A program made the position numbers and the translations under genes. A stretch of 64,000 nucleotides of DNA from contig NZ_JALXBK010000107.1 in assembly GCF_026991475.1 (NCBI RefSeq), positions 1 to 64,000 of the forward strand, read 5' to 3'. Source of the DNA: Sulfurimonas sp. (GTDB taxonomy: Bacteria; Campylobacterota; Campylobacteria; Campylobacterales; Sulfurimonadaceae). Position 1 is the stretch's first letter. Each line of letters opens with the position of its first letter. This document shows, one piece after another, positions 1 through 64,000 of this stretch. The notes under the pieces were generated by a model. It made no database searches. It had not been told where the DNA came from and saw only the letters and a program-made list of their open reading frames with translations.

Positions 1-68
1 GCACCACCAATTCCTTTACCTGCTTTAATATCTTGAGCAAATTGCTCAACATCTACTTCTATCTTCAT
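1..68 (-). CDS. IS256-family transposase, N-terminal fragment
   Basis: This is the first 22 codons of a minus-strand gene running off the left edge of the window. It begins MKIEVDVEQFAQDIKAGKGI, which resembles the start of IS256 (mutator) family transposases that move the element with a DDE catalytic domain. An AAGGAAAG ribosome binding site sits 5 bases before the ATG. The catalytic domain is not visible. The gene could be intact or broken beyond the edge, and the family call is moderate. Confidence 0.5.
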   Translation of the reverse strand, partial: MKIEVDVEQFAQDIKAGKGIGG

Positions 69-131
69 GTGTCTTTCCTTGGGTATTTGTTATTTTACCC
101 GATTGACACAGATTTTTGAACGGTCCCTTGC
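1..131 (-). mobile_element. End of an IS256-type insertion sequence (partial)
   Basis: The window opens inside an insertion sequence. What is visible is the 5' end of the transposase, read on the minus strand, and about 60 bases of non-coding terminus. On the minus strand the terminus reads AGGGACCGTTCAAAAATCTG, a sequence that looks like an IS256-family terminal inverted repeat. The boundary near 131 is inferred from where this repeat should end. The other end and the target duplication lie outside the window, so the family call rests on the start of the transposase and the look of the repeat. Confidence 0.55.
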
Positions 132-150
132 ATTTCGTCAAACACAGCAG

Positions 151-1863
151 TTATTTGAGTAGGATTTTAAAACTTACTCTTCTTGATTTTGCTTTATCTT
201 CTACTGCGTTTAGCATAATCTTATCTTTGTAGCTTGTCCCACTCCCTTTTAAAATAGTTGTGAGATAGTGCTGCGTTTGAGCGCCTTGTTGCATGAAAAT
301 AAATTTCAGTGTTTCATAAGCGCGTTTAAGTGAAAGATCTTCATTGTTAATGTAACGCTCCTCAAAATTACTTTTTTGCCATTCACTTGAAGTATGCCCA
401 TTTATCTCCAAAAGTGCTACGCTGTTTTGATGTGATTTTAGGAAAGGGAGAAGTTTTTTACTAAAGATGTCTAAAAAGTTTTTTTGTGCTTGTGTCAGTT
501 TATAAGCACCTGCTTTAAAGTAGAGATTTTTATCTGTGAAAGTAATGGTTAAATCTTCTTTTATTGAAAGCTTTTTTGCTTTTATCTCATCTTTAAAAAG
601 GCTGCATAGCTCTTTGTAAAAACTGCTGTTTGAGAGTGATATTTGTGCCATAGTTGCATCTTTGTTTAACTTTACTATCCACATGTTCTCTTCTTGAGAA
701 TTGTTGTCTGTATAGACTCCGACTGCGGCTACTTGCGAATTGTGCAAGATATGTAGTGCGTTAAAAGTATCATAGTTTTTATCTCCATAGTGTTCTTGCT
801 TGAGTAGCTTTAAATCAGAGTCAAAAATCATTGCCAGTCCATCTGTATTAAATTTATCTTTGACATACCCAACACCAATAATTTTACCATTTGAGAACTC
901 TGCAATGTCGTTTAAAACACTTGAGTATCTCGTAAAAATTGTTTCATCATGAATGATATTTTTATATAAATCAAACTTAATAAGACGAACCTGCGCCTTA
1001 CCAAAACTATTGTACATAGCCAAAGATATAATAAAATTACCATCTTTGAGTTTTATGATTTTATGTGCTCGGATAAGTTTTGTGCCATTAAAATGTTTTA
1101 ACCAAATTCTATTTCCATTTTCACTTAAACGCATAAGCGTAATATCTCTATTGTTATCATACTCTGTTGTGGCTAAAACAAGGATTGAACCATCGTTTGC
1201 CTCTACTGCACTGACTCCTCTGTCATCATGAATTGTTCCATACTTTTTACTCCAGAGCATTTGTCCATCTTTTGTAAAGCGTGTTATGAAAATGTCATCG
1301 CCGCCTAAACCAGTTCTAAACATATTGTCCTGAGCATCTCGCGAGGTTACTGAAAAGCCAACTGCTAGTACACCTCCATCTCTTAGTTGAGTTAGTGTAT
1401 TCATTTTATCGAAGTTTTTTGTACCAAATTTTTTGAAATACAGAAGATTTCCATTTGTGTCAAGTTTGACAAGAAGTAGCTTGCCATTCATGGTGTATCC
1501 GCCGATAAAGTAGCCATTTGTTGGTGTTTTTTGCACAGCTACTGCTGTATTAAACTCTCTAAGTGCGGCATTTTTGCTAAGAAGTATTTTTGCCTGTTCA
1601 TTTATTTTCATAAGGTGCATTTGATAACCATATTTATTTGAAACAGATGAAAGATAATCAAAAGTATTAGTGTAAGTAGAATGATTTTGTTTTGTTTGTT
1701 TGTAGTTTTTTGTAAACCCAACTGCACTTATAGTACGGTCATAATCCTCAGTAACATCAAAAAGGGCTGAGTCAAATGGTTTGTGAATAATTAAAGAAAA
1801 ATCTGTAGCCACTGCGTTTAGGGAAGTGAAAATAAGTAGAGAGAGAAAAAGTGCTAGTTTCAT
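151..1863 (-). CDS. Secreted beta-propeller-like protein with C-terminal OmpA-like domain
   Basis: This 570-residue protein has a signal peptide (hydrophobic residues 3-17, likely cut near AVA/TD). Residues about 90-400 contain repeats of a LVKLDTNGNLLYFKKFG type alternating with DGG-ILAVG strands, the pattern of beta-propeller blades in secreted proteins. The last 130 residues contain INGHTSSEW and a following LS..RA segment, as in OmpA/MotB peptidoglycan-binding domains. I infer an envelope protein anchored to peptidoglycan that exposes a propeller in the periplasm. It appears monocistronic. Its stop lies about 20 bases from the IS end, so its original downstream neighbour may have been displaced. 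No specific function can be assigned. Confidence 0.6.
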   Translation of the reverse strand: MKLALFLSLLIFTSLNAVATDFSLIIHKPFDSALFDVTEDYDRTISAVGFTKNYKQTKQNHSTYTNTFDYLSSVSNKYGYQMHLMKINEQAKILLSKNAALREFNTAVAVQKTPTNGYFIGGYTMNGKLLLVKLDTNGNLLYFKKFGTKNFDKMNTLTQLRDGGVLAVGFSVTSRDAQDNMFRTGLGGDDIFITRFTKDGQMLWSKKYGTIHDDRGVSAVEANDGSILVLATTEYDNNRDITLMRLSENGNRIWLKHFNGTKLIRAHKIIKLKDGNFIISLAMYNSFGKAQVRLIKFDLYKNIIHDETIFTRYSSVLNDIAEFSNGKIIGVGYVKDKFNTDGLAMIFDSDLKLLKQEHYGDKNYDTFNALHILHNSQVAAVGVYTDNNSQEENMWIVKLNKDATMAQISLSNSSFYKELCSLFKDEIKAKKLSIKEDLTITFTDKNLYFKAGAYKLTQAQKNFLDIFSKKLLPFLKSHQNSVALLEINGHTSSEWQKSNFEERYINNEDLSLKRAYETLKFIFMQQGAQTQHYLTTILKGSGTSYKDKIMLNAVEDKAKSRRVSFKILLK

Positions 1864-1934
1864 AGTATCGCTTTTTACTAGAGTTATAGCAAGAAATATT
1901 CCTATTTTTTAAAGAATAAGAGAGAGAGGGAAAT

Positions 1935-1952
1935 ACTCCCAAAAAAGGGAGT
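1935..1952 (-). terminator. Hairpin after rpsR
   Basis: ACTCCC and GGGAGT form a perfect 6-bp stem with a six-base loop just after the rpsR stop codon in the minus direction. The following T tract (ATTT) is weak. It probably ends the rpsF-ssb-rpsR transcript before the next minus-strand gene. Confidence 0.5.
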
Positions 1953-1965
1953 AAAAAAGAGAAAA

Positions 1966-2229
1966 CTATCTTAAGTTTTCAAATGGTGCAGTTACAACTT
2001 GCTTACGAGTTACAGTATATGGAACTAAAGCTGCTGCACGAGCACGTTTAATAACTACTGTAATCATATCTTGGTGACGTTTACAGTTACCAGTCAAACG
2101 ACGTGGCATAATTTTATATCTCTCTGAAAGTGAGAAACGTAGGCTTGCTACTTCTTTATAATCCATGAAGTCAACTTTTGCTTCACAGTATTTACAATAT
2201 CTTTTTTTGTATTTTCTTTTTTCTGACAT
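1966..2229 (-). CDS. rpsR: 30S ribosomal protein S18
   Basis: S18 is a small-subunit protein that binds next to S6 on the 16S rRNA platform. The 87-residue product has the basic N-terminus with a CKYC pair at 12-15 and the family core [11 protein letters not shown] followed by [15 protein letters not shown], which is diagnostic. Length is typical. It is the last gene of the rpsF-ssb-rpsR operon, 27 bases after ssb, an order widespread in bacteria, and a hairpin follows the gene. The CxxC and the later Cys may bind zinc as in other cysteine-containing S18 versions (inference). Confidence 0.97.
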
Positions 2230-2256
2230 GTTATTACCTTTTATATCTTTTTTTGT

Positions 2257-2829
2257 CTAAAATGGAATTTCATCTTCATCTATATCAATCTCAGGAATCG
2301 CTGCTGCGCTTGGCATTTCGCGACTTTGAGCCTGTGCTTGATTATTATTGTAGCTAGGTTGTTGATAACTTTGCTGTGGCTGTTGCTGCGTTTGAGGTTG
2401 TTGCTGTTGCATCGGTTGTTGATAGCTTTGAGCTTGACCTTGTTGCGGAGCATTGTATCCACCGTTTTGAGCAGGAGCATTGTAGCCGCCGCCTTGCTGG
2501 TTATCACCTTTTGAGTCTAGCATTTGCATAGTCTCTACAATAACAGAGTGTTTTGATCTTTTTTGTCCATTTTGGTCAACCCATTGTTCAAAATTTAATC
2601 TTCCCTCAACTAGGATTTTGCTTCCTTTTCTAAGGTATTGGTTTGCAACTTCTGCACTTCTTCCAAAGAATGTAATATCCACAAAACATACTTCCTCTTT
2701 TTTCTCACCATTACTAGTGAATTTACGGCTTGTAGCGATTGCAGTTTTTGCAATGCCCATTCCCGCTTGAGAGTATCTAAGCTCGATATCGCGTGTTAAG
2801 TTACCAACTAAAATTATTTTATTGAACAT
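2257..2829 (-). CDS. ssb: Single-stranded DNA-binding protein
   Basis: SSB coats single-stranded DNA in replication, repair and recombination and recruits partners through its C-terminal tip. The 190-residue protein starts MFNKIILVGNLTRDIELRYS, has the OB fold over residues 1-110, then a long Gln/Asn/Gly/Pro-rich linker (about 115-175) and the acidic tip EIDIDEDEIPF, matching the canonical D-D-IPF peptide. The CAA/CAG-rich linker explains the repeat-like appearance of 2330-2510 and the spurious ORFs there. It sits between rpsF and rpsR in a standard operon. SSB also protects incoming DNA during transformation. Confidence 0.97.
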   Translation of the reverse strand: MFNKIILVGNLTRDIELRYSQAGMGIAKTAIATSRKFTSNGEKKEEVCFVDITFFGRSAEVANQYLRKGSKILVEGRLNFEQWVDQNGQKRSKHSVIVETMQMLDSKGDNQQGGGYNAPAQNGGYNAPQQGQAQSYQQPMQQQQPQTQQQPQQSYQQPSYNNNQAQAQSREMPSAAAIPEIDIDEDEIPF

Positions 2830-2859
2830 TTGTCTTCCTTCAAATTATAGCTATTGCTA

Positions 2860-3330
2860 TTACTCAGCTGCTGCTTCTGTCGCTACTGGAGCTTCTTCTG
2901 TCGGTGCTTCTGTTGCTGGAGCTTCTTCAACTACTGGAGCTTCTGTTGCTGCTTCAGGAGCTGGAGTTGCTGCTGCCGCTTCTGCTAGTTCTGCTTTTTT
3001 GTTTGCTTTTTCAACAAGTCCATTCCACGCTTTGATTTCACGGTTTGTATCGTATTTAATAGTTACAAAACGTAAAAGTTCTTCGTTGATACGGAAACGT
3101 CTTTCAATCTCAGAAATAGCAGATGGAGCTGCTGAGTAGTATATTACTTGGTAATATCCACGTTCATTTTTATTGATTGGGTATGCTAATTTTCTCATTC
3201 CCATTGCGTTTGTAGCAGCTATTTCGCCACCGTTTGAAGTAATAACTTCTTCGATAGCTTTTAGGCTAGCTTGAATTTCTTCTGCAGTAAGTGTAGGTTT
3301 TACGATTACTAAGTTTTCGTAGTGTCTCAT
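2860..3330 (-). CDS. rpsF: 30S ribosomal protein S6
   Basis: S6 forms a pair with S18 on the small-subunit platform. Residues 1-105 are the conserved fold, with MRHYENLVIV at the start, GMRKLAYPINK and GYYQVIYY. The protein is 156 residues, longer than the usual 95-130, because of an Ala/Glu/Pro/Thr tail after about residue 115. That low-complexity tail accounts for the GCTTCTTC-type repetitive DNA at 2870-2990. A strong GGAG ribosome binding site precedes the ATG. It is the first gene of the rpsF-ssb-rpsR operon. Confidence 0.96.
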   Translation of the reverse strand: MRHYENLVIVKPTLTAEEIQASLKAIEEVITSNGGEIAATNAMGMRKLAYPINKNERGYYQVIYYSAAPSAISEIERRFRINEELLRFVTIKYDTNREIKAWNGLVEKANKKAELAEAAAATPAPEAATEAPVVEEAPATEAPTEEAPVATEAAAE

Positions 3331-3444
3331 ATAGTATGATCTCCTCTTGGTATGTGCCTCACGGCTTTTGTTTCCCTTTCGGATCTAAATATAGTGTCAC
3401 TTATGGACATTACAAAGAGAAAGGAACGCGCAATTGTACAGAAA

Positions 3445-3465
3445 ATTTGCTTAAAATTAGCAAAT
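3445..3465. repeat. Inverted repeat in the rpsF / deacetylase divergent spacer
   Basis: ATTTGCT and AGCAAAT are separated by 7 bases in the 219-base spacer between two divergent genes. It is not followed by a T tract in either direction, so it looks more like a protein-binding site or a spacer hairpin than a terminator. Confidence 0.35.
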
Positions 3466-3516
3466 GCTATTTATTTGACAATTTGCAATAAAAACAGAAA
3501 ATTTAATTTATTTTGC

Positions 3517-3522
3517 TATAGT
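3517..3522 (+). promoter_or_regulatory. -10 element for the polysaccharide deacetylase-like gene
   Basis: TGCTATAGT is an extended -10 (TGN plus TATAGT). Transcription would start near 3529, about 20 bases before the ATG at 3550. This supports the downstream start rather than the ORF-track start at 3352. Confidence 0.5.
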
Positions 3523-3549
3523 TATGAAAATTTATATATTTGGCAGAAA

Positions 3550-4545
3550 ATGGCGAAACGAAAAAGAAGTACAAAAAAAGTAGATAAAAGTTCAAAATAT
3601 TTAGCGTATATAGCATGGTTCTTGGCAATTGTAGCGCTTATGCTGATTGCTCTAAGTATTGGATATTATTTTGGCATTAAAGATGCGAGGCAGACTCTAA
3701 CACCTAAACAAACAAAGCAAACGAAAAGAGCAAACAGAGAAGAAAAACTTCCAAAAATAGCAGTAACTAAAGTAGAAACGCAGCTTAAAGAAGTTTTGAA
3801 AAAAGGGCAGCAGACTTACATCTCTGCTGCACATGAAATAGAAGATGAAAAACTTGCCAATCCTCCAAAAGTAAAAGAGAAAAAGCGTGTAATTTATGAG
3901 CATAAACCTATGCTTGTTATTATTATAGATGATGTACAAACTGCACGGCAGGTAAAAGCCATAAAAAGTTTGCATTTACCGCTTACTATGTCATTTTTAC
4001 CTCCGCGTGCAGCACGGCCAAACTCAGCAAAACTTGCTGCTCATGAGAAATTTTATATGGTACATCTTCCTATGCAAGCGATGCATTTTAGCGCTGCAGA
4101 ACCAGATACTTTGAAAGTGAGTGACTCACAAGAACAGATTTCACAACGCATTGCTTTTATAAAAAAAGAGTTTCCAAGGGTACGCTATATAAATAATCAT
4201 ACTGGAAGTAAATTTACTGCAAATGAGAGAGCGGTAAATAGATTGATTTATGCTTTAAATAAAAATCATATTCACTTTATAGACAGTAGAACAACAGCAA
4301 AAACAAAAGTACCTCAAGTAGAAAAAGCGTACGGATTGAAATATGTTGCTCGAGATGTTTTTTTAGACCATCATATGGATAAAGCATATGTTTTAAAACA
4401 GATCAAAATTGCCATAAAGGTTGCAAAAGCTCATGGACATGCCATAGCAATTGGACATCCTCACAAAGAGACACTTGAAGCTATAAGAGAGTCAAAAAAG
4501 CTCTTTAAAGATGTGGATTTAGTGCAAGTTTATAAGGTCTACTAG
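3550..4545 (+). CDS. Divergent polysaccharide deacetylase family protein (YibQ/DUF610-like)
   Basis: The family has a deacetylase-type barrel, and its substrate is poorly known. The protein has a basic N-terminus (MAKRKRSTKK), one membrane segment at about 19-42, a charged spacer, then the catalytic-type domain with IIIDDVQ, LTMSFLPP, VHLPMQ, INNHTGSKFT, FIDSRTT and AIGHPH. The His and Asp residues of these motifs could bind metal. I chose the ATG at 3550 (331 residues) because the 66 upstream codons look like non-coding AT-rich DNA and a good -10 lies between. It is 4 bases from dprA and probably shares its transcript. It should act on the periplasmic side. Confidence 0.75.
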   Translation: MAKRKRSTKKVDKSSKYLAYIAWFLAIVALMLIALSIGYYFGIKDARQTLTPKQTKQTKRANREEKLPKIAVTKVETQLKEVLKKGQQTYISAAHEIEDEKLANPPKVKEKKRVIYEHKPMLVIIIDDVQTARQVKAIKSLHLPLTMSFLPPRAARPNSAKLAAHEKFYMVHLPMQAMHFSAAEPDTLKVSDSQEQISQRIAFIKKEFPRVRYINNHTGSKFTANERAVNRLIYALNKNHIHFIDSRTTAKTKVPQVEKAYGLKYVARDVFLDHHMDKAYVLKQIKIAIKVAKAHGHAIAIGHPHKETLEAIRESKKLFKDVDLVQVYKVY

Positions 4546-4549
4546 GAGA

Positions 4550-5326
4550 ATGCAAAAAAGAGTAAATTTTCATATTGATGCTTTAGATGCAATGAAAAAA
4601 TATCCAAAAGAGCTCTGTTTTAAAGGAAACCTTGAGCTTTTAAAGAGACCAAAAATGGCAATAGTGGGCAGTAGAAAACCAAATCAATACGCAAGAGAGA
4701 TGACCCATATTTTAGCTTCAAAACTTGCAAACGCGGGTGTTTGTATTGTTAGTGGTGGCGCTATTGGTGTGGATGCAATTGCACATAAAGCAGCAGGTAG
4801 TAAAAATACTATAATGGTAGCAGCAACAGGTTTAGATAAACGCTACCCTGCAATAAATGCGAAATTGATACAAAGTATGGAGAATGAGGGCTTGGTTCTG
4901 AGTCAGTTTACAGAAGGGACACCCTCTACAAGATACAACTTTGTACTAAGAAATGAGCTTGTAGTTGCACTTGGTGATGTTCTTATTGTAAGCTATGCAG
5001 ATTTAAACTCAGGAACGATGCGAAGTGTGGAGTATGCTCTGAAAATGGGAAAAAAGATATATGTTTTAGCCCATAGAATTGGTGAGAGTGAAGCTACGAA
5101 CAGACTTCTAAGTGAGACAAAGGCAGAAGCTATTTATGATATTGACAGTTTTGTAAAAAGGTTCACCGCGTTTGATATAGCGCCAATAAAAGAGGATGAA
5201 TTTTTAGACTATTGCAAATCTAGTCCTACTTATGAAGAGGCATTAAAGAGATTCCCCTCAAGACTTTTTGAAGCAGAATTAAGCGGTGACGTAGTTGTGA
5301 AAAATGGGAAAGTCTATTTAGCTTAA
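4550..5326 (+). CDS. dprA: DNA-processing protein DprA
   Basis: DprA binds incoming single-stranded DNA in natural transformation and loads RecA. The 258-residue protein is the short Campylobacterota form. Its Rossmann-like core has AIVGSRKPNQYA, VSGGAIGVDAIAHKAA, TGLDKRYP and LVLSQFTEGTP, and the last 50 residues form a small winged-helix-like tail. An AGGAG site sits directly before the ATG, 4 bases after the preceding gene. Its presence indicates a transformation-capable lineage, which matters for the dispersed AAACGCAG motif described in the findings. Its stop is 4 bases from the convergent queA stop. Confidence 0.93.
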   Translation: MQKRVNFHIDALDAMKKYPKELCFKGNLELLKRPKMAIVGSRKPNQYAREMTHILASKLANAGVCIVSGGAIGVDAIAHKAAGSKNTIMVAATGLDKRYPAINAKLIQSMENEGLVLSQFTEGTPSTRYNFVLRNELVVALGDVLIVSYADLNSGTMRSVEYALKMGKKIYVLAHRIGESEATNRLLSETKAEAIYDIDSFVKRFTAFDIAPIKEDEFLDYCKSSPTYEEALKRFPSRLFEAELSGDVVVKNGKVYLA

Positions 5327-5330
5327 GTGC

Positions 5331-6371
5331 TTAAATAATAAGCATTGCATCACCATAAGAGTAAAAACGGTAGTTCTCTTTTATGGCAGTAGCGTAGAGC
5401 TCCTGTGTCTTTTCAAGCCCAACAAAAGAGGCAACAAGCATTAAGAGTGTCGATTTTGGCAGATGAAAATTTGTAAGTAGGTAGTTTACTCTACTTGGTT
5501 TGTTGTTTGGATGTAAAAAAAGATTTGCTTCTCCACTTTGAATTTTGCCATGTTTTGCATAAAATTCAATGGTTCGTGTAGAGGTTGTTCCTACACTGAG
5601 TATGGGAGTCTTTGAGTCAAGTAACTCTTTTGCTGCGTTTGAAATAGCATAGTATTCGGCATGCATTGGATGCTCTGTAATAATGTCTGCCTCTACTGGT
5701 TTAAACGTGCCACTGCCAACATGAAGTGTGACATAAGCATGTTTGTGATTTTTACAAATGCGTTCGTGTTGTTCTGGTGTGAAGTGTAGTGAAGCAGTAG
5801 GTGCAGCAACGGCTCCCTCTTCTTTTGCAAAGACACTCTGGTACTCATTGGCATCGGCTGTTTCATCTTCTCTTTGTATATAAGGTGGGAGAGGAATATG
5901 TCCAATTTTATCTACTATTGGCAACAGCTCTTCAAAACGCAGCAGTTTTTTATCTTTGAAAAAATTAACTTCGCGACTGCCATCGTCATTACAGCTTATT
6001 ACTTTTGCTTGTAAATTTTCATCAAACAATAGTTGGGTCCCTGCTTTTACTCGTCCACGAATATAGACATTTATATCGACTGCATTTAGAGGTCTGTTTA
6101 TAAGCAGTTCTATTTTACCACCACTTGGTTTATGCCCAAAAAGGCGTGCTTTTATGACTTTTGTGTCATTAAATATTAAGGCACAGTCTTTTGGAATAAA
6201 CTGCTCTAAATCATAAAAGTGTGCATGAGTAATGGTGTCTGTCTCTCTATTATAAACTAAGAGTTTTGCATGGTCACGAGGATTTGCAGGGTAAGCAGCT
6301 ATAAGTTCATCTGGCAGATGAAAATCATAGCTGCTTGTGAGTAACTCTGGGTTACTCACTTTTTTTCTCAT
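5331..6371 (-). CDS. queA: S-adenosylmethionine:tRNA ribosyltransferase-isomerase
   Basis: QueA transfers the ribosyl part of SAM to preQ1 in tRNA to form epoxyqueuosine, the next-to-last step of queuosine synthesis. The 346-residue length is normal. Recognisable blocks are YDFHLPDELIAAYP, LIFNDTKVIKARL, HIPLPPYI, VAAPTASLHFT and the C-terminal TNFHLPKSTLLMLV. It overlaps tatC by 20 bases and follows it on the minus strand, the same order as I recall for C. jejuni queA-tatC-tatB. It is probably cotranscribed with the tat genes. Confidence 0.97.
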   Translation of the reverse strand: MRKKVSNPELLTSSYDFHLPDELIAAYPANPRDHAKLLVYNRETDTITHAHFYDLEQFIPKDCALIFNDTKVIKARLFGHKPSGGKIELLINRPLNAVDINVYIRGRVKAGTQLLFDENLQAKVISCNDDGSREVNFFKDKKLLRFEELLPIVDKIGHIPLPPYIQREDETADANEYQSVFAKEEGAVAAPTASLHFTPEQHERICKNHKHAYVTLHVGSGTFKPVEADIITEHPMHAEYYAISNAAKELLDSKTPILSVGTTSTRTIEFYAKHGKIQSGEANLFLHPNNKPSRVNYLLTNFHLPKSTLLMLVASFVGLEKTQELYATAIKENYRFYSYGDAMLII

Positions 6372-7218
6372 CTATATCGTCATCTTGAGCTTTTTCGTCT
6401 ATTTCATTTTTTTTAGTTATCTCTTCACTCTCTTGTTCTTGGTTCTCGTCTTCTTCATTATCTTCTTCATCTTCATCTTCATCTTCTGCAGGGTTCACCA
6501 TTTTTACAATAAGAATAGATGCTCCATACAAGACAAGTAATGGACCAGCCATAAGAAGTTGCGTTAAAACATCTGGTGGAGTAAGAAGTGCAGCTACTAT
6601 AAATATAATGACGATTGCATATTTGAAAAATGCCATCATTTGTTTGTCGTTTACAAGACCAAGAAGTGCTAAGAAGTAGGCAAAGACAGGCAGTTCAAAG
6701 GCAATTCCAAAGCCAAACATAATTTTTGTAAAAAAACCAACATAATCTTCTATATTTATGAGTGGCGTAAATCTAAAACTACCAAAGGTAATAAGGAAAT
6801 CAAAACCAAAAGGAGTAACAACATAGTAAGCAAATAAAACACCTACTATAAACATTATTGTCCCTCCAAGAATAAAAGGAATAATCATCTTTTTCTCATG
6901 AGAATAGAGCCCTGGTGCAATGAAGAGCCAAATCTGTGAGAGTATAACAGGAAGTGCGGCAATGATGGCCGCAAAAAAGGAGACCTTAAGTGCTACGAAA
7001 AATGCACCACCAACTTGTGAAGTTGTTACCATTCCATTTGCTGCATGAATAGAAACTTTTCCAACGGCAATAAGGGCTTGGTTCAGCGGTGCAACCATCC
7101 AGTTTAAAAGAAATTCATGGAAGTAAAACATTACAAAAAACATAACTATAAGACTAGCAGCAGAGATAGCCAATCTCTTTCTAAGTTCGGCTAAGTGGGG
7201 TATTAATTCATCAAACAT
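6352..7218 (-). CDS. tatC: Sec-independent protein translocase TatC
   Basis: TatC is the multi-span receptor for twin-arginine signal peptides. The 288 residues begin MFDELIPHLAELRKRL, the conserved cytoplasmic N-terminus, and contain six membrane segments with QIWLFIAPGLYSHEKK and the conserved FGFGIAFELPV. After the last helix (about 235) the protein has an unusual 50-residue tail almost entirely of Glu, Asp, Asn and Lys. TatC proteins usually end soon after the last helix, so this acidic tail is extra. It overlaps tatB by 8 bases and queA by 20. Confidence 0.96.
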   Translation of the reverse strand: MFDELIPHLAELRKRLAISAASLIVMFFVMFYFHEFLLNWMVAPLNQALIAVGKVSIHAANGMVTTSQVGGAFFVALKVSFFAAIIAALPVILSQIWLFIAPGLYSHEKKMIIPFILGGTIMFIVGVLFAYYVVTPFGFDFLITFGSFRFTPLINIEDYVGFFTKIMFGFGIAFELPVFAYFLALLGLVNDKQMMAFFKYAIVIIFIVAALLTPPDVLTQLLMAGPLLVLYGASILIVKMVNPAEDEDEDEEDNEEDENQEQESEEITKKNEIDEKAQDDDIDEKKSE

Positions 7219-7648
7219 CTATATTATCTTCTTCTTTTTTAGGAGTTTTCTTTTTTTTCTTTTTGAAAGTGACTTCTTGCGTTTGGCTCTTCTCTTCTAC
7301 AGGTGCTTGTGCTTTGACAATCTCTGGTGGTATTTCATCTACATCATCTTTTAAAAGATGGTCTGCATAAACATTTAGAGATGCTGTTGCTTGCGAAGGC
7401 ATATTTGCAACTTTATTTACCTGTTCACTCGCGTTTAAAAGCTCTTTCTTATAAGCAAGTGCCTCTTTTTTAATATCAGAGATATGCAGCTCATCTTCTA
7501 TGGAATCTTTTACGCTTCCGACCGTATTTTTAACATTTCTAAAAAATTTAGCAATTTCTATCATTGTACTAGGAAGTTTTTCAGGACCTAGAAAAAGGAT
7601 AGCTATAACTGCTATGAGAAGTATCTCAGTAAAACCCATACCAAACAT
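7211..7648 (-). CDS. tatB: Sec-independent protein translocase TatB
   Basis: TatB joins TatC in the receptor complex for folded Tat substrates. The 145-residue protein has the family start MFGMGFTEILLI, a single membrane helix, the GPEKLP hinge, an amphipathic helix and a long charged tail ending in a KKKKKTPKK stretch. The Glu at position 8 and the length favour TatB over TatA. Its stop overlaps the tatC start. A tatA gene is not in this window and is expected elsewhere. Confidence 0.93.
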   Translation of the reverse strand: MFGMGFTEILLIAVIAILFLGPEKLPSTMIEIAKFFRNVKNTVGSVKDSIEDELHISDIKKEALAYKKELLNASEQVNKVANMPSQATASLNVYADHLLKDDVDEIPPEIVKAQAPVEEKSQTQEVTFKKKKKKTPKKEEDNIDV

Positions 7649-7701
7649 GTTACGCCTTCAAAGTTTTTTATGATTTTATCTAAAGTATGATTAAATAATC
7701 T

Positions 7702-8757
7702 TCAAGAAGTTAAATACAGAGCAATCTCGTCTGCTAAAAGATAGTCAGGGTTAAAAAAAGTAGCATTTTTTAGGAGCAGTTTCTTCTCCTGAACTAAAAG
7801 GGAAGCTCTATTTTTTTCTTCATCGGTTAAAATCTCTTTTTGTACTCCAACACAAGAACGAAAGCCTAAAAATATCTTTTCTAAGCGTATATCTTCCTGT
7901 GTTAAACTCTCCTCATTTATAGAGAGAGGATTTTGAATGTAGGCTTCAATGGATGGGGTAGGATAGTAGCGTTTTGTGCCAAGCTTGCCAACTGCACCTG
8001 CACCTGCACCTATGTAATCTTTATATTTCCAGTAGCCTAAGTTATGCTCTGAATGGTAGGTGCCGAAATTACTAATTTCATATTGTGTAAAGTTTTGTTT
8101 TTGTATTTGAGCAAAAATCCATTGTGTGATTTCTAACTGCTCTGATGACATTTCAGGACGCGCTTGAAACGCAGTACCCTCTTCAATGGTAAGCGCATAA
8201 GCACTGAGATGGTTTATTGGAAGACTAAACGCAGTCTCAATGTCTTTTTGTAGCAGCTCTTTTGTGTCGCCAAGAGTTGCGTAAATAAGATCAAGAGAGA
8301 GGTTCTCATAGCCAATTTTTTCTGCGTTTAAGAGTGCTTCTTTTGCCATCTCTGGGGTATGAGCACGGTTTAGTAGTTTGAGTTTGTCTTTGTTAAAGCT
8401 CTGTACACCAAAACTAATGCGGTTTACTCCAAGTTTTTTCATCCCCTCAAGCCACTCATAAGTAGCACTATTGGGATTTGCTTCACTTGTTATTTCGGCA
8501 TCTTTTTTGAGATAAGGTCTAAGGAGTTCAAAAATTGGAGCATAGAGAGATGGTGCAACTGTTGAGGGTGTGCCACCTCCAATAAAAAGTGTTTCAATAG
8601 ACTCTTTTGTTGTAGAAAATCTTTTAAGTTCATAGCTAAGTTGTGCTAAAAGTGCCTGCATATACTCCTCTTTGAGATGAAATTTATCTACATAAGAGTT
8701 AAAAGCGCAGTAAGAGCATTTGGAATCGCAAAATGGAATGTGTATATATAGTAACAT
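7702..8757 (-). CDS. hemW: Radical SAM heme chaperone HemW
   Basis: HemW is a radical SAM protein that inserts heme into target proteins. It is often mis-annotated as oxygen-independent coproporphyrinogen oxidase. The 351-residue protein has the cluster motif CDSKCSYCAF (CxxxCxxC) near residue 10, then FIGGGTPS, TSEANPNS and ISFGVQSFN. HemN proper carries an extra N-terminal part that is absent here. It lies directly upstream of tatB on the minus strand and diverges from rppH, as I recall for C. jejuni. Confidence 0.93.
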   Translation of the reverse strand: MLLYIHIPFCDSKCSYCAFNSYVDKFHLKEEYMQALLAQLSYELKRFSTTKESIETLFIGGGTPSTVAPSLYAPIFELLRPYLKKDAEITSEANPNSATYEWLEGMKKLGVNRISFGVQSFNKDKLKLLNRAHTPEMAKEALLNAEKIGYENLSLDLIYATLGDTKELLQKDIETAFSLPINHLSAYALTIEEGTAFQARPEMSSEQLEITQWIFAQIQKQNFTQYEISNFGTYHSEHNLGYWKYKDYIGAGAGAVGKLGTKRYYPTPSIEAYIQNPLSINEESLTQEDIRLEKIFLGFRSCVGVQKEILTDEEKNRASLLVQEKKLLLKNATFFNPDYLLADEIALYLTS

Positions 8758-8816
8758 TTTGAAAGTATAGCGAAATTTTTACCTTACCCTTAAGCCATTG
8801 CTTAAAAGCTTTTTAG

Positions 8817-8822
8817 TATAAT
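8817..8822 (+). promoter_or_regulatory. -10 box for the rppH-lysC-hobA-holB-folP run
   Basis: A perfect TATAAT follows the T-rich stretch GCTTTTTAG in the hemW/rppH spacer, the usual sigma70 promoter style of Campylobacterota. The predicted start near 8829 leaves about a 20-base leader before rppH. The following genes are tightly packed and likely share it. Confidence 0.65.
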
Positions 8823-8850
8823 CGCGTAATTTAATTTAGGTATATATATT

Positions 8851-9321
8851 ATGAAAAGTACAGAGAAATACCGTCCGAACGTTGCAATGATATTAGTTTC
8901 ACATAACTATCCACAAAAAAAAGAAATTTTTATTGCTCAAAGAAATGATTTGACAGATATTTGGCAGTTTCCACAAGGTGGAATTGATGAAGGAGAAGAG
9001 GTAGAAGATGCTCTTTTTCGTGAAATGGAAGAGGAGATAGGAACAAACGCAGCTGAAATTGTTGCTGCGTATCCTGAATGGATCTCTTATGATTTTCCAC
9101 CTAAAATTTTAAAAAAGATGAAGCCATATAAAGGGCAGATACAAAAATACTACTTGGTGAAACTCTCTAAAGATGCAAAAATAGATATACATACGAAGCA
9201 TCCTGAGTTTTCAGATTATAAATTTGTAACTGTAGATGATGTGTTAAATCTTACAGCGTATTTTAAAAAACCTGTCTATGAAAAAGTTATAAAATATTTT
9301 GTGAAGGAGGGGCTGTTATAG
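8851..9321 (+). CDS. rppH: RNA pyrophosphohydrolase (Nudix)
   Basis: RppH removes pyrophosphate from triphosphorylated 5' RNA ends, starting mRNA decay, and the family also cleaves dinucleoside polyphosphates. The 156-residue protein has the full Nudix box GGIDEGEEVEDALFREMEEE with the following IG at about residues 43-64, and the RppH features YRPNVAMIL, WQFPQGG and the C-terminal YFKKPVYEKVI. It is the first gene after a TATAAT promoter and is directly followed by lysC with no gap, as in C. jejuni. Confidence 0.94.
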   Translation: MKSTEKYRPNVAMILVSHNYPQKKEIFIAQRNDLTDIWQFPQGGIDEGEEVEDALFREMEEEIGTNAAEIVAAYPEWISYDFPPKILKKMKPYKGQIQKYYLVKLSKDAKIDIHTKHPEFSDYKFVTVDDVLNLTAYFKKPVYEKVIKYFVKEGLL

Positions 9322-10533
9322 ATGTTAATAGTTCAAAAATTCGGCGGAACAAGTGTCGGTGATTTAGAGCGTATTGAAAATGTAGCAAAGCGTGTAGCAA
9401 AAACGAAAAAAGAGGGCAATGATGTTGTAGTTGTTGTCTCTGCTATGAGTGGTGAGACGAATAAACTCGTTGGATATGCAGAGCACTTTTCAAAAAATCC
9501 TGCTCGCGCTGAGATGGATATGCTTCTTAGCTCGGGTGAGAGAGTGACTGCTTCACTTCTCTCTATTGCACTTCAAGAGATGGGTGTTGCTGCGACTGCT
9601 ATGAGTGGGCGTAAGGCTGGTATTTTGACTGATAACATTCATACAAAAGCGAGAATCCAAGAGATAGACCCTAAAACTATGCAAAACCTTGTAAAAGAGG
9701 GAAAAGTTGTTGTTGTAGCTGGTTTTCAAGGTGTTGATGAAAATGGTGATATTACGACTCTTGGGCGTGGTGGGAGTGACCTCTCTGCTGTGGCTATTGC
9801 TGGCGCGCTTGGGGCTGATTTATGTGAAATATATACTGATGTAAAAGGTATTTATACAACTGACCCACGCATAGAACCAAAGGCAAAAAAACTTGAAAAA
9901 ATCTCTTATGATGAGATGCTTGAATTTGCAAGTTTAGGGGCAAAAGTCCTGCAGAACCGTTCCGTAGAGATGGCAAAAAAACTCAATGTAAATCTTGTTA
10001 CAAGAAGCAGTTTCTCAGATGAAGAGGGAACATTAATTACAAAGGAAGAAAATATTATGGAAAAACCATTAGTAAGTGGAATAGCATTAGATAGAAATCA
10101 GGCTCGTGTCTCTTTGTGCGGTGTTAAAGACAGACCAGGAATTGCATCAGACATCTTTAATAGTCTTGCAGATGCTGATGTAAATGTGGACATGATAATT
10201 CAAACTAAGTCGGTTGATGAGAGTACAAATATTGACTTTACTGTTCCTGTTGGAGAGCTGCTTGATGCCAAAGTGGTTGTAGATGTTTTTGTCAAAAAGG
10301 GCGAAATTCAATCTGATTCTTATAATGAAGATATTTGTAAAGTCTCTGTGGTTGGTGTTGGTATGAAATCTCATGCGGGTGTTGCTGCAAAAGCATTTTC
10401 TGTGATGGCAAATGAGAACATTAACATCAATATGATTTCAACTTCTGAAATTAAAATTTCAATGGTTATAGATGAAAAGTACGCAGAGTTGGCAGTAAGA
10501 AGTCTTCATGATGCGTATGAGTTAGAGAAGTAA
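9322..10533 (+). CDS. lysC: Aspartate kinase
   Basis: Aspartokinase phosphorylates aspartate, the first committed step to lysine, threonine, methionine and diaminopimelate. The 403 residues start with VQKFGGTSVG (phosphate binding), have TLGRGGSDLSAVA and SLGAKVLQNRSVEMA, and end with two ACT domains from about 260 on, indicating feedback control by an amino acid. The ATG directly abuts the rppH stop codon. An internal start for a beta subunit is possible, as in B. subtilis, but I see nothing decisive. Confidence 0.96.
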   Translation: MLIVQKFGGTSVGDLERIENVAKRVAKTKKEGNDVVVVVSAMSGETNKLVGYAEHFSKNPARAEMDMLLSSGERVTASLLSIALQEMGVAATAMSGRKAGILTDNIHTKARIQEIDPKTMQNLVKEGKVVVVAGFQGVDENGDITTLGRGGSDLSAVAIAGALGADLCEIYTDVKGIYTTDPRIEPKAKKLEKISYDEMLEFASLGAKVLQNRSVEMAKKLNVNLVTRSSFSDEEGTLITKEENIMEKPLVSGIALDRNQARVSLCGVKDRPGIASDIFNSLADADVNVDMIIQTKSVDESTNIDFTVPVGELLDAKVVVDVFVKKGEIQSDSYNEDICKVSVVGVGMKSHAGVAAKAFSVMANENININMISTSEIKISMVIDEKYAELAVRSLHDAYELEK

Positions 10534-10541
10534 GAGCGGCT

Positions 10542-11090
10542 ATGCCAGACTTTGCACAATGGAGTTTAGATGCCATAAGAGAAGAGGGCGGTAGTCTCTC
10601 TTGGCTCGAAGAAGACCGTTTTGAGTGGTCAAAAACAACTGCGTATGCACTGAGCCAAATTCTCACTGGTAAAACGGTTATTATCATTACAGATGAGAAG
10701 CGAAAATGGCTAGAGCAGTATATTTTAACCTCCATAAATAGTGTAGAGTTAGATAGACCACTTGTTCCTATTGTAAGCATTGACAGTCTCTACTCTCATT
10801 ATAACAATCTAAGCGGTGGGGAGATGATAGACTTTGTTGAAGATATGATTTCTCAAGCCTATAAAGATGATTGTTTTTATTGGTACATTGGTAAGGGCGA
10901 TGATAAACGCAGCGATATTGCAAAAAGAAAAGATGAGAGTTATTTTTGGATTTTTGATGAAGATTTTAACAATGCATTTACACTTAAATCATATGACCCA
11001 TCTTTAGATATAAAGCTTTTACAGCTCTTTAAACTCTTTAATGCATCGCTTAATGCTACAATGTTTGGTGAAGTTGATGCAAGTTCGTAG
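10542..11090 (+). CDS. hobA: DnaA initiator-associating factor HobA
   Basis: HobA is a Campylobacterota-specific protein that binds DnaA domain I and helps it assemble at oriC, doing the job of DiaA in other proteobacteria. The 182-residue product matches the H. pylori protein in length and has the WSLDAIREEG and DRFEWSKTTAYALSQIL pieces I associate with the family. The order lysC-hobA-holB-folP equals HP1229-HP1232, which strongly supports the call. Its last 14 bases overlap the start of holB, suggesting translational coupling between two replication proteins. Confidence 0.9.
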   Translation: MPDFAQWSLDAIREEGGSLSWLEEDRFEWSKTTAYALSQILTGKTVIIITDEKRKWLEQYILTSINSVELDRPLVPIVSIDSLYSHYNNLSGGEMIDFVEDMISQAYKDDCFYWYIGKGDDKRSDIAKRKDESYFWIFDEDFNNAFTLKSYDPSLDIKLLQLFKLFNASLNATMFGEVDASS

Positions 11091-11682
11091 TCATATTCTT
11101 ATTGCTAGCGATATTGAAGAGGCAGTTGAGAATTTCAAAGAGCAGCTGCATGGTTTTCGTGTTGTTGCATTTGTTGAAGAGAACTTCAAAATAGAGCATG
11201 CAAAACTTGTGACTGCTGAGGCATATATAAGTGAAATGCAGACAAAATATCTTATAATTGCAGCAAAAGAGTTTACAGCAGTTGCGCAAAACTCACTTTT
11301 AAAGCTACTTGAAGAGCCTCCAAAAAATATAGAATTTATAATAATCTCACCAACAAAATCAAATCTTTTAACAACAGTACGCTCCCGTTTACCTGTTATA
11401 AAAAGTGAAACACACGCCCATATACAAGAGCTTACTATTAACCTTGCAAAAATGGACTATAAAGAGGTGTTTGACTTTTTAAAACAAAATAGCCGTATAT
11501 CAAAAAATGAAGCAAAAGCGCTTGTAGAAGCTCTTTTTTATAGAGCCACAGTTGTAGATAGATTGATTTTAAATGAAAATCAGCTTGAAATATTTGATAA
11601 AGCATATAGACTGATTGATTTAAACGCAAGAGCGCAGAGTGTACTTGCCATGCTCGTTATGAGTTTTGCAAGGGAGCGTTAA
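11077..11682 (+). CDS. holB: DNA polymerase III delta-prime subunit (short form)
   Basis: Delta-prime is part of the clamp loader that places the sliding clamp on DNA. I start it at the ATG at 11077 (201 residues), which overlaps the hobA end by 14 bases. The ORF-track start at 11041 would add 12 residues fully inside hobA. The protein lacks a Walker A motif, as delta-prime does, and keeps a fragment of the AAA+ fold: KYLIIAAKEF, then AQNSLLKLLEEPPKN and FIIISPTKSNLLTTVRSR (sensor 1 region). It is much shorter than the 330-residue E. coli protein, as in other Campylobacterota. Confidence 0.85.
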   Translation: MQVRSHILIASDIEEAVENFKEQLHGFRVVAFVEENFKIEHAKLVTAEAYISEMQTKYLIIAAKEFTAVAQNSLLKLLEEPPKNIEFIIISPTKSNLLTTVRSRLPVIKSETHAHIQELTINLAKMDYKEVFDFLKQNSRISKNEAKALVEALFYRATVVDRLILNENQLEIFDKAYRLIDLNARAQSVLAMLVMSFARER

Positions 11683-12818
11683 TGGTTGTAGAGGTTTTAT
11701 CAAATGAGTTAAATATAAAAAATTATTTGAAACTGCTTGGTGTCGATGGTGGCGGTGTAAATATTTTAGCTGCAAAAGCAGAGATGCATCTTGTAGCTAT
11801 TAAAGATTTACATGTCGGTGGTGCAAATATTTTAAAGCAGGATGCTCTATCTGTAGGAGCAGATTTGGCAGTGCCAAAAGGGACTGTAATAGCAGCACAA
11901 AAAAGAGTAAATGCTCTGCTTATTGCAACTACAAAAGAGCTTGAGATTCTTGCTAGAAAGGAACTCGCACAACCTTTTGGACTTAAAGAACTTGCACTTA
12001 AACTTAAAAAAATAGCAAAAGTGAAAAAGCCAAAAGAGTGCGAGATTATGGGTGTTATTAATGCCAATGATGACAGTTTTTTTAGTGGCAGTAGATTTTT
12101 AGAGCGTGATGCTGTTGTTATGATTGAGCAGATGATAGAAGAGGGTGCAGATATTATTGATATTGGGGCAGTCTCTTCTCGTCCAAACGCAGCGATTGTA
12201 AGTGCTACAGAAGAGTTAGAAAGAATTACCCCAATTTTAGAGTTGATAAAAGAGAAAAATATAGCGCAAAATGTACGCCTTAGTATTGACAGTTATGAGC
12301 CCTTAGTAATTCAAAAGGCACTTGATGCTGGTTTTACTATTGTCAATGACATTACAGGGCTTGAAAATGATGCTGTATGTGAGTTATGCGCATCGTACGA
12401 GGCGACGGCAGTTATCATGCATATGCAAGGAACTCCACAAACTATGCAAAACAGTCCTGCTTATAACTCTGTTTTAGATGATGTTTACTCTTTTTTTAGT
12501 GAGCGTATTGAAAAAGCAGAACATTTTGGTATAAAAGATATTGTTTTAGATGTAGGAATAGGATTTGGAAAGAGTTTAGAAGATAACATCTCTCTCATAA
12601 AAAATTTAGAGCATTTTTTAACATTAGAGAAAAAACTTTTAGTAGGTGCTTCAAGAAAATCTATGATAGATAAAATTTTTCCCTCATCAGTAGAGCAGAG
12701 ACTCTCAGGAACTCTAGCACTGCATCTTGAGGCATTTAGAAATGGTGCTGCAATGCTACGAGTTCATGATGTTTATGCACATAAACAGGCATTAGAAGTA
12801 CAAAAAGCACTACTTTAA
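11682..12818 (+). CDS. folP: Dihydropteroate synthase with N-terminal extension
   Basis: DHPS joins p-aminobenzoate to hydroxymethyldihydropterin pyrophosphate in folate synthesis and is the sulfonamide target. The classic barrel starts near residue 120 with IMGVINANDDSF, then DIGAVSSRP, VRLSIDSY, VNDITG, DVGIGFGKS and GASRKSMI. At 378 residues it is about 100 longer than the usual enzyme. The N-terminal 110 residues are an extra domain also seen in H. pylori FolP. The ATG overlaps the holB stop by one base. pabB at 35668 supplies the other half of the p-aminobenzoate branch. Confidence 0.95.
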   Translation: MVVEVLSNELNIKNYLKLLGVDGGGVNILAAKAEMHLVAIKDLHVGGANILKQDALSVGADLAVPKGTVIAAQKRVNALLIATTKELEILARKELAQPFGLKELALKLKKIAKVKKPKECEIMGVINANDDSFFSGSRFLERDAVVMIEQMIEEGADIIDIGAVSSRPNAAIVSATEELERITPILELIKEKNIAQNVRLSIDSYEPLVIQKALDAGFTIVNDITGLENDAVCELCASYEATAVIMHMQGTPQTMQNSPAYNSVLDDVYSFFSERIEKAEHFGIKDIVLDVGIGFGKSLEDNISLIKNLEHFLTLEKKLLVGASRKSMIDKIFPSSVEQRLSGTLALHLEAFRNGAAMLRVHDVYAHKQALEVQKALL

Positions 12819-12844
12819 AAGCTTACTTCTTTATGTAAGCTTTT
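12817..12844. terminator. Bidirectional terminator between folP and the cyclophilin gene
   Basis: AAAAGCTTAC and GTAAGCTTTT form a perfect 10-bp stem with an 8-base loop covering the ends of two convergent genes. Both directions finish in TTTT, so it can end transcription from both sides. Confidence 0.85.
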
Positions 12845-13371
12845 ATAATCTCTTGACGCTCTAGTGGTCTGTCTCCACCGCTTCTTCCCATAGTTGGGAC
12901 ATCATTAAGTTTCATAATTGTTTTTAGTGATTCTTGACCTACTATTTTTCCAAAAATAGTGTAGCCACCATTGAGCCATGGTGCAGGTGCTGTAGTAATG
13001 AAAAACTGGCTGCCATTTGTATTTGGTCCACGGTTTGCCATTGCTAAAATTCCAGGTTTGTCAAATACAAGATTTGCACCAAACTCATCTTTAAAATCTT
13101 TATGCCAGATACTCTCTCCACCGCGTCCTGTTTCGGTTGGATCGCCTCCTTGAATCATAAAGTTGTGAATAATTCTATGAAACGCAATACCATTGTAGTA
13201 ACCCTTTTTGACATGTGTCACGAAGTTCTCAACGGCTAATGGTGCTACTTTAGGGTATAGTTGTAGTTCAATTTTCCCTTGATTTGTCTCTAAAATGACA
13301 TGTGGATTTGCCTCTTTTGCAAAAAGTGTGATGTTAAAAAGCACCAAAAGTGCTAAAGCTATTTTTTTCAT
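12823..13371 (-). CDS. Periplasmic cyclophilin-type peptidyl-prolyl isomerase
   Basis: Cyclophilins speed cis-trans isomerisation of prolyl bonds during folding. The 182-residue protein has a signal peptide (MKKIALALLVLFNITLFA) so it should act in the periplasm. The core has FHRIIHNFMIQGGDP, GILAMANRGPNTNGSQFFIT and LNGGYTIFGKIV, with the catalytic Arg in FHRII. It is a single-domain enzyme of PpiA type. It starts one base after the msrB stop codon and shares a bidirectional terminator with folP. Confidence 0.93.
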   Translation of the reverse strand: MKKIALALLVLFNITLFAKEANPHVILETNQGKIELQLYPKVAPLAVENFVTHVKKGYYNGIAFHRIIHNFMIQGGDPTETGRGGESIWHKDFKDEFGANLVFDKPGILAMANRGPNTNGSQFFITTAPAPWLNGGYTIFGKIVGQESLKTIMKLNDVPTMGRSGGDRPLERQEIIKAYIKK

Positions 13372-13372
13372 A

Positions 13373-13762
13373 TTATTTCTCCTCTTGAAAGTCTAAACAG
13401 ACTGAATTTATACAGTATCTTTGCCCTGTTGGTTCTGGTCCATCAGGAAACAGATGCCCTAAGTGCGCATCACAGTTGCTACATCTTACTTCTGTTCGTA
13501 GCATACCGTGAGAAATGTCTTTTATCTCTTTTACCGCATCTTCTATACTTTCGTAATAGCTAGGCCAGCCTGTTCCTGAATCAAATTTTGTGCTTGATTG
13601 AAAAAGGGGAGCATTACAGCAGATACAGTTATATGTGCCACTCTCTTTATTGTTATAGTATTTACCAGAAAATGGAGCTTCTGTTCCATGTTGGCGACAA
13701 ACATAAAACTCTTCATCTGTGAGCTGCTCTTTCCACTCTTGCTCAGTTTTATTTACTTGCAT
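13373..13762 (-). CDS. msrB: Peptide-methionine (R)-S-oxide reductase
   Basis: MsrB reduces methionine-R-sulfoxide in oxidised proteins. The 129-residue protein has no signal peptide. It contains [30 protein letters not shown] and GQRYCINS with the catalytic Cys. The CICC and CSNC pairs form the structural zinc site. It overlaps the upstream helicase-like gene by 14 bases and is followed by a periplasmic isomerase, a small protein-repair grouping. Confidence 0.95.
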
Positions 13763-15182
13763 ATATTTCCTTTAGTTGTTGTAAGTTCTGTGAATCCTCT
13801 GCATAGAGTATATGTACAGATTCTTGAGCATGATTAATTGCATACTCAAGCTCATGATTTGTTGCTTCGTCTATATCCAAAAGTATTGCATCATTATATA
13901 TAAGTTCATTGAGATCAGTATAGGTTGCTAGTTTTAATGTTTCTAACTCTTGAAATGTAAGACTAACAGAGCTGTCAAATGCTTTTACTTCCTCTTCTAT
14001 AAAGAATTTTAAGTCATCAACCAATTTTGTTCTATTATCGCTGTTAGATACTATGAGTAACTCTTTTGAATCTTTTTGTTTGAGTAGCTGGGCTATAAGC
14101 TGGAGGGCTTTGGCATGTGGATTTGTCTCATAAAATAAAATATCTTTCTCTTTAAGCAGATAACTCTCTTTAAATGAGAATGTGACTTTATCTGCTGTAT
14201 CATTAGTGAGCACAATTTTGTGCTTAGCTTGCAAACTTTTAAGATGTGCTATAAACTCTTCTTGCATCAGCATTCCATCATCGCACATTATTATATTTCC
14301 TAGTGCAGAGTTCTTTTTTATGTCTATTTCATCTGGTGTTAAAATACTCACACTTAAGATGTCAAACTCTATAATTGCGTGTTCTATAATCTCTAAAAAT
14401 TGTCTATGCAGAATATCTTTTGCAAGTTTTGTCGGTTTTATAATAGTGATTTTAAGAGAAGGATTTTTCAAAATTTCAAATATGGCTTTGAGCAGTAAAG
14501 TAGAACTAAGTCCACTTTTAGGTGCTGCTTGAATATTTGTAAAATTCTCTAATGGGGCATCTATAAATGCTTTTTGTTCTGTATTTGCTAAAAAAAGTTC
14601 ATTGTCTTTATCTACGAGTGTATATTGGGTGAGGAGTGAACCAACTATTTTTTGTGGGCTGCCATATGAGTTTTGATTTTGTGGCTCTTTTTGCAATTTG
14701 TTTAGAATAGCATCTGCATCTAAATCATTAAAAATAATTTTTTCTTTTAAAAGTATCTTTTTCAATGAATCATCTAAATTCTGATACTCATAAGAGCTTA
14801 GATGGGTCATTAAAAGATAGTTGTGGATAGGAACATCGCTATTGTGAATAATTTCATCAAGCTTATTTGTTACAGCTTCATGCATAATAGTGTAGCTTAG
14901 TGTGTTTTGTGCCTGTTTTGCTTTTTGTATTTTTATAAGTGATGCGTTTTTTAAATCTTCATAAGACCACTCTTTAATTTCAAAAAGAAAAAGAGCTCTA
15001 TACTCATCATAGATCATTAATGGTATAGTTTGTCTGCGTTTATGCAGAAAAATATCTACATTATCATAAATTATGAGATTTGTATGCTTTTTTAGAGAGT
15101 ATATTTTATCAATGAGAAGATTGTGTTCCTCTTGCGTTTGAGGTGATTTGCCAAAGAGTGAAAAGAGGAAGTTTTTATTCAT
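13749..15182 (-). CDS. Helicase-like protein with degenerate P-loop, unknown function
   Basis: I do not recognise this 477-residue protein with certainty. Residues about 1-110 resemble a NERD-type nuclease-like domain ([24 protein letters not shown], then FEIKEW), and the rest looks like a superfamily 1 helicase core: [26 protein letters not shown] where motif I should be, [23 protein letters not shown] and [10 protein letters not shown]. Motif I reads [10 protein letters not shown] instead of GxxGxGKT, with the catalytic Lys position replaced, so ATP hydrolysis is doubtful. It overlaps msrB by 14 bases. It may be a structural relic or a regulator of DNA processing (inference). Confidence 0.45.
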
Positions 15183-15228
15183 TATTTAGAAGAAGTACCA
15201 TCTTGTAAAAAGAGGGTACTTAGAGGAA

Positions 15229-15513
15229 TTATTTACCAGCTGCTACGCGGTCTTTAAGACCTTTACCAGCTTTGAATTTAGGAGCCATTTTATCTTGAGT
15301 TGTGTATGTTTTATCAGTTCCTGGAACTTTACCAGTTTTACCTTTTTGTAATACAGCTGTGAAGCTACCAAAACCAACTAAAGAAACATCTTCACCTTTT
15401 ACAAGTGCTTCAGAAACTGCATCTGTAAAAGCTTTGATTGCTGCCTCTGCTTCAACTTTAGTTTTATAGTCGCCTTGTGCTTGTACTAACTCAACGAATT
15501 GCGCTTTATTCAT
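15229..15513 (-). CDS. hup: HU-family DNA-binding protein
   Basis: HU is a small dimeric protein that bends and compacts DNA. I start it at 15513 (94 residues, MNKAQFVELVQAQGDYKTKV) because an AAGG site precedes that ATG and it matches the family start. The 15 extra residues in the ORF track are unlikely. The core has VSLVGFGSFTA followed by the DNA-binding arm, which here reads KTGKVPGTDKTYTTQDKMAPKFKAGK. It is the only hup in the window and lies 46 bases downstream of helicase-like gene's upstream side, on the same strand. Confidence 0.95.
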   Translation of the reverse strand: MNKAQFVELVQAQGDYKTKVEAEAAIKAFTDAVSEALVKGEDVSLVGFGSFTAVLQKGKTGKVPGTDKTYTTQDKMAPKFKAGKGLKDRVAAGK

Positions 15514-15598
15514 AGATTTACCTTTTAGATTAAATTTTCCCGAACGTTCATGCCACATAGAAGTCCATGAAATAATTCAGCTACAGATACTTTATAGT

Positions 15599-15832
15599 TT
15601 ATTTGCTTAAATTTTTCTTCTTTTTTGTATATTGATGAATGAAATGTGATAATTTTGTTTCTTTTAGTCCAAGTTTAACATGATTACATAGTTTTGAGAA
15701 GTTTTTTGCTGAATCATGTGACATCAGTAAAGTTGCTAAATTTTTCATTTTGTCATATTTATCTTCCCTTGAATGTATAGATAAAAACACATCTTCAAGT
15801 CCATCTCTTTCATTTTTTGTTAAAGCACCCAT
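15599..15832 (-). CDS. Small protein of unknown function, paired with HTH gene
   Basis: This 77-residue basic protein (MGALTKNERDGLEDVFLSIH at the start, KKKKNLSK at the end) is predicted to be helical and soluble with no membrane segment. I do not recognise a family. It follows the HTH gene by only 4 bases on the same strand, so the two form one transcript. This pairing of a tiny regulator with a tiny basic partner is common in mobile or phage-derived modules, but no phage structural genes are nearby. Confidence 0.6.
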   Translation of the reverse strand: MGALTKNERDGLEDVFLSIHSREDKYDKMKNLATLLMSHDSAKNFSKLCNHVKLGLKETKLSHFIHQYTKKKKNLSK

Positions 15833-15836
15833 ACTT

Positions 15837-16076
15837 TTAATCCTCTAATCTGTTGATTTTTCTCACAGTTCTAATAATCTCATCATCATCCAATTTTCCC
15901 AACATTTTCATAACTATGGCTGCTGCTTGTGGTTTAGCACGCCCAAGCTTCCAGTCTTGATAAGTACGCATAGATATTCCAAGACCTTTAGCCATATCTT
16001 TGAGAGATATTTTTTTGCCATTGTTCTGTGATTCTACTGCATTGTGAAGGATATTAAACAAATCATCGATTTTCAT
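15837..16076 (-). CDS. Small helix-turn-helix (XRE-like) regulator
   Basis: The 79-residue protein contains a helix-turn-helix at about 24-50: ISLKDMAKGLGISMRTYQDW with KLGRAKPQ following, the typical Cro/XRE recognition layout. It is likely an autoregulator, since two TGTAT-ATACA palindromes lie 60-100 bases upstream of its ATG. Its 4-base spacing to the next gene indicates an operon. The upstream region is unusually AT-rich compared with neighbouring spacers, which would fit a transferred module (inference). Confidence 0.7.
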   Translation of the reverse strand: MKIDDLFNILHNAVESQNNGKKISLKDMAKGLGISMRTYQDWKLGRAKPQAAAIVMKMLGKLDDDEIIRTVRKINRLED

Positions 16077-16137
16077 AATGGTATTATACGAATAATATAC
16101 TTAAAGATACATATAAATACTATTAATATCTATTAAA

Positions 16138-16173
16138 TTGTATTTATAATACATTAAAAATTGTATAATACAA
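16138..16173. promoter_or_regulatory. Pair of TGTAT-ATACA palindromes, probable operator
   Basis: TGTAT-N5-ATACA (16139-16153) and TTGTATAATACAA (16161-16173) share the same half-sites and lie upstream of the HTH gene in a 250-base AT-rich spacer. The second also contains a TATAAT-like core, so a bound repressor could block a promoter. A further ACACG-N6-CGTGT repeat is at 16212-16227. Confidence 0.45.
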
Positions 16174-16268
16174 ACTATAGGATATGATATATAAAATATA
16201 TATAATTAAATACACGGTATATCGTGTAAAATTTACAAAAAAGTAGTGCTGCGTTTAGGAAGAGTTAG

Positions 16269-16288
16269 AATGAGCATAGAAGCTCATT
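16269..16288. repeat. Hairpin AATGAGC-GCTCATT
   Basis: A 7-bp perfect stem with a 6-base loop lies about 40 bases beyond the stop of the 16327-16980 gene. In the minus direction it follows, rather than precedes, a T8 run, so it is an imperfect terminator candidate. An AAACGCAG-type octamer (16249-16256) lies just next to it. Confidence 0.4.
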
Positions 16289-16326
16289 TATAAAAAAAAT
16301 ATAGGGTTTTTTGGGTGGAGAGAGAG

Positions 16327-16980
16327 TTAGTAATCTAAGAGGTCACTGTAGTCATATTTTGAAAAGTTAAGATAGAGTTTTCCATTTTGTTTAATTACAC
16401 GAATGTCGCTATTGTAGACCGCGAGAAATCTTTTTTTGATGATTTTTCTTTGATAAGGCTTAAGCTCAAGTTTTTTGAGGTAATCTTTAAGTTCGACTAT
16501 TTCATCTACAAGTTCTATATCTTTGGCATCTTTGTTCTTATCTGAAGGAATGGATTCAACTTCATGAACAGTATTAGCATTGCTTTGCTCTACTAAAAGC
16601 TTTGTATTTACAAGTTCTAAAATGGTTTTAAGTTGATCATCTTTTGCGCTATAAACCTGCTCGATTTTACTCATTTCATCTCGAAGCATCTGCTCTTTAT
16701 CATCTATGAGTTTATCTATTTTTTCTTCAAGCTGCAGTATCTTCTCTTTGAGTTGTTGGTTCTCTTTTTGATAGAGTGATAAAACCATAGCAACAGTAGT
16801 TTTTCTTCTTTTTGGTGCGGGTACAGCAGAAATAGTTGACTTCTCTTTTGTCTCTGCAGTAATAATGTATGTTACACCATTTTCAACAATAGAGCTAAGC
16901 TGCTTTTTACGCAGTTTTGAGTGAATCATCTCCTTTGACATTTTAAAATGTTTTGAGTACTCATCAATTGTCAATCGCAT
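16327..16980 (-). CDS. Coiled-coil protein resembling DUF3972
   Basis: The 217-residue protein starts with a 45-residue helix-turn-helix-like part (MRLTIDEYSKHFKMSKEMIH, then LRKKQLSSIVENGVTYII), which looks like an excisionase or MerR-type DNA-reading module. A long coiled coil follows at about 68-150 (ENQQLKEKILQLEEKIDKLI). The C-terminus has YQRKIIKKRFLAVYNSDIRV. I associate this layout with DUF3972, an uncharacterised Campylobacterota family. It diverges from fba. Function is unknown; a DNA-binding dimer is a reasonable guess. Confidence 0.55.
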   Translation of the reverse strand: MRLTIDEYSKHFKMSKEMIHSKLRKKQLSSIVENGVTYIITAETKEKSTISAVPAPKRRKTTVAMVLSLYQKENQQLKEKILQLEEKIDKLIDDKEQMLRDEMSKIEQVYSAKDDQLKTILELVNTKLLVEQSNANTVHEVESIPSDKNKDAKDIELVDEIVELKDYLKKLELKPYQRKIIKKRFLAVYNSDIRVIKQNGKLYLNFSKYDYSDLLDY

Positions 16981-17041
16981 ATATATCCTTCGTAGAAGTA
17001 ATTTGGGTTTATTTTATCATAAAGTTCTTTTAAATGAACTA

Positions 17042-17052
17042 TATAATATAAT
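17042..17052 (+). promoter_or_regulatory. Overlapping -10 boxes for fba
   Basis: TATAATATAAT contains two overlapping TATAAT hexamers 31-41 bases before the fba ATG, followed by an AT-rich leader. This is a strong AT-rich Campylobacterota-type promoter. Confidence 0.6.
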
Positions 17053-17082
17053 TCATAAATTTAATTTTTTCGGGGATTTGCT

Positions 17083-18162
17083 ATGAGTAAAGGTGTTTTA
17101 GATATTGTTAAACCAGGTGTTTTGTTCGGTGATGATGTTCGTAAAGTTTATGAACATGCTAAAGAAGTTGGATTTGCTATTCCTGCTGTAAATGTTGTAA
17201 ATACAGAGTCAATCAATGGCGTATTAGAAGCTGCAGCAAAAGCAAATTCTCCTGTTATCATTCAGTTTAGTAATGGTGGTGCATCTTTTTATGCAGGAAA
17301 AGGTCTGAGCAATGACAATGAAAAGGCTGCGATTATTGGTGCAGTTGCTGGAGCTATTCACACACATATGATGGCTGAAGCCTATGGTGTTGCTGTCATT
17401 TTACATACTGATCACGCTGCAAAAAAACTGCTTCCTTGGATAAACGCACTTTTAGAGACTGGTGAGAGTTACTTTAAAACTCAAGGAAAACCACTCTTTT
17501 CATCACATATGCTTGATTTGTCTGAAGAGCCTATTGAAGAGAACATTGGTGTTTGTAAAGCATACTTAGAGCGTATGGCAAAAATCGGTATGAGTATTGA
17601 GATAGAGCTTGGTGTAACAGGTGGCGAGGAAGATGGTGTAGATAACACAAACATTGACAACGCACTTCTTTATACACAGCCTCAAGAGGTAGCACTTGCA
17701 TATAAAGAGCTTAGTGAAGTTTCTCCAAACTTTACAATAGCTGCTTCTTTTGGAAATGTACATGGTGTTTACAAACCAGGAAATGTACAGCTTACACCTA
17801 AAATCTTAGATAATTCACAAAAATATATTGCCCAAGAATTTAAAACAGCTGAAAAACCTGTAAATTTTGTTTTTCATGGCGGTTCAGGTTCTCTTCCTTC
17901 AGAGATTCGTGAAGCTATTTCATACGGTGCTATAAAAATGAATATAGATACTGATACACAATGGGCAACTTGGAATGGAGTTCGTGAATATGTCGCTAAA
18001 AATCATGACTACTTGCAATCTCAAATAGGTAACCCAGAGGGTGAAGACAAGCCAAACAAAAAATACTACGACCCAAGAAAATGGCTCCGTGCTGGTCAAG
18101 AGGGTCTAGTCTCGCGTGTGCTTCAAGCATTTGAAGACTTAAACGCAATGAATAGGAATTAA
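17083..18162 (+). CDS. fba: Class II fructose-bisphosphate aldolase
   Basis: This zinc enzyme interconverts fructose-1,6-bisphosphate with two triose phosphates in glycolysis and gluconeogenesis; in an autotrophic Campylobacterota it would mainly run in the gluconeogenic direction (inference). The 359 residues match the E. coli FbaA type. Motifs include FAIPAVNVVN, ILHTDHAAK (zinc His), IEIELGVTGGEEDGV and FVFHGGSGS (zinc His). It is monocistronic with its own promoter and a downstream inverted repeat. In C. jejuni fba lies next to peb4 and nth; here those genes follow 3 kb later, beyond small accessory genes. Confidence 0.97.
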   Translation: MSKGVLDIVKPGVLFGDDVRKVYEHAKEVGFAIPAVNVVNTESINGVLEAAAKANSPVIIQFSNGGASFYAGKGLSNDNEKAAIIGAVAGAIHTHMMAEAYGVAVILHTDHAAKKLLPWINALLETGESYFKTQGKPLFSSHMLDLSEEPIEENIGVCKAYLERMAKIGMSIEIELGVTGGEEDGVDNTNIDNALLYTQPQEVALAYKELSEVSPNFTIAASFGNVHGVYKPGNVQLTPKILDNSQKYIAQEFKTAEKPVNFVFHGGSGSLPSEIREAISYGAIKMNIDTDTQWATWNGVREYVAKNHDYLQSQIGNPEGEDKPNKKYYDPRKWLRAGQEGLVSRVLQAFEDLNAMNRN

Positions 18163-18183
18163 GGGCATAGACTGTGCAAGCAT

Positions 18184-18219
18184 GAACAATAATTTTTCCG
18201 TTAGGGTGGATTATTGTTC
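18184..18219. repeat. Inverted repeat after fba
   Basis: GAACAATAAT and ATTATTGTTC form a perfect 10-bp stem with a 16-base loop between fba and the BrnA gene. No T run follows on either side, so it is a poor intrinsic terminator, but it may protect mRNA ends or act as a terminator for the two convergent transcripts. Confidence 0.5.
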
Positions 18220-18254
18220 TCCTTATTCCTGTTATACTTCTTACTTTTCTAGAT

Positions 18255-18524
18255 TTAACTTGCTTTTAAACATCCAGTCTCTTCTTTTAATCTTTCAGCA
18301 ATCCAAACTTTGATAATAGACTGTCTTGTAACACCTATCTTTTTGGCTTCTTGATCTAAATATTCTATTATCCATTCTGGAAAATCAACATTTACTTTTT
18401 TTGTTTCTGTCTTTAATCCTTTGACATCTTTTAATTTTATAGCATTTGAAAAATCTAAATACTCTGATACATCTTCACCATTGTCAAACTTCTTATCAAA
18501 TTCTTTAGCTGTTATTGTTTTCAT
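18255..18524 (-). CDS. brnA: BrnA-family antitoxin (CopG-like)
   Basis: BrnA antitoxins neutralise the BrnT ribonuclease toxin and repress their own promoter through a ribbon-helix-helix fold. This 89-residue protein (start at 18524) has the acidic N-terminal part FDNGEDVSEYLDFSNA and a C-terminal ribbon-helix-helix, VNVDFPEWIIEYLDQEAKKI then TRQSIIKVWIAERL. I chose MKTITAKEF over the ORF-track start because the latter's extra 12 codons are read from the end of the brnT remnant in another frame. The partner toxin is broken (see brnT), leaving a probable orphan antitoxin. Confidence 0.8.
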   Translation of the reverse strand: MKTITAKEFDKKFDNGEDVSEYLDFSNAIKLKDVKGLKTETKKVNVDFPEWIIEYLDQEAKKIGVTRQSIIKVWIAERLKEETGCLKAS

Positions 18525-18669
18525 AATTTCTTTCCTCGTTTTTTCTATATCTTTTAACACTTATTATGCGATAGATTTCATTTTGTCATAAATTTTGAGC
18601 TTCGACAAAATCAATGTCATGCTTTTCTTTGTTAATCTTACTTTTATTGTCATCATACTCAAATTTCAT
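18505..18669 (-). pseudogene. brnT: brnT toxin remnant with internal deletion
   Basis: On the minus strand a good GAGG site and ATG open MKFEYDDNKSKINKEKHDID then FVEAQNL and a stop (18586-18588), which is the N-terminus of a BrnT ribonuclease toxin. A few bases later another frame reads EIYRIISVKRYRKNEERNYE, which matches the BrnT C-terminus and runs into the brnA start with the usual overlap (stop 18505-18507). BrnT is normally about 90 residues; here about 27 plus 24 remain, so roughly 35-40 residues of the catalytic middle are gone and the frame is broken. The toxin must be inactive. Confidence 0.8.
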
Positions 18670-18694
18670 AAAAAACCTCTTTTTTGATATAGAA

Positions 18695-18725
18695 AAATAA
18701 CACAGACTAAAAATAAGTGTTATTT
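18695..18725. promoter_or_regulatory. Inverted repeat at the brnT/brnA promoter
   Basis: AAATAACAC and GTGTTATTT (9 bp, 13-base gap) lie 26-56 bases before the brnT remnant start, where the promoter should be. BrnA-type antitoxins are known to autoregulate through promoter palindromes, so this is the likely operator. Confidence 0.5.
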
Positions 18726-18893
18726 CTTAATTATATTTATAAAATATGACAAATTACAATAATTTTATGAAAATTGGATAATTTAGACTACTATTCTTAA
18801 AATTGAAGTGTGTTTTTATACAGAAATATGTAAATAACAGAACACTTTGTGTGTTAATTGGAAGAATTTGGCAATAATAAATAAAATGTTCCT

Positions 18894-19244
18894 TTACTTT
18901 GACTGTGCCTCGTGGTGTATGTCTTCTATGCTACTGAGATGTTCGTTTTGTAAATAGTGCTTGTTGAGTAGTTGATTTAGTTTATTTGGATTAAAACGCC
19001 ACAATTTTTTTTCATCAAATTTTTCATGTGCTTTCATGGCATCGTGCAACTCATTTGTAGTTGGTACTGCTTTTAACTCTTTTAAAACTTCATACATTAT
19101 ATCTATAAGCAGTGTGTGTGTATCCTCGCCACTGTCATCATCTTCAAGTGTCCTATTTACCAAAAACGGGTATATTTTCCACATACTTAAAATCATTCCT
19201 ACTATAAATGCTATCATCATCCATGTTGAAGTACTTAGTTCCAT
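18894..19244 (-). CDS. Small membrane-anchored protein of unknown function
   Basis: The 116-residue protein has one N-terminal membrane helix (about residues 6-28, WMMIAFIVGMILSMWKIYPFL) and a soluble, charged remainder facing most likely the cytoplasm. An AAAGG site precedes the ATG. I do not recognise a family. It diverges from cmoA with a 60-base gap. The spacer on its other side toward the brnT remnant (18670-18893) is AT-rich and holds nothing else I can name. Confidence 0.6.
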   Translation of the reverse strand: MELSTSTWMMIAFIVGMILSMWKIYPFLVNRTLEDDDSGEDTHTLLIDIMYEVLKELKAVPTTNELHDAMKAHEKFDEKKLWRFNPNKLNQLLNKHYLQNEHLSSIEDIHHEAQSK

Positions 19245-19291
19245 TAACGCGACCTTTTAGTTAAATTATCTCAATTATAGGCTTATTTTGA

Positions 19292-19297
19292 TAAAAT
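19292..19297 (+). promoter_or_regulatory. Extended -10 placing cmoA as a leaderless transcript
   Basis: TTTTGATAAAAT is an extended -10 (TGN plus TAAAAT) ending 7 bases before the cmoA ATG. Transcription would start at or next to the A of the start codon, and no Shine-Dalgarno sequence is present. Confidence 0.5.
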
Positions 19298-19304
19298 TTC
19301 ATTT

Positions 19305-20012
19305 ATGAATGATAAAGTATTTACAAAACCAATAAAAAAGCAGTTTGAATTTGATGAAGAGGTTGCGGCTGTCTTTGATGATATGCTTGAACGAAGTGTT
19401 CCATTTTATAAAGAGAGTCAAAAAATTACAGAGTTTTTTGCACTAAAAAATCTTAAAGAAGATGGTACTCTCTATGATCTTGGCTGTTCTACAGGAACTC
19501 TTTTGCTCAATATTCACAGAAAACTTGAGCTAAACGCAGTGCTTATAGGGCTTGACAACTCCGAGGCAATGTTAGCACGAGCTAAACGCAAGTGTGAGGC
19601 ATATGGTGCTGATGTTACACTCTGCAGTGCAGATATTTTAGAGTATAGATATAAAAAGGCAGATGTATTTATAAGTAACTATACTTTGCAGTTTATTCGT
19701 CCGTTAGTTCGTGAAGAGTTGGTCAAGAAAATAGCATCGTCTTTGAATGAGGCAGGTGTTTTTATTTTTAGTGAAAAGGTGATTTCTCATCAACCAACAC
19801 TCAATAAAGAGCTTATAGAGTGCTATTATGATTTTAAAAAAGAGCAGGGGTACTCTGAGTATGAAATCATTCAAAAACGAGAGGCTTTAGAGAATGTTTT
19901 AGTACCTTACAGTGAAGAAGAAAATATTCAAATGGCAAAAAATGCTGGTTTTTCACATTGTGAAGTGATTTTTCGCTGGGCGAACTTTGCGACATTTATT
20001 GCTATAAAGTAG
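19305..20012 (+). CDS. cmoA: Carboxy-S-adenosyl-L-methionine synthase
   Basis: CmoA converts SAM and prephenate to carboxy-SAM, which CmoB uses to make the wobble base cmo5U in tRNA. The 235-residue protein shows the family start [20 protein letters not shown], the SAM site [15 protein letters not shown] and [10 protein letters not shown]. Length is typical. cmoB is not in the window. The prephenate substrate links it to the chorismate pathway also represented here by aroK and pheA. Confidence 0.95.
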
Positions 20013-20027
20013 TTAGGCACTTAAAGC

Positions 20028-20261
20028 TTACCAGACATTGCCTTTTGGCTTTGTATCTTTTTTCTTGAGCGCATTTTTCATCTCTTTGTAGGTGATGATG
20101 TCATCATCTCCACATTTTTTATGGTAGTAACCCTGTAGGTCATAGTACTCTTTGCAGTCACTGTAGTATTTTGCAGAGATGCCGTGCTTGTTGACACAGC
20201 CTGTTGCAAAGATTGTAAAAAGAAGTAATAGTATAAGTTTTATCATGTTTGAGCGTAGCAT
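20028..20261 (-). CDS. Small lipoprotein of unknown function
   Basis: This 77-residue product has a lipoprotein signal peptide, LILLLLFTIFATGC, with the lipidated Cys at about residue 22. The mature part is short, with two more Cys (SDCKEYYD and HKKCGDDD), possibly one disulfide, and a basic C-terminus. TTAGGT ahead of the first ATG supports the start used. It lies 9 bases downstream of nth on the same strand. I do not recognise a family. Confidence 0.65.
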   Translation of the reverse strand: MLRSNMIKLILLLLFTIFATGCVNKHGISAKYYSDCKEYYDLQGYYHKKCGDDDIITYKEMKNALKKKDTKPKGNVW

Positions 20262-20270
20262 TTTTTGTAC

Positions 20271-20912
20271 CTAAACCTTGAAACCCTCTTTGCTTTTACA
20301 CAAGTCTGTTAAAAAACATTCATCGCATTTTGGATTTTTTGCTGTACAGATATAGCGTCCAAAAAGTACCATTCCCTGATGTAGAGCGTGGAGGTCGTTT
20401 TTAAACTTTTTAACAAGTGTCGCTTCTGTTGCAATGGCAGTTTTGTCATCACTGAGTCCTAGCCTATGTGCTACGCGAAATACATGGGTATCGACAGCCA
20501 TAAGATTTGCTCCTAAATATTCTATCATTACAACATGAGCAGTTTTCTGTCCCACTCCTGCGAGTGTTTGAAGCTCTTTTTCATCCATCGGAATCTCTCC
20601 GCCATAGACCTCTTCTACACGTTGTGCCATTTTTATAATGTTTTTTGCTTTATTATTAAAAAATGAACAACTGTTAATAAGCTTTTTTACATCATCCAAC
20701 TCAGCTACGGCGAGTTCTTTCGTACTTGGGTACTTTTCAAAAAGTGGAGGTGCAATTATATTTACTCTTTTATCTGTACATTGTGCAGAGAGTGCTACTG
20801 CTATAACTAGTTCATACGCATTTTTATATTTAAGTTCAGTAACTGCGTCACTATAGCGCTCGACAAATCTTTTGTGTATCTCTTGTATCTCTTTTCTTGT
20901 TGCTTTTTTCAT
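20271..20912 (-). CDS. nth: Endonuclease III
   Basis: Nth removes oxidised pyrimidines and nicks the abasic site in base-excision repair. The 213-residue enzyme has the helix-hairpin-helix LAGVGQKTAHVV with the catalytic Lys, the catalytic Asp in AVDTHVFRV, and the 4Fe-4S ligands CTAKNPKCDECFLTDLC (C-x6-C-x2-C-x5-C). It diverges from the Peb4-like gene, the same nth / peb4 pair as in C. jejuni. Confidence 0.97.
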   Translation of the reverse strand: MKKATRKEIQEIHKRFVERYSDAVTELKYKNAYELVIAVALSAQCTDKRVNIIAPPLFEKYPSTKELAVAELDDVKKLINSCSFFNNKAKNIIKMAQRVEEVYGGEIPMDEKELQTLAGVGQKTAHVVMIEYLGANLMAVDTHVFRVAHRLGLSDDKTAIATEATLVKKFKNDLHALHQGMVLFGRYICTAKNPKCDECFLTDLCKSKEGFKV

Positions 20913-21031
20913 GATGATAGTTTATCGTCTTATAGATTATAATTAAATCAAGAGGCGTCGAAACTGCGTTTGTTTAATATCTATTTATTTATTCCTATTA
21001 AACTTCTTGTAATAAAACATAAGGAACTAGA

Positions 21032-21862
21032 ATGAATAAAGTTACAATGTTACTATCTGCTTTGTTATTGACTGGATCAATGGCATCTGCAAAAACATTA
21101 GTCACAGTTAATGGACAAGCGATTACACAGGCAGATGTAAATACAGAGCTAATGAGTGCTACACAAGGTAGAGTAAACCAGATACCGCCTGCTAGACTTG
21201 CAATGTTTAAAAAACAAGTTCTTCAACAACTTATAGGTAAAGAGATTATTTTTGATGATGCAAAAAAATCGGGTATTCTAAACTCTCCAGAATATAAAAA
21301 TGAATACAATAAACTCTTAAACAGAATGAAAAAAGAGTTAGCTATTCAAGTTTGGCAGAAAAAACTTTTAGGTAGTATTAAAATTTCTAACAAAGAGTTA
21401 AAAGATTACTATAACAAAAACAAAGATGAATTTAATGAAAAAGAGTCAGTTCATGCTCGTCATATTTTAGTAAAAACAAAAGCTCAAGCAGAGAAAATTA
21501 TCTCTGAATTAAAAGGCTTAAGTGGTCAAAAACTTAAAGAAAAATTCATTGAACTAGCGAAGAAAGACTCTACAGGCCCTAGCGGACCAAAAGGTGGAGA
21601 TTTAGGTTATTTTGCACAAGGTCAAATGGTACCTGCGTTTAACTCTAGAGTATTTTCTATGAAAAAAGGTACTATAACATTAACACCTGTAAAAACTGAG
21701 TTTGGTTACCATGTAATCTACTTAGAAGATAAAAAACCTGCTATGACCAAAACATTTAATGAAGTAAAAACTTTTATTGAACAACGCCTAAAAATGGAAA
21801 AATTCAAAAAAGTTTTCAAACAAAAAATGGATGAATTACAAAAAAGTGCAGTTATTAAATAG
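21032..21862 (+). CDS. Periplasmic SurA/Peb4-type peptidyl-prolyl isomerase
   Basis: This is a periplasmic chaperone for outer-membrane proteins, like C. jejuni Peb4 (CBF2). The 276 residues include a signal peptide (to about ASA/KT), a SurA-like helical N-domain and a parvulin domain from about 140: VHARHILVKTKAQAEKII, GPSGPKGGDLGYF, then AFNSRVFSMKKG and EFGYHVIYLED. An AAGGA site precedes the ATG. An AAACGCAG motif copy lies in the spacer before it (20964-20971) and another inside it. It is followed after 3 bases by a PLP enzyme gene. Confidence 0.92.
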   Translation: MNKVTMLLSALLLTGSMASAKTLVTVNGQAITQADVNTELMSATQGRVNQIPPARLAMFKKQVLQQLIGKEIIFDDAKKSGILNSPEYKNEYNKLLNRMKKELAIQVWQKKLLGSIKISNKELKDYYNKNKDEFNEKESVHARHILVKTKAQAEKIISELKGLSGQKLKEKFIELAKKDSTGPSGPKGGDLGYFAQGQMVPAFNSRVFSMKKGTITLTPVKTEFGYHVIYLEDKKPAMTKTFNEVKTFIEQRLKMEKFKKVFKQKMDELQKSAVIK

Positions 21863-21865
21863 ATA

Positions 21866-22738
21866 ATGCAATACTCTTCTATCTCTAAAATTACTTTAGA
21901 GGGGAGGGTGCTTTTTGTCAAGCGTGATGATCTTATTGACCCTCATTTAGCAGGGAATAAATACCGAAAACTTTACACTCTTTTACAAACTCCCTCTTCG
22001 ACCTACGATACTATTGTCTCTTATGGTGGCACCCAATCAAACGCAATGTTGGCAATAGCAGCAATGGCACAAAAAAAAGAGTGGAATTTTACTTACTATA
22101 CAAAACAACTCTCCCAAACGCAGCGTAAGCAGCTTAGTGGCAATTTCGCACATGCTTTAGCTCTTGGTATGGAGCATATTGAACTTGAAGATGCACTCTA
22201 TAGAGAGTATATTGCTTCGCTGCGTTTGACTGCTGATAGTAGAACTTTTATAGTAGATCAGGGCGGGGCCATTGGTGAAGCAAAAGTAGGGCTTGAAGTT
22301 TTAGCGCAGGAGATAATAGCACAAAAAAAGAGTGGAGCTATAGAGAGTGATATTTACTCTCTTTCTACACCTTCTGGTACGGGAACGACAGCACTTTTTT
22401 TGGCTCTTGCCCTTCCTGAGTATAAAGTTTATACAACGCCGTGTATTGGAGATGTTGCTTATTTAAAAGAGCAGATGAGTGCTCTTGCAGAATTACCCAA
22501 AAATCTGATTATTCTTCCTCCAAAAAAGAAATACCATTTTGCAAAGCCTTATAAAGAATTTTTAGAGATATATAAAAAACTTTTAAAAAGTGGTGTGGAG
22601 TTTGACCTGCTTTATGCTCCTTCAATGTTTGAAGCTCTTTTAGAGCAAACGAATGAAAAAATTTTATATATTCACAGTGGAGGAGTAAGTGGTAATGAGA
22701 GCATGCTTGCGCGCTACTCTCAAAAAGGGTGGAGTTAG
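21866..22738 (+). CDS. PLP-dependent ACC deaminase / D-cysteine desulfhydrase family protein
   Basis: The family is fold-type II PLP enzymes that open aminocyclopropane-carboxylate or release sulfide from D-cysteine; for bacteria without ethylene biology, D-cysteine desulfhydrase is the likelier role. The 290-residue protein has FVKRDDLIDPHLAGNKYRK with the PLP Lys, VSYGGTQSNAM and SLSTPSGTGTTALF for phosphate binding. It starts 3 bases after the Peb4-like gene and overlaps the convergent nitroreductase end by 4 bases. Substrate cannot be told from sequence. Confidence 0.75.
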   Translation: MQYSSISKITLEGRVLFVKRDDLIDPHLAGNKYRKLYTLLQTPSSTYDTIVSYGGTQSNAMLAIAAMAQKKEWNFTYYTKQLSQTQRKQLSGNFAHALALGMEHIELEDALYREYIASLRLTADSRTFIVDQGGAIGEAKVGLEVLAQEIIAQKKSGAIESDIYSLSTPSGTGTTALFLALALPEYKVYTTPCIGDVAYLKEQMSALAELPKNLIILPPKKKYHFAKPYKEFLEIYKKLLKSGVEFDLLYAPSMFEALLEQTNEKILYIHSGGVSGNESMLARYSQKGWS

Positions 22739-23415
22739 TTTATAAAAGTAATGTTCTCTGTGAGGGGAACTCTTTTAGGTTGGTAGGCGTTGATTTTTGC
22801 ATCTTTATCTTCATATCCTAAAACTACGCTGTATAAAAGGGCAAGATTTTCAGGAACCTCAAGCTCTTTGGCAATAACGCGCCCAAACTCTGTAGTAGAG
22901 CCTTGCGGACAAGTAGCTACGCCAAACTCATGTGCTGCAAGCATAATGCTTTGCATATAAGCACCACAATCTATAAGTACCCCTTGTGCTTCATTAATAT
23001 TCTCTTTTTCTGTAAAAACAAAAAATACAGTTTGTGCGCCAAACCATCTAAAATTATCTTTCCACATCTCTATGCGTGTTTCATTGTCTTTTCTATCAAC
23101 TTCCATAAGTTTATAGAGTCCTGCACCTGTGACAATACGGCGTTTTTTATAAGGATTTACCCAATTTACAGGATAGTATTGAATAAATTGGTCATGTGTA
23201 ATACCTTCATCCATCTTTTCAATGACTGCATCGCCAACTTTTTTAAGCACTTCTTTGTTTGATACTGCATAGGTTACCCATGGTTGCATATTTGCACCGC
23301 TTGGAGTCATTGCAGCAGCTTGTAGAATCTTTTCTTGAATCTCTGCTTCAACTGGTTTTGGTAAATATGCTCTTTTTGATGAACGATTTTGTAAAGCTTC
23401 TATAACAGATGGCAT
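22735..23415 (-). CDS. Nitroreductase family flavoprotein
   Basis: Nitroreductases are FMN enzymes using NAD(P)H to reduce nitro compounds, quinones or other electrophiles. I start at 23415 (226 residues, MPSVIEALQNRSSKRAYLPK) because AGGA lies before it; the ORF-track start adds 14 residues without a better site. The FMN-binding part RSSKRAYL, then MTPSGANMQPW and the C-terminal GYEDKDAKIN are typical. The substrate is unknown. It is convergent with the PLP-enzyme gene. Confidence 0.85.
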   Translation of the reverse strand: MPSVIEALQNRSSKRAYLPKPVEAEIQEKILQAAAMTPSGANMQPWVTYAVSNKEVLKKVGDAVIEKMDEGITHDQFIQYYPVNWVNPYKKRRIVTGAGLYKLMEVDRKDNETRIEMWKDNFRWFGAQTVFFVFTEKENINEAQGVLIDCGAYMQSIMLAAHEFGVATCPQGSTTEFGRVIAKELEVPENLALLYSVVLGYEDKDAKINAYQPKRVPLTENITFIN

Positions 23416-23535
23416 TAGCAGTCCTAAATTTTTTATAGAATTATACATAATGAGCAATTATATATAGATAAAAGGTTATGAAGATTATAATTTGTTAGTG
23501 CAACTTAAGTCGCAAAAGTTTGTGAATGAAGTATG

Positions 23536-23541
23536 TATAAT
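23536..23541 (+). promoter_or_regulatory. -10 box for clpB
   Basis: ATGTATAAT lies 35 bases before the ATG at 23576. No CIRCE-type repeat for HrcA is visible around it, so heat-shock control is not evident from this sequence. Confidence 0.5.
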
Positions 23542-23575
23542 ACCAGCAGAAAAAATAATTTATAAGGATTTTACA

Positions 23576-26152
23576 ATGAATAATATATTTGAAAAACTAA
23601 CACATAATATGAGTGAGTCAATTGAGAGTTCTGTCTCTTTGGCGCTCCATAATAAAAATCAGGAAGTGACACCTATACACTTCTTATGGGCACTTTTAAC
23701 AAATTCTGATTCACTGCTAAATCAGATGTTTAATAAAATGGGGATTGAGAAAGTTGCGATGGAGCTTGACATTAAAAGTATGGCTGAGAAGCTTCCAAAA
23801 TCTTCAAATGTTACAAAAGAGAGCATAAAACTCTCTCATGAATTTGTAAAAACTTTGCAAAATGCAGAGGGTTTAATGGCAAAAAATGGGGACTCTTATC
23901 TTGCTGTTGACACTTATCTTCTTGCAAATTTACAGAGTGCACCATTCTCTGAAATATTGCCAAAATATGTAAATACAATGGATTTGGCAAAAGAGATAGA
24001 AGCTGCGCGTGGTGGAGCAAAAATTGACTCTCAAAGTGCAGATGAGACTTTAGAATCTCTTGCAAAATATGGTATTGACTTGACAAAAGAGGCAGCAGAG
24101 GGAAAACTCTCTCCTGTTATTGGTCGAGATGAAGAGATTGCTCGTACTATGCAGATTTTAATTCGTAAAACAAAAAACAATCCAATGTTACTGGGTGAAC
24201 CAGGGGTTGGTAAAACTGCACTTGTTGAAGGTCTTGCACAAAGAATTCACAGTGGAGATGTTCCAACATCATTACAAAATAAAAAGCTGATAGCACTTGA
24301 TATGTCTGCACTTATTGCTGGTGCTAAGTATCGTGGTGAATTTGAAGATAGACTTAAAGCAGTTATTGATGAAGTAAAAGAGAGTGGAAATATTATTCTC
24401 TTTATTGATGAGATTCATACTATTGTTGGTGCAGGTGCATCTGAGGGTTCTATGGATGCGGCGAACATCTTAAAACCAGCTCTTGCTCGTGGTGAATTGC
24501 ATACTATTGGTGCGACAACGCTTAAAGAGTATAGAAAATATTTTGAAAAAGATGCAGCATTGCAACGCCGTTTCTTGCCAATTTCTGTGGATGAACCGAC
24601 GGTAAATCAGTCTTTGCAAATTCTTCGTGGAATTAAAGAGAGACTTGAAGCGCATCATAATGTAAACATTACAGATAGTGCATTGGTTGCTGCTGCTAAG
24701 TTGTCTGATAGATATATTGCAGATAGATTTTTACCAGATAAAGCGATTGATTTAATTGATGAGGCAGCTGCAGAGTTAAAAATGCAAATAGAGTCTGAGC
24801 CAAATGAACTAAGTGCGGCTAAACGCAAACTCTCAGAGCTTATGGTCGAAAAAGAGGCACTTAAAATGGAGAAAACTCCAGCGAATGAGAAACGCCTCGA
24901 AGAGATAGAAAAAGAGCTTGCTGATGTAGAAGAAAAAGTAAGAAGTTTAGAGACTCAGTTTCATGGAGAAAAAGAGGTATTTGAAAAAATATCTTCTATA
25001 AAAGTGGAAATAGAAGCTAAACGCCGTGAAGCAGAACTTGCAAAAGCGCAGTCTGATTTTAACCGTGCAGCAGAGATTGAGTATGGTGAAATTCCTAAAC
25101 TTATTGATGAAGAAAAAGCACTCAATGACAAATGGGATAGAATGCAAGAGGCAGGAACACTGCTTAAAAACTCTGTAGATGAAGAGTCTATTGCTTCTAT
25201 TGTAAGTAGATGGACAGGTATTGCTGTAACAAAAATGTTGCAAAGTGAGAAAGATAAAATCTTAAATGTGGAAGAGGAGCTAAATAAAACTGTAATAGGT
25301 CAAGGAAGAGCGACTCACGCAGTATCTCGTGCTATTAAACGCAACAAAGCGGGACTTAGTGATAAAAATAGACCAATCGGAAGCTTTTTATTTCTTGGGC
25401 CAACAGGTGTAGGTAAAACACAAACTGCTAAAACTTTGGCGAAATTTCTCTTTGACTCTGAAGATGCTATGATTAGAATAGATATGAGTGAGTATATGGA
25501 AAAACATGCAGTCTCTCGTTTGGTTGGTGCAGCACCAGGATATGTTGGATATGAAGAGGGTGGACAGCTTACTGAAGCGGTCAGAAGAAAACCATATAGC
25601 GTAATTTTGTTTGATGAGGTAGAAAAAGCACATCCAGATGTTTTTAATATCCTTTTACAAGTCCTTGATGATGGTCGTTTGACAGATAATAAAGGTGTAA
25701 CAGTAGATTTTACAAATACTATTATTATATTAACATCAAATATTGCGAGTGATAAAATCATCAATAATCCGCAAGGAAAAGAGCTTGATGATATGGTAAT
25801 GGCTGAGTTAAAACAGGCCTTTAAACCTGAATTTTTAAATAGACTTGATGATGTGGTTATTTTTAATGCACTAGGTCAAGAGCAAATTAAAGGAATTGTA
25901 GAGATATTCTTTAATGATATTAAAAATAAAGTAAAAGAGCGTGATATTGAACTTGTCCTCTCAGAAGATGCAAAAGAGTATATTGCTGAAGCTGGATTTG
26001 ACCCTGTTTATGGTGCGCGTCCTCTAAAAAGAGCTCTTTATGAGATTGTAGAAGATCGTTTGGCTGATCTTATTTTAGAGGGTCGCGTTAGTGAAGGTTC
26101 TCGTGTAGAATTTGGCGTGGTAAATGGTGAAGTTGAAGTTAAAATCTCTTAA
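23576..26152 (+). CDS. clpB: ATP-dependent chaperone ClpB
   Basis: ClpB is a hexameric AAA+ disaggregase that rescues aggregated proteins with DnaK. Starting at the ATG with AAGGA before it (23576) gives 858 residues, the usual length. The N-domain is at 1-140. The first ATPase has [13 protein letters not shown] and [17 protein letters not shown], the middle coiled-coil M domain spans roughly 400-510, and the second ATPase has [12 protein letters not shown] and [12 protein letters not shown]. The M domain distinguishes it from ClpA. No AAACGCAG copy was seen in this gene. Confidence 0.97.
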
Positions 26153-26167
26153 GAGGTTTTAACTTTT
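26138..26167 (+). terminator. Terminator at the end of clpB
   Basis: GTTAAAATCTC and GAGGTTTTAAC pair over 11 bp (one G-T) around a TTAA loop and are followed by TTTT. The hairpin includes the clpB stop codon and separates clpB from rpmH. Confidence 0.65.
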
Positions 26168-26230
26168 AACCACATCTTAAGCAAAGTTTCAATAAAATTG
26201 CGGACTTAATTTAAAAAAGGATATGTCAAT

Positions 26231-26365
26231 ATGAAAAGAACATACCAACCTCATAACACACCTAGAAAAAGAACACATGGTTTTAGAGCAAGAATGGCTA
26301 CTAAAAATGGTCGTAATCTTATTAATCGTCGTCGTGCTAAAGGTCGTAAAAAATTGTCAGTATAG
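26231..26365 (+). CDS. rpmH: 50S ribosomal protein L34
   Basis: L34 is a tiny large-subunit protein. The 44-residue product is missing from the ORF track because of its length. It reads [20 protein letters not shown], then [20 protein letters not shown], an unmistakable L34. AAAAAGGA lies before the ATG. It is the first gene of rpmH-rnpA-yidD-yidC-jag-mnmE, a gene order conserved across bacteria. Its stop codon TAG overlaps the region where rnpA must begin. Confidence 0.98.
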
Positions 26366-26691
26366 GCGGATTTCAGACACTAAAACTCCATAAAGAGTTT
26401 CAGTATGTTTATAATAAAGGAAAAACCCAGCACTCATTGAGTGTTGTTCTCTTTTTTCTTCCTCAACAAGGAATTCACAAAGTAGGTTTTACTGCCACCA
26501 AAAAACTTGGTAATGCAGTTAAACGCAACCGTGCGAAGCGTCGCATGCGTGCACTCTTTCGTGAACATTCCGATTCTCTCAAAGATGGTACATATATATT
26601 TGTTGCAAAAACGGGATTGTTTGAACGCTCTTATGAAGAGTTCCAACATGATTTTCAAAAGGTACTCACACGTGCGAAAAGTTTTACTTAA
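26353..26691 (+). CDS. rnpA: Ribonuclease P protein component (non-standard start)
   Basis: RnpA helps the RNase P RNA trim tRNA 5' ends. The ORF track starts at a TTG (26437), but the same frame upstream encodes [20 protein letters not shown], which is the conserved RnpA N-terminus, so the gene must begin earlier. Between the in-frame stop at 26347 and that segment there is no ATG, GTG or TTG. Candidates are ATT at 26353 (AAAGG 9 bases upstream; used here, 112 residues) or ATA at 26362, overlapping the rpmH stop as ATAG. The C-terminal part has [20 protein letters not shown], the RNR motif. The end overlaps yidD by 44 bases. Confidence 0.85.
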
Positions 26692-26995
26692 AATTTTATG
26701 GTTTTACCAGAAGTTTTTTACTCTTATTGGTTACGGTTCGTGTCGTTATTACCCAACTTGTAGTGAATATGCACGTATTCATTTTGAAAATAACTCAATT
26801 TCAAGTGCATTTTACCACTCTTTTACTAGAATACTACGTTGCAATCAACTTTTTGATGGTGGTATAGAGTATCCTCTCTTAGACAAGCTCTTATTAAAGC
26901 CAAAAAATCTTGATGTTGATTCTATAAAATATTGGCTGGTTCCCAATAAAAAAAACCGTTATTACATTATAAAAAATTTTTCATATAAAGGGTAA
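26648..26995 (+). CDS. yidD: Membrane protein insertion efficiency factor YidD
   Basis: YidD is a small, membrane-associated protein encoded beside yidC that helps insertion of membrane proteins. I start at 26648 (115 residues), inside the rnpA end; the ORF track start lies deep in rnpA. The family core is clear: WFYQKFFTLIGYGSCRYYPTCS followed by EYARIHFE, and RILRCNQLFDGGIEYP, with the conserved Cys residues. It carries a C-terminal extension of about 25 residues. The 3-base gap to yidC supports cotranslation. Confidence 0.93.
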   Translation: MIFKRYSHVRKVLLKILWFYQKFFTLIGYGSCRYYPTCSEYARIHFENNSISSAFYHSFTRILRCNQLFDGGIEYPLLDKLLLKPKNLDVDSIKYWLVPNKKNRYYIIKNFSYKG

Positions 26996-26998
26996 TTT

Positions 26999-28600
26999 GT
27001 GTTAGACAAAATGTCACCAAATCAAAGATTAATAGTTGCTGTACTATTAGCTGTAATTTTTTTCGTAGGATACACTGCGATATTTCCACCAAAAGAGAGT
27101 GCTGCTGCAAAAGTAGCTAAAGCGAACAACATTGTAACAACAAAAGAACATACAAGTGTTGCTAAAAAAGTAGAAGAAGCCTCAGGACATGCTATAGCAG
27201 AACAAGAGAAGATGGAAAAAACTATTTCCAGTGATATTGTTACTGTTAAAAATAAGAAGTTTATACTTAAAATAGACACTTTAGGTCGTATAGCATCAAA
27301 AGAGATGCTTGAAAGTAAATTCCAAAATAGTGATCATGTTAATGCACAACTTATTCCTGCACATGGTACAAAACCGCTCTATATTAGATTTGCAAATGAT
27401 GCCATAAATGATGCAGCATCTAAGGTACCTTATGTAGCAAGTAGTAATCTTGTGGAACTTGATAATAAACCAGTTACTGTAACTCTTACTCAAAAATTAC
27501 CACAGGTAACCATAACAAAAAAACTTACTTTTTATCCTGATGGTCATTATGATATACATATAATAACTTCAAAAGATATTCGTTATTTTGTCTATCTTGG
27601 TGATAGACCTCATGTTTCTAAAAAATTGATGGCCGTTGCTGGTGATATGATTTACACAGGCGATGATGTTGCTCATATTATTGAAGATGGAAAAGCTGAA
27701 GGGCGTAAAGTATTTCAAAATGTAAAACTTGTCTCCTCTTTTGATCAATATACTGCAATTATCTTATATGGCTTTAAAAAAGATGAAAATGTTGTCTTAG
27801 AAAGAGGAAAAGATGATAATCCAGTTATATATGTTGAAGCAAATCAAAATCTAAATCTTCATGGTTATATTGGTCCAAAAGAGCATAAGGTACTTAAGGC
27901 GATAGACCCTGTACTTACAAATGCTATAGAATATGGATGGTTTACATTCGCAGCAAAACCTCTTTTTGCAATTCTTTCATGGTTACATAGTATTTTTGGT
28001 AACTGGGGATGGTCTATTATTGCACTTACGGCACTTATTAGAATTGTGCTTTATCCTTTGACTTACAAAGGTATGATAAGCATGCAAAAAATGAAAATGC
28101 TTGCACCAAAACTTAAAGAGTTAAAAGAAAAACATAAAAAAGATCCACAAAAACTAAACGCAGCTACAATGGAAATGTATAAAAAACATGGAGCAAATCC
28201 ACTTGGTGGGTGTCTGCCTATGGTATTACAAATTCCAGTATTTTTTGCACTCTATCGTACTATTTTAAATTCAGTTGAATTGCAGGGTGCTCCATGGATT
28301 TTATGGATACATAATCTTTCTCTTATGGATCCATACTATATTCTTCCAATTTTAATGGGTGCTTCAATGTTTGCACAGCAACATATGACACCAAATAACT
28401 TTACTGATCCAATGCAAGAGAAAGTATTTAAGTATTTACCGGTTATATTTACATTTTTCTTTATAACATTCCCTTCAGGATTGGTACTTTACTGGTTGAC
28501 AAATAATATGTTCTCAATAGCACAGCAATATATGGTAAATCAGCAATTTAAAAACGCAGAAGATTTAAAAGAAGCTATTGAAAAAAAGAGTGAGAGTTAA
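26999..28600 (+). CDS. yidC: Membrane protein insertase YidC
   Basis: YidC inserts proteins into the inner membrane alone or with SecYEG. The GTG start at 26999 has AAAGGG before it; an ATG four codons later is the alternative. The 533 residues have an N-terminal membrane anchor (about 10-30), a large periplasmic domain (to about 320) and five C-terminal helices, with GWSIIALTALIRIVLYPLT (conserved Arg in the groove), NPLGGCLPMVLQIPVFFALY and FPSGLVLYWLTNN. It sits in the rpmH-mnmE block. Confidence 0.97.
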   Translation: MLDKMSPNQRLIVAVLLAVIFFVGYTAIFPPKESAAAKVAKANNIVTTKEHTSVAKKVEEASGHAIAEQEKMEKTISSDIVTVKNKKFILKIDTLGRIASKEMLESKFQNSDHVNAQLIPAHGTKPLYIRFANDAINDAASKVPYVASSNLVELDNKPVTVTLTQKLPQVTITKKLTFYPDGHYDIHIITSKDIRYFVYLGDRPHVSKKLMAVAGDMIYTGDDVAHIIEDGKAEGRKVFQNVKLVSSFDQYTAIILYGFKKDENVVLERGKDDNPVIYVEANQNLNLHGYIGPKEHKVLKAIDPVLTNAIEYGWFTFAAKPLFAILSWLHSIFGNWGWSIIALTALIRIVLYPLTYKGMISMQKMKMLAPKLKELKEKHKKDPQKLNAATMEMYKKHGANPLGGCLPMVLQIPVFFALYRTILNSVELQGAPWILWIHNLSLMDPYYILPILMGASMFAQQHMTPNNFTDPMQEKVFKYLPVIFTFFFITFPSGLVLYWLTNNMFSIAQQYMVNQQFKNAEDLKEAIEKKSES

Positions 28601-28602
28601 AA

Positions 28603-29490
28603 ATGATTAAGATAGAAGCAGTAACCCTAGAGGATGCGTTTAATGATGCTGCAACTTCTTTAAAGTGTTCTGTTACAGAGCTTGCTATTGAAGTTGTACA
28701 AGTTCCAAGCAGTGGTTTTATGGGCTTTTTTAAAAAGAATGCCATTATTGTTGCAACTGTCAAAAAAGATGTTCCAGTAGAGAGAGAAAGTGAGATGCTA
28801 AACGCAACAGAAGTTGTAAAGAGTAATAGTGTCTCAGTGGAAAATGAAGAAGAAAAAATATCTACGCACAATATTTTGAACGATACAATTATGCCTGCAT
28901 CTTTTGTAAGTGATCAAGATGAGCAGGATGAAGATCTTGCAAGTGGTTTAGAATATACTGCAGATTATGATGATGAATATGATGAAAGTGTTGATGAACG
29001 CGAAGAACACCTCTCTATTAACCAAAATATTGACGAAATAGCTTTAGAAGTTAGAAGTGAGATAAATAAACTCTTTAGACTTATCTGTTTTGAAATTGAG
29101 CATATAGAAGTTAGTGCATATGATAAAGAGACAATTCTTATTGAATTTAAGGGCGAAGATGCAGCTCTTTTAATAGGAAAAGAGGGCTATAGATATAAAG
29201 CACTCTCTTACATGATATTTAACTGGATAAATTCAAAATATGATGTGCAGTTGCGTTTGGAAATAGCAGAGTTTTTGAAAAATCAGGAAGAGTCAGTATC
29301 GAGATATCTTGAAGGTGTTTATGAAAGCATAGATAGAGATGGAAGAGCACAGACAAAAATTTTAGATGGAGTCCTTGTGCAAATAGCGCTTAAAGAGCTT
29401 CGAGAAAAATACCCTCAAAAGTATGTAGTTATACGCTCTACAAAAGATGGACTAAAATATATAATCGTTAACGATTATCATAACAACTAA
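28603..29490 (+). CDS. jag: RNA-binding protein KhpB/Jag
   Basis: Jag (KhpB) is a KH-R3H RNA-binding protein encoded next to yidC in many bacteria; in Gram-positives it partners KhpA and affects division, but the role in Campylobacterota is not settled. The 295-residue protein has the Jag N-terminal domain (1-50, ending SSGFMGFFKKN), an acidic linker at about 60-140 rich in Asp and Glu, a KH domain with LLIGKEGYRYKALSYM and a C-terminal R3H-like domain. It is 2 bases after yidC and 2 before mnmE. Confidence 0.9.
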   Translation: MIKIEAVTLEDAFNDAATSLKCSVTELAIEVVQVPSSGFMGFFKKNAIIVATVKKDVPVERESEMLNATEVVKSNSVSVENEEEKISTHNILNDTIMPASFVSDQDEQDEDLASGLEYTADYDDEYDESVDEREEHLSINQNIDEIALEVRSEINKLFRLICFEIEHIEVSAYDKETILIEFKGEDAALLIGKEGYRYKALSYMIFNWINSKYDVQLRLEIAEFLKNQEESVSRYLEGVYESIDRDGRAQTKILDGVLVQIALKELREKYPQKYVVIRSTKDGLKYIIVNDYHNN

Positions 29491-29492
29491 TT

Positions 29493-30830
29493 ATGACTGA
29501 TACAATCTCTGCCATTGCTACGGCAAATGGCATTGGCTCCATCTCTATTATCCGTATTAGCGGTGATAGAGCACTTCAAATTGCCAAAATTCTGAGCAAA
29601 CGCCAAAACTTCTCTCCACGCTATGCAACACTTAGCACTATTTACGATAAAGAAAATCGACTTATTGACGAGACTATTATTATCTACTTCAAAGGACCAA
29701 ACTCTTTTACAGCTGAAGATGTTGTAGAGATCCAGTGCCATGGTGGTTTTATTGTTGCGCAAAGTATACTTAAAGCCACTCTTGATGCAGGAGCTAGACT
29801 TGCAAATGCAGGAGAGTTTTCAAAGCGTGCTTTTTTTAATGGGCGTATTGATTTGAGTGAAGCAGAGGCAATTGCCCAGCTTATTGAAGCCAAAAGTGAG
29901 GATGCCGCGAAGATTCTTGCAAAACAGATGAAAGGCTCTCTTAAAGAATTTATTGAAGAAGTGCGTGATGCTATTATCCATATTTTAGCTTACAGTGAAG
30001 TGACTATTGACTATGCTGAAGAGGATTTACCTCAAGATTTGGTCGAACAAATTCAAGCAAAACTTGATGAGCTGTATGCTCTTTTGAAAAAGACACTTAT
30101 TGCTTCAAAATCTCGTCAAGGCTTAATGCAAGGTTTTCGTGTCGCAATTATTGGAAAGCCAAATGTAGGAAAAAGCTCTCTGCTAAATGCCCTGTTAAAT
30201 TACAATCGTGCCATAGTGAGTGAGATAGCTGGAACAACTCGTGATACCATAGAAGAGCAGGTAAAAATTGGAACACATCTTATTAAAATAGTAGATACCG
30301 CAGGTATTCGAGAAGCAAATGATGAGATAGAGAGAATAGGAATACAGAGGAGTTTAGCCGCAATACAAGAGAGTGATATTGTTGTAGCGCTCTTTGATGC
30401 TTCTCGAGAGATTGATGATGAAGATAGAAAAATCATCAGGCTTTTAGAAGAAAATGGACAAAACAAAGAACTTATTGTGATTAAAAACAAGATAGACTTA
30501 CCACAAACATTTTCTTGTGATACTCTCAATTTTGATTTGGAACTTAACTCAAAAGATGATGTTAGTATGCTTGTAGAAAAACTAGAAGATATTATGGACA
30601 AAAGTAATGGTAGTGATGAAATTATGCTTATTTCTGAACGTCAAATTGCAGCTGTAGAAGCAACAATGAAAAACATTGAAGAGGCGTATGAACCGCTTGA
30701 ATTTCAGGAGTTGGAAATTTTCTCTTTTCATCTTAATGAGGCTGTAAAAGAGATGGCAAGTATTACAAGACCTTTTGAAAATGATGAGATGCTGGATAAA
30801 ATGTTCGGCTCTTTTTGTCTGGGAAAATAG
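29493..30830 (+). CDS. mnmE: tRNA modification GTPase MnmE
   Basis: MnmE with MnmG adds aminomethyl or carboxymethylaminomethyl groups to wobble uridine-34. The 445-residue protein has the tetrahydrofolate-binding N-domain (starting DTISAIATANGIGSISIIRI), a helical middle, the inserted G domain with GKPNVGKSSLLNALL, DTAGI and KNKID, and the C-terminal CLGK, with the catalytic Cys. Its stop codon TAG overlaps the GTG of ruvX. Confidence 0.97.
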   Translation: MTDTISAIATANGIGSISIIRISGDRALQIAKILSKRQNFSPRYATLSTIYDKENRLIDETIIIYFKGPNSFTAEDVVEIQCHGGFIVAQSILKATLDAGARLANAGEFSKRAFFNGRIDLSEAEAIAQLIEAKSEDAAKILAKQMKGSLKEFIEEVRDAIIHILAYSEVTIDYAEEDLPQDLVEQIQAKLDELYALLKKTLIASKSRQGLMQGFRVAIIGKPNVGKSSLLNALLNYNRAIVSEIAGTTRDTIEEQVKIGTHLIKIVDTAGIREANDEIERIGIQRSLAAIQESDIVVALFDASREIDDEDRKIIRLLEENGQNKELIVIKNKIDLPQTFSCDTLNFDLELNSKDDVSMLVEKLEDIMDKSNGSDEIMLISERQIAAVEATMKNIEEAYEPLEFQELEIFSFHLNEAVKEMASITRPFENDEMLDKMFGSFCLGK

Positions 30831-31234
30831 TGTTGAAATATATTGCAATAGACTTGGGACTTAAACGCATTGGTCTTGCATATTCAGCACATAAAGATAT
30901 AGTAACTCCCCTAAACGCAGTGATACGAAAAAACCGTAATCAAGCTTCAAGTGAGGTGAAAAAAGTCATAGATGAATGGGAAGTGGATGTTGTAGTCGTG
31001 GGTATACCGTTAGGCGGAAGTAGTGAAGATGAGATGCGAAGACGCATTGCACACTTTATGAATCTTGTGGATTTCAAAGGCGAAGTCTTTTACCAAGATG
31101 AGGCAGGTAGTTCTCTTGAAGCTGAAAATATGATGAAAGGCGAAATAAAGTACATTCGTGATGGACGTGTGGATTCCATCTCTGCTATGGTCATCTTACA
31201 ACGATTTTTACAACAAAAAAAGATTGTTTGTTGA
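30830..31234 (+). CDS. ruvX: Holliday junction resolvase-like RuvX (YqgF)
   Basis: YqgF/RuvX has an RNase H-like fold and functions in pre-16S rRNA processing; a resolvase role is suggested from structure. I use the GTG at 30830 overlapping the mnmE stop (134 residues); TTG at 30833 is equally possible. The ORF-track start at 30815 would extend into mnmE. Signature blocks are YIAIDLGLKRIGLAYS, VVVGIPLGGSSEDE, YQDEAGSS and a final DSISAMVILQRFL, giving the conserved acidic residues. Confidence 0.92.
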   Translation: MLKYIAIDLGLKRIGLAYSAHKDIVTPLNAVIRKNRNQASSEVKKVIDEWEVDVVVVGIPLGGSSEDEMRRRIAHFMNLVDFKGEVFYQDEAGSSLEAENMMKGEIKYIRDGRVDSISAMVILQRFLQQKKIVC

Positions 31235-31258
31235 AATTGTAAAGATGATAGATATTGA

Positions 31259-31996
31259 CTATTTTCCCAAAATAAAGAGGTTATTGCTTTTTGCAGTAGC
31301 CTGAGTAAATCTCTCTTTGAGTTCTCTATCATAAGTCAGTAAAAAGACATTTGCATTTTTAAGTGCTAACTCTTCAAATGTCTGTAGTAAAATGTCATCT
31401 GCTACATTTTTTCCATGTTCACATTTTGTAAAATTAAAAGAGTGCAGCGTTTTTGAATAGTCATAAAGATTTGCTTCCCATTCTGCTTTTTTGAGGTATA
31501 GCGAATCTGGATTTGCTGCAAGATAGATATGTGCATCATCGATTTCGTAGGGTTCTATAATATCATTAAAAATAGAAGCGATGTTGGAAAAATTTTCTAT
31601 ATCCCAAAAAAGATAATTTTTATCTGTTTTAGATTTATGCTTTTTATTGATAAGTTTAAGGCGTTTTGTGATGTTAAAGCTACTGTAGGCTGTGTCATTT
31701 ATTAGTAATATTGCGCGTTTGAGCTTCTGTGCATCGTTGGTATTAAACCCTAGTATTTCCCCGAGTTCTATATAAAAATCCAAATTCAACAACTCTTTTT
31801 GTGATGCACCTTTTTGATAGTTCCTTAGTTTTAATAATTTTGATTTTGTAAAAAGAAGGGCTATGCTCATTTTTTCATGGTTTGCGTAGGCTTGTTTAAC
31901 TCGAAAAAAAATATCTTTAGCTTCAGTGGTATCTGGAAATTCAATAGAGCCTCTGTATCGGTACTCTATTGAAATTTTTTGTCTATTTATAGACAT
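31259..31996 (-). CDS. NYN/PIN-type nuclease-like protein
   Basis: The 245-residue protein has an N-terminal domain of unknown type (1-120) and a C-terminal NYN/PIN-like domain: YLFWDIENFSNI (first acidic pair), HIYLAANPDS, KNVADDILLQTFEE (Asp pair) and NVFLLTYDRELKERF. This acidic tetrad pattern is characteristic of PIN/NYN RNases, so a metal-dependent RNase is plausible. It overlaps its upstream partner (31987) by 10 bases, so the pair is cotranslated. No antitoxin-like gene is seen. The N-terminal half is not one I recognise. Confidence 0.6.
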   Translation of the reverse strand: MSINRQKISIEYRYRGSIEFPDTTEAKDIFFRVKQAYANHEKMSIALLFTKSKLLKLRNYQKGASQKELLNLDFYIELGEILGFNTNDAQKLKRAILLINDTAYSSFNITKRLKLINKKHKSKTDKNYLFWDIENFSNIASIFNDIIEPYEIDDAHIYLAANPDSLYLKKAEWEANLYDYSKTLHSFNFTKCEHGKNVADDILLQTFEELALKNANVFLLTYDRELKERFTQATAKSNNLFILGK

Positions 31997-32637
31997 TTAA
32001 AAAACTCTGCAGCCTCTTCTTCATCATCGCTTAGATTATCTTTTGAGTAGAGAGGATTCTCTTGTATCATCTTTTTAATTTTTTCGTGGCAGTAAGTAAA
32101 GAGAACTTTTTGTGCCTCTTCATCATCAGCTAAAAAACCAAGACCACTAAACTGGTACGGTTCTTCTTGTTCAATACATAAAAGCGTGCCACTACACTCT
32201 GTTTCGAGTATTTCCACTAAATTTCTGTAACTTATATCAAATTCTGTTGCATTCCATCCAATATCTTCAAGCGCTGCGTTTGCAAACTTATCGACCCCAT
32301 CGCCTGTCGTGTCATCATAAGATGCACGAGGTGTATTTACTTTTATTAGCTCTTGCCAGTTTGAAAATGCTTTAAGTAGAACTCTATCATCATCTTCTAC
32401 AACTTGATAGTTGTCTCCTAAAATTTCGTTAAGAGTTTTTGGTTTAGTTGGAGTCAGTGCATTAGTAGCTTGGGGAGTATGCGCTCCTTTGTAGATTAAA
32501 ATCTCTTTGTCTGCAAAGGGTGCAAATTTTATTTTACCTTTAATATTAATTGCAAACTCTTTTGTTGTGTTGATTGCGTTTAGCAGTTCTTGTCTATTTA
32601 CAGTAATAATCTCTTTAAACAGGTTGAATTTTTTCAT
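31987..32637 (-). CDS. Unknown protein cotranslated with the NYN-domain gene
   Basis: This 216-residue acidic protein has no signal peptide or membrane helix. The N-terminal half has a KGKIKFAPFADKEILIYKG segment and a Pro/Thr-rich linker (HTPQATNALTPTKPK); the C-terminal half ends with a strongly acidic DNLSDDEEEAAEFF. I do not recognise a family. Its end overlaps the NYN gene start, and a TATAAT box at 32660-32665 (minus) with a GAGGCA site starts the operon. It may be a partner or regulator of the putative RNase. Confidence 0.55.
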   Translation of the reverse strand: MKKFNLFKEIITVNRQELLNAINTTKEFAINIKGKIKFAPFADKEILIYKGAHTPQATNALTPTKPKTLNEILGDNYQVVEDDDRVLLKAFSNWQELIKVNTPRASYDDTTGDGVDKFANAALEDIGWNATEFDISYRNLVEILETECSGTLLCIEQEEPYQFSGLGFLADDEEAQKVLFTYCHEKIKKMIQENPLYSKDNLSDDEEEAAEFFKCL

Positions 32638-32659
32638 GATTGCCTCGAATTTTTTCCAT

Positions 32660-32665
32660 ATTATA
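32660..32665 (-). promoter_or_regulatory. -10 box for the NYN-gene operon
   Basis: On the minus strand CTGTATAATATGG contains TATAAT, 23 bases before the start codon at 32637, with a GAGGCA ribosome site in between. Confidence 0.55.
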
Positions 32666-32741
32666 CAGAGAATGAAATTAAGCGAAGAGATTTCTAAAAA
32701 CTTCTAAGCTTACTCTAATAATAATTTTACCAAAACTTTAG

Positions 32742-33817
<1,076 letters not shown>

Positions 33818-33834
33818 GATTAGTTTTTTTATGG

Positions 33835-33840
33835 TATAAT
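33835..33840 (+). promoter_or_regulatory. Strong extended -10 after ilvC
   Basis: GTTTTTTTATGGTATAATTTTG combines a T7 stretch, TGG and TATAAT, the best Campylobacterota-style sigma70 promoter in this window. It lies 17 bases after the ilvC stop and points to the small RNA candidate rather than to a gene. Confidence 0.6.
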
Positions 33841-33846
33841 TTTGTT

Positions 33847-33939
33847 TTATACAAGAGGTCTCCTTATGTATCTGTGATTGATTACCACAGTTATTGAGAT
33901 GTAAAGGGTAGCTGGATTTTTCAGTTACCCTTTTTTTTT
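33847..33939 (+). ncRNA. Candidate small RNA, about 90 nt
   Basis: A strong -10 box starts transcription near 33847 and an intrinsic terminator ends it at 33939, leaving about 90 bases with no ORF beyond a three-codon MYL after GAGG. Besides the terminator stem there is a 5-bp CTGTG-CACAG hairpin. No known RNA family is recognised (it lacks the conserved SRP RNA loop and is too short for 6S or tmRNA). It could also be a leader RNA stopped before bioD. Confidence 0.45.
33906..33939 (+). terminator. Strong intrinsic terminator
   Basis: GGGTAGCTG pairs with CAGTTACCC (9 bp with one G-T) around a GATTTTT loop, followed by nine T residues. It terminates the small RNA candidate and any read-through from ilvC. 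Confidence 0.9.
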
Positions 33940-34119
33940 GCTAAATTTTTAGTGGGTTGTGTTGGGAGGGATTTCAATACAAGGAAAACTTTTTGTATGA
34001 AAAATTGGTACTAATCATGCTAATTTTGATGTTTGTATTTAGCATTCGTCTTTATTAGCAAAAAAGAGGGCTTAATCACCCCTCTTGATTAGTGCTACAA
34101 TCTATTAAAAAAGAAAAAT
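33940..34119. other. Non-coding spacer with nested inverted repeats before bioD
   Basis: No ORF is seen. Three helices can form together: ACTAATCA (34010-34017) with TGATTAGT (34086-34093); TGCTAAT (34018-34024) with ATTAGCA (34054-34060), or alternatively ATGCTAA (34017-34023) with TTAGCAT (34039-34045); and AAGAGGG (34064-34070) with CCCTCTT (34080-34086). This is a three-way-junction pattern. TTAATCA/TGATTA gives a competing hairpin. It could be a structured RNA, a bioD leader element or a DNA-level repeat. Confidence 0.4.
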
Positions 34120-34767
34120 ATGGTAAAGCGAATATTTATAACTGCTACAAATACTGATATAGGCAAAACATATACTACCATCAAAATGTTACGAGAGTAT
34201 GCTTCTAAGGGCTTGCGTGTTGGGGCTATTAAACTGGTAGAAACGGGTGTTGTTTCTGGCGTTTACCCTGATGGTGATTTGCTTTTATCTACTTTAAAAG
34301 AGCTAAACGCAGAATGTTTAGATTTAGAGATTACAGATGTTGTTCCCCTCTCTTATGAACTCCCTGCTGCACCCTATATCGCTTCTGGTGCTGCTATGCT
34401 TGATTTTGATACGCTTACATCTGCGATAGAGAAGATGGAGGAGCGTTGTGATGTTTTGCTTCTTGAAGGTGCTGGCGGACTTTTGGTTCCTCTTGATTAC
34501 AGTTTTATGATGATAGATCTTATTGGATTTTTTAATGCTTCTGCGCTTCTTGTAACTCACTGCTCTCTTGGTTGTATAAATGATACACTGCTAAGTCTGC
34601 AGGCTCTTGAGCAAAAGAATATTAATAGTGTACTTGCGTTTAACTGCCGTGATAATGACGAAAATTTTGCAAAAGTAAGTGAGCCTTATTTTATAAAAAA
34701 GCAACAAGAAGTTTTAAAAGTAGATAAGGACATTGACACAATTTGTGATGTCCTGTATAATCTCTAA
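34120..34767 (+). CDS. bioD: Dethiobiotin synthetase
   Basis: BioD carboxylates and closes diaminopelargonate to dethiobiotin with ATP, the next-to-last step in biotin synthesis. The 215-residue protein has the P-loop TATNTDIGKTYTTIKML, AIKLVETGV, then LLLEGAGGLLVPLD and THCSLGCIND. Length is typical. No other bio gene is nearby. It is followed by pyrB after 21 bases. An unusual set of inverted repeats precedes it. A BirA operator is not recognisable. Confidence 0.93.
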   Translation: MVKRIFITATNTDIGKTYTTIKMLREYASKGLRVGAIKLVETGVVSGVYPDGDLLLSTLKELNAECLDLEITDVVPLSYELPAAPYIASGAAMLDFDTLTSAIEKMEERCDVLLLEGAGGLLVPLDYSFMMIDLIGFFNASALLVTHCSLGCINDTLLSLQALEQKNINSVLAFNCRDNDENFAKVSEPYFIKKQQEVLKVDKDIDTICDVLYNL

Positions 34768-34788
34768 AATATTTGATAGGATTGTGAT

Positions 34789-35658
34789 ATGCAGCATTTA
34801 ATTCGTACAGATGACTTTAGTGTAGAAGAGATAGAAGCGCTTTTAGAAGATGCAAAGCGATTTAGTGATGGGCATTTTGAAAGAATTTTACAAGATAAAA
34901 TTATTATTACACTTTTTTTTGAGAACTCCACTCGTACAAAAAGCTCTTTTGAAATAGCAGCGAAGCGTCTTGGTGCAGAAATAGTTCATCTTGATGTGGC
35001 AAAGAGTTCAACCAAAAAAGGTGAAACGCTTGTAGATACCGCGATGAATCTTGATGCTATGGGCCCTCATGCTATTATTGTGCGTCATCAAAATGCAGGT
35101 GTTCCTAAAATTTTATCAAAACATACAAAAGCTAGCATTGTAAACGCAGGAGATGGCGCACATGCTCACCCTTCACAAGCACTTCTTGATTTATATACAC
35201 TTAAAGAACATTTTGGAGATGTGAGTGGTAAAAAGATTGCTATAGTGGGTGACATAAAAAATTCCCGTGTTGCAAACTCTAATATTGAACTCTTAACTCG
35301 TTTTGGAATGGAGGTCATTCTTGTCGCTCCACCTCATTTCTTGCCAAAAACTTCACTGCGTTTTACACATTACATCGAAGATATTATTGATGAAGTGGAT
35401 GCTATTATGAGTCTACGAACACAAACAGAGAGACACTCCTCTCAAAGTTATGCCTCTTTGAAAGATTATGCGAGTGATTTTTGTATTACAGAAGAGTTAG
35501 TGGGCAACAGAGACATCATACTTCTGCATCCTGGGCCAGTGCATAGAAATATAGACATCTCTGATGTTATGCTTGAAGATCCAAGATGTAAGGTTTTAGA
35601 ACAAGTGACAAATGGTGTAAATATTCGTATGGCTATTTTAAAAAAGCTTATTGCTTAA
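34789..35658 (+). CDS. pyrB: Aspartate carbamoyltransferase catalytic chain
   Basis: ATCase makes carbamoyl-aspartate, the committed step of pyrimidine synthesis. The 289-residue catalytic subunit has [20 protein letters not shown] (carbamoyl phosphate binding), [25 protein letters not shown] and [13 protein letters not shown]. No pyrI regulatory gene follows; pabB begins 9 bases later. The loop often written SSTRTRTSFE is here STRTKSSFE, a normal variation. Confidence 0.96.
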
Positions 35659-35667
35659 AAGAGTCCA

Positions 35668-36606
35668 ATGAGTTTCGAGCGGATTAACTCTCTAGCATCA
35701 AAAAGAGAGCCTTTTTTATTTATTAGTGATTTTGAGGCGAAAAATATTGAAGTTATTCCTCTTAATGAGTTAGAGAGTGAAGATGTAGAGTTTACAATTG
35801 ATGCAAATTATATTGTATCTGAGCATCCCCATCGACTGCGTTTAAGAGCTATAGATTTTGTAGAGTACAAAAAGAAATTTGATTATGTTATTGAAAAAAT
35901 AAAATCAGGGGAGACTTACCTTTTAAATCTCACCCAAGAGACACCACTTGAGAAGAATCTCTCTTTAAAGGAGATGTACACACTTGCAAATGCACACTAT
36001 AAGTTACGCTATAAAGATGAGTTTACCTGCTTCTCTCCTGAAACGTTTATTCATATTCAAGGTGATACAATAGCAACTTTTCCTATGAAGGGGACTATTG
36101 ACTCTTCTATTAAAAATGCTAAAGAGAAGATTTTAGCAGATGAAAAAGAGATGGCAGAGCATGTTATGATAGTGGACTTATTACGAAATGATCTCTCAAT
36201 AGTTGCAAAAGAGGTACAAGTTGAAAAATTTCGCTATATTACAAAGATAGATGCAGGCGAGAAAAAACTACTCCAAGTAAGTTCTAAAATAAGTGCAAAA
36301 CTAGCACAAGATTGGCATGAACACTTGGGTGATATTTTGAAATCTTTGCTTCCTGCTGGAAGTATCAGTGGAACACCAAAAAAGAGTACGCTCAAAATTA
36401 TTAAAGAGATTGAAGGGTATGAGCGAAAATTTTTTAGTGGGGTTTTTGGTATTTATGATGGAAAATCATTTGATAGTGGCGTGATGATACGCTTTATAGA
36501 AAAAAGAGAAGAGAAGTTTTTTTACAAAAGTGGCGGTGGTGTAACGCTTGATAGTAGCGCAGAATCAGAGTATCAAGAGATGTTAGATAAAATATATTTG
36601 CCATAA
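35668..36606 (+). CDS. pabB: Aminodeoxychorismate synthase component I (compact)
   Basis: PabB converts chorismate and ammonia to aminodeoxychorismate, toward p-aminobenzoate and folate. The 312-residue protein is much shorter than E. coli PabB (453) because the N-terminal part is reduced; it retains YLLNLTQETP, FPMKGTIDS (PIKGT-type Lys), DLLRNDLS and LLPAGSISGTPK. That compact form is common in Campylobacterota. It feeds folP at 11682. The glutaminase and lyase partners are not adjacent. Confidence 0.88.
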   Translation: MSFERINSLASKREPFLFISDFEAKNIEVIPLNELESEDVEFTIDANYIVSEHPHRLRLRAIDFVEYKKKFDYVIEKIKSGETYLLNLTQETPLEKNLSLKEMYTLANAHYKLRYKDEFTCFSPETFIHIQGDTIATFPMKGTIDSSIKNAKEKILADEKEMAEHVMIVDLLRNDLSIVAKEVQVEKFRYITKIDAGEKKLLQVSSKISAKLAQDWHEHLGDILKSLLPAGSISGTPKKSTLKIIKEIEGYERKFFSGVFGIYDGKSFDSGVMIRFIEKREEKFFYKSGGGVTLDSSAESEYQEMLDKIYLP

Positions 36607-36617
36607 GGAAGAGTAGA

Positions 36618-37928
36618 GTGAGTATTCAAGAGAATTTTTTTACAAGTGGTTGGCACTTCGTGGATGATGATGCATTAAAAAATAGATTTCAGATGATGAA
36701 TATTGCTATTGTTTTATCATCAATTGCTGTTCTGTATGGGGTATTTATAAATTTTTTAGTAAGAGATAATCATGCATTGGGAAGTTTTGAATTTCTTCTT
36801 TTTTGTATAAATATCTGTTTACTATTTCTATTGCGAAAAGATAAACAGTTTTATAATCTTGTTTCTACACTGGCAACAACTCAATTTTCTATTTTACTTA
36901 TTTTATTGGTTTATATAAGCACCCCTGAAGATATGAAGCTTCTCTGGTTTTTCACCTATCCGATTGTAATGCTCTATATGCCTAAAATTAAAATTTTCTT
37001 TGTTTGGTTTTTCTTTTTGATTTTTATGATTCTGCTGGCACCCTTACAGCCATTTATTGCTATACACTATACATTCTTTCAGCTTTTTTATTTTACCTTT
37101 GTTCTGGTAATTGTGAGTATAATTGTCTATTTTTATAAAAGAAGAATGGAAGAAGCCCATTCTACTATTTTGTCACAACAAAATATTTTAAAAAAACAAC
37201 TTGAGGAGTTGAAACAAAAAGATAAGCTACTTACAATTCAGTCTAAACAGGCAGTAATGGGTGAAATGATAAGTATGATAGCGCATCAGTGGAGACAGCC
37301 TCTCTCGAGTGTCACGCTTAATATCTCAAATTTTCAGGTAAAACGGGCACTAAACGTAAAGCTGAGTGACGAAGAACTTGACAGGGTGTTAAATAATATA
37401 AGTGATACCGCCGTCTATCTCTCAGATACCATAAATGATTTTCAGACCTATTTTAATCCTCAAAAAGAGCTAAAGAAAATAGATGTTATAAATTTAGTAA
37501 AAAGGGTCATTAATTTTACTTTGCCAAGAGTGAAAGATACGAATATTGAAATAAAAATTGATGTAGAAAAACCAATAATTATTACAACATATGTAAATGA
37601 AATAATTCAGGTACTGCTAAATATTCTAAATAACGCAATAGATGAGTTTATAGCGATGAAAGTTCAAACTCCTAAAGTTGTTGTTCGGATTTTAAATGAG
37701 GAAGATAATGTTCTTATTGAAGTGCATGATAATGCTGGTGGTATTGATGAAAATAATATTGAATCTATTTTTGAGCCTTATTTTAGTACAAAAGGAAAAA
37801 ATGGAACAGGTTTAGGTCTTTATATGTCCCAGATGATAATGCAGAAGCAGTTTCATACCCATATTGAAGTTTTTTCTAAGGATGGTTCGACGGTCTTTAA
37901 AATTAGAGTTCCAAAAACACTATCTTAG
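36618..37928 (+). CDS. Membrane sensor histidine kinase (orphan)
   Basis: The 436-residue protein starts at GTG (36618) with AAGGAAGAG ahead. About six membrane helices (25-172) form the sensor part with little periplasmic domain, then a coiled coil (about 180-215) and the kinase core: MIAHQWRQPLSSVTLN with the phospho-His near residue 223, N box NILNNAIDEF, G1 DNAGGI and G2 GTGLGLYMSQ. The WRQP H-box is a class common in Campylobacterota and Deltaproteobacteria. No response regulator gene is adjacent, so its partner and signal are unknown. It is 12 bases after pabB. Confidence 0.88.
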   Translation: MSIQENFFTSGWHFVDDDALKNRFQMMNIAIVLSSIAVLYGVFINFLVRDNHALGSFEFLLFCINICLLFLLRKDKQFYNLVSTLATTQFSILLILLVYISTPEDMKLLWFFTYPIVMLYMPKIKIFFVWFFFLIFMILLAPLQPFIAIHYTFFQLFYFTFVLVIVSIIVYFYKRRMEEAHSTILSQQNILKKQLEELKQKDKLLTIQSKQAVMGEMISMIAHQWRQPLSSVTLNISNFQVKRALNVKLSDEELDRVLNNISDTAVYLSDTINDFQTYFNPQKELKKIDVINLVKRVINFTLPRVKDTNIEIKIDVEKPIIITTYVNEIIQVLLNILNNAIDEFIAMKVQTPKVVVRILNEEDNVLIEVHDNAGGIDENNIESIFEPYFSTKGKNGTGLGLYMSQMIMQKQFHTHIEVFSKDGSTVFKIRVPKTLS

Positions 37929-37945
37929 TTTTATATTTATTGGGT

Positions 37946-37951
37946 TATAAT
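37946..37951 (+). promoter_or_regulatory. -10 box for tal-pilT
   Basis: TGGGTTATAATAATT contains TATAAT 27 bases ahead of the tal ATG, with AAGGA in the leader. Confidence 0.55.
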
Positions 37952-37977
37952 AATTAAAAATTAAGGACGATTGATAA

Positions 37978-38961
37978 ATGTATATAGAAGATTTGAAGTT
38001 TTCACTTTGGGCAGATTTTATTGAAAGAGATTATCTTGAAAATGAATTTAAAGAGTTAATAGAGAAAAAAATTGTAAATGGAGCTACTTCAAATCCGGCA
38101 ATATTTAAAAATGCCATTTTAAGTTCACCTGCATATAAACAACAGTTGTCCTCTTTAGATGCGACGCTATCTGCAAAAGAAAAATATGAAGCAGTCGCTA
38201 TATTTGATATTCAAAAAGCAGCTGATGTTCTTGAACCTTTATATAAAAAAGGTGATGACGGGTATGTTAGCATCGAAGTGGATCCTTTTCTTTGTGATGA
38301 TGCTGTGGCGACGGTGGCAGAGGGTAAGCGTCTTTTTAAGGCAATTGAGCGAAAAAATGTAATGATAAAAGTACCTGCTACAGATGCTGGTTATATTGCA
38401 ATGGAAGAGTTAATCGCTGTAGGCATACCTGTAAACGCAACGCTTATATTTAAAAAGGAGCAGGCACTGAGCTGTGCCACTGCGTTTACAAGAGGAATAA
38501 CGAAAGCTGGTAAAAGTGTGGATAGTGTAATAAGTATATTTGTGAGTAGAATTGACCGTGCTATTGATGCAATATTACAAGAAAAAGGTCTACCAACGGC
38601 ACTTACTGGTATCTATAACACTGCCTTGATATACGAAGCGATAGAAGCACTAAAAGTTCCTCGTTGCAGGGCTCTTTTTGCTAGTACAGGTGTAAAAGAC
38701 GACTCGTTACCTCCTTACTATTATGTGGAACAACTTTTAGCGTACAATACAGTAAATACAGCACCTATTGCCACAATAAAAGCATTTGATAAAGATGCAA
38801 AAAAAGATAAAGCACTGCCTATCTCTATTGAAGTTATAGAGTCTCATTTTAAAAATATACAAGCAGCAGGTATTAATTTAGATGAGGTGCTAAATAAGCA
38901 GATAGAAGATGGATTAGAGGCATTTAAAGATGCATTTAAGGAAATATTGGAGGCATTATGA
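37978..38961 (+). CDS. tal: Transaldolase
   Basis: Transaldolase exchanges three-carbon units between sugar phosphates in the non-oxidative pentose phosphate pathway. The 327-residue protein has LWADFIERDYLE, NGATSNPAIF (family signature), VMIKVPATDAGYIAMEEL with the Schiff-base Lys and SVISIFVSRIDRAID. The stop codon overlaps pilT as ATGA, so pilT is translationally coupled to a sugar enzyme, an unusual functional pairing. Confidence 0.95.
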   Translation: MYIEDLKFSLWADFIERDYLENEFKELIEKKIVNGATSNPAIFKNAILSSPAYKQQLSSLDATLSAKEKYEAVAIFDIQKAADVLEPLYKKGDDGYVSIEVDPFLCDDAVATVAEGKRLFKAIERKNVMIKVPATDAGYIAMEELIAVGIPVNATLIFKKEQALSCATAFTRGITKAGKSVDSVISIFVSRIDRAIDAILQEKGLPTALTGIYNTALIYEAIEALKVPRCRALFASTGVKDDSLPPYYYVEQLLAYNTVNTAPIATIKAFDKDAKKDKALPISIEVIESHFKNIQAAGINLDEVLNKQIEDGLEAFKDAFKEILEAL

Positions 38962-40124
38962 ATGTTGAAGTAGATGTGAGTAAACTTACTTTTGAAGAGT
39001 TGAAAAAGGTAAGAGCACACCTGAAAAAGATGATTGAAGTTGGAGGAAGTGACCTTCATATAAAAGCAAACTCCGTAATCCGTGCTCGTATAAATGGTGA
39101 GATAAAACAGTTTTCTGGTGGTATTCTCTCAAAAGAGGATGCACTTACTTTTGCCAAGGAACTTTTACGCGGAAGATTTGCTGAATTTGTAGAAAAGAAA
39201 GAGCTAGACCTAGTTTATCCTTTTGATGAAAATAACCGTTTTCGTGTTAATATCTTTTTTCAAATGGAAGGGGTTTCTGCAGTTTTTCGTGTTATTCCCG
39301 TTAAAATACCAAGTGCCCAAGAGTTGCATCTTCCTGACGTTGTAAAAGATTTTGCATTTAAAGAGAGAGGCTTGGTTCTTGTTACTGGTGTAACAGGAAG
39401 TGGAAAATCAACGACTTTAGCATGTTTGGTGAATTCTATTAATCTTACTCGTAAAAAGCATATTATTACCATTGAAGATCCGATTGAATTTGTCCATAAA
39501 GATAGGGGATGCATTATAAACCAGCGCTCAGTTGGACAAGATACGAACTCATTTGGTGCTGCACTTCGTGCTGCACTTCGTGAAGACCCTGACATTATTC
39601 TTGTAGGAGAAATGAGGGATAGAGAGACGATAAATCTAGCGTTGCATGCAGCTGATACTGGACATCTGGTTTTTTCTACTTTACATACAATTGATGCAAA
39701 AGAGACGGTGAACCGTATTATTGCGCAATTCCCAACGGATGAGCAAAACCGCGTGCGTATGTCACTAGCAGGTGTATTGCAGGGTGTTATATCTCAGCGG
39801 CTTATTCCAACTGTTGATGGAAAGAGACGTGCTGCTATGGAAGTACTTGTACGAACTCCTACGATTGAAAAACTTATTATGGAAAATCGAGATTATGAAA
39901 TACGAGATGTAATTGAAGCCGGAAAAGAGCATTATAAATCACAAAGTTTTGATCAGGCTATTTTAGACCTTTATAATGAGGGTGTTATATCTAGGAAACA
40001 GGCACTAGACAATGCTACAAGTGCATCTGATTTGGAGCTTAAAATCAATGGACTTACAAGTGGAGCAATGTCAGAAAATGTTACTCTTGAAATAAATGAT
40101 AATGATATTTTTGATTTAAAGTAG
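38958..40124 (+). CDS. pilT: Type IV pilus retraction ATPase (PilT-like)
   Basis: PilT powers retraction of type IV pili or related DNA-uptake filaments. The 388-residue protein has GGSDLHIKANS at its N-domain, Walker A GVTGSGKSTTLA, Asp box TIEDPIEFVH, Walker B DIILVGEMRD and His box GHLVFSTLHT. The C-terminus lacks the AIRNLIRE motif of classic PilT and ends EALDNA-type (KQALDNATSAS), so it could be a PilU-like paralogue. No other pilus gene is in the window. In competence it would pull DNA inward. Confidence 0.88.
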   Translation: MNVEVDVSKLTFEELKKVRAHLKKMIEVGGSDLHIKANSVIRARINGEIKQFSGGILSKEDALTFAKELLRGRFAEFVEKKELDLVYPFDENNRFRVNIFFQMEGVSAVFRVIPVKIPSAQELHLPDVVKDFAFKERGLVLVTGVTGSGKSTTLACLVNSINLTRKKHIITIEDPIEFVHKDRGCIINQRSVGQDTNSFGAALRAALREDPDIILVGEMRDRETINLALHAADTGHLVFSTLHTIDAKETVNRIIAQFPTDEQNRVRMSLAGVLQGVISQRLIPTVDGKRRAAMEVLVRTPTIEKLIMENRDYEIRDVIEAGKEHYKSQSFDQAILDLYNEGVISRKQALDNATSASDLELKINGLTSGAMSENVTLEINDNDIFDLK

Positions 40125-40180
40125 AAATTAATTAAAATTAAGATAATATTGCGTCTATTTTAAAAAACAAAGGACTTCAT

Positions 40181-40717
40181 ATGTTAGAAGGTATAGTTAG
40201 AGAGAGTATTGGCAAAAAGGGCACAAAAGCACTTCGCCGTGATGGTTATCTAATTGCGAATATTTACGGAAAAGGGCTTGAAAATATCAATGCTGCGTTT
40301 AAAGATAATGAGTATATCCGTGCTGTTCGTAATAAAGAGACATTGGCGTTTCCAGTTTCAATTAATGGAAATGAAATGAATGTTGTAGTTCAATCATATG
40401 AGTCACACGCTGTTACAGGAAAACTTTTACATGTAGATTTAATGGTAGCACAACCAGGTCTTACAACTCACTATATGGTTCCAGTTGAAGCTGTTGGTGA
40501 AGCTATTGGACTTAAAAATAAAGGGCTTCTTAATATTGCAAAAAGACGATTAAGAGTAAAAGCAAAAATTGAAGATCTTCCAAAAACAATTGCTATTGAT
40601 GTAACTGATATGGATGTTGGAGATTCTAAACTTATTCGTGATATTGATGCAACTGAAAATGTTACATTTACAGATTCAGATCGTGTATCTGTACTAAGTA
40701 TCATTAAAGCTAAGTAG
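40181..40717 (+). CDS. rplY: 50S ribosomal protein L25
   Basis: L25 binds 5S rRNA. The 178-residue protein is the long CTC form: N-terminal L25 domain (RESIGKKGTKALRRDGYLIA, NIYGKG) and a C-terminal beta domain (VEAVGEAIGLKNKGLLNIA then DVGDSKLI). An AAAGGA site precedes the ATG. It begins the long run rplY-pth-lptG-like-lysA-HAD-pheA-hisC-fliF-fliG-fliH-dxs that I recall from C. jejuni (Cj0311-Cj0321). Confidence 0.95.
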   Translation: MLEGIVRESIGKKGTKALRRDGYLIANIYGKGLENINAAFKDNEYIRAVRNKETLAFPVSINGNEMNVVVQSYESHAVTGKLLHVDLMVAQPGLTTHYMVPVEAVGEAIGLKNKGLLNIAKRRLRVKAKIEDLPKTIAIDVTDMDVGDSKLIRDIDATENVTFTDSDRVSVLSIIKAK

Positions 40718-40723
40718 TTAAAT

Positions 40724-41272
40724 ATGTTAATAGTTGGACTAGGGAACCCTGGTTCCGACTATGCAAATACGCGTCACAATATTGGTTTTATGGTTCTTGA
40801 TGCATTTATTAAACGCAAGGCAGCAATAAAACTCTCTTCTTCATCTTTTAAAGGTGAACTCTATAAATTTCAAAATCATTTTTTATTAAAACCATCGACA
40901 TATATGAATCTCTCTGGTGAATCAGTTGTAAAAGTGAAAAATTTTTACAAAATTGAAGATGTTGTTGTAATACATGATGATTTAGATCTTCCATTTGGAA
41001 CGCTGCGTTTCAAAAAAGGTGGTGGGCATGGTGGTCACAATGGACTCAAATCTATTGATGCTCATATATCAAAAGAGTATATTCGTGTTCGACTTGGTAT
41101 TGGTAAACCTGAACATAAGGGTGAAGTTGTCTCATATGTTTTAGGTGAATTTAGCCAAGAACAGTTAGAAAAACTTCCTGCATTAATAGAACATACTTGT
41201 GACTCTTTGGACTTTTTACTTACACACTCCTTAGAAGATACTCGGGCAAAATACTCAATTAAGGTCTCTTAG
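40724..41272 (+). CDS. pth: Peptidyl-tRNA hydrolase
   Basis: Pth recycles peptidyl-tRNA that drops off ribosomes. The 182-residue protein has GLGNPGSDYANTRHNIGFMV with the catalytic His, LLKPSTYMNLSGESV, VIHDDLDLPFG (catalytic Asp) and KGGGHGGHNGLKSI. Length is normal. It lies 6 bases after rplY and 2 bases before the permease gene, consistent with one transcript. Confidence 0.97.
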   Translation: MLIVGLGNPGSDYANTRHNIGFMVLDAFIKRKAAIKLSSSSFKGELYKFQNHFLLKPSTYMNLSGESVVKVKNFYKIEDVVVIHDDLDLPFGTLRFKKGGGHGGHNGLKSIDAHISKEYIRVRLGIGKPEHKGEVVSYVLGEFSQEQLEKLPALIEHTCDSLDFLLTHSLEDTRAKYSIKVS

Positions 41273-41274
41273 CA

Positions 41275-42348
41275 ATGTTAGAATTTAACTATATTGCACT
41301 CCATTATATAAAATATTTTCTTATTATTTTACTTGCATTGACACTCTTTTTTGTCGGTTTTGATTATATGGGAAACAGTGCAAAACTCTCGATTTCAGCC
41401 AACCTTTTACTCATTTATCTTGTTTATAAAGCATTTTTTGCCATAGATATGTTACTTCCTCTTGCTCTTGTGTTTGGAATGATCTCTACAAAAATATTTC
41501 TTATTCGCTCAAATGCGCTTGTTTCATTCTACTCTTTAGGTTATTCAAGGGTAGATGTTTTACGTCCTTTTGTTGTTGTTTCCGTTTCAATTACCTTACT
41601 CTTTATTTCACTCCATGGTTGGTCAAAATTTGCACGAGCAGATGAGTTTTCTAACAACATTAGAAGTACACAACAATATCTTAATCCCACAAAAGATCTT
41701 TTCTTTGCTTATAAAGGTAAATATGTCTATTTTGAAGAGCTATTACCACTGCAGGAAAAGGCAATTGGTATTCGTGTTTTTAGTGTAAAAAACAACTCTC
41801 TTAAGTCAATTTTGGAAGCAAAATCAGCGAGTTATAGGGGAAATGCTTGGCAAATTAAAAAAGCAGATATTATTACAAAACCAGACAATATGACTTTTTC
41901 ATCTCATGGAATTAAGCTAAACGCAGCTAAAAATTTAGAGATATTAAAGGGATTTAGGCCTAAAATGCTTGATCAAGTGTATGAGGGAAAGGTCAATTTT
42001 ACAATTAAAAATGCCATTGATGCCATTTTACTTTTAGATCATCAAAATATTGATACAAGTACAATTAAAGGTGCTCTTTACAAGATATTTGTTTACCCAT
42101 TCTTTGCTCCTTTATTGATTATTATTATATTCTTTTTTGTTCCAATGAGTGTTCGATTTTTAAATGTTTCACTCTTTAGTTTTGGGGCAATTTTATCCAC
42201 TTTGCTAATTTGGGGTGTATTATTCGCATTAATAGAACTCTCTATTAATAAAACAATACCAAGTGAAGTAGGAGTGATTTTGCCTATAATTTTACTTGGA
42301 TTAGTGGCTGCATGGCAATGGCATCGTCATAGAAAACCTACTACCTAG
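41275..42348 (+). CDS. LptF/LptG-family lipopolysaccharide export permease
   Basis: The LptF/LptG permeases with LptB extract lipopolysaccharide from the inner membrane. The 357-residue protein has two groups of membrane helices (three near 15-120, three near 265-350) around a periplasmic jellyroll-like domain, the family layout. LPLALVFGMISTKIFLIRSNALVSFYSLG is the cytoplasmic coupling region. Length and place next to pth match the C. jejuni permease. I cannot separate LptF from LptG by motif with confidence; LptG is my lean. Confidence 0.8.
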   Translation: MLEFNYIALHYIKYFLIILLALTLFFVGFDYMGNSAKLSISANLLLIYLVYKAFFAIDMLLPLALVFGMISTKIFLIRSNALVSFYSLGYSRVDVLRPFVVVSVSITLLFISLHGWSKFARADEFSNNIRSTQQYLNPTKDLFFAYKGKYVYFEELLPLQEKAIGIRVFSVKNNSLKSILEAKSASYRGNAWQIKKADIITKPDNMTFSSHGIKLNAAKNLEILKGFRPKMLDQVYEGKVNFTIKNAIDAILLLDHQNIDTSTIKGALYKIFVYPFFAPLLIIIIFFFVPMSVRFLNVSLFSFGAILSTLLIWGVLFALIELSINKTIPSEVGVILPIILLGLVAAWQWHRHRKPTT

Positions 42349-42406
42349 TCAGGCACTTATAAGCACATTTTAGTTAAAATCAATAAAAAAGATTTGGAAT
42401 TTTAAT

Positions 42407-43618
42407 ATGATTGATTTTAAAGCATTAGCAAAAGAGTATGGTACACCTCTTTATGTTTATGATTTTGACTATATGAGCGCACAATACACAAAATTAAAAG
42501 AGGCATTTCGTGGACGAAAATCCATTGTTGCCTATGCCGTTAAAGCAAATTCAAACCTTAGTGTTATCAAGCACTTTGCAAAGATGGGTAGTGGGGCAGA
42601 TTGTGTCTCTATTGGAGAAGTGCGTCGTGCATTCATGGCAGGTATTCCTGCATATAAAATTATTTTTTCTGGTGTAGGAAAGAGTGATGAAGAGATTCGC
42701 GAAGCAATTGAGAAAGATATTTTATATATTAATGTTGAGAGTGATGCAGAACTTCAAAGAGTTGAAGCAATAGCAATAGAGTTAGATACAAAAGCACGGA
42801 TAAGTATTCGTGTAAATCCAAATATTGACCCTCAAACACACCCTTATATCTCTACAGGATTACATGACAATAAATTTGGAGTGGATCTCTCAACTGCAAA
42901 ACGAATGTATATTCAAGCAAATAATTCTGAAAATTTAGATCCTGTAGGTATCCATTTTCATATTGGTTCGCAGCTTACACAGCTCCAACCAATCCGAGAA
43001 GCAGCAGAGATTGTGGCAGATTTAATCCGTTCACTTGAAGCTCTTGATATAGAGTTAAAATTCTTTGATGTTGGTGGTGGACTTGGTATTAAGTATGATG
43101 ATGAAGTGACCATTGAGCCTTATGATTATGCGCAGGCAATATTAGGAACACTTACTGGACTTGATTTGACTATTTTATGTGAGCCAGGAAGATTTTTAAC
43201 TGCAAATGCAGGCTATTTTGTAACAAAAGTTTTATATGAAAAACAAAATGGTGAGAAGAAATTTGTAGTGGTTGATGGCGCAATGAATGACTTACTCCGT
43301 CCCTCTCTTTATGGTGCATATCATGAAATAAAAGCGTTAAGTGATTCAAAAGAGGAGCTAAGAGAGGTAGACATCGTTGGACCTGTTTGTGAAAGTGGAG
43401 ACTTTTTTGCAAAAGATTATGCACTGCCTCCGCTTAAAGGTGGTGAACTGCTTGTTATTAAAAGTGCTGGTGCTTATGGTTTTGGTATGGGAAGCAACTA
43501 TAATACACGTGGTAGAAGTGCTGAAGTCGCAGTTGAAAACTCTCAAGCAAGGCTCATTAGAAGACGAGAAAATTTTGAAGACCTCATAGCGCTTGAAACA
43601 GAATTTTTAGAGGATTAA
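42407..43618 (+). CDS. lysA: Diaminopimelate decarboxylase
   Basis: LysA makes lysine from meso-diaminopimelate, the last step of the pathway opened by lysC. The 403-residue fold-type III PLP enzyme has AYAVKANSNLSV with the PLP Lys, VGIHFHIGSQ, FFDVGGGLGIKY, CEPGRFLTANAGYFV and VGPVCESGDFFA. It starts 58 bases after the permease gene and precedes the HAD gene by 2 bases. Confidence 0.97.
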   Translation: MIDFKALAKEYGTPLYVYDFDYMSAQYTKLKEAFRGRKSIVAYAVKANSNLSVIKHFAKMGSGADCVSIGEVRRAFMAGIPAYKIIFSGVGKSDEEIREAIEKDILYINVESDAELQRVEAIAIELDTKARISIRVNPNIDPQTHPYISTGLHDNKFGVDLSTAKRMYIQANNSENLDPVGIHFHIGSQLTQLQPIREAAEIVADLIRSLEALDIELKFFDVGGGLGIKYDDEVTIEPYDYAQAILGTLTGLDLTILCEPGRFLTANAGYFVTKVLYEKQNGEKKFVVVDGAMNDLLRPSLYGAYHEIKALSDSKEELREVDIVGPVCESGDFFAKDYALPPLKGGELLVIKSAGAYGFGMGSNYNTRGRSAEVAVENSQARLIRRRENFEDLIALETEFLED

Positions 43619-43620
43619 AT

Positions 43621-44412
43621 TTGTATTTTATAGATGTTCAAGGTACTCTTATCAGCGATGAAGATAAATCTCCAATACATGGAAGTATAGAGTTTATTGA
43701 GTATCTTAATACTCAAAATATTCCCTATATGGTGATTACAAATAACACCAAATGTGCGTCGCTTGATTTTTATGAGTATTTGAAATCTATAGGTTTTAAT
43801 TTCTCTTATGAGAAGTATCTTGATCCTTTAATGATACTTGAATCGCGTGTCCAAAAAGAGGCAGTTGCCGCTTATGGTGCAACGCAATTTTTAAATACTT
43901 TGCAAAAAATGGGCTATCTCTTAGATTATAAAAATCCAAAAACGGTGCTTATTGCAATTAAAGAGGATTTTTGTGCTGATGAATATGCGCAGATGATAGA
44001 TTTTTTACTTAGTGGTGCGAAGCTTGTTGGTATGCATGAGACATCAATTTATGCAAAAAACAACAAACGCTATCCTGGTGTAGGTGCAATACTCAAAATG
44101 CTTGCATTTGCTACGTCTTGTTCTTATGAAGTTGTTGGCAAGCCAAGCGTTAGCTTTTATGAAGAGGCACTAAGGCGCTTACGAGTTCAAGATAAGGGTG
44201 CTGCGTTTGAGAAAATTACAATCATTAGTGATGATGTGACTGGTGATTTAGGTGGCGCAAAAGAGCTTGGTATGCAAACTCTTTTTGTGACAAGTGGAAA
44301 GTATAAAAATGCACAAGAGATAGTTCCTTCGCTCGAAGATGCCCTCAAACCAGATTTGATTAAAACAGATATGTATGATGTTTTGCAAAGTATAAATGGA
44401 GTAAGCATATGA
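43621..44412 (+). CDS. HAD-superfamily hydrolase with DxQGT motif (NagD-like)
   Basis: The 263-residue protein starts at TTG (43621) and belongs to the NagD-type (IIA) HAD family: MVITNNTKC (motif II), GKPSVSFYEEAL (motif III Lys) and ISDDVTGDLGGAKELGMQTLFV (motif IV). Motif I is DVQGTL instead of DxDGT, so the general acid/base Asp is a Gln. That should slow or change phosphatase chemistry. It lies between lysA and pheA with a 4-base overlap to pheA; I recall the same gene in C. jejuni (Cj0315). The substrate is unknown. Confidence 0.75.
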   Translation: MYFIDVQGTLISDEDKSPIHGSIEFIEYLNTQNIPYMVITNNTKCASLDFYEYLKSIGFNFSYEKYLDPLMILESRVQKEAVAAYGATQFLNTLQKMGYLLDYKNPKTVLIAIKEDFCADEYAQMIDFLLSGAKLVGMHETSIYAKNNKRYPGVGAILKMLAFATSCSYEVVGKPSVSFYEEALRRLRVQDKGAAFEKITIISDDVTGDLGGAKELGMQTLFVTSGKYKNAQEIVPSLEDALKPDLIKTDMYDVLQSINGVSI

Positions 44413-45491
44413 AAACTTTAGATGAATGCCGTGTAGCTATTGATGCCTTAGATAATGAGATGCTAGAGTTGCTAAACAAGCGTATGAGTGTTGTTGAGCG
44501 TGTTGGAGAGATAAAAAAAGAGACAGGCGGCGCAATTTATAGACCTGAGCGAGAAAAAGCAATTATTGAGCGTCTTAACAGGCTCAATGAAGAGCAAAAA
44601 GGTCTTTTAAATAAAAGTGCTATTGAAGCGATATTTTTAGAGATTTTTGCTGTTGCAAGAAACTTAGAACTACCAGAACGCATTGCCTACCTTGGACCAG
44701 AGGGAAGTTTTACCCATCAAGCAGCAGAGAGCCGTTTTGGTGCTATGAGTGATTATCTTTCGCTTAATTCCATTGCATCTGTTTTTAAAACTTTAGAGTC
44801 AAAGCGTGCAAAATTTGCAGTAGTGCCTATTGAAAATTCCCGTGATGGCATTGTGGGCGAGACGCTTGATCTGCTTGCAAAAAGTTCTGTAAAAATTGTA
44901 GCAGAATTATATATGCCTATACATATTTCATTTGCTACTAAGGCACAAAAGCTTGAAGATATTAAGAAAATTTATTCTAAAGACAAAGGATTTGGGCAGT
45001 GTCGAGAGTTTTTGTCTGAACATGGTTTTGTAGATGTTGAACAGATTCCTGTAGAGTCCACGGCAAAGGCTGCAATTTTAGCAGCACAAGATGAAAACGC
45101 AGCAGCAATTTGTTCTCATATTGCTGCAAAACTCTATAGTGTGCCTACTCTTTTTGCAAATATAGAAGACTCGGTTGATAATACAACCCGTTTTGTCATT
45201 TTAAGTGATTTTAAAAATGCGATAAGTGGTGAAGATAAAACTTCTATTTTAGTGCGTTTAAAAGATGCTGTTGAGGCTGGTTCGTTGGTGCATTTCTTAC
45301 AAGATTTTGATAGAGAAAATATAAATTTATCTAAAATAGAGTCGAGACCTTCTCGAGATAAAAATGGTTTTGGATATTGGTTTTATATAGATTTTTATGG
45401 TCATATTGATGAGAAGAGAATAAAAGAAATAGTAGAAAAACATGCTGAGGAAGTAACTTGGCTTGGAAGTTATGTAAAGGGTGAAGATTGA
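44409..45491 (+). CDS. pheA: Bifunctional chorismate mutase / prephenate dehydratase
   Basis: PheA turns chorismate to prephenate and then phenylpyruvate for phenylalanine. The 360 residues have an AroQ mutase domain (1-85, [20 protein letters not shown]), a dehydratase domain from about 95 ([38 protein letters not shown]) and an ACT domain with ESRPSR for phenylalanine feedback. The start overlaps the HAD gene and the end overlaps hisC by 4 bases. Confidence 0.96.
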
Positions 45492-46582
45492 AATTTAATA
45501 CAAAATTAGAGAGTATTGAGACTTATGAAGCTGGAAAGCCAATAGAGCTAGTAGTTCGTGAGTTTGGTATAGAGCCAAAAGATATAGTAAAGCTTGCCTC
45601 AAATGAGAATCCTTATGGATGTTCTATAAAGGTACAGCAAGCTGTTGGTGATATAGTGCAAAATATGGCACTTTATCCTGATGACTCTATGATGAAATTG
45701 AAAAATGCACTTACAAAAAAATATGATATTTTAGATGAAAATCTTATTATTGGAAGTGGTAGCGATCAAGTAATTGAGTTTATTATGCATGCAAAAGCAG
45801 ATGAAAATGCAAAAATACTTATAAATAGTGTTACTTTTGCTATGTATGAGATTTATGCAAAACATGTTGGTGCAGAGGTTATTCGTACAACTTCACAAGA
45901 GCATAATTTGGATGAATTTTACACTCTTTATAAGAAAGAAAATCCAGATATTATCTTTTTATGTACACCAAATAATCCGACAGGTGATGCCCTAAACGCA
46001 GTAGATATGATGGAATTTTTAGAAAAAATTGACAGTGATACACTTGTAGTAGTTGATGGTGCTTATATGGAATATGGGGCATTTAAAGATGAGTCTAAAA
46101 GTGTTTCACCAAAAGAACTTATAGAAAAATTTGATAATGTTATCTATTTGGGAACATTCTCTAAGGCGTATGGACTTGGTGGTATGCGTGTAGGGTATGG
46201 TATTTCAAGTGCAAATATTATTAAAGAACTTTACAAATTACGACCTCCTTTTAATATTACAACACTTTCATTAGAAGCGGCCAGCATAGCACTTGAAGAT
46301 GAAGAATTTGTAAACAATTGTATCGCTTTAAGTTTTGAGGAGATGAAACGCTATGAAGAGTTTGCAAAAGAGCAAAAAATAGATATAATTGAGAGTTATA
46401 CAAATTTTGTTACGCTTCTTCTAAATGCAGACCAAGACTCTACTACACTTTCTGATGCACTTTTAAGACGAGGTATGATTGTTAGAAATCTTAAAGGCTA
46501 TGGAATGAATGCTATTCGTGTAACAGTTGGAACAAAAGAACAAAATGATCGCTTTTTTGCCCTTTGCTCTGAATTATTATAA
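45488..46582 (+). CDS. hisC: Histidinol-phosphate aminotransferase
   Basis: HisC transfers an amino group to imidazole acetol phosphate in histidine synthesis; many members also act on phenylpyruvate, which would fit its place behind pheA. The 364-residue fold-type I PLP enzyme has [31 protein letters not shown] and [18 protein letters not shown] with the PLP Lys. It starts with TTG overlapping the pheA stop (TTGA). No other his genes are nearby, which supports an aromatic role (inference). Confidence 0.92.
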
Positions 46583-46600
46583 ATTTAATATGAGAAATTA

Positions 46601-48319
46601 ATGGATTTTAAAGTACTTTTTTCACAGTTATCAGTTTTGTATGCAAAGCTTACGAAACAACAAAAAATGATTATAGCTGCTGCTATTGTTGGTATAGTCG
46701 CATTTTTGATTTTTTTGGTTGTTTATACTGCAAAGAAGAGTGCAGATGATAATTATAAAGTTTTATTTGATTCTTTAAGTTCAAAAGATGCTGCTAAAGT
46801 TATTGCACAACTTGAAAAAGATGGTATATCTTATAAGGTAGGAGATAATAATACTATAAAAGTACCTAAAAATGTTGTTTATAAAGAGAGAATAACAATT
46901 GCAGCACAAGGTATTCCAAAAGATAATGGTGTCGGTTTTGAACTTTTTAATAAACAAGAGTTTGGGGCAACGAGTTTTGATCAAAATATTAAAAAACTTC
47001 GTGCCTTAGAGGGTGAACTTGCTCGTACAATTACTGCACTTGCTCCAGTTGAACATGCAACGGTAAACTTGGCACTTCCAAAAGAGACACTTTTTGTTGA
47101 AAAACAAGCTGATCCTACTGCTTCAGTAATGGTTACTCTTGTTGAAGACAGAACATTGAGTAGAAAACAGATACGTGGTATTAAAAATCTTGTTGCTGCC
47201 TCGGTACCAAGACTTACAGTTTCAAATGTAATGTTAGTAAGTAGTGATGGTCTGACACTAGGTGATGATGATGAACTCTCTCAAATGGATGAACTCTCTG
47301 TTGTACAACAGCATTATAAACTCAAAGAAGAACGTAAAAAACAGCAAAAAATTATTGATGTTATCGCTCCATTTGTTGGTGGTAGAAAAAAAGTTGTTGC
47401 ACAGGTAAGTATTGAGTTTGATTTTTCTGTTAAAAATTCTACTTCAGAGAGTTATGACCCTGAAAATGTTGTAAGAAGTGAACAGACAAGTGAGGTAAAG
47501 AGAGAAGGCTTTTCTCCAAAACAGGTTGGAGGAGTTCCTGGTACTGTAAGTAATATTGGTCCAGTACAAGGGCTAAATGCTAAAAAAAGTATCCAAAAGT
47601 ACTCAAAAAGTACAGGCACTACAAACTATGAAGTGGGTAAAACAGTAAGCACAACGAAAAGCCAATTTGCACGTGTGAAAAGAATTACAGCAGCAGTGGT
47701 GGTAGATGGTAAATATAAAACAAAAATAGGTAAAGATGGTAAATCTACGGGTGAGTTAGAATATGTTCCTCTTGATAAAGCCGATATTGATGCCCTTACC
47801 GCACTTGCAAGTAGATCAATTGGTATAGATAAAGCCAGGGGCGATAAAATAACTGTTCAAAATTTACAGTTTGATAGAGGAAACAGTGTAAAACCAAATA
47901 GTGTAGATGAAGCGCTCACCTTTACACAAACTTATATTGCACCATTCTCTGAGCTATTTAAGTATATTTTTGTCTTGCTTTTACTCTTAATTCTTTATAA
48001 AAAAGTTATTGCTCCATTTGCAGATAAAATGCTTGAAGTCTCCAAAGAAGATGAAGAACTGCAAGCTCCATCATTAGATATTGAAGATGATGAGGAAGAT
48101 GATTTGGTTGAAAAAGTGCAGGCTATGCGTAAAAAAGTTGAAGACCAGTTAGGTATGAACTCTAATTTTGATGAAGATAGTCTCAAACATGAGGTTATAC
48201 TGGAAAAAGTTAAAAATATGGCAGAAGAAGCTCCTGAAGAGGTAGCATCACTTTTAGAAGCGCTTTTGAGCGAAGAAGCAGAGATTCCTACTTCAAATAG
48301 TAAGACGGAGAAAAAATAA
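46601..48319 (+). CDS. fliF: Flagellar MS-ring protein FliF
   Basis: FliF forms the membrane ring of the flagellar base. The 572-residue protein has membrane helices at about 21-43 and 450-470, the periplasmic ring-building domains (SKDAAKVIAQLEKDGISYKV, then ELARTITALAPVEHATVNLALP) and a C-terminal cytoplasmic tail that binds FliG. It is followed by fliG with a 1-base overlap and fliH. No AAACGCAG copy was seen in the flagellar genes. The cell is therefore flagellated. Confidence 0.97.
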   Translation: MDFKVLFSQLSVLYAKLTKQQKMIIAAAIVGIVAFLIFLVVYTAKKSADDNYKVLFDSLSSKDAAKVIAQLEKDGISYKVGDNNTIKVPKNVVYKERITIAAQGIPKDNGVGFELFNKQEFGATSFDQNIKKLRALEGELARTITALAPVEHATVNLALPKETLFVEKQADPTASVMVTLVEDRTLSRKQIRGIKNLVAASVPRLTVSNVMLVSSDGLTLGDDDELSQMDELSVVQQHYKLKEERKKQQKIIDVIAPFVGGRKKVVAQVSIEFDFSVKNSTSESYDPENVVRSEQTSEVKREGFSPKQVGGVPGTVSNIGPVQGLNAKKSIQKYSKSTGTTNYEVGKTVSTTKSQFARVKRITAAVVVDGKYKTKIGKDGKSTGELEYVPLDKADIDALTALASRSIGIDKARGDKITVQNLQFDRGNSVKPNSVDEALTFTQTYIAPFSELFKYIFVLLLLLILYKKVIAPFADKMLEVSKEDEELQAPSLDIEDDEEDDLVEKVQAMRKKVEDQLGMNSNFDEDSLKHEVILEKVKNMAEEAPEEVASLLEALLSEEAEIPTSNSKTEKK

Positions 48320-49347
48320 TGGCTACATTGACCCCACAACTGCAAGCTTCATTTGATGAAATGTCTATCGCAGAGAAGATTGCTATTCTTCTTTTACAGC
48401 TTGGTGAAGATGCGACTTCTGCTATTTTTTCAAATATGAGTGTTGATAGTATTACAGAAATATCAAAATATATTGCAACAAATACGACAATAGATAAAGC
48501 GATTGCTACTGCTGTTCTTGAAGAGTTTCATGCAATTTTTCAATCTGGGCAGTTTATTACTTCTGGTGGTATGGAGTATGCCAGAGAATTACTTTATAGA
48601 ACACTTGGACAGGATGAGGCAAAAAAGATTTTGGACAAACTCTCAAAAAGTATGCAAAATACACAAAATTTTGCCTATCTTTCTAAGATTAAGCCACAAC
48701 AACTTTCAGATTTTATTGTGAATGAACATCCTCAAACAATTGCGCTTATTCTAGCACATATGGATCCAACTGAAGCGGCTGATACTTTACAATATTTTCC
48801 AGATGAACTTAGAAGTGAAGTGGCTATGCGTATGGCAAAACTTGGAGATATATCTCCTTCAGTTATTAAGCGTGTTTCAGCAGTTCTTGAATCAAAACTT
48901 GAATCTCTTGCTTCATATAAAGTTGAAGTTGGTGGTACGAGAGCTGTTGCAGATATTTTCAATCGTCTTGGCGCGAAAAACTCTAAGGCGACACTTGCAA
49001 ATATAGAGCAGGTAGATGAAGAGTTGGCGACGAAAATTAAAGAGATGATGTTTACATTTGAAGATATTGTTTCGCTTGACAAGACCGCAATTACAGAGAC
49101 GCTTAAAGCTGTTGATAAAGCAGAACTGATGTTAGCACTCAAATCTTCTCCAGAAGAGTTGAAAGAGAAATTTTTCTCTGCTATGAGTGAGAGAGCACGT
49201 GAAGCATTCATTGAAGAGATGCAATTCCTTGGTGCTGTAAAAATGAAAGAGGTTGAAGCGGCACAAAGAAAAATTGTTGAAGTTGTGAATCAACTTGCAG
49301 AAGCAGGAACAATCCAAATGGGTTCAACCGAAGAGATGATAGAGTAG
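48319..49347 (+). CDS. fliG: Flagellar motor switch protein FliG
   Basis: FliG is the rotor protein that meets the stator and sets torque. The 342-residue protein has KIAILLLQLGEDATSAIFSN at the FliF-binding end, HPQTIALILAHMDPTEAADTL (the EHPQ-type motif) in the middle and LDKTAITETLKAVDKAELMLALK plus SERAREAFIEEM in the torque helix region with the charged residues. ATG overlaps the fliF stop by one base. fliH follows after 4 bases. Confidence 0.97.
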   Translation: MATLTPQLQASFDEMSIAEKIAILLLQLGEDATSAIFSNMSVDSITEISKYIATNTTIDKAIATAVLEEFHAIFQSGQFITSGGMEYARELLYRTLGQDEAKKILDKLSKSMQNTQNFAYLSKIKPQQLSDFIVNEHPQTIALILAHMDPTEAADTLQYFPDELRSEVAMRMAKLGDISPSVIKRVSAVLESKLESLASYKVEVGGTRAVADIFNRLGAKNSKATLANIEQVDEELATKIKEMMFTFEDIVSLDKTAITETLKAVDKAELMLALKSSPEELKEKFFSAMSERAREAFIEEMQFLGAVKMKEVEAAQRKIVEVVNQLAEAGTIQMGSTEEMIE

Positions 49348-49351
49348 TAAA

Positions 49352-50128
49352 ATGGCAACTATAATTACAGGCGACTCAATCGAAAAACACAATGTTGATA
49401 AGTATAATTTTAAGGTAATTGCACTCGGTGCAAATGATGAGGCTGAGCAGAGTCCACAATATACTTCAGAGAATCATCCAAAAGCAAGAGTGACAGATGT
49501 AGATTCTAGTGCACTTTCACAAAGTTCTAAAGATTCTCTTATTGAGTCATTAATGCAAAAGACTGATGATATGTCATCAAATTTTATTAAACTGCAAATG
49601 AAGCTTGAAGCAAAAGAAGAAGAGCATGTAAATGAGCTAAAAAAAGCAAAAGAAGAGGCCTTTGCTGAAGGTATGAAAGCTGGAGAAGCAAAGGCGATGG
49701 AAGATATTGATAAAAATCTCAATGTTAAATTGACTCTTTTAGAAGATTCCATTAAAAAATTAGATACAAGTGCCCAAGAGTTTGCGAGTGCCTTAGAGGG
49801 AATTAAAAATGAGTTGGTAGTTGCAGCACTTGATATTTCTAAAGAGGTTCTCAAGGTAGAATTGAGTGAAAATTCTGCAGAGGTGGCAAAGGTTCTCTCT
49901 GATGAACTTATTAAAGAACTGCAGTCAGCTTCAAAAATAGAATTAAAAATAAATCCAAAAGATTATGCATCAGTGTCAGAACATTTAGGATCACTACAAA
50001 ATGTAAAAGTTCTCTCAGATAGTGCAGTAAGTGAGGGTGGTGTTATTGTGATGAGTGATGCTGGAAATATAGATGCACAAATATCAAAACGATTCCAAAG
50101 AGTAAAAAAGGCAGCTTTAGGTGAGTAA
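49352..50128 (+). CDS. fliH: Flagellar assembly protein FliH
   Basis: FliH binds the FliI ATPase and tunes flagellar export. The 258-residue protein has a disordered acidic N-terminus, a long helix with repeats of Glu and Ala (KEEAFAEGMKAGEAKAMEDI, GxxxG-like) at about 85-125, and the C-terminal domain KLTLLEDSIKKLDTSAQEFA with LVVAALDISKEVLKVEL. It overlaps dxs by 8 bases. fliI is not here. Confidence 0.92.
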   Translation: MATIITGDSIEKHNVDKYNFKVIALGANDEAEQSPQYTSENHPKARVTDVDSSALSQSSKDSLIESLMQKTDDMSSNFIKLQMKLEAKEEEHVNELKKAKEEAFAEGMKAGEAKAMEDIDKNLNVKLTLLEDSIKKLDTSAQEFASALEGIKNELVVAALDISKEVLKVELSENSAEVAKVLSDELIKELQSASKIELKINPKDYASVSEHLGSLQNVKVLSDSAVSEGGVIVMSDAGNIDAQISKRFQRVKKAALGE

Positions 50129-51956
50129 AAGAGTTGATGTAAAAACAAAATCACCAGCAGAGTTAGAAGAACTTTGTAGTGATATAAGAGATAAAATTTT
50201 AAAAGTTGTAAGTAAAAATGGTGGGCATTTAAGTTCTACTTTGGGCGCAACTGAGATAATAGTTGCCATGCACAAAGTTTTTGATTCCCAAAAAGATCCC
50301 TTTATCTTTGATGTTTCTCATCAGTCTTATGCGCATAAATTGCTTACAGGCAGATGGGATGAGTTTGAAACTCTTCGTCAATTTAATGGAATATGCGGCT
50401 ACACAAAGCCAAGTGAAAGTAGTGATGATTATTTTGTAGCAGGGCATAGTTCTACTTCTATCTCTTTAGGTGTTGGTGCAGCAAAGGCGATAGCACTAAA
50501 AGGAGAAGAAGATTCTAGGATTCCTGTAGTACTTATTGGTGATGGTTCTATGACTGCGGGGATGGTTTATGAAGCTTTAAATGAGCTAGGTGATAGAAAA
50601 TACCCTATGATTATCATTTTGAATGATAATGAGATGAGTATATCAAAACCAATAGGTGCTATGAGTAGAATCTTAAGTTCAGCAATGGCTTCGCCACTTT
50701 ACCAGCGTTTTAAGAAAAATACTGAAAGTTTTGTAGATAATTTTGGTGAGAGTGCGCGTTATTTGGCAAAGCGTATGGAAGAGTCATTTAAGCTGATTAC
50801 TCCTGGTGTCCTCTTTGAAGAGATGGGAATTGATTATATTGGTCCTGTGGATGGGCATAACCTTACACAACTGATTGATATTATGCAGACGGCAAAGAGC
50901 TTGAAAAAACCTGTACTCATTCATGCGCAAACACTCAAAGGTAAAGGTTATGAAATAGCAGAGGGACACGAAGAGAAGTGGCATGGTGTTGGTCCTTTTG
51001 ATATAAAAGATGGACACTCTCTTAAAAAAGCTTCTCTCAAAAGTGCGACACAAATATATACAGAGTCTCTTTTGCATTTGTGTGAGCATAATGATAAAAT
51101 CGTAGGTGTAACAGCGGCAATGCCAAGTGGTACAGGGCTTTCTCCTCTTATGGAAAAATATCCTAATAGATTTTGGGATGTAGCAATTGCAGAACAACAT
51201 GCGGTAACATCTATGTCAGCATTAGCAAAAGAGGGATTTAAACCATTTTGTACGATTTACTCTACATTTTTACAGCGTGCTTATGATCAGGTTATTCATG
51301 ATGCTTGTATAATGGATCTGCCAATTGTTTTTGCACTTGATCGTGCTGGAATTGTTGGAGAAGATGGTGAAACACATCAGGGTGTTTTTGATGTTAGTTT
51401 TTTACGAGCTATTCCAAATATGACACTCTTTGCTCCACGCGATGAAAAAAGTTTTCATCAGGCAATGGCGTTTGCTGCGACGTACGAGCATCCTTGTTCT
51501 TTGCGTTATCCAAGAGGTTCTTTTATAGAGAGTGTTTTGCCAGAATCTGCTGCGTTTGAGCTTGCAAAAGCACAACTGCTTGTAGAAAATGATAGCAATA
51601 TTCTCTTTATAGGATATGGCAATGGAGTAGGGCGTGCATATGAAACTGCTAAAGAGTTGGATGAAAAAGTTGCTCTACTTGATTTACGTTTTGTAAAACC
51701 ACTTGATGAGCAGATGCTGAAAACTCTTGCACAAAAACAGAAAAAATGGTTTGTTTTTAGTGACACGGCAAAAAGTGGCGGTGTTGGTTCTGCTATTTTA
51801 GAGTTCTTAGCAAAAGAGAAAATAATGGATGTTTCTGTGGAGAGTTTTGAGTATGATGATGCGTTTATTACGCATGGAAATACAAAAGTGATTGAAGAGT
51901 CTCTTGCTTTGCTCCCTATACAACTTGCACAGCGAGTAAAAGCTTCAATCCTTTAG
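50121..51956 (+). CDS. dxs: 1-deoxy-D-xylulose-5-phosphate synthase
   Basis: Dxs condenses pyruvate and glyceraldehyde-3-phosphate to start the MEP isoprenoid pathway. The 611-residue TPP enzyme starts at GTG (50121), has VSHQSYAHKLLTGR, GDGSMTAGMVYEALN (TPP), EEKWHGVGPFD, the transketolase part VAIAEQHAVTSMSALAKEGF, and DRAGIVGEDGETHQGVFD. The start overlaps fliH by 8 bases and its end overlaps the convergent pgeF by 12 bases. I recall the fliH-dxs link in C. jejuni too. Confidence 0.97.
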   Translation: MSKRVDVKTKSPAELEELCSDIRDKILKVVSKNGGHLSSTLGATEIIVAMHKVFDSQKDPFIFDVSHQSYAHKLLTGRWDEFETLRQFNGICGYTKPSESSDDYFVAGHSSTSISLGVGAAKAIALKGEEDSRIPVVLIGDGSMTAGMVYEALNELGDRKYPMIIILNDNEMSISKPIGAMSRILSSAMASPLYQRFKKNTESFVDNFGESARYLAKRMEESFKLITPGVLFEEMGIDYIGPVDGHNLTQLIDIMQTAKSLKKPVLIHAQTLKGKGYEIAEGHEEKWHGVGPFDIKDGHSLKKASLKSATQIYTESLLHLCEHNDKIVGVTAAMPSGTGLSPLMEKYPNRFWDVAIAEQHAVTSMSALAKEGFKPFCTIYSTFLQRAYDQVIHDACIMDLPIVFALDRAGIVGEDGETHQGVFDVSFLRAIPNMTLFAPRDEKSFHQAMAFAATYEHPCSLRYPRGSFIESVLPESAAFELAKAQLLVENDSNILFIGYGNGVGRAYETAKELDEKVALLDLRFVKPLDEQMLKTLAQKQKKWFVFSDTAKSGGVGSAILEFLAKEKIMDVSVESFEYDDAFITHGNTKVIEESLALLPIQLAQRVKASIL

Positions 51957-52673
51957 AAAAATAATACCGCTAAACCTACCTGTCTCTTTTTCTGCTCGGT
52001 AGGAGTAGAAGTTTGTGGTGTTACAGGCAGTGCAAAGTGGTGCTGTTTCTATATTTTCTTTTTGTATGCCTGCGTTTAAAAGTTGCGTTTGGAGTATTTT
52101 TTGAATATTTAAAAAGTAGCTATTATCTCTTTTTTGGATGGCATATTCAAGATCTAATTTTTTTGTTTCATCAAATATCTCTTCTCCTACTTCATAACAA
52201 CATTGATGAATATTTGGACCGATACTTACATAGATGTTTTCAGGTTTTGCGTGAAAATTATTTACAAATACATCTACAACATTTTGACTTATATTAGAAA
52301 ATGCACCTGCACGACCTGCGTGGGCTACTCCAATAGTTTTTTTCTCTTTATCATAAAAAAGCAGGGGTGCGCAGTCTGCTACCATAACCATTAAAGGTAT
52401 GTTCTTTTTATTTGTGACAAGGGCATCACAAGTAGGAGGCGTTTCAAAGCTGTCATTTTCATCGATGATTTTGACTGCGTTTGAGTGAATTTGCTTCATA
52501 TGAACGACTGTTTTACAGTCATATTTTAGCTCTTGTGCTAAGTGTTGATGATTGGCAATGACTTCTTCTATTTTATCATTAACATGAAAGGCAAGGTTTT
52601 TACTATGCTTTGTTGTGTAACAGTGTCTGATGTCAGAGAATGCATTTAATAATTTACTTTGATAAAATTTCAT
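51945..52673 (-). CDS. pgeF: Purine nucleoside phosphorylase/laccase-domain protein (YfiH/PgeF)
   Basis: This family, once called polyphenol oxidase, acts on purine nucleosides and polices peptidoglycan precursors. I start it at 52673 (242 residues, MKFYQSKLLN); the ORF-track extension of 41 residues runs over the promoter and into ovoA. Motifs: VHMKQIHSNAVKI, VADCAPLLFYD, GVAHAGRAGAFSNI and GPNIHQCCYEV give the metal-binding His and Cys. A minus-strand TATAAT ends 6 bases before the ATG and no ribosome site is present, so the mRNA looks leaderless. Confidence 0.87.
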   Translation of the reverse strand: MKFYQSKLLNAFSDIRHCYTTKHSKNLAFHVNDKIEEVIANHQHLAQELKYDCKTVVHMKQIHSNAVKIIDENDSFETPPTCDALVTNKKNIPLMVMVADCAPLLFYDKEKKTIGVAHAGRAGAFSNISQNVVDVFVNNFHAKPENIYVSIGPNIHQCCYEVGEEIFDETKKLDLEYAIQKRDNSYFLNIQKILQTQLLNAGIQKENIETAPLCTACNTTNFYSYRAEKETGRFSGIIFLKD

Positions 52674-52685
52674 ATAATGATTATA
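52673..52685. promoter_or_regulatory. Overlapping divergent -10 boxes of ovoA and pgeF
   Basis: TATAATGATTATA carries one TATAAT on plus (52673-52678, for ovoA) and one on minus (52685-52680, for pgeF), one base apart. The minus box is an extended TGTTATAAT. The two promoters cannot be occupied by RNA polymerase at the same time, so the genes are likely to compete. Confidence 0.6.
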
Positions 52686-52707
52686 ACATAATGGATGGAG
52701 AGTATTT

Positions 52708-54804
52708 GTGAGCAGATTAAGTATGTATCCAATAACCTTGGATGGTGAGAGTGTAGAGAACAAAAGAGTAGAGATAAAAGAGTACTTTAATAACACTTTT
52801 GATTTGTTTGAAAAGGTTTTTGAACTCCTAAAAGATGAGAGCGTCTTTTATAAAAAGAGTGAACCATCGCGTCATCCTATGATATTTTATTTTGGACATA
52901 CTGCGACTTTTTTTATAAATAAACTCATCAATATGAAGATAATTGAGAAGCGTATAAACCCCTCTTTTGAGTCAATATTTGCTGTTGGTGTTGATGAAAT
53001 GAGCTGGGATGATTTGAATGAGACACATTATGAGTGGCCAAAAGTTTCAGAAGTTCGAGAGTATAGAAATAGCGTACGAACTCTTGTAAATGAGTTAATT
53101 ATGAGACTCGATTTTACTCTGCCCATAGATGATAGTTCTGCGATGTGGATAATACTGATGAGTATAGAACATGAGCGAATACATATTGAAACATCTCTGG
53201 TTCTGCACCGTCAAATGCCTATAGAATTTGTAAAAGAGGTCGCTGCGTTTAACCTCTGTACTCACTCGGCAAGAAGTCCTAAAAATGAGATGATAGCCAT
53301 TGCGGGTGAAGATGTGATACTTGGAAAAAAGAGATTGCACCACCTTTATGGTTGGGATAACGAATATGGTCGCCAAGAAGAGAATGTTCAAGAGTTTAAA
53401 GTCTCAAAATACCTTGTCAGTAATGGTGAATTTATGGAATTTGTTAAAGATGAAGGGTATGAAAAGCTTGAGTACTGGGATGAAGAAGGAGAGGAGTTCC
53501 TTAAACGCAGCGGTGCAAAATATCCTCATTTTTGGGTGAAAGAGGGCAATAAATTTCTCTACAGAGCACTAAGTAATGTTATTGAGATGCCTGAAGATTG
53601 GCCAGTAGATGTGAATGCACTTGAGGCAGAAGCTTTTTGTAGATATAAGAGTCAAAAAGAGGGCTTAGAGTATAGATTGCCGAGTGAGGGAGAGTATGGA
53701 GTAATTTATAATTATTCAAATATTAAAGATGTGCCTCAGTTGCATGAGAGTCGGGCAAATCTTAATTTTTATCATTATGCGTCATCTTGTCCTGTTAATG
53801 AGTTTAGTTTTAATGGCATATATGATGTTATCGGTAATGTTTGGCAGTGGAGTCGCACACCGATAAGAGGCTTTAAAGGCTTTGAAGTTCATGAGGCTTA
53901 TGATGATTTTTCAACTCCTACTTTTGATGATAAACACTCCTTGATTTTGGGTTCTTCGTGGGCTAGTAGTGGAAATTTAATTATGAAACATTCTCGCTAT
54001 GCTTTTCGTAAACACTTTTTTCAAAATGCAGGCTTTCGTTATGTAATTTCTGCAAATGAGAGTAAGAGTGAAGATATTTATGAGAGTGATGCACTTATAT
54101 CGCAGTATTGTGAATTTCAGTATGGAGATACACATTTTGGTGTGAAAAACTTTTCCCTCTCTTGTGCTGAACTTGCTGCTCGTTATGCAATCAACACAAA
54201 AAAAGCACTAGATTTAGGCTGTGCAACGGGTAGGGCTACTTATGAACTTGCAAAAACTTTTGACATGGTGGAGGGAGTAGATTTTTCTGTGCGTTTTGTT
54301 CAGGTCGGCTCAAAACTTAAAGATGAAGGATATGTAGCCTTTGTTGATAGAGTTGAGGGTGACATTACACAAAATAAAAAGATAAGCATAAAAGAACTTG
54401 GTTATGAAAATTTGCGCAAGAGAGTCTCTTTTTGGCAAGGAGATGCTTGTAATCTCAAGGCAAATTTTAATTCGTATGATTTAATAATGGCGACAAATCT
54501 TATTGACAGGCTTTATAATCCTAAATTCTTTTTAGAGAGTGTAGTTGAAAGGCTTAATAAAGATGGGATTTTGATACTGACATCCCCATATACTTGGCAG
54601 GAGAGTTCTACGAAAAAAGAGTTCTGGCTTGGTGGATATAAGGATGAACATGGTAATGAAGTGCGAACACTTGATACTCTAAAAGGAATTTTAGAGAATA
54701 ACTTTGAACTCCTTGGCGTAGAAGATCTGGAGTTTGTCATTAAAGAGACAGCACGAAAATACCAGCATACTATTTCACAAGTTACTATTTGGAAAAAGCG
54801 ATGA
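52708..54804 (+). CDS. ovoA: Ovothiol synthase OvoA (5-histidylcysteine sulfoxide synthase and methyltransferase)
   Basis: OvoA joins Cys and His to 5-histidylcysteine sulfoxide with an iron centre and O2; its C-terminal domain later methylates 5-thiohistidine to ovothiol A. The 698-residue protein has a DinB-like domain with the iron-binding HERIHIE (HxxxHxE, H155 and H159, E161) and upstream FGHTATFF, a formylglycine-type fold (about 190-450, with EYRLPSEGEYG and IGNVWQWSRTP) and a SAM methyltransferase at about 490-695 (ALDLGCATGRATYELA). The GTG at 52708 has GGAG ahead. Its stop overlaps ovoB as ATGA. The oxygen-dependent reaction suggests exposure to oxygen. Confidence 0.93.
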   Translation: MSRLSMYPITLDGESVENKRVEIKEYFNNTFDLFEKVFELLKDESVFYKKSEPSRHPMIFYFGHTATFFINKLINMKIIEKRINPSFESIFAVGVDEMSWDDLNETHYEWPKVSEVREYRNSVRTLVNELIMRLDFTLPIDDSSAMWIILMSIEHERIHIETSLVLHRQMPIEFVKEVAAFNLCTHSARSPKNEMIAIAGEDVILGKKRLHHLYGWDNEYGRQEENVQEFKVSKYLVSNGEFMEFVKDEGYEKLEYWDEEGEEFLKRSGAKYPHFWVKEGNKFLYRALSNVIEMPEDWPVDVNALEAEAFCRYKSQKEGLEYRLPSEGEYGVIYNYSNIKDVPQLHESRANLNFYHYASSCPVNEFSFNGIYDVIGNVWQWSRTPIRGFKGFEVHEAYDDFSTPTFDDKHSLILGSSWASSGNLIMKHSRYAFRKHFFQNAGFRYVISANESKSEDIYESDALISQYCEFQYGDTHFGVKNFSLSCAELAARYAINTKKALDLGCATGRATYELAKTFDMVEGVDFSVRFVQVGSKLKDEGYVAFVDRVEGDITQNKKISIKELGYENLRKRVSFWQGDACNLKANFNSYDLIMATNLIDRLYNPKFFLESVVERLNKDGILILTSPYTWQESSTKKEFWLGGYKDEHGNEVRTLDTLKGILENNFELLGVEDLEFVIKETARKYQHTISQVTIWKKR

Positions 54805-55985
54805 AGTATGACTTTATCACAGCTGCCAATCGTGAAGATACAAATGCTGAAAAGTATACCCTAAGAGAGGAGCTTTTTGGTACACAAGATGTGCTTCCTG
54901 CATGGGTTGCAGATATGGATATAAACACACCAGATTTTGTACTAAACGCAGTTAAAAAGCGCTTAGATCATCCCATTGTCGGCTATGAAGAGATGCCCGA
55001 TTCTGCTTTTGATGCACAGATAAAATGGATGCAACAAGAGCACGGCACTGCGTTTAAGAGAGAAGATATGTTCTATTCTCACTCTGTTGTTGCCTCCATG
55101 GGGAGTGCTATTGCTGCGTTTACAGATGAGGGTGACGGTGTAATAGTGCAAACTCCTGTCTATCCACCTTTTTTTCATAGTGTAACGCAGTTAAATCGAA
55201 AAGTAGTCAAAAATCCTTTGCGTCGATGTGAAGATGGCAGCTACACTTTTGATATAGAAGATTTACGAGCAAAAATTAATAAAAGGACAAAATTACTGCT
55301 GTTATGTTCACCGCATAATCCCGTAGGAAGAGTTTGGAAAAGGGAAGAACTTGAAGCAATTTTAGCGCTCTGCTTGGAGCATAAGATTGTTGTCTTTTCT
55401 GATGAAATACACTCTGATTTAGTCTATTTACCAAACAAACATATCTCTTTTTCTACGCTAAACGCAGCGGCTAAAACACTCACACTTACTGCCATAGGTG
55501 TTGGAAAAACATTTAATATGGCAGGCTTTGCTATCAGTAGTGTAGCTATAGAAGATGAAAACTTGCGAAAACGCTTTAAAAAAGCTTATGAAAGTGTGCA
55601 TTATGCACAAGGAAGTGTACTTTCTCATGTTGCGTTTGAAGCGGCTTATACAGAAGGTAAGGAGTGGTTGAGTGAGTTGAAAATTCATCTCTACAATAAC
55701 TATATGCTTTTAAAAAATTTGAGTGATAAATATGCTACATTTATTAAAATAACACCTATTGAAGCGACCTATTTGGCATGGATAGATTGTCGAGGGATGG
55801 GAATGCGTGACAAAGAGCTTCGAGAGTTTTTTATAAAAGATGCAAAACTAGGGCTCAATGCTGGGCTTGCTTTTGGTAGAGAGGGAAGTGCTTATATGCG
55901 TTTGAATTTTGCAGTAAGCTCTACTACAATGCTGCAAATCATAAATAGATTGGAAACTTCATTATTAAGGCTTAGTAATGGGTAA
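54801..55985 (+). CDS. ovoB: PLP-dependent C-S lyase, probable OvoB
   Basis: OvoB splits the sulfoxide made by OvoA to release 5-thiohistidine. This 394-residue fold-type I enzyme (ATG at 54801, overlapping the ovoA stop) is of the MalY/PatB cystathionine beta-lyase-like type: LPAWVADMDINTP, GYEEMP, CSPHNPVGRVWKREEL, FSDEIHSDLVY and TAIGVGKTFNMAGF with the PLP Lys at 236. Family membership alone would give a C-S beta-lyase; the operon position gives the ovothiol role (inference). A plain cystathionine beta-lyase remains possible. Four AAACGCAG motif copies lie in this gene. Confidence 0.78.
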   Translation: MKYDFITAANREDTNAEKYTLREELFGTQDVLPAWVADMDINTPDFVLNAVKKRLDHPIVGYEEMPDSAFDAQIKWMQQEHGTAFKREDMFYSHSVVASMGSAIAAFTDEGDGVIVQTPVYPPFFHSVTQLNRKVVKNPLRRCEDGSYTFDIEDLRAKINKRTKLLLLCSPHNPVGRVWKREELEAILALCLEHKIVVFSDEIHSDLVYLPNKHISFSTLNAAAKTLTLTAIGVGKTFNMAGFAISSVAIEDENLRKRFKKAYESVHYAQGSVLSHVAFEAAYTEGKEWLSELKIHLYNNYMLLKNLSDKYATFIKITPIEATYLAWIDCRGMGMRDKELREFFIKDAKLGLNAGLAFGREGSAYMRLNFAVSSTTMLQIINRLETSLLRLSNG

Positions 55986-56403
55986 TGATTTAGAAAAAAT
56001 CACTGCGTTTATAGAACAGCATCATGTTTTAAGTTTAGCAACATCACTCGATAATTTGCCGAGTGTCTGTTCTGCTTTTTATATTTATGATGCTCAAAGT
56101 CACTCGTTTGTTATTGCTAGTAGTGAAGAGACTTTACATATAAAACAGGTAAAGGTAAATAAAAATGTAGCAGGAAATATTTTACTTGAGACCAAAGAGA
56201 TTGGGAAAATTCAAGGTTTACAGTTTTTTGCTAAGATGCAAGCTTTAGAAGATGAAAGGCTGAAAAAATCTTACTTTAAAAGATTTCCTTATGCTTTAGC
56301 ACTTCTTCCAAAATTATGGCAAATAGAGGTAAGCCGATTTAAATTGACAGATAACAGACTTGGATTTGGCAAAAAGATTATTTATGAGTACACCTCTCTT
56401 TAA
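55978..56403 (+). CDS. YhbP-family (UPF0306) flavin-binding-like protein, third gene of the ovothiol operon
   Basis: The 141-residue protein matches E. coli YhbP along its length: FIEQHHVLSLATS, AFYIYDAQSHSFVIASSEETLH, ILLETKEIGKIQGLQFFAKM and the end DNRLGFGKKIIYE. Such proteins have a split-barrel flavin fold like pyridoxamine phosphate oxidases, and their biochemical role is unknown. AAGG precedes the ATG and the gene overlaps ovoB by 8 bases, so it belongs to the operon. A role in ovothiol redox cycling or recycling is possible, but equally it may serve PLP supply. The 3' end overlaps the small Cys protein on the other strand. Confidence 0.75.
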   Translation: MGNDLEKITAFIEQHHVLSLATSLDNLPSVCSAFYIYDAQSHSFVIASSEETLHIKQVKVNKNVAGNILLETKEIGKIQGLQFFAKMQALEDERLKKSYFKRFPYALALLPKLWQIEVSRFKLTDNRLGFGKKIIYEYTSL

Positions 56404-56551
56404 ATAGTGAGCATTCACTCCCACTACTTCTCAATACAACCATAGATGGAATTTGTGCTGATTTAAAGCCATAGGCCCTGCATCCATGAGGCTGTTTCGG
56501 CTCCCAAGTGACAAAATAGTATTCACATTTTCTACAATTAATTCTTTTCAT
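56378..56551 (-). CDS. Small conserved-looking cysteine protein
   Basis: A 57-codon ORF too short for the track reads MKRINCRKCEYYFVTWEPKQ, then PHGCRAYGFKSAQIPSMVVL and RSSGSECSLFKERC. The spacing of five Cys (CRKC, GC, EC, RC) suggests a bound metal. I recall similar short proteins in Campylobacterota and Deltaproteobacteria, sometimes wrongly annotated as uracil-DNA glycosylase. A -10-like TGTTAAAAT ends 5 bases before the ATG and no ribosome site is present, so it may be leaderless. It overlaps the YhbP-like gene end by 26 bases. Confidence 0.6.
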   Translation of the reverse strand: MKRINCRKCEYYFVTWEPKQPHGCRAYGFKSAQIPSMVVLRSSGSECSLFKERCTHK

Positions 56552-56611
56552 GATTTATTTTAACATTATTAGGTAAAATTAGTAAAAATAATTTTTACAG
56601 GATAAAAATAG

Positions 56612-57301
56612 ATGAATAATAAAATATTAATGATGATTGAGCTACAAAATGGACTCAATGATGCGACAAATGGTAAAGAGTGGACAAAAGGTATAACAAA
56701 AAATGGCAAGAAAATTGATTGGCGTCGTTGTATTTATATGGAGTGTGCAGAGATGGTAGACAGCTTTCCTTGGAAGCACTGGAAGGCAATTACGGCAGAG
56801 CCAGATTGGGAAAATCATCAAATAGAAGTTGTTGATGTTTGGCACTTTATTATTAGTTTGGCGATTGAAGAGTATACACAAAATAATAGAGGTTCACTAG
56901 AAGATATTGCCGTGCAAATCTCTAACTCTAATACTCTTAATAAAATTGAAACTACAGAAGAGTCATTTGCTCCAATTGATGCTGTTTTAGAAAAGGTAGA
57001 GAATCTCATACGCGTAGCTATTTCTAAAGAAGCTGTTGATTTAGATACTCTTTTTGGTGAATTTTTTGATTTAGTGGCTATGAGTGGATTAAATCTTGAT
57101 TCACTCTATAGACTCTATGTAGGAAAAAATATTTTAAACCAATTCCGTCAGGATAATGGCTATAAAGAGGGAACATATATTAAAGTATGGAATGACAAAG
57201 AGGATAATGTTGTAATGAAATCAATTTGGGAAACAAATAGTGATGTTACTCCTGAGTTTTTATATGAAGAATTATCGAAAGTTTATGTAACTCTTGTTTA
57301 G
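56612..57301 (+). CDS. dut: Dimeric dUTP diphosphatase
   Basis: This enzyme hydrolyses dUTP to dUMP, keeping uracil out of DNA and feeding thymidylate synthesis. The 229-residue protein is the all-alpha, dimeric type known from C. jejuni and phages, not the trimeric beta type. Metal-binding motifs are ECAEMVDSFPWKHWK (ExxE-type) and IEVVDVWHFIISL. An AGGATAAAAATAG leader precedes the ATG. It is followed 9 bases later by an ABC ATPase gene of unrelated kind. Confidence 0.93.
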   Translation: MNNKILMMIELQNGLNDATNGKEWTKGITKNGKKIDWRRCIYMECAEMVDSFPWKHWKAITAEPDWENHQIEVVDVWHFIISLAIEEYTQNNRGSLEDIAVQISNSNTLNKIETTEESFAPIDAVLEKVENLIRVAISKEAVDLDTLFGEFFDLVAMSGLNLDSLYRLYVGKNILNQFRQDNGYKEGTYIKVWNDKEDNVVMKSIWETNSDVTPEFLYEELSKVYVTLV

Positions 57302-57310
57302 AGATTTGAT

Positions 57311-57880
57311 TTGCAAGATACTTTAAAAATAGAGAATCTCTCTTTTGGTTACTCAAAAGAGAAGTTACTTTTTGAAAATTTTTCTCTGCGTTTAAAAAAA
57401 GGAGAGCTAAAAGCAATAGTAGGGGAGAGTGGTGCTGGTAAAAGTACCCTCTTTGAAGTGATTTTAGGAAACTTAAAACCATTTAGTGGCACTGTTAGCT
57501 GTAGTTCTATTTCTCAAATTTTTCAAGACCCATACAGCTCTTTTCATCCCAGCTATACACTTTTAAATCAAATATCTGATGTAGCATCATTAGATAGGCT
57601 TGATGTCTGTCTAAAAGAGATTAAGTTAGAAAAAGAACTTTTACATAAACTTCCTCATGAACTTTCAGGAGGGCAACTCCAGCGTGCTTCCATTTTACGA
57701 GCAATGCTGATGGAGAGTGAACTTCTACTGCTTGATGAACCAACATCAGCACTTGACAATGTTATTCAACTAGAGGTAATGCAGATGTTGATAAAGAGAC
57801 TTGACTCCACGGCAATGTTACTTATAACACATGATATGGAGTTAGCCTCTTGGTGTGCAGATGAGGTTATAACGATTTAA
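57311..57880 (+). CDS. Orphan ABC transporter ATPase subunit
   Basis: The 189-residue protein starts at TTG (57311) and is a complete but short ABC ATPase: Walker A GESGAGKS, Q loop SQIFQDPYSSFHP, signature LSGGQLQRA, Walker B LLLLDEPTSA and H loop LLITHD. The QDPYSSFHP Q-loop is typical of oligopeptide and nickel (Dpp/Opp/Nik) ATPases. Such ATPases usually exceed 250 residues and come with permeases, but none is adjacent. It may serve a remote transporter or be a non-transport ATPase. It meets crcB convergently with a 4-base overlap. Confidence 0.8.
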   Translation: MQDTLKIENLSFGYSKEKLLFENFSLRLKKGELKAIVGESGAGKSTLFEVILGNLKPFSGTVSCSSISQIFQDPYSSFHPSYTLLNQISDVASLDRLDVCLKEIKLEKELLHKLPHELSGGQLQRASILRAMLMESELLLLDEPTSALDNVIQLEVMQMLIKRLDSTAMLLITHDMELASWCADEVITI

Positions 57881-58257
57881 GAATATAATCTTTTAAATAA
57901 TATAACAGCAAGAAGTGTAGCTGTGATACTTAGCGTTACATTTAAAAATATATTGATTCCAAAACTAGTAAATTCACCATCTTGAAGCATATTTACATTT
58001 TCTAAGGAGAATGTTGAAAATGTTGTGAGTGCTCCTAAAAATCCTGTAACTACAAAGGCTTTATACTCTGGTTGCACATTTTGTGCAAAGAACATTGCAG
58101 CTAATCCAATTATGAAACTTCCAAGAACATTGACACTAAGTGTTCCTAAAGGAAAGAGTGAACCTGAAATTTTTTGTACACCAGTAGCAATTAAAAATCT
58201 TGATATTGCACCAAAAAAACCACCTGCGCCAACGAAAAGTATAAGTGTTAAATTCAT
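57877..58257 (-). CDS. crcB: Fluoride channel CrcB/Fluc
   Basis: CrcB dimers let fluoride leave the cell. The 126-residue protein has four membrane helices and the motifs GAGGFFGAISRFLI, LSVNVLGSFIIG (pore Asn) and GFLGALTTFSTFSLE (Phe box and central sodium site). No fluoride riboswitch is seen directly before it. It is the last gene of the ctpA-pur-plsC-DUF190 run, overlapping DUF190 by 4 bases. Confidence 0.93.
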   Translation of the reverse strand: MNLTLILFVGAGGFFGAISRFLIATGVQKISGSLFPLGTLSVNVLGSFIIGLAAMFFAQNVQPEYKAFVVTGFLGALTTFSTFSLENVNMLQDGEFTSFGINIFLNVTLSITATLLAVILFKRLYS

Positions 58258-58613
58258 TGTTCTTCTTGTTTATTAAAATTTTTATGTTTATAGTTTATAA
58301 CTTCTGTATCTGTTAATGTCATTAATCCATTATCCATCATATGATCAATATGCTCTATAAAATTATCTATTTTTTCTTTATCGTCTATAATTTCAATCAC
58401 AAGGGGAAGCTCTTGTGCTAAAGCCCATACTTTAAAACTATGTACTTCTGAAAAAGCACCAATACCCGCAACCGCTTTAAAAACAGTTGCTCCTGCTAAT
58501 CCTTCTTTTTTTACCTCTTTTAAAATCTCTTCAAAAAGAGGTTCACCATTGTATTTATCTAAAGTATCTATGTAGATACGAAGAATTTTCTTTTGTCCTA
58601 AATATCGTTTCAT
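58254..58613 (-). CDS. DUF190 family protein
   Basis: The 119-residue protein shows the DUF190 pattern: YLGQKKILRIYIDTLDKYNG, LFEEILKEVKKEGLAGATVFKAVAGIG and LPLVIEIIDDKEKIDNFI, a PII-like ferredoxin fold. Such genes are commonly neighbours of crcB, suggesting a role in fluoride export control. It overlaps crcB by 4 bases and plsC by one. PII-like folds bind nucleotides at subunit interfaces, but no ligand is known to me here. Confidence 0.85.
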   Translation of the reverse strand: MKRYLGQKKILRIYIDTLDKYNGEPLFEEILKEVKKEGLAGATVFKAVAGIGAFSEVHSFKVWALAQELPLVIEIIDDKEKIDNFIEHIDHMMDNGLMTLTDTEVINYKHKNFNKQEEQ

Positions 58614-59302
58614 TATTTCTCTCTTTTAATTTCATTGTCGTATGCTTGTTGCATTTTTGACCGTAAATTTTCTAGCCAGTTTTGGTCACTCTTATCTGCA
58701 ATAAATGAGTCTAAAAATATGACTTTTATATTTTTTGGCATATAGTAAAACTCTTTTATATTGTAACATTTTGATGTTTCCATTAAGACAATAGGTTGTA
58801 CTTTTAACTGATATTTATCAGCTATAAATTTTGCTCCAGATTTAAAGGGAAGCATTTTACCTGTTCTAGAGCGTGTTCCCTCTGGAAACATTGTAAGTAC
58901 TCTTTTCTTCTTAAGTCTGTCTTTTGCTGCGTGTAAAAGTTTTATAAGAGAGATTTTACTTTCACGCTCTACTTCAATATCTTCAGGAAGACTCATAGCA
59001 AGACCAAAAAATGGTACATCAAAAAGAGCTTTTTTTGCGACCCAAGTGATGTCTTTTGATGTAATAGTTTCAATTACTCCAATATCTAAATCGCTTTGAT
59101 GATTTACTAAAAACATTTGTGCCTCTGGATCTTCTTGTCCTATCTTAGTTACAGAAAAGAAAGTTGCAATACGTACAAACCATGCAGCAATTTTTCGGGC
59201 ATAAGGACGAGGCAATATTGGGTACATAATGATGGAAAAAGTTAAAGCTATAAATATAATTGTAGTAGCTATAAACCAGTTAATATGAGCAAGTATCTTC
59301 AT
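58613..59302 (-). CDS. plsC: 1-acyl-sn-glycerol-3-phosphate acyltransferase
   Basis: PlsC acylates lysophosphatidic acid to phosphatidic acid, the root of phospholipid synthesis. The 229-residue protein has an N-terminal membrane helix pair (about 5-45), the catalytic NHQSDLD (NHx4D), MFPEGTRSRTGKM and PIVLMETSKCYN. It overlaps the preceding gene by 23 bases and DUF190 by one. C. jejuni has the same order around it. Confidence 0.93.
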   Translation of the reverse strand: MKILAHINWFIATTIIFIALTFSIIMYPILPRPYARKIAAWFVRIATFFSVTKIGQEDPEAQMFLVNHQSDLDIGVIETITSKDITWVAKKALFDVPFFGLAMSLPEDIEVERESKISLIKLLHAAKDRLKKKRVLTMFPEGTRSRTGKMLPFKSGAKFIADKYQLKVQPIVLMETSKCYNIKEFYYMPKNIKVIFLDSFIADKSDQNWLENLRSKMQQAYDNEIKREK

Positions 59303-60326
59303 TCTTTACCCAACCTATTTTATTGTTATTTAGTTTTACTTTAATGTAATGATCTGTTTGACCCTCTTTTGGAAGGCTATATTGTGTTTGTGTTGTTTCA
59401 AAAATTGTTCCATTATCTACAGGTAGAAGATGTATCTGTGCTCCCTTTTTAATGCAAATATCTTTTTGAGGCATAGAAAGATAAAGAATATAGCCTAGTG
59501 GTAAAAAGATTAAAATCAAATAGACGATTCTTCTTTTTAATAGAATAAGAATAAATCCCAGAATTGCAATTGCTGCGGCTACATACATCTTTTGCATATC
59601 ATGAGATTGGTCCCTTGGTCTTAAATCACTTTGTGTTGTAACGCTGTCATCATCTACAATAACTGGTATGTCTATAAGTTCAAAACTGTTTTTTAGTAGA
59701 TTAAAATAGGTAAAAGAAAAGTGTTCAGCTCTTTTATCTATAACCACGAAGTAGGTGATTTTTGATGTTAAATAGGAGTTCGTTGAAGATTCTTTACCTT
59801 GTTTATATACATTTTTAAAATGCATTGCGTCAATATTGGTGTTTTCAGCAGAGACTACAAAAACTATAATATTATGCTTATTATCGTAGCTTGTTGTTTT
59901 ATAATCATTTAGTTCTAGATTGTTGGCTATGATATTTGAAAAGTTATTCTTTGGATTAAGTTGAATAACATTAAGTTTTTTACCTTGAATAAAAGTAGAA
60001 TTATACTCTTGAGATGCAATAAGTGTGGCATTGACATCAGGAAGTTTTACTACATTTGAAGTTGCCAGAAGATGAAAGGTATCATATAAAAATTTTCCTT
60101 TTTTTTCTCGTATAGGAATATCATCTAAAATCTTTACCCCTCTTGAGTTAGAAAATTCATATGAAATATCATCATATTTTTTAACTGTTGAGAGCGCTTT
60201 TAGAGTAACCGTGAAAATTTCACCTTGAATTATTCGTGTTGGTATTTCATCATAGCTAAGGTATATAACTTTATTTGCATATAAAGATGAAATAAACAAT
60301 AAGACAAGTAGAAAAGCTTTTATCAC
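59280..60326 (-). CDS. Envelope protein of unknown function in purine operon
   Basis: The 348-residue protein has a signal peptide (cut near LYA/NK), a long beta-rich periplasmic part (about 20-245), two close membrane helices (about 250-285) and a C-terminal SH3-like stretch, KKGAQIHLLPVDNGTIFET then VKLNNNKIGWVKNEDTC. I do not recognise a named family, though the layout recalls BatD-like proteins. An equivalent gene lies between purQ and plsC in C. jejuni as I recall (Cj0515). It overlaps purQ by 4 bases and plsC by 23, so translation is tightly coupled with both. Confidence 0.6.
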   Translation of the reverse strand: MIKAFLLVLLFISSLYANKVIYLSYDEIPTRIIQGEIFTVTLKALSTVKKYDDISYEFSNSRGVKILDDIPIREKKGKFLYDTFHLLATSNVVKLPDVNATLIASQEYNSTFIQGKKLNVIQLNPKNNFSNIIANNLELNDYKTTSYDNKHNIIVFVVSAENTNIDAMHFKNVYKQGKESSTNSYLTSKITYFVVIDKRAEHFSFTYFNLLKNSFELIDIPVIVDDDSVTTQSDLRPRDQSHDMQKMYVAAAIAILGFILILLKRRIVYLILIFLPLGYILYLSMPQKDICIKKGAQIHLLPVDNGTIFETTQTQYSLPKEGQTDHYIKVKLNNNKIGWVKNEDTCSY

Positions 60327-60997
60327 GACTCAAAGAAACCTTTTAACATATTTACTCCATCATCACTTCCAAGCACTACTTCCATAGCACGTTCAGGATG
60401 TGGCATAAGACCAAATACATTTTTATTTTTATTACAAACACCTGCAATACTAGCGACACTGCCGTTAGGATTTTGTACACCACCGCTTGCATCTGTATAT
60501 TTTAGAAGAATTTGTTCATTCTCTTCAAGCTCTTGTAAACCTGCATCATCAATATAGTAGTTACCATCATGATGTGCAATAGGAATATTTACAATATCTC
60601 CATCACTCAACTCTTTTAAGAAGATGTTATCACTATTTTGTACTTTAAGATGGTGGTGTTTAGAGATAAAATGTAGGCCCTCGTTGCGTTTAAGCGCACC
60701 AGGGAGCAGACCTGCTTCTGTGAGAACTTGAAAACCATTACAAATTCCTAAAACTTTACCGCCATTGTTTGCATAGGTAGTAACTGCTTTCATAACAGGA
60801 GAAAATTTTGCAATAGCACCACTTCTAAGGTAGTCTCCATAAGAGAATCCCCCTGCTACCACAAGCAGGTCAGTATTGTCTGGAATTGTTTCTGATTTGT
60901 GCCAGATTATCTCTGTATCTGCACCAAGTTTTTTAAAGGCATACTCTGTGTCATATTCACAGTTTGTACCCGGAAATTGAAGAATTGATACTTTCAT
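60323..60997 (-). CDS. purQ: FGAM synthase glutaminase subunit PurQ
   Basis: PurQ supplies ammonia from glutamine to PurL for formylglycinamidine ribonucleotide synthesis. The 224-residue class I amidotransferase has ILQFPGTNCEYDTEYA, VAGGFSYGDYLRSGA, KVLGICNGFQVL with the catalytic Cys and LMPHPERAME with His and Glu. It overlaps purS by one base. purL is not in the window. Confidence 0.97.
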   Translation of the reverse strand: MKVSILQFPGTNCEYDTEYAFKKLGADTEIIWHKSETIPDNTDLLVVAGGFSYGDYLRSGAIAKFSPVMKAVTTYANNGGKVLGICNGFQVLTEAGLLPGALKRNEGLHFISKHHHLKVQNSDNIFLKELSDGDIVNIPIAHHDGNYYIDDAGLQELEENEQILLKYTDASGGVQNPNGSVASIAGVCNKNKNVFGLMPHPERAMEVVLGSDDGVNMLKGFFES

Positions 60998-61239
60998 TAT
61001 ACTAGCTCTATATTGTAGTCTTCAATTACAGTATTTGCTAAAAGTTCTTCACACATTTTGGTTACATCACTCATTGCTTTTTCTCTATCTGTCTCATCAA
61101 GTTGTAAAACAATTTGCTTTCCAATACGAACATCTTCTACCAAGTTAAATCCTAGAGAGTCAAGTGCATGGTGTACTGCCTTTCCTTGAGAATCTAAAAC
61201 TCCTGTCTTTAAGTATACATTTACTATTGCTTTTATCAT
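60997..61239 (-). CDS. purS: FGAM synthase subunit PurS
   Basis: PurS is the small subunit that joins PurQ and small PurL in the three-part FGAM synthase. The 80 residues AIVNVYLKTGVLDSQGKAVH, then SLGFNLVEDVRIGKQI, are typical. The presence of purS shows that this organism uses the PurSQL type with a small PurL. It lies 2 bases after purC. Confidence 0.96.
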   Translation of the reverse strand: MIKAIVNVYLKTGVLDSQGKAVHHALDSLGFNLVEDVRIGKQIVLQLDETDREKAMSDVTKMCEELLANTVIEDYNIELV

Positions 61240-61241
61240 AA

Positions 61242-61955
61242 TTATTTTCCTAAAATTCTATCTAATACTTGCTCGTAGGCAACTGTTAATCCACCAAGAC
61301 CTTGACGAAATCTGTCTTTATCCATCTTCTCACCACTCTGTATGTCCCAAAAACGGCAGTTGTCAGGTGAAATCTCATCTACTAAGATGATGTTTCCATC
61401 TTTGTCTTTTCCAAATTCAAGTTTAAAGTCAACAAGATTAAGACCTTTGTCTGCAAAATAAGGTTTTAAAATGTCATTGACTTGTCTTGCCATGCGACGG
61501 AGCTTGTCAAGTTCATCTTGATAATCTACAAGTCCTAAAATAAGCGCGTGTTGGTCGTTGAGTTTTGGATCACCTAGTGCATCATTTTTGTAGTCAAATT
61601 CCACTAATGTGAATGGTAAAACTGTTCCATCTTCTATGCCAAGGTTACGAGTTAGTGAACCAGTAGCGATGTTGCGTACGATAACTTCAATCATAATTAC
61701 ATCAACTTTTTTATGGAGCATATGGTTGTCATCCAACATTTTTACAAAGTGAGTTGGAATACCTTTGGCTTCAAGCACTTTAAAAAGCTCTGTTGAAATT
61801 TTATTGTTAAGCGCACCTTTACCTGCTTCGCTTGATTTTTTTTCACCGTTAAACGCAGTTAAATCATCTTTAAATTCTGAGATAACTAAGTTTTCATCAT
61901 CTGTAAGATATAATCTTTTTGCTTTACCTTCGTAGAGTAACTCTCTTTTTTGCAC
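61242..61955 (-). CDS. purC: SAICAR synthetase
   Basis: PurC adds aspartate to CAIR in purine synthesis. The 237-residue protein starts at GTG (61955) with AAAGGA before it, and has [46 protein letters not shown] and [13 protein letters not shown]. One AAACGCAG copy lies in it (61851-61858). It follows ctpA by 5 bases. Confidence 0.97.
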
Positions 61956-61960
61956 CTTTT

Positions 61961-63271
61961 CTATCCTTTTACTATAATTAATGATTTGACAATATCAACA
62001 GCTTCTTTAAGTTGAATATCTTTTTGAAGCATTTCTGGCGTTATTATATCTTTTTTATCTTTTTTATCTTCTTTAGTTTTTTCTTTTTTGCCATCAATTT
62101 TTTGAAGTTCTTTCTTAAGGTGTTCTTTTAGGTCTGCTTCTTTAATCATAAACTCATTTTTATGTGTTTTTACTTCGCCTGGAGCGACTACAACATCTGG
62201 TTTTACACCAACGGCTTGAATAGTTCTTCCACTTGGTAGATAGTATCTTGCAATAGTGAGTTTAATTGCTTCTGTCTTTGAGATAGGTAAAACAACTTGC
62301 ACACTTCCTTTTCCAAAAGTATTTTCTCCAACTAAAACAGCACGCTTATGGTCTTGTAATGAACCACTTACGATTTCACTTGCACTTGCACTTCCTCCAT
62401 TGACTAGAACAACAAGAGGTACCTTTGTAAGCGTATTGCTCTCATGTGCTGAATAGACCTGATTTTCATCTTTTCTTCTTCCCTTTTGAGAGACAATAAC
62501 ACCATTGTCAACAAACGTGTCTACCAAGCCAACTGCCTGATCGAGGAGTCCTCCTGGATTATTTCTTAAGTCAAGAATAATTCCTTTTGTTGTTCCTTTT
62601 CTTTTATTAATCTCTTTTCTCACATCTTTAACAACTTTTTTATCAAAACTTGTAACTCGTAGGTAAAGAATGTCATTATTAATTACTTTTGCGTAAACTG
62701 ATTGGATTTTAATAATGCCGCGTACTATATGGATGGAGAGTGGTTTACTTGCTCCTTTACGGACAATCATTAAGTCTATTGGTGTTCCAACTTTACCACG
62801 CATAATGGAGACAGCTTCATCAATGCCCATTCCAATAGTTGATTTCTTATTGATTTTTAAAATAATATCACCAGCTTTTAATCCAGCTTTATCAGCAGGT
62901 GTTCCTTCTATTGGAGAGATAACAGTAAGTGCTCCCTCTTTCATACCCACCGTAATACCTAATCCACCAAACTCACCATCAGTTTGTACTTTTAGGCGTT
63001 TAAAATCTTTTTGTGTAAGAAAATCTGAATGGGCATCAAGATTTCTCATCATTCCATCTAATGCTTTATCTATTAGCTGGTTGATAGTAATTTTATCAAC
63101 ATCATACTTTTGTACAATATTTAATACATTTGCAAACTTACTTAATGCTTGAAGACGAGAAGTTTCATCTTGTTGCGCAGCTTTTTTTGCAGTAAGTTCT
63201 GAAGAAAAAAGCAGGGTTGAGCAGAGTGCAACAGAAAGAAATCCAAGTGAAATAATTTTTGTGTGTTTCAT
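61961..63271 (-). CDS. ctpA: Carboxy-terminal processing protease (S41)
   Basis: This secreted protease trims or degrades envelope proteins from their C-terminus. The 436-residue protein has a signal peptide ([20 protein letters not shown]), a PDZ domain at about 95-180 ([20 protein letters not shown]), and the S41 core [30 protein letters not shown] with the catalytic Ser and [11 protein letters not shown] with Lys. The C-terminal region has a Lys/Glu-rich linker ([13 protein letters not shown]). It heads the pur-plsC-crcB run and has a TATAAT on the minus strand at 63303-63308. Confidence 0.95.
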
Positions 63272-63302
63272 AATATACCTATATATAGTTTTTAAAAAAG
63301 AT

Positions 63303-63308
63303 ATTATA
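63303..63308 (-). promoter_or_regulatory. -10 box for ctpA operon
   Basis: ATTATA on plus is TATAAT on minus, 32 bases before the ctpA ATG, with AGGT in the leader. Confidence 0.5.
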
Positions 63309-63356
63309 TCAACTCTTAATAAATGGCTGTTTAAATAGCAGATAATTTTATTTTTA

Positions 63357-63362
63357 TATAAT
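63357..63362 (+). promoter_or_regulatory. -10 box for aroK
   Basis: TTTTTATATAATGCG contains TATAAT 34 bases before the aroK ATG at 63396. The divergent spacer is 124 bases and holds both promoters. Confidence 0.55.
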
Positions 63363-63395
63363 GCGCTAAGAATTTAAAATATGCAGGGCATAAAG

Positions 63396-63911
63396 ATGAA
63401 AAATATAGTACTAATTGGTTTTATGGGGGTTGGTAAGGGAAGTGTTGCACGAGAAGTTATTAAGCATTCCAATTATATTGCAATAGATACTGATGACCTT
63501 ATTGAAAGTATGGAAAATAGAAAAATAAAAAATATTTTTGAACATGAGGGTGAGGTATACTTTAGAAAGTTAGAAAAAAATATTGCAAAATGGCTTGAAA
63601 ATAGTGTGAAAAATACATTGATTTCTACGGGTGGTGGCTTTTATAAACAGAAAAATTTAAAAAAAATAGGTATAATTGTTCTTCTGGACTCTCCTTTTGA
63701 TGCAATTATCAAACGAATTAAAGAGCATCCAAACGCAGCAAGAAAGTTAAAGAAGCGTCCTTTGTTGAGTGATTTGAAAAAAGCAAAAGCACTTTATGAT
63801 GAAAGACGACCTGAGTATTTAAAACTTGCAGATGTTGTTATTGATGTTACAGATAAATCAGCGGAAGATTGCTCTAAAGAATTATTAAAAAAGGTAAAAA
63901 AACATGCGTAA
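63396..63911 (+). CDS. aroK: Shikimate kinase
   Basis: AroK phosphorylates shikimate on the way to chorismate, which pheA, pabB and (via prephenate) cmoA draw on here. I start at 63396 (171 residues, MKNIVLIGFMGVGKG), since AGGG lies closest to that ATG; the ORF track adds five residues. It has DTDDLIE, YFRKLE, STGGGF and KKRPLL. The P-loop is GFMGVGKGS rather than GFMGxGKST, so the usual Ser after Lys is Gly. It overlaps the next gene by 8 bases. Confidence 0.93.
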   Translation: MKNIVLIGFMGVGKGSVAREVIKHSNYIAIDTDDLIESMENRKIKNIFEHEGEVYFRKLEKNIAKWLENSVKNTLISTGGGFYKQKNLKKIGIIVLLDSPFDAIIKRIKEHPNAARKLKKRPLLSDLKKAKALYDERRPEYLKLADVVIDVTDKSAEDCSKELLKKVKKHA

Positions 63912-64000
63912 ACTTATATTGGTATTTATACTTTTAACTTCGGTAGTTATGGCTTCTGAAGTTCATTGGGCGAAAGATTTTAATAGTGGAATGAAGATGG
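63904..64000 (+). CDS. Secreted protein, N-terminal fragment (thioredoxin-like?)
   Basis: The gene begins at ATG 63904 inside the aroK end and runs off the right edge. The visible 32 residues have a signal peptide (MRKLILVFILLTSVVMA) and then SEVHWAKDFNSGMKM. A W..D/A...A pattern right after the signal peptide is common in periplasmic thioredoxin-fold proteins, but the CxxC site, if any, lies beyond the window. Treat the family as a guess. Confidence 0.45.
   Translation, partial: MRKLILVFILLTSVVMASEVHWAKDFNSGMKM

Follow-up and report, generated by a model that had tools for sequence, protein, structure and literature searches.

Bacterial ovoA-ovoB pairs have been described before, including those of vent bacteria, and a review of them cites a Sulfurimonas species (PMC9103826). 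Published ovoA surveys, covered in the same review (PMC9103826), already imply ovothiol production in Sulfurimonas. By homology, OvoA would couple cysteine to histidine in an iron- and O2-dependent step that yields the sulfoxide, OvoB would cleave the C-S bond of this product to give 5-thiohistidine, and the C-terminal domain of OvoA would methylate 5-thiohistidine to the antioxidant ovothiol A. The locus described here lies in a stretch of 64,000 nucleotides, referred to as the window, from a genome of 2.07 Mb that is 99.96% complete (G000) and has Sulfurimonas as its close relatives. It is a fresh instance of the already known bacterial ovoA-ovoB pair, followed by a yhbP-like gene. We regard it as highly probable that the locus is an ordinary ovothiol A pair in a sulfur-oxidising, Sulfurimonas-like bacterium, and that YhbP is a positional, independent neighbour. 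This reading draws on profile-based gene identities, synteny, independent gain and loss of the genes, and a predicted fold. The genes of the locus and its surroundings are as follows.

50121..51956, + strand: dxs, upstream anchor of the conserved block (PF13292, 1.7e-101)
51945..52673, - strand: Cu-oxidase_4 (YfiH/PgeF-type), divergent from ovoA and within the conserved block (PF02578, 6.8e-68; synteny)
52708..54804, + strand: ovoA, 5-histidylcysteine sulfoxide synthase with a C-terminal 5-thiohistidine N-methyltransferase domain (698 aa, GTG start)
54801..55985, + strand: ovoB candidate, PLP-dependent PatB/MalY-type C-S lyase (394 aa, ATG at 54801)
55978..56403, + strand: yhbP-like gene for a predicted split-barrel protein, positional neighbour (141 aa)
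56378..56551, - strand: Cys-rich 57-aa ORF, convergent with yhbP (phmmer matches at E <= 1e-5 in 92 loci)
56612..57301, + strand: dUTPase (dUTPase_2), stable neighbour downstream of yhbP in Sulfurimonadaceae (PF08761, 8.5e-36; synteny)
57311..57880, + strand: ABC transporter ATPase, next in the conserved block (PF00005, 7.9e-26)

The ovoA-ovoB pair of the window

The gene identities, coordinates and overlaps in the window are not chance. The two overlaps reported in the initial annotation are exact: ovoA and the lyase gene share ATGA at 54801-54804, and the lyase and yhbP genes overlap by 8 bp (yhbP start 55978, lyase end 55985). Both ovoA and yhbP are single-copy in this genome. The convergent 57-aa ORF is kept genus-wide and closes the ovoA-ovoB-yhbP unit ahead of dut, pointing to a transcript that stops behind yhbP. 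Because this ORF sits between yhbP and dut, co-transcription of yhbP with ovoB is likely, judging from gene arrangement, wherever ovoB lies upstream.

OvoA scored 641 bits against the sulfoxide synthase domain model TIGR04344 (cut-off 400), and its C-terminal part scored 311 bits against the mercaptohistidine N-methyltransferase domain model TIGR04345 (cut-off 170), in line with the methyltransferase domain assigned earlier. Alignment to the solved OvoA structure, PDB 8khq, was end to end over residues 3-697 (E 2.6e-243), and the solved OvoM structure 9bxl was matched at 289 bits (phmmer). The HxxxHxE iron site that had been recognized is indeed present as HERIHIE at residues 155-161, with His64 as the third conserved histidine; H155, H159 and H64 align with the same residues of 8khq.

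The lyase scored 525 bits against TIGR04350 (PatB family; cut-off 340), a model that describes PatB at subfamily level and sets no cut-off specific to OvoB. Among solved structures the lyase comes nearest to PatB and cystalysin enzymes, with PatB of PDB 6qp3 matched at E 1.9e-82, and the PLP-lysine motif GKTFN is kept. The lyase gene adjoins ovoA in the window, in the majority of the closer loci compared and in many loci across several phyla; in Campylobacterota, Geomonas, Nitrosospira, Nitrosomonas and others it follows ovoA immediately, as a rule with an overlap. The subfamily-level model, and PatB and cystalysin as the closest solved structures, would also suit a general lyase (a PatB/MalY cysteine desulfhydrase or cystathionine beta-lyase) that only happens to lie beside ovoA. 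However, the recurrent position directly 3' of ovoA in these distant groups argues against it, as does the search of the window's genome for a close second lyase copy, which found none, and we consider a general lyase of this kind improbable. The earlier proposal that the lyase fits OvoB is thus borne out by the profile score, the PLP-lysine motif and the ATGA coupling to ovoA, which together make the lyase a sound OvoB candidate.

The YhbP-like protein and its predicted fold

The product of yhbP scored 106 bits against NF002900, the YhbP equivalog model, under the cut-off of 176, and 21 bits against PF01243, under the gathering cut-off of 28. Its AlphaFold model (mean pLDDT 92.3) combines a split barrel and an N-terminal helix. 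Foldseek returned 180 PDB matches to this model at E <= 0.001, the top ones being split-barrel proteins and the best being 6vna (Pden_1323; E 2.9e-8); the heme-binding HugZ/HutZ/MSMEG_6519 group and GSP26-type flavin proteins were matched as well. These fold neighbours bind FMN, FAD, F420 or heme, and they include stress proteins and heme-utilisation proteins. By single-sequence search, no solved relative of YhbP was found at E <= 1, and profile search gave weak, partly spurious matches only. In the library of papers searched for YhbP or UPF0306, none names either.

The initial annotation had called the third protein YhbP-type. This stands as far as homology and the predicted split barrel go, but the NF002900 score falls short of the cut-off, and by sequence the protein is best described as a homologue of E. 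coli YhbP, not a certified equivalog. The modelled fold indicates a split-barrel protein that is probably flavin- or heme-binding. YhbP probably has a function of its own, independent of ovothiol, and may share a transcript with ovoAB through position alone.

Gene order and independent loss of yhbP and ovoA

Of a set of 135 Sulfurimonas genomes, 116 had yhbP and 118 had ovoA; in the high-quality subset (n = 79; >=90% complete, <=5% contaminated) each was present in 76. Where a genome of the genus carries both (n = 106), the two genes share contig and strand in 96 cases (~90%), and in 80 of these 96 the gap between them is 1.18-1.53 kb, occupied by the lyase gene, alone or together with a single small one. 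In full, the block reads dxs - pgeF (divergent) - ovoA - ovoB - small ORF - yhbP - dUTPase - ABC ATPase. Placement of yhbP after ovoA-ovoB, first seen in the window, is therefore found in other genomes of the genus, and linkage of yhbP to ovoA is not rare among relatives, nearly all Sulfurimonas being linked. This linkage in 96 of 106 double carriers, the redox-type split barrel predicted for YhbP and the probable co-transcription, with the convergent ORF after yhbP closing the unit, all favour YhbP as a dedicated third ovothiol gene, which might encode, for example, a flavin- or heme-dependent ovothiol disulfide reductase, a scavenger of sulfenic by-products or a supplier of PLP.

Against such a role, genomes without ovoA keep yhbP. 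Near-complete ovoA-less genomes have it in place as dxs-yhbP-dut (G061, 99%) or dxs-yhbP (G035, 92%), a further ovoA-less Sulfurimonas genome keeps yhbP-dut (G063, 99%), and one from a sister genus keeps small ORF-yhbP-dut (G165, 100%). By synteny, a locus that lacks ovoAB has dxs immediately ahead of yhbP or of small ORF-yhbP; G095, for example, has dxs-small ORF-yhbP with ovoAB absent there. The genes also separate physically: ovoAB lie on a different contig in G060, where small ORF-yhbP-dut are still together, and in G032 ovoA is with dxs and ovoB with yhbP, apart from each other. Conversely, G049 (98%) has an unbroken ovoA-ovoB-small ORF-dut run, while yhbP was not found anywhere in its genome, so that yhbP was lost while ovoAB remain. 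In the yhbP-less high-quality genomes G087 and G112 the locus is broken by a contig end, and they prove nothing. Placing the genomes that lack ovoA at the locus on the YhbP tree takes 7 changes, of which well-supported branches force at least 5, and the closest relatives of G061 (G084) and of G063 (S. indica NW8N) carry ovoA. Some of these seven are incomplete, so that ovoA may lie elsewhere in them, and G061, G063 and G035 are therefore the firm cases of yhbP kept without ovoA.

The order-level data point the same way. Among 159 Campylobacterales genomes (>=90% complete), 23 carry both genes, 35 yhbP only, 41 ovoA only and 60 neither; there is no co-occurrence (odds ratio 0.96, Fisher p = 1), nor is there any outside Sulfurimonadaceae (odds ratio 0.61, p = 0.26). 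Thus 41 of the 64 ovoA carriers in the order are without yhbP. Outside the family the two genes were linked in 0 of 13 double carriers, lying on different contigs or >140 kb apart, and yhbP there adjoins luxS, DUF1294 and, in some, the dUTPase gene. When the YhbP profile was run against small ovoA neighbours in the distant loci examined, none matched outside Sulfurimonadaceae and near relatives, and a Pfam scan of 66 neighbours of other bacteria's ovoA found no PNPOx family among the 25 commonest families.

Co-occurrence, linkage, gene loss and the tree thus reject YhbP as a pathway enzyme, and we hold a dedicated third ovothiol gene to be very unlikely. Because relatives keep yhbP even after losing the ovothiol genes, yhbP is probably a long-standing neighbour outside the ovothiol pathway. 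Its linkage to ovoAB is best described as synteny, since yhbP holds its position where ovoA is lacking, lies apart from ovoAB in some genomes, is missing from the majority of ovoA carriers in the order and does not co-occur with ovoA. In Sulfurimonadaceae, ovoA-ovoB would lie within an older, stable gene order, dxs-(pgeF)-[ovoA-ovoB]-(small ORF)-yhbP-dUTPase-ABC ATPase, and yhbP would stand downstream of ovoAB because the pair lies inside this order. Of the ovothiol operon with a third gene that the initial annotation had proposed, the ovoA-ovoB part is upheld by the profiles and the 8khq alignment; yhbP as a pathway gene is not, given its retention without ovoA, its separation from ovoAB and the lack of co-occurrence, and no finding spoke positively for disulfide reduction, handling of sulfenic by-products or PLP supply.

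The small ORF between ovoB and yhbP (73-80 aa) is kept by most relatives. It is present in the sister genome G076, where ovoB and yhbP are 210 bp apart, and missing from the window and G086, which in the YhbP tree form a supported clade nested inside relative to G076. By this comparison of sequences, the 8-bp ovoB/yhbP overlap in the window's lineage arose through loss of the small ORF. In G255 and G280, which belong to a deeper genus within the family, yhbP likewise follows ovoB directly with no small ORF, so direct adjacency arose or persisted more than once. A fold search with the small ORF gave no match better than E 4.7. Among the high-quality genomes of the genus, it was found in 0 of 3 ovoA-less versus 67 of 76 ovoA-positive genomes (Fisher p = 0.003). 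Nevertheless, it occurs without ovoA in G165 and in G154, which has no yhbP either, and G095 retains it at a locus without ovoAB; the association therefore looks like co-deletion of neighbours, and a dedicated ovothiol role for the small ORF was rejected.

Extra genes lie between ovoA and yhbP in 16 genomes, in 15 of them at the ovoA/ovoB junction and in one (G046) at ovoB/yhbP. Insertions within the genus have thus spared the ovoB-(small ORF)-yhbP junction more often than the ovoA-ovoB junction, which could mean selection for co-expression of ovoB and yhbP. The inserted genes are largely restriction-modification or phage-defence genes, and the ovoA/ovoB junction is a hotspot for restriction-modification/defence genes in the genus. 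Since a hotspot at ovoA/ovoB explains the asymmetry equally well, a role of YhbP in ovothiol metabolism is not needed to account for it.

Two further readings bear on this junction. YhbP might be a general redox or cofactor protein outside the pathway that profits from being expressed together with ovoAB in Sulfurimonas, for instance in the same oxygen or peroxide response. The survival of the ovoB-small ORF-yhbP order in the 15 genomes where inserts split ovoA from ovoB is in its favour, as are the stress and heme-utilisation proteins among the neighbours of the modelled fold. However, the small ORF-yhbP order is kept without ovoAB in G165 and G095 and can thus be explained without them, and we give this possibility a minor though real chance. 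Far more doubtful is that ovoB-small ORF-yhbP in Sulfurimonadaceae has been recruited as a unit for maintaining ovothiol, in which YhbP, as a partner reductase or peroxidase, would use ovoth­iol where it is available and another thiol when ovoAB are absent; if true, it would explain both the survival of yhbP after ovoA loss and ovoB-yhbP as the best-kept junction.

An independent, positional YhbP remains our preferred reading, and the locus is a case of guilt by association: an overlap in one genome and ~90% adjacency in the genus do not make a gene a pathway member. The data suggest that YhbP is not worth chasing as an ovothiol enzyme. The testable point that remains is ovothiol production in Sulfurimonas, and two features within the operon stand out besides: a small protein that is unexplained, and the hotspot for defence genes.

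Comparison with known systems

The OvoA of the window resembles the solved OvoA of 8khq in having both domains at full length (3-697) and HxxxHxE together with the N-terminal histidine, and differs from it by ordinary sequence divergence only, with nothing of note. With OvoB and the PatB-family C-S lyases, the window's lyase shares a score above the PatB cut-off, the PLP-lysine motif and, on the genomic side, the ATGA overlap with ovoA. The YhbP-like protein has the same size as YhbP (UPF0306) of the E. coli type and a near-full-length match to its profile (positions 5-142 of 150), but its 106 bits stay below the curated cut-off of 176. To the PNPOx-like/HugZ-HutZ superfamily it is linked by the predicted fold, with 6vna, MSMEG_6519, HugZ/ChuZ, HutZ and GSP26-type proteins all matched at probability 1.0, whereas its identity to the best matches is 13-20% and its PF01243 score is below gathering.

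Defence genes at the ovoA/ovoB junction

In Sulfurimonas genomes, ovoA and the candidate C-S lyase gene ovoB usually meet in an ATGA overlap. Restriction-modification and defence genes were repeatedly inserted at this junction, in 15 of the 96 Sulfurimonas genomes that carry ovoA and yhbP on one contig and strand (loci L157, L158, L160, L161 and L193-L203). The cargo varied among the 15 genomes, and ovoA and ovoB themselves stayed in place. It comprised:

Type IIG enzymes: MmeI-like and Eco57I-like
Methylases: C5 methylases
Nucleases: NgoPII nuclease; YhcG nuclease (PDC-S02)
Other: TIR-like protein (PDC-S35); RhuM/ORF6N; ApeA-like proteins

Small ORFs on either side of yhbP

An ORF of 73-80 aa between ovoB and yhbP, absent from the window, is conserved in relatives and was found in 67/79 high-quality Sulfurimonas genomes (≥90% complete, ≤5% contaminated). 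It also occurs in G165, a 100% complete sister-genus genome, and in genome G154, both of which lack ovoA. Its sequence had no match in Pfam; the predicted fold, of five helices (pLDDT 85), had none in the PDB. In genome G046, the small ORF is missing from this interval, which is occupied instead by four genes, none with a clear family assignment; the 407-aa product showed a weak PAPS-reductase match. Downstream of yhbP lies a Cys-rich ORF that is strongly conserved across 92 loci and has no Pfam match.

L087:1294-1512 and L165:1907-2143: small ORF, examples
L159:3151-7874: G046 insert, four genes (616, 278, 277 and 407 aa)
Window 56378-56551, minus strand, convergent with yhbP: Cys-rich ORF, 57 aa (MKRINCRKCEYYFVTW...PHGC...)

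OvoA lacking the methyltransferase domain

In another genus of the same family, represented by genomes G255 (L205) and G280 (L213 and L175), OvoA consists of the sulfoxide-synthase core only (470-490 aa), and the methyltransferase domain is absent. A methyltransferase search of G255 returned no match above the cut-off. In G280, the domain is encoded away from OvoA, as part of a 613-aa fusion protein whose other domain is an ADP-ribosylglycohydrolase; in the other family genomes searched, the ADP-ribosylglycohydrolase frame spans only about 350-390 aa.
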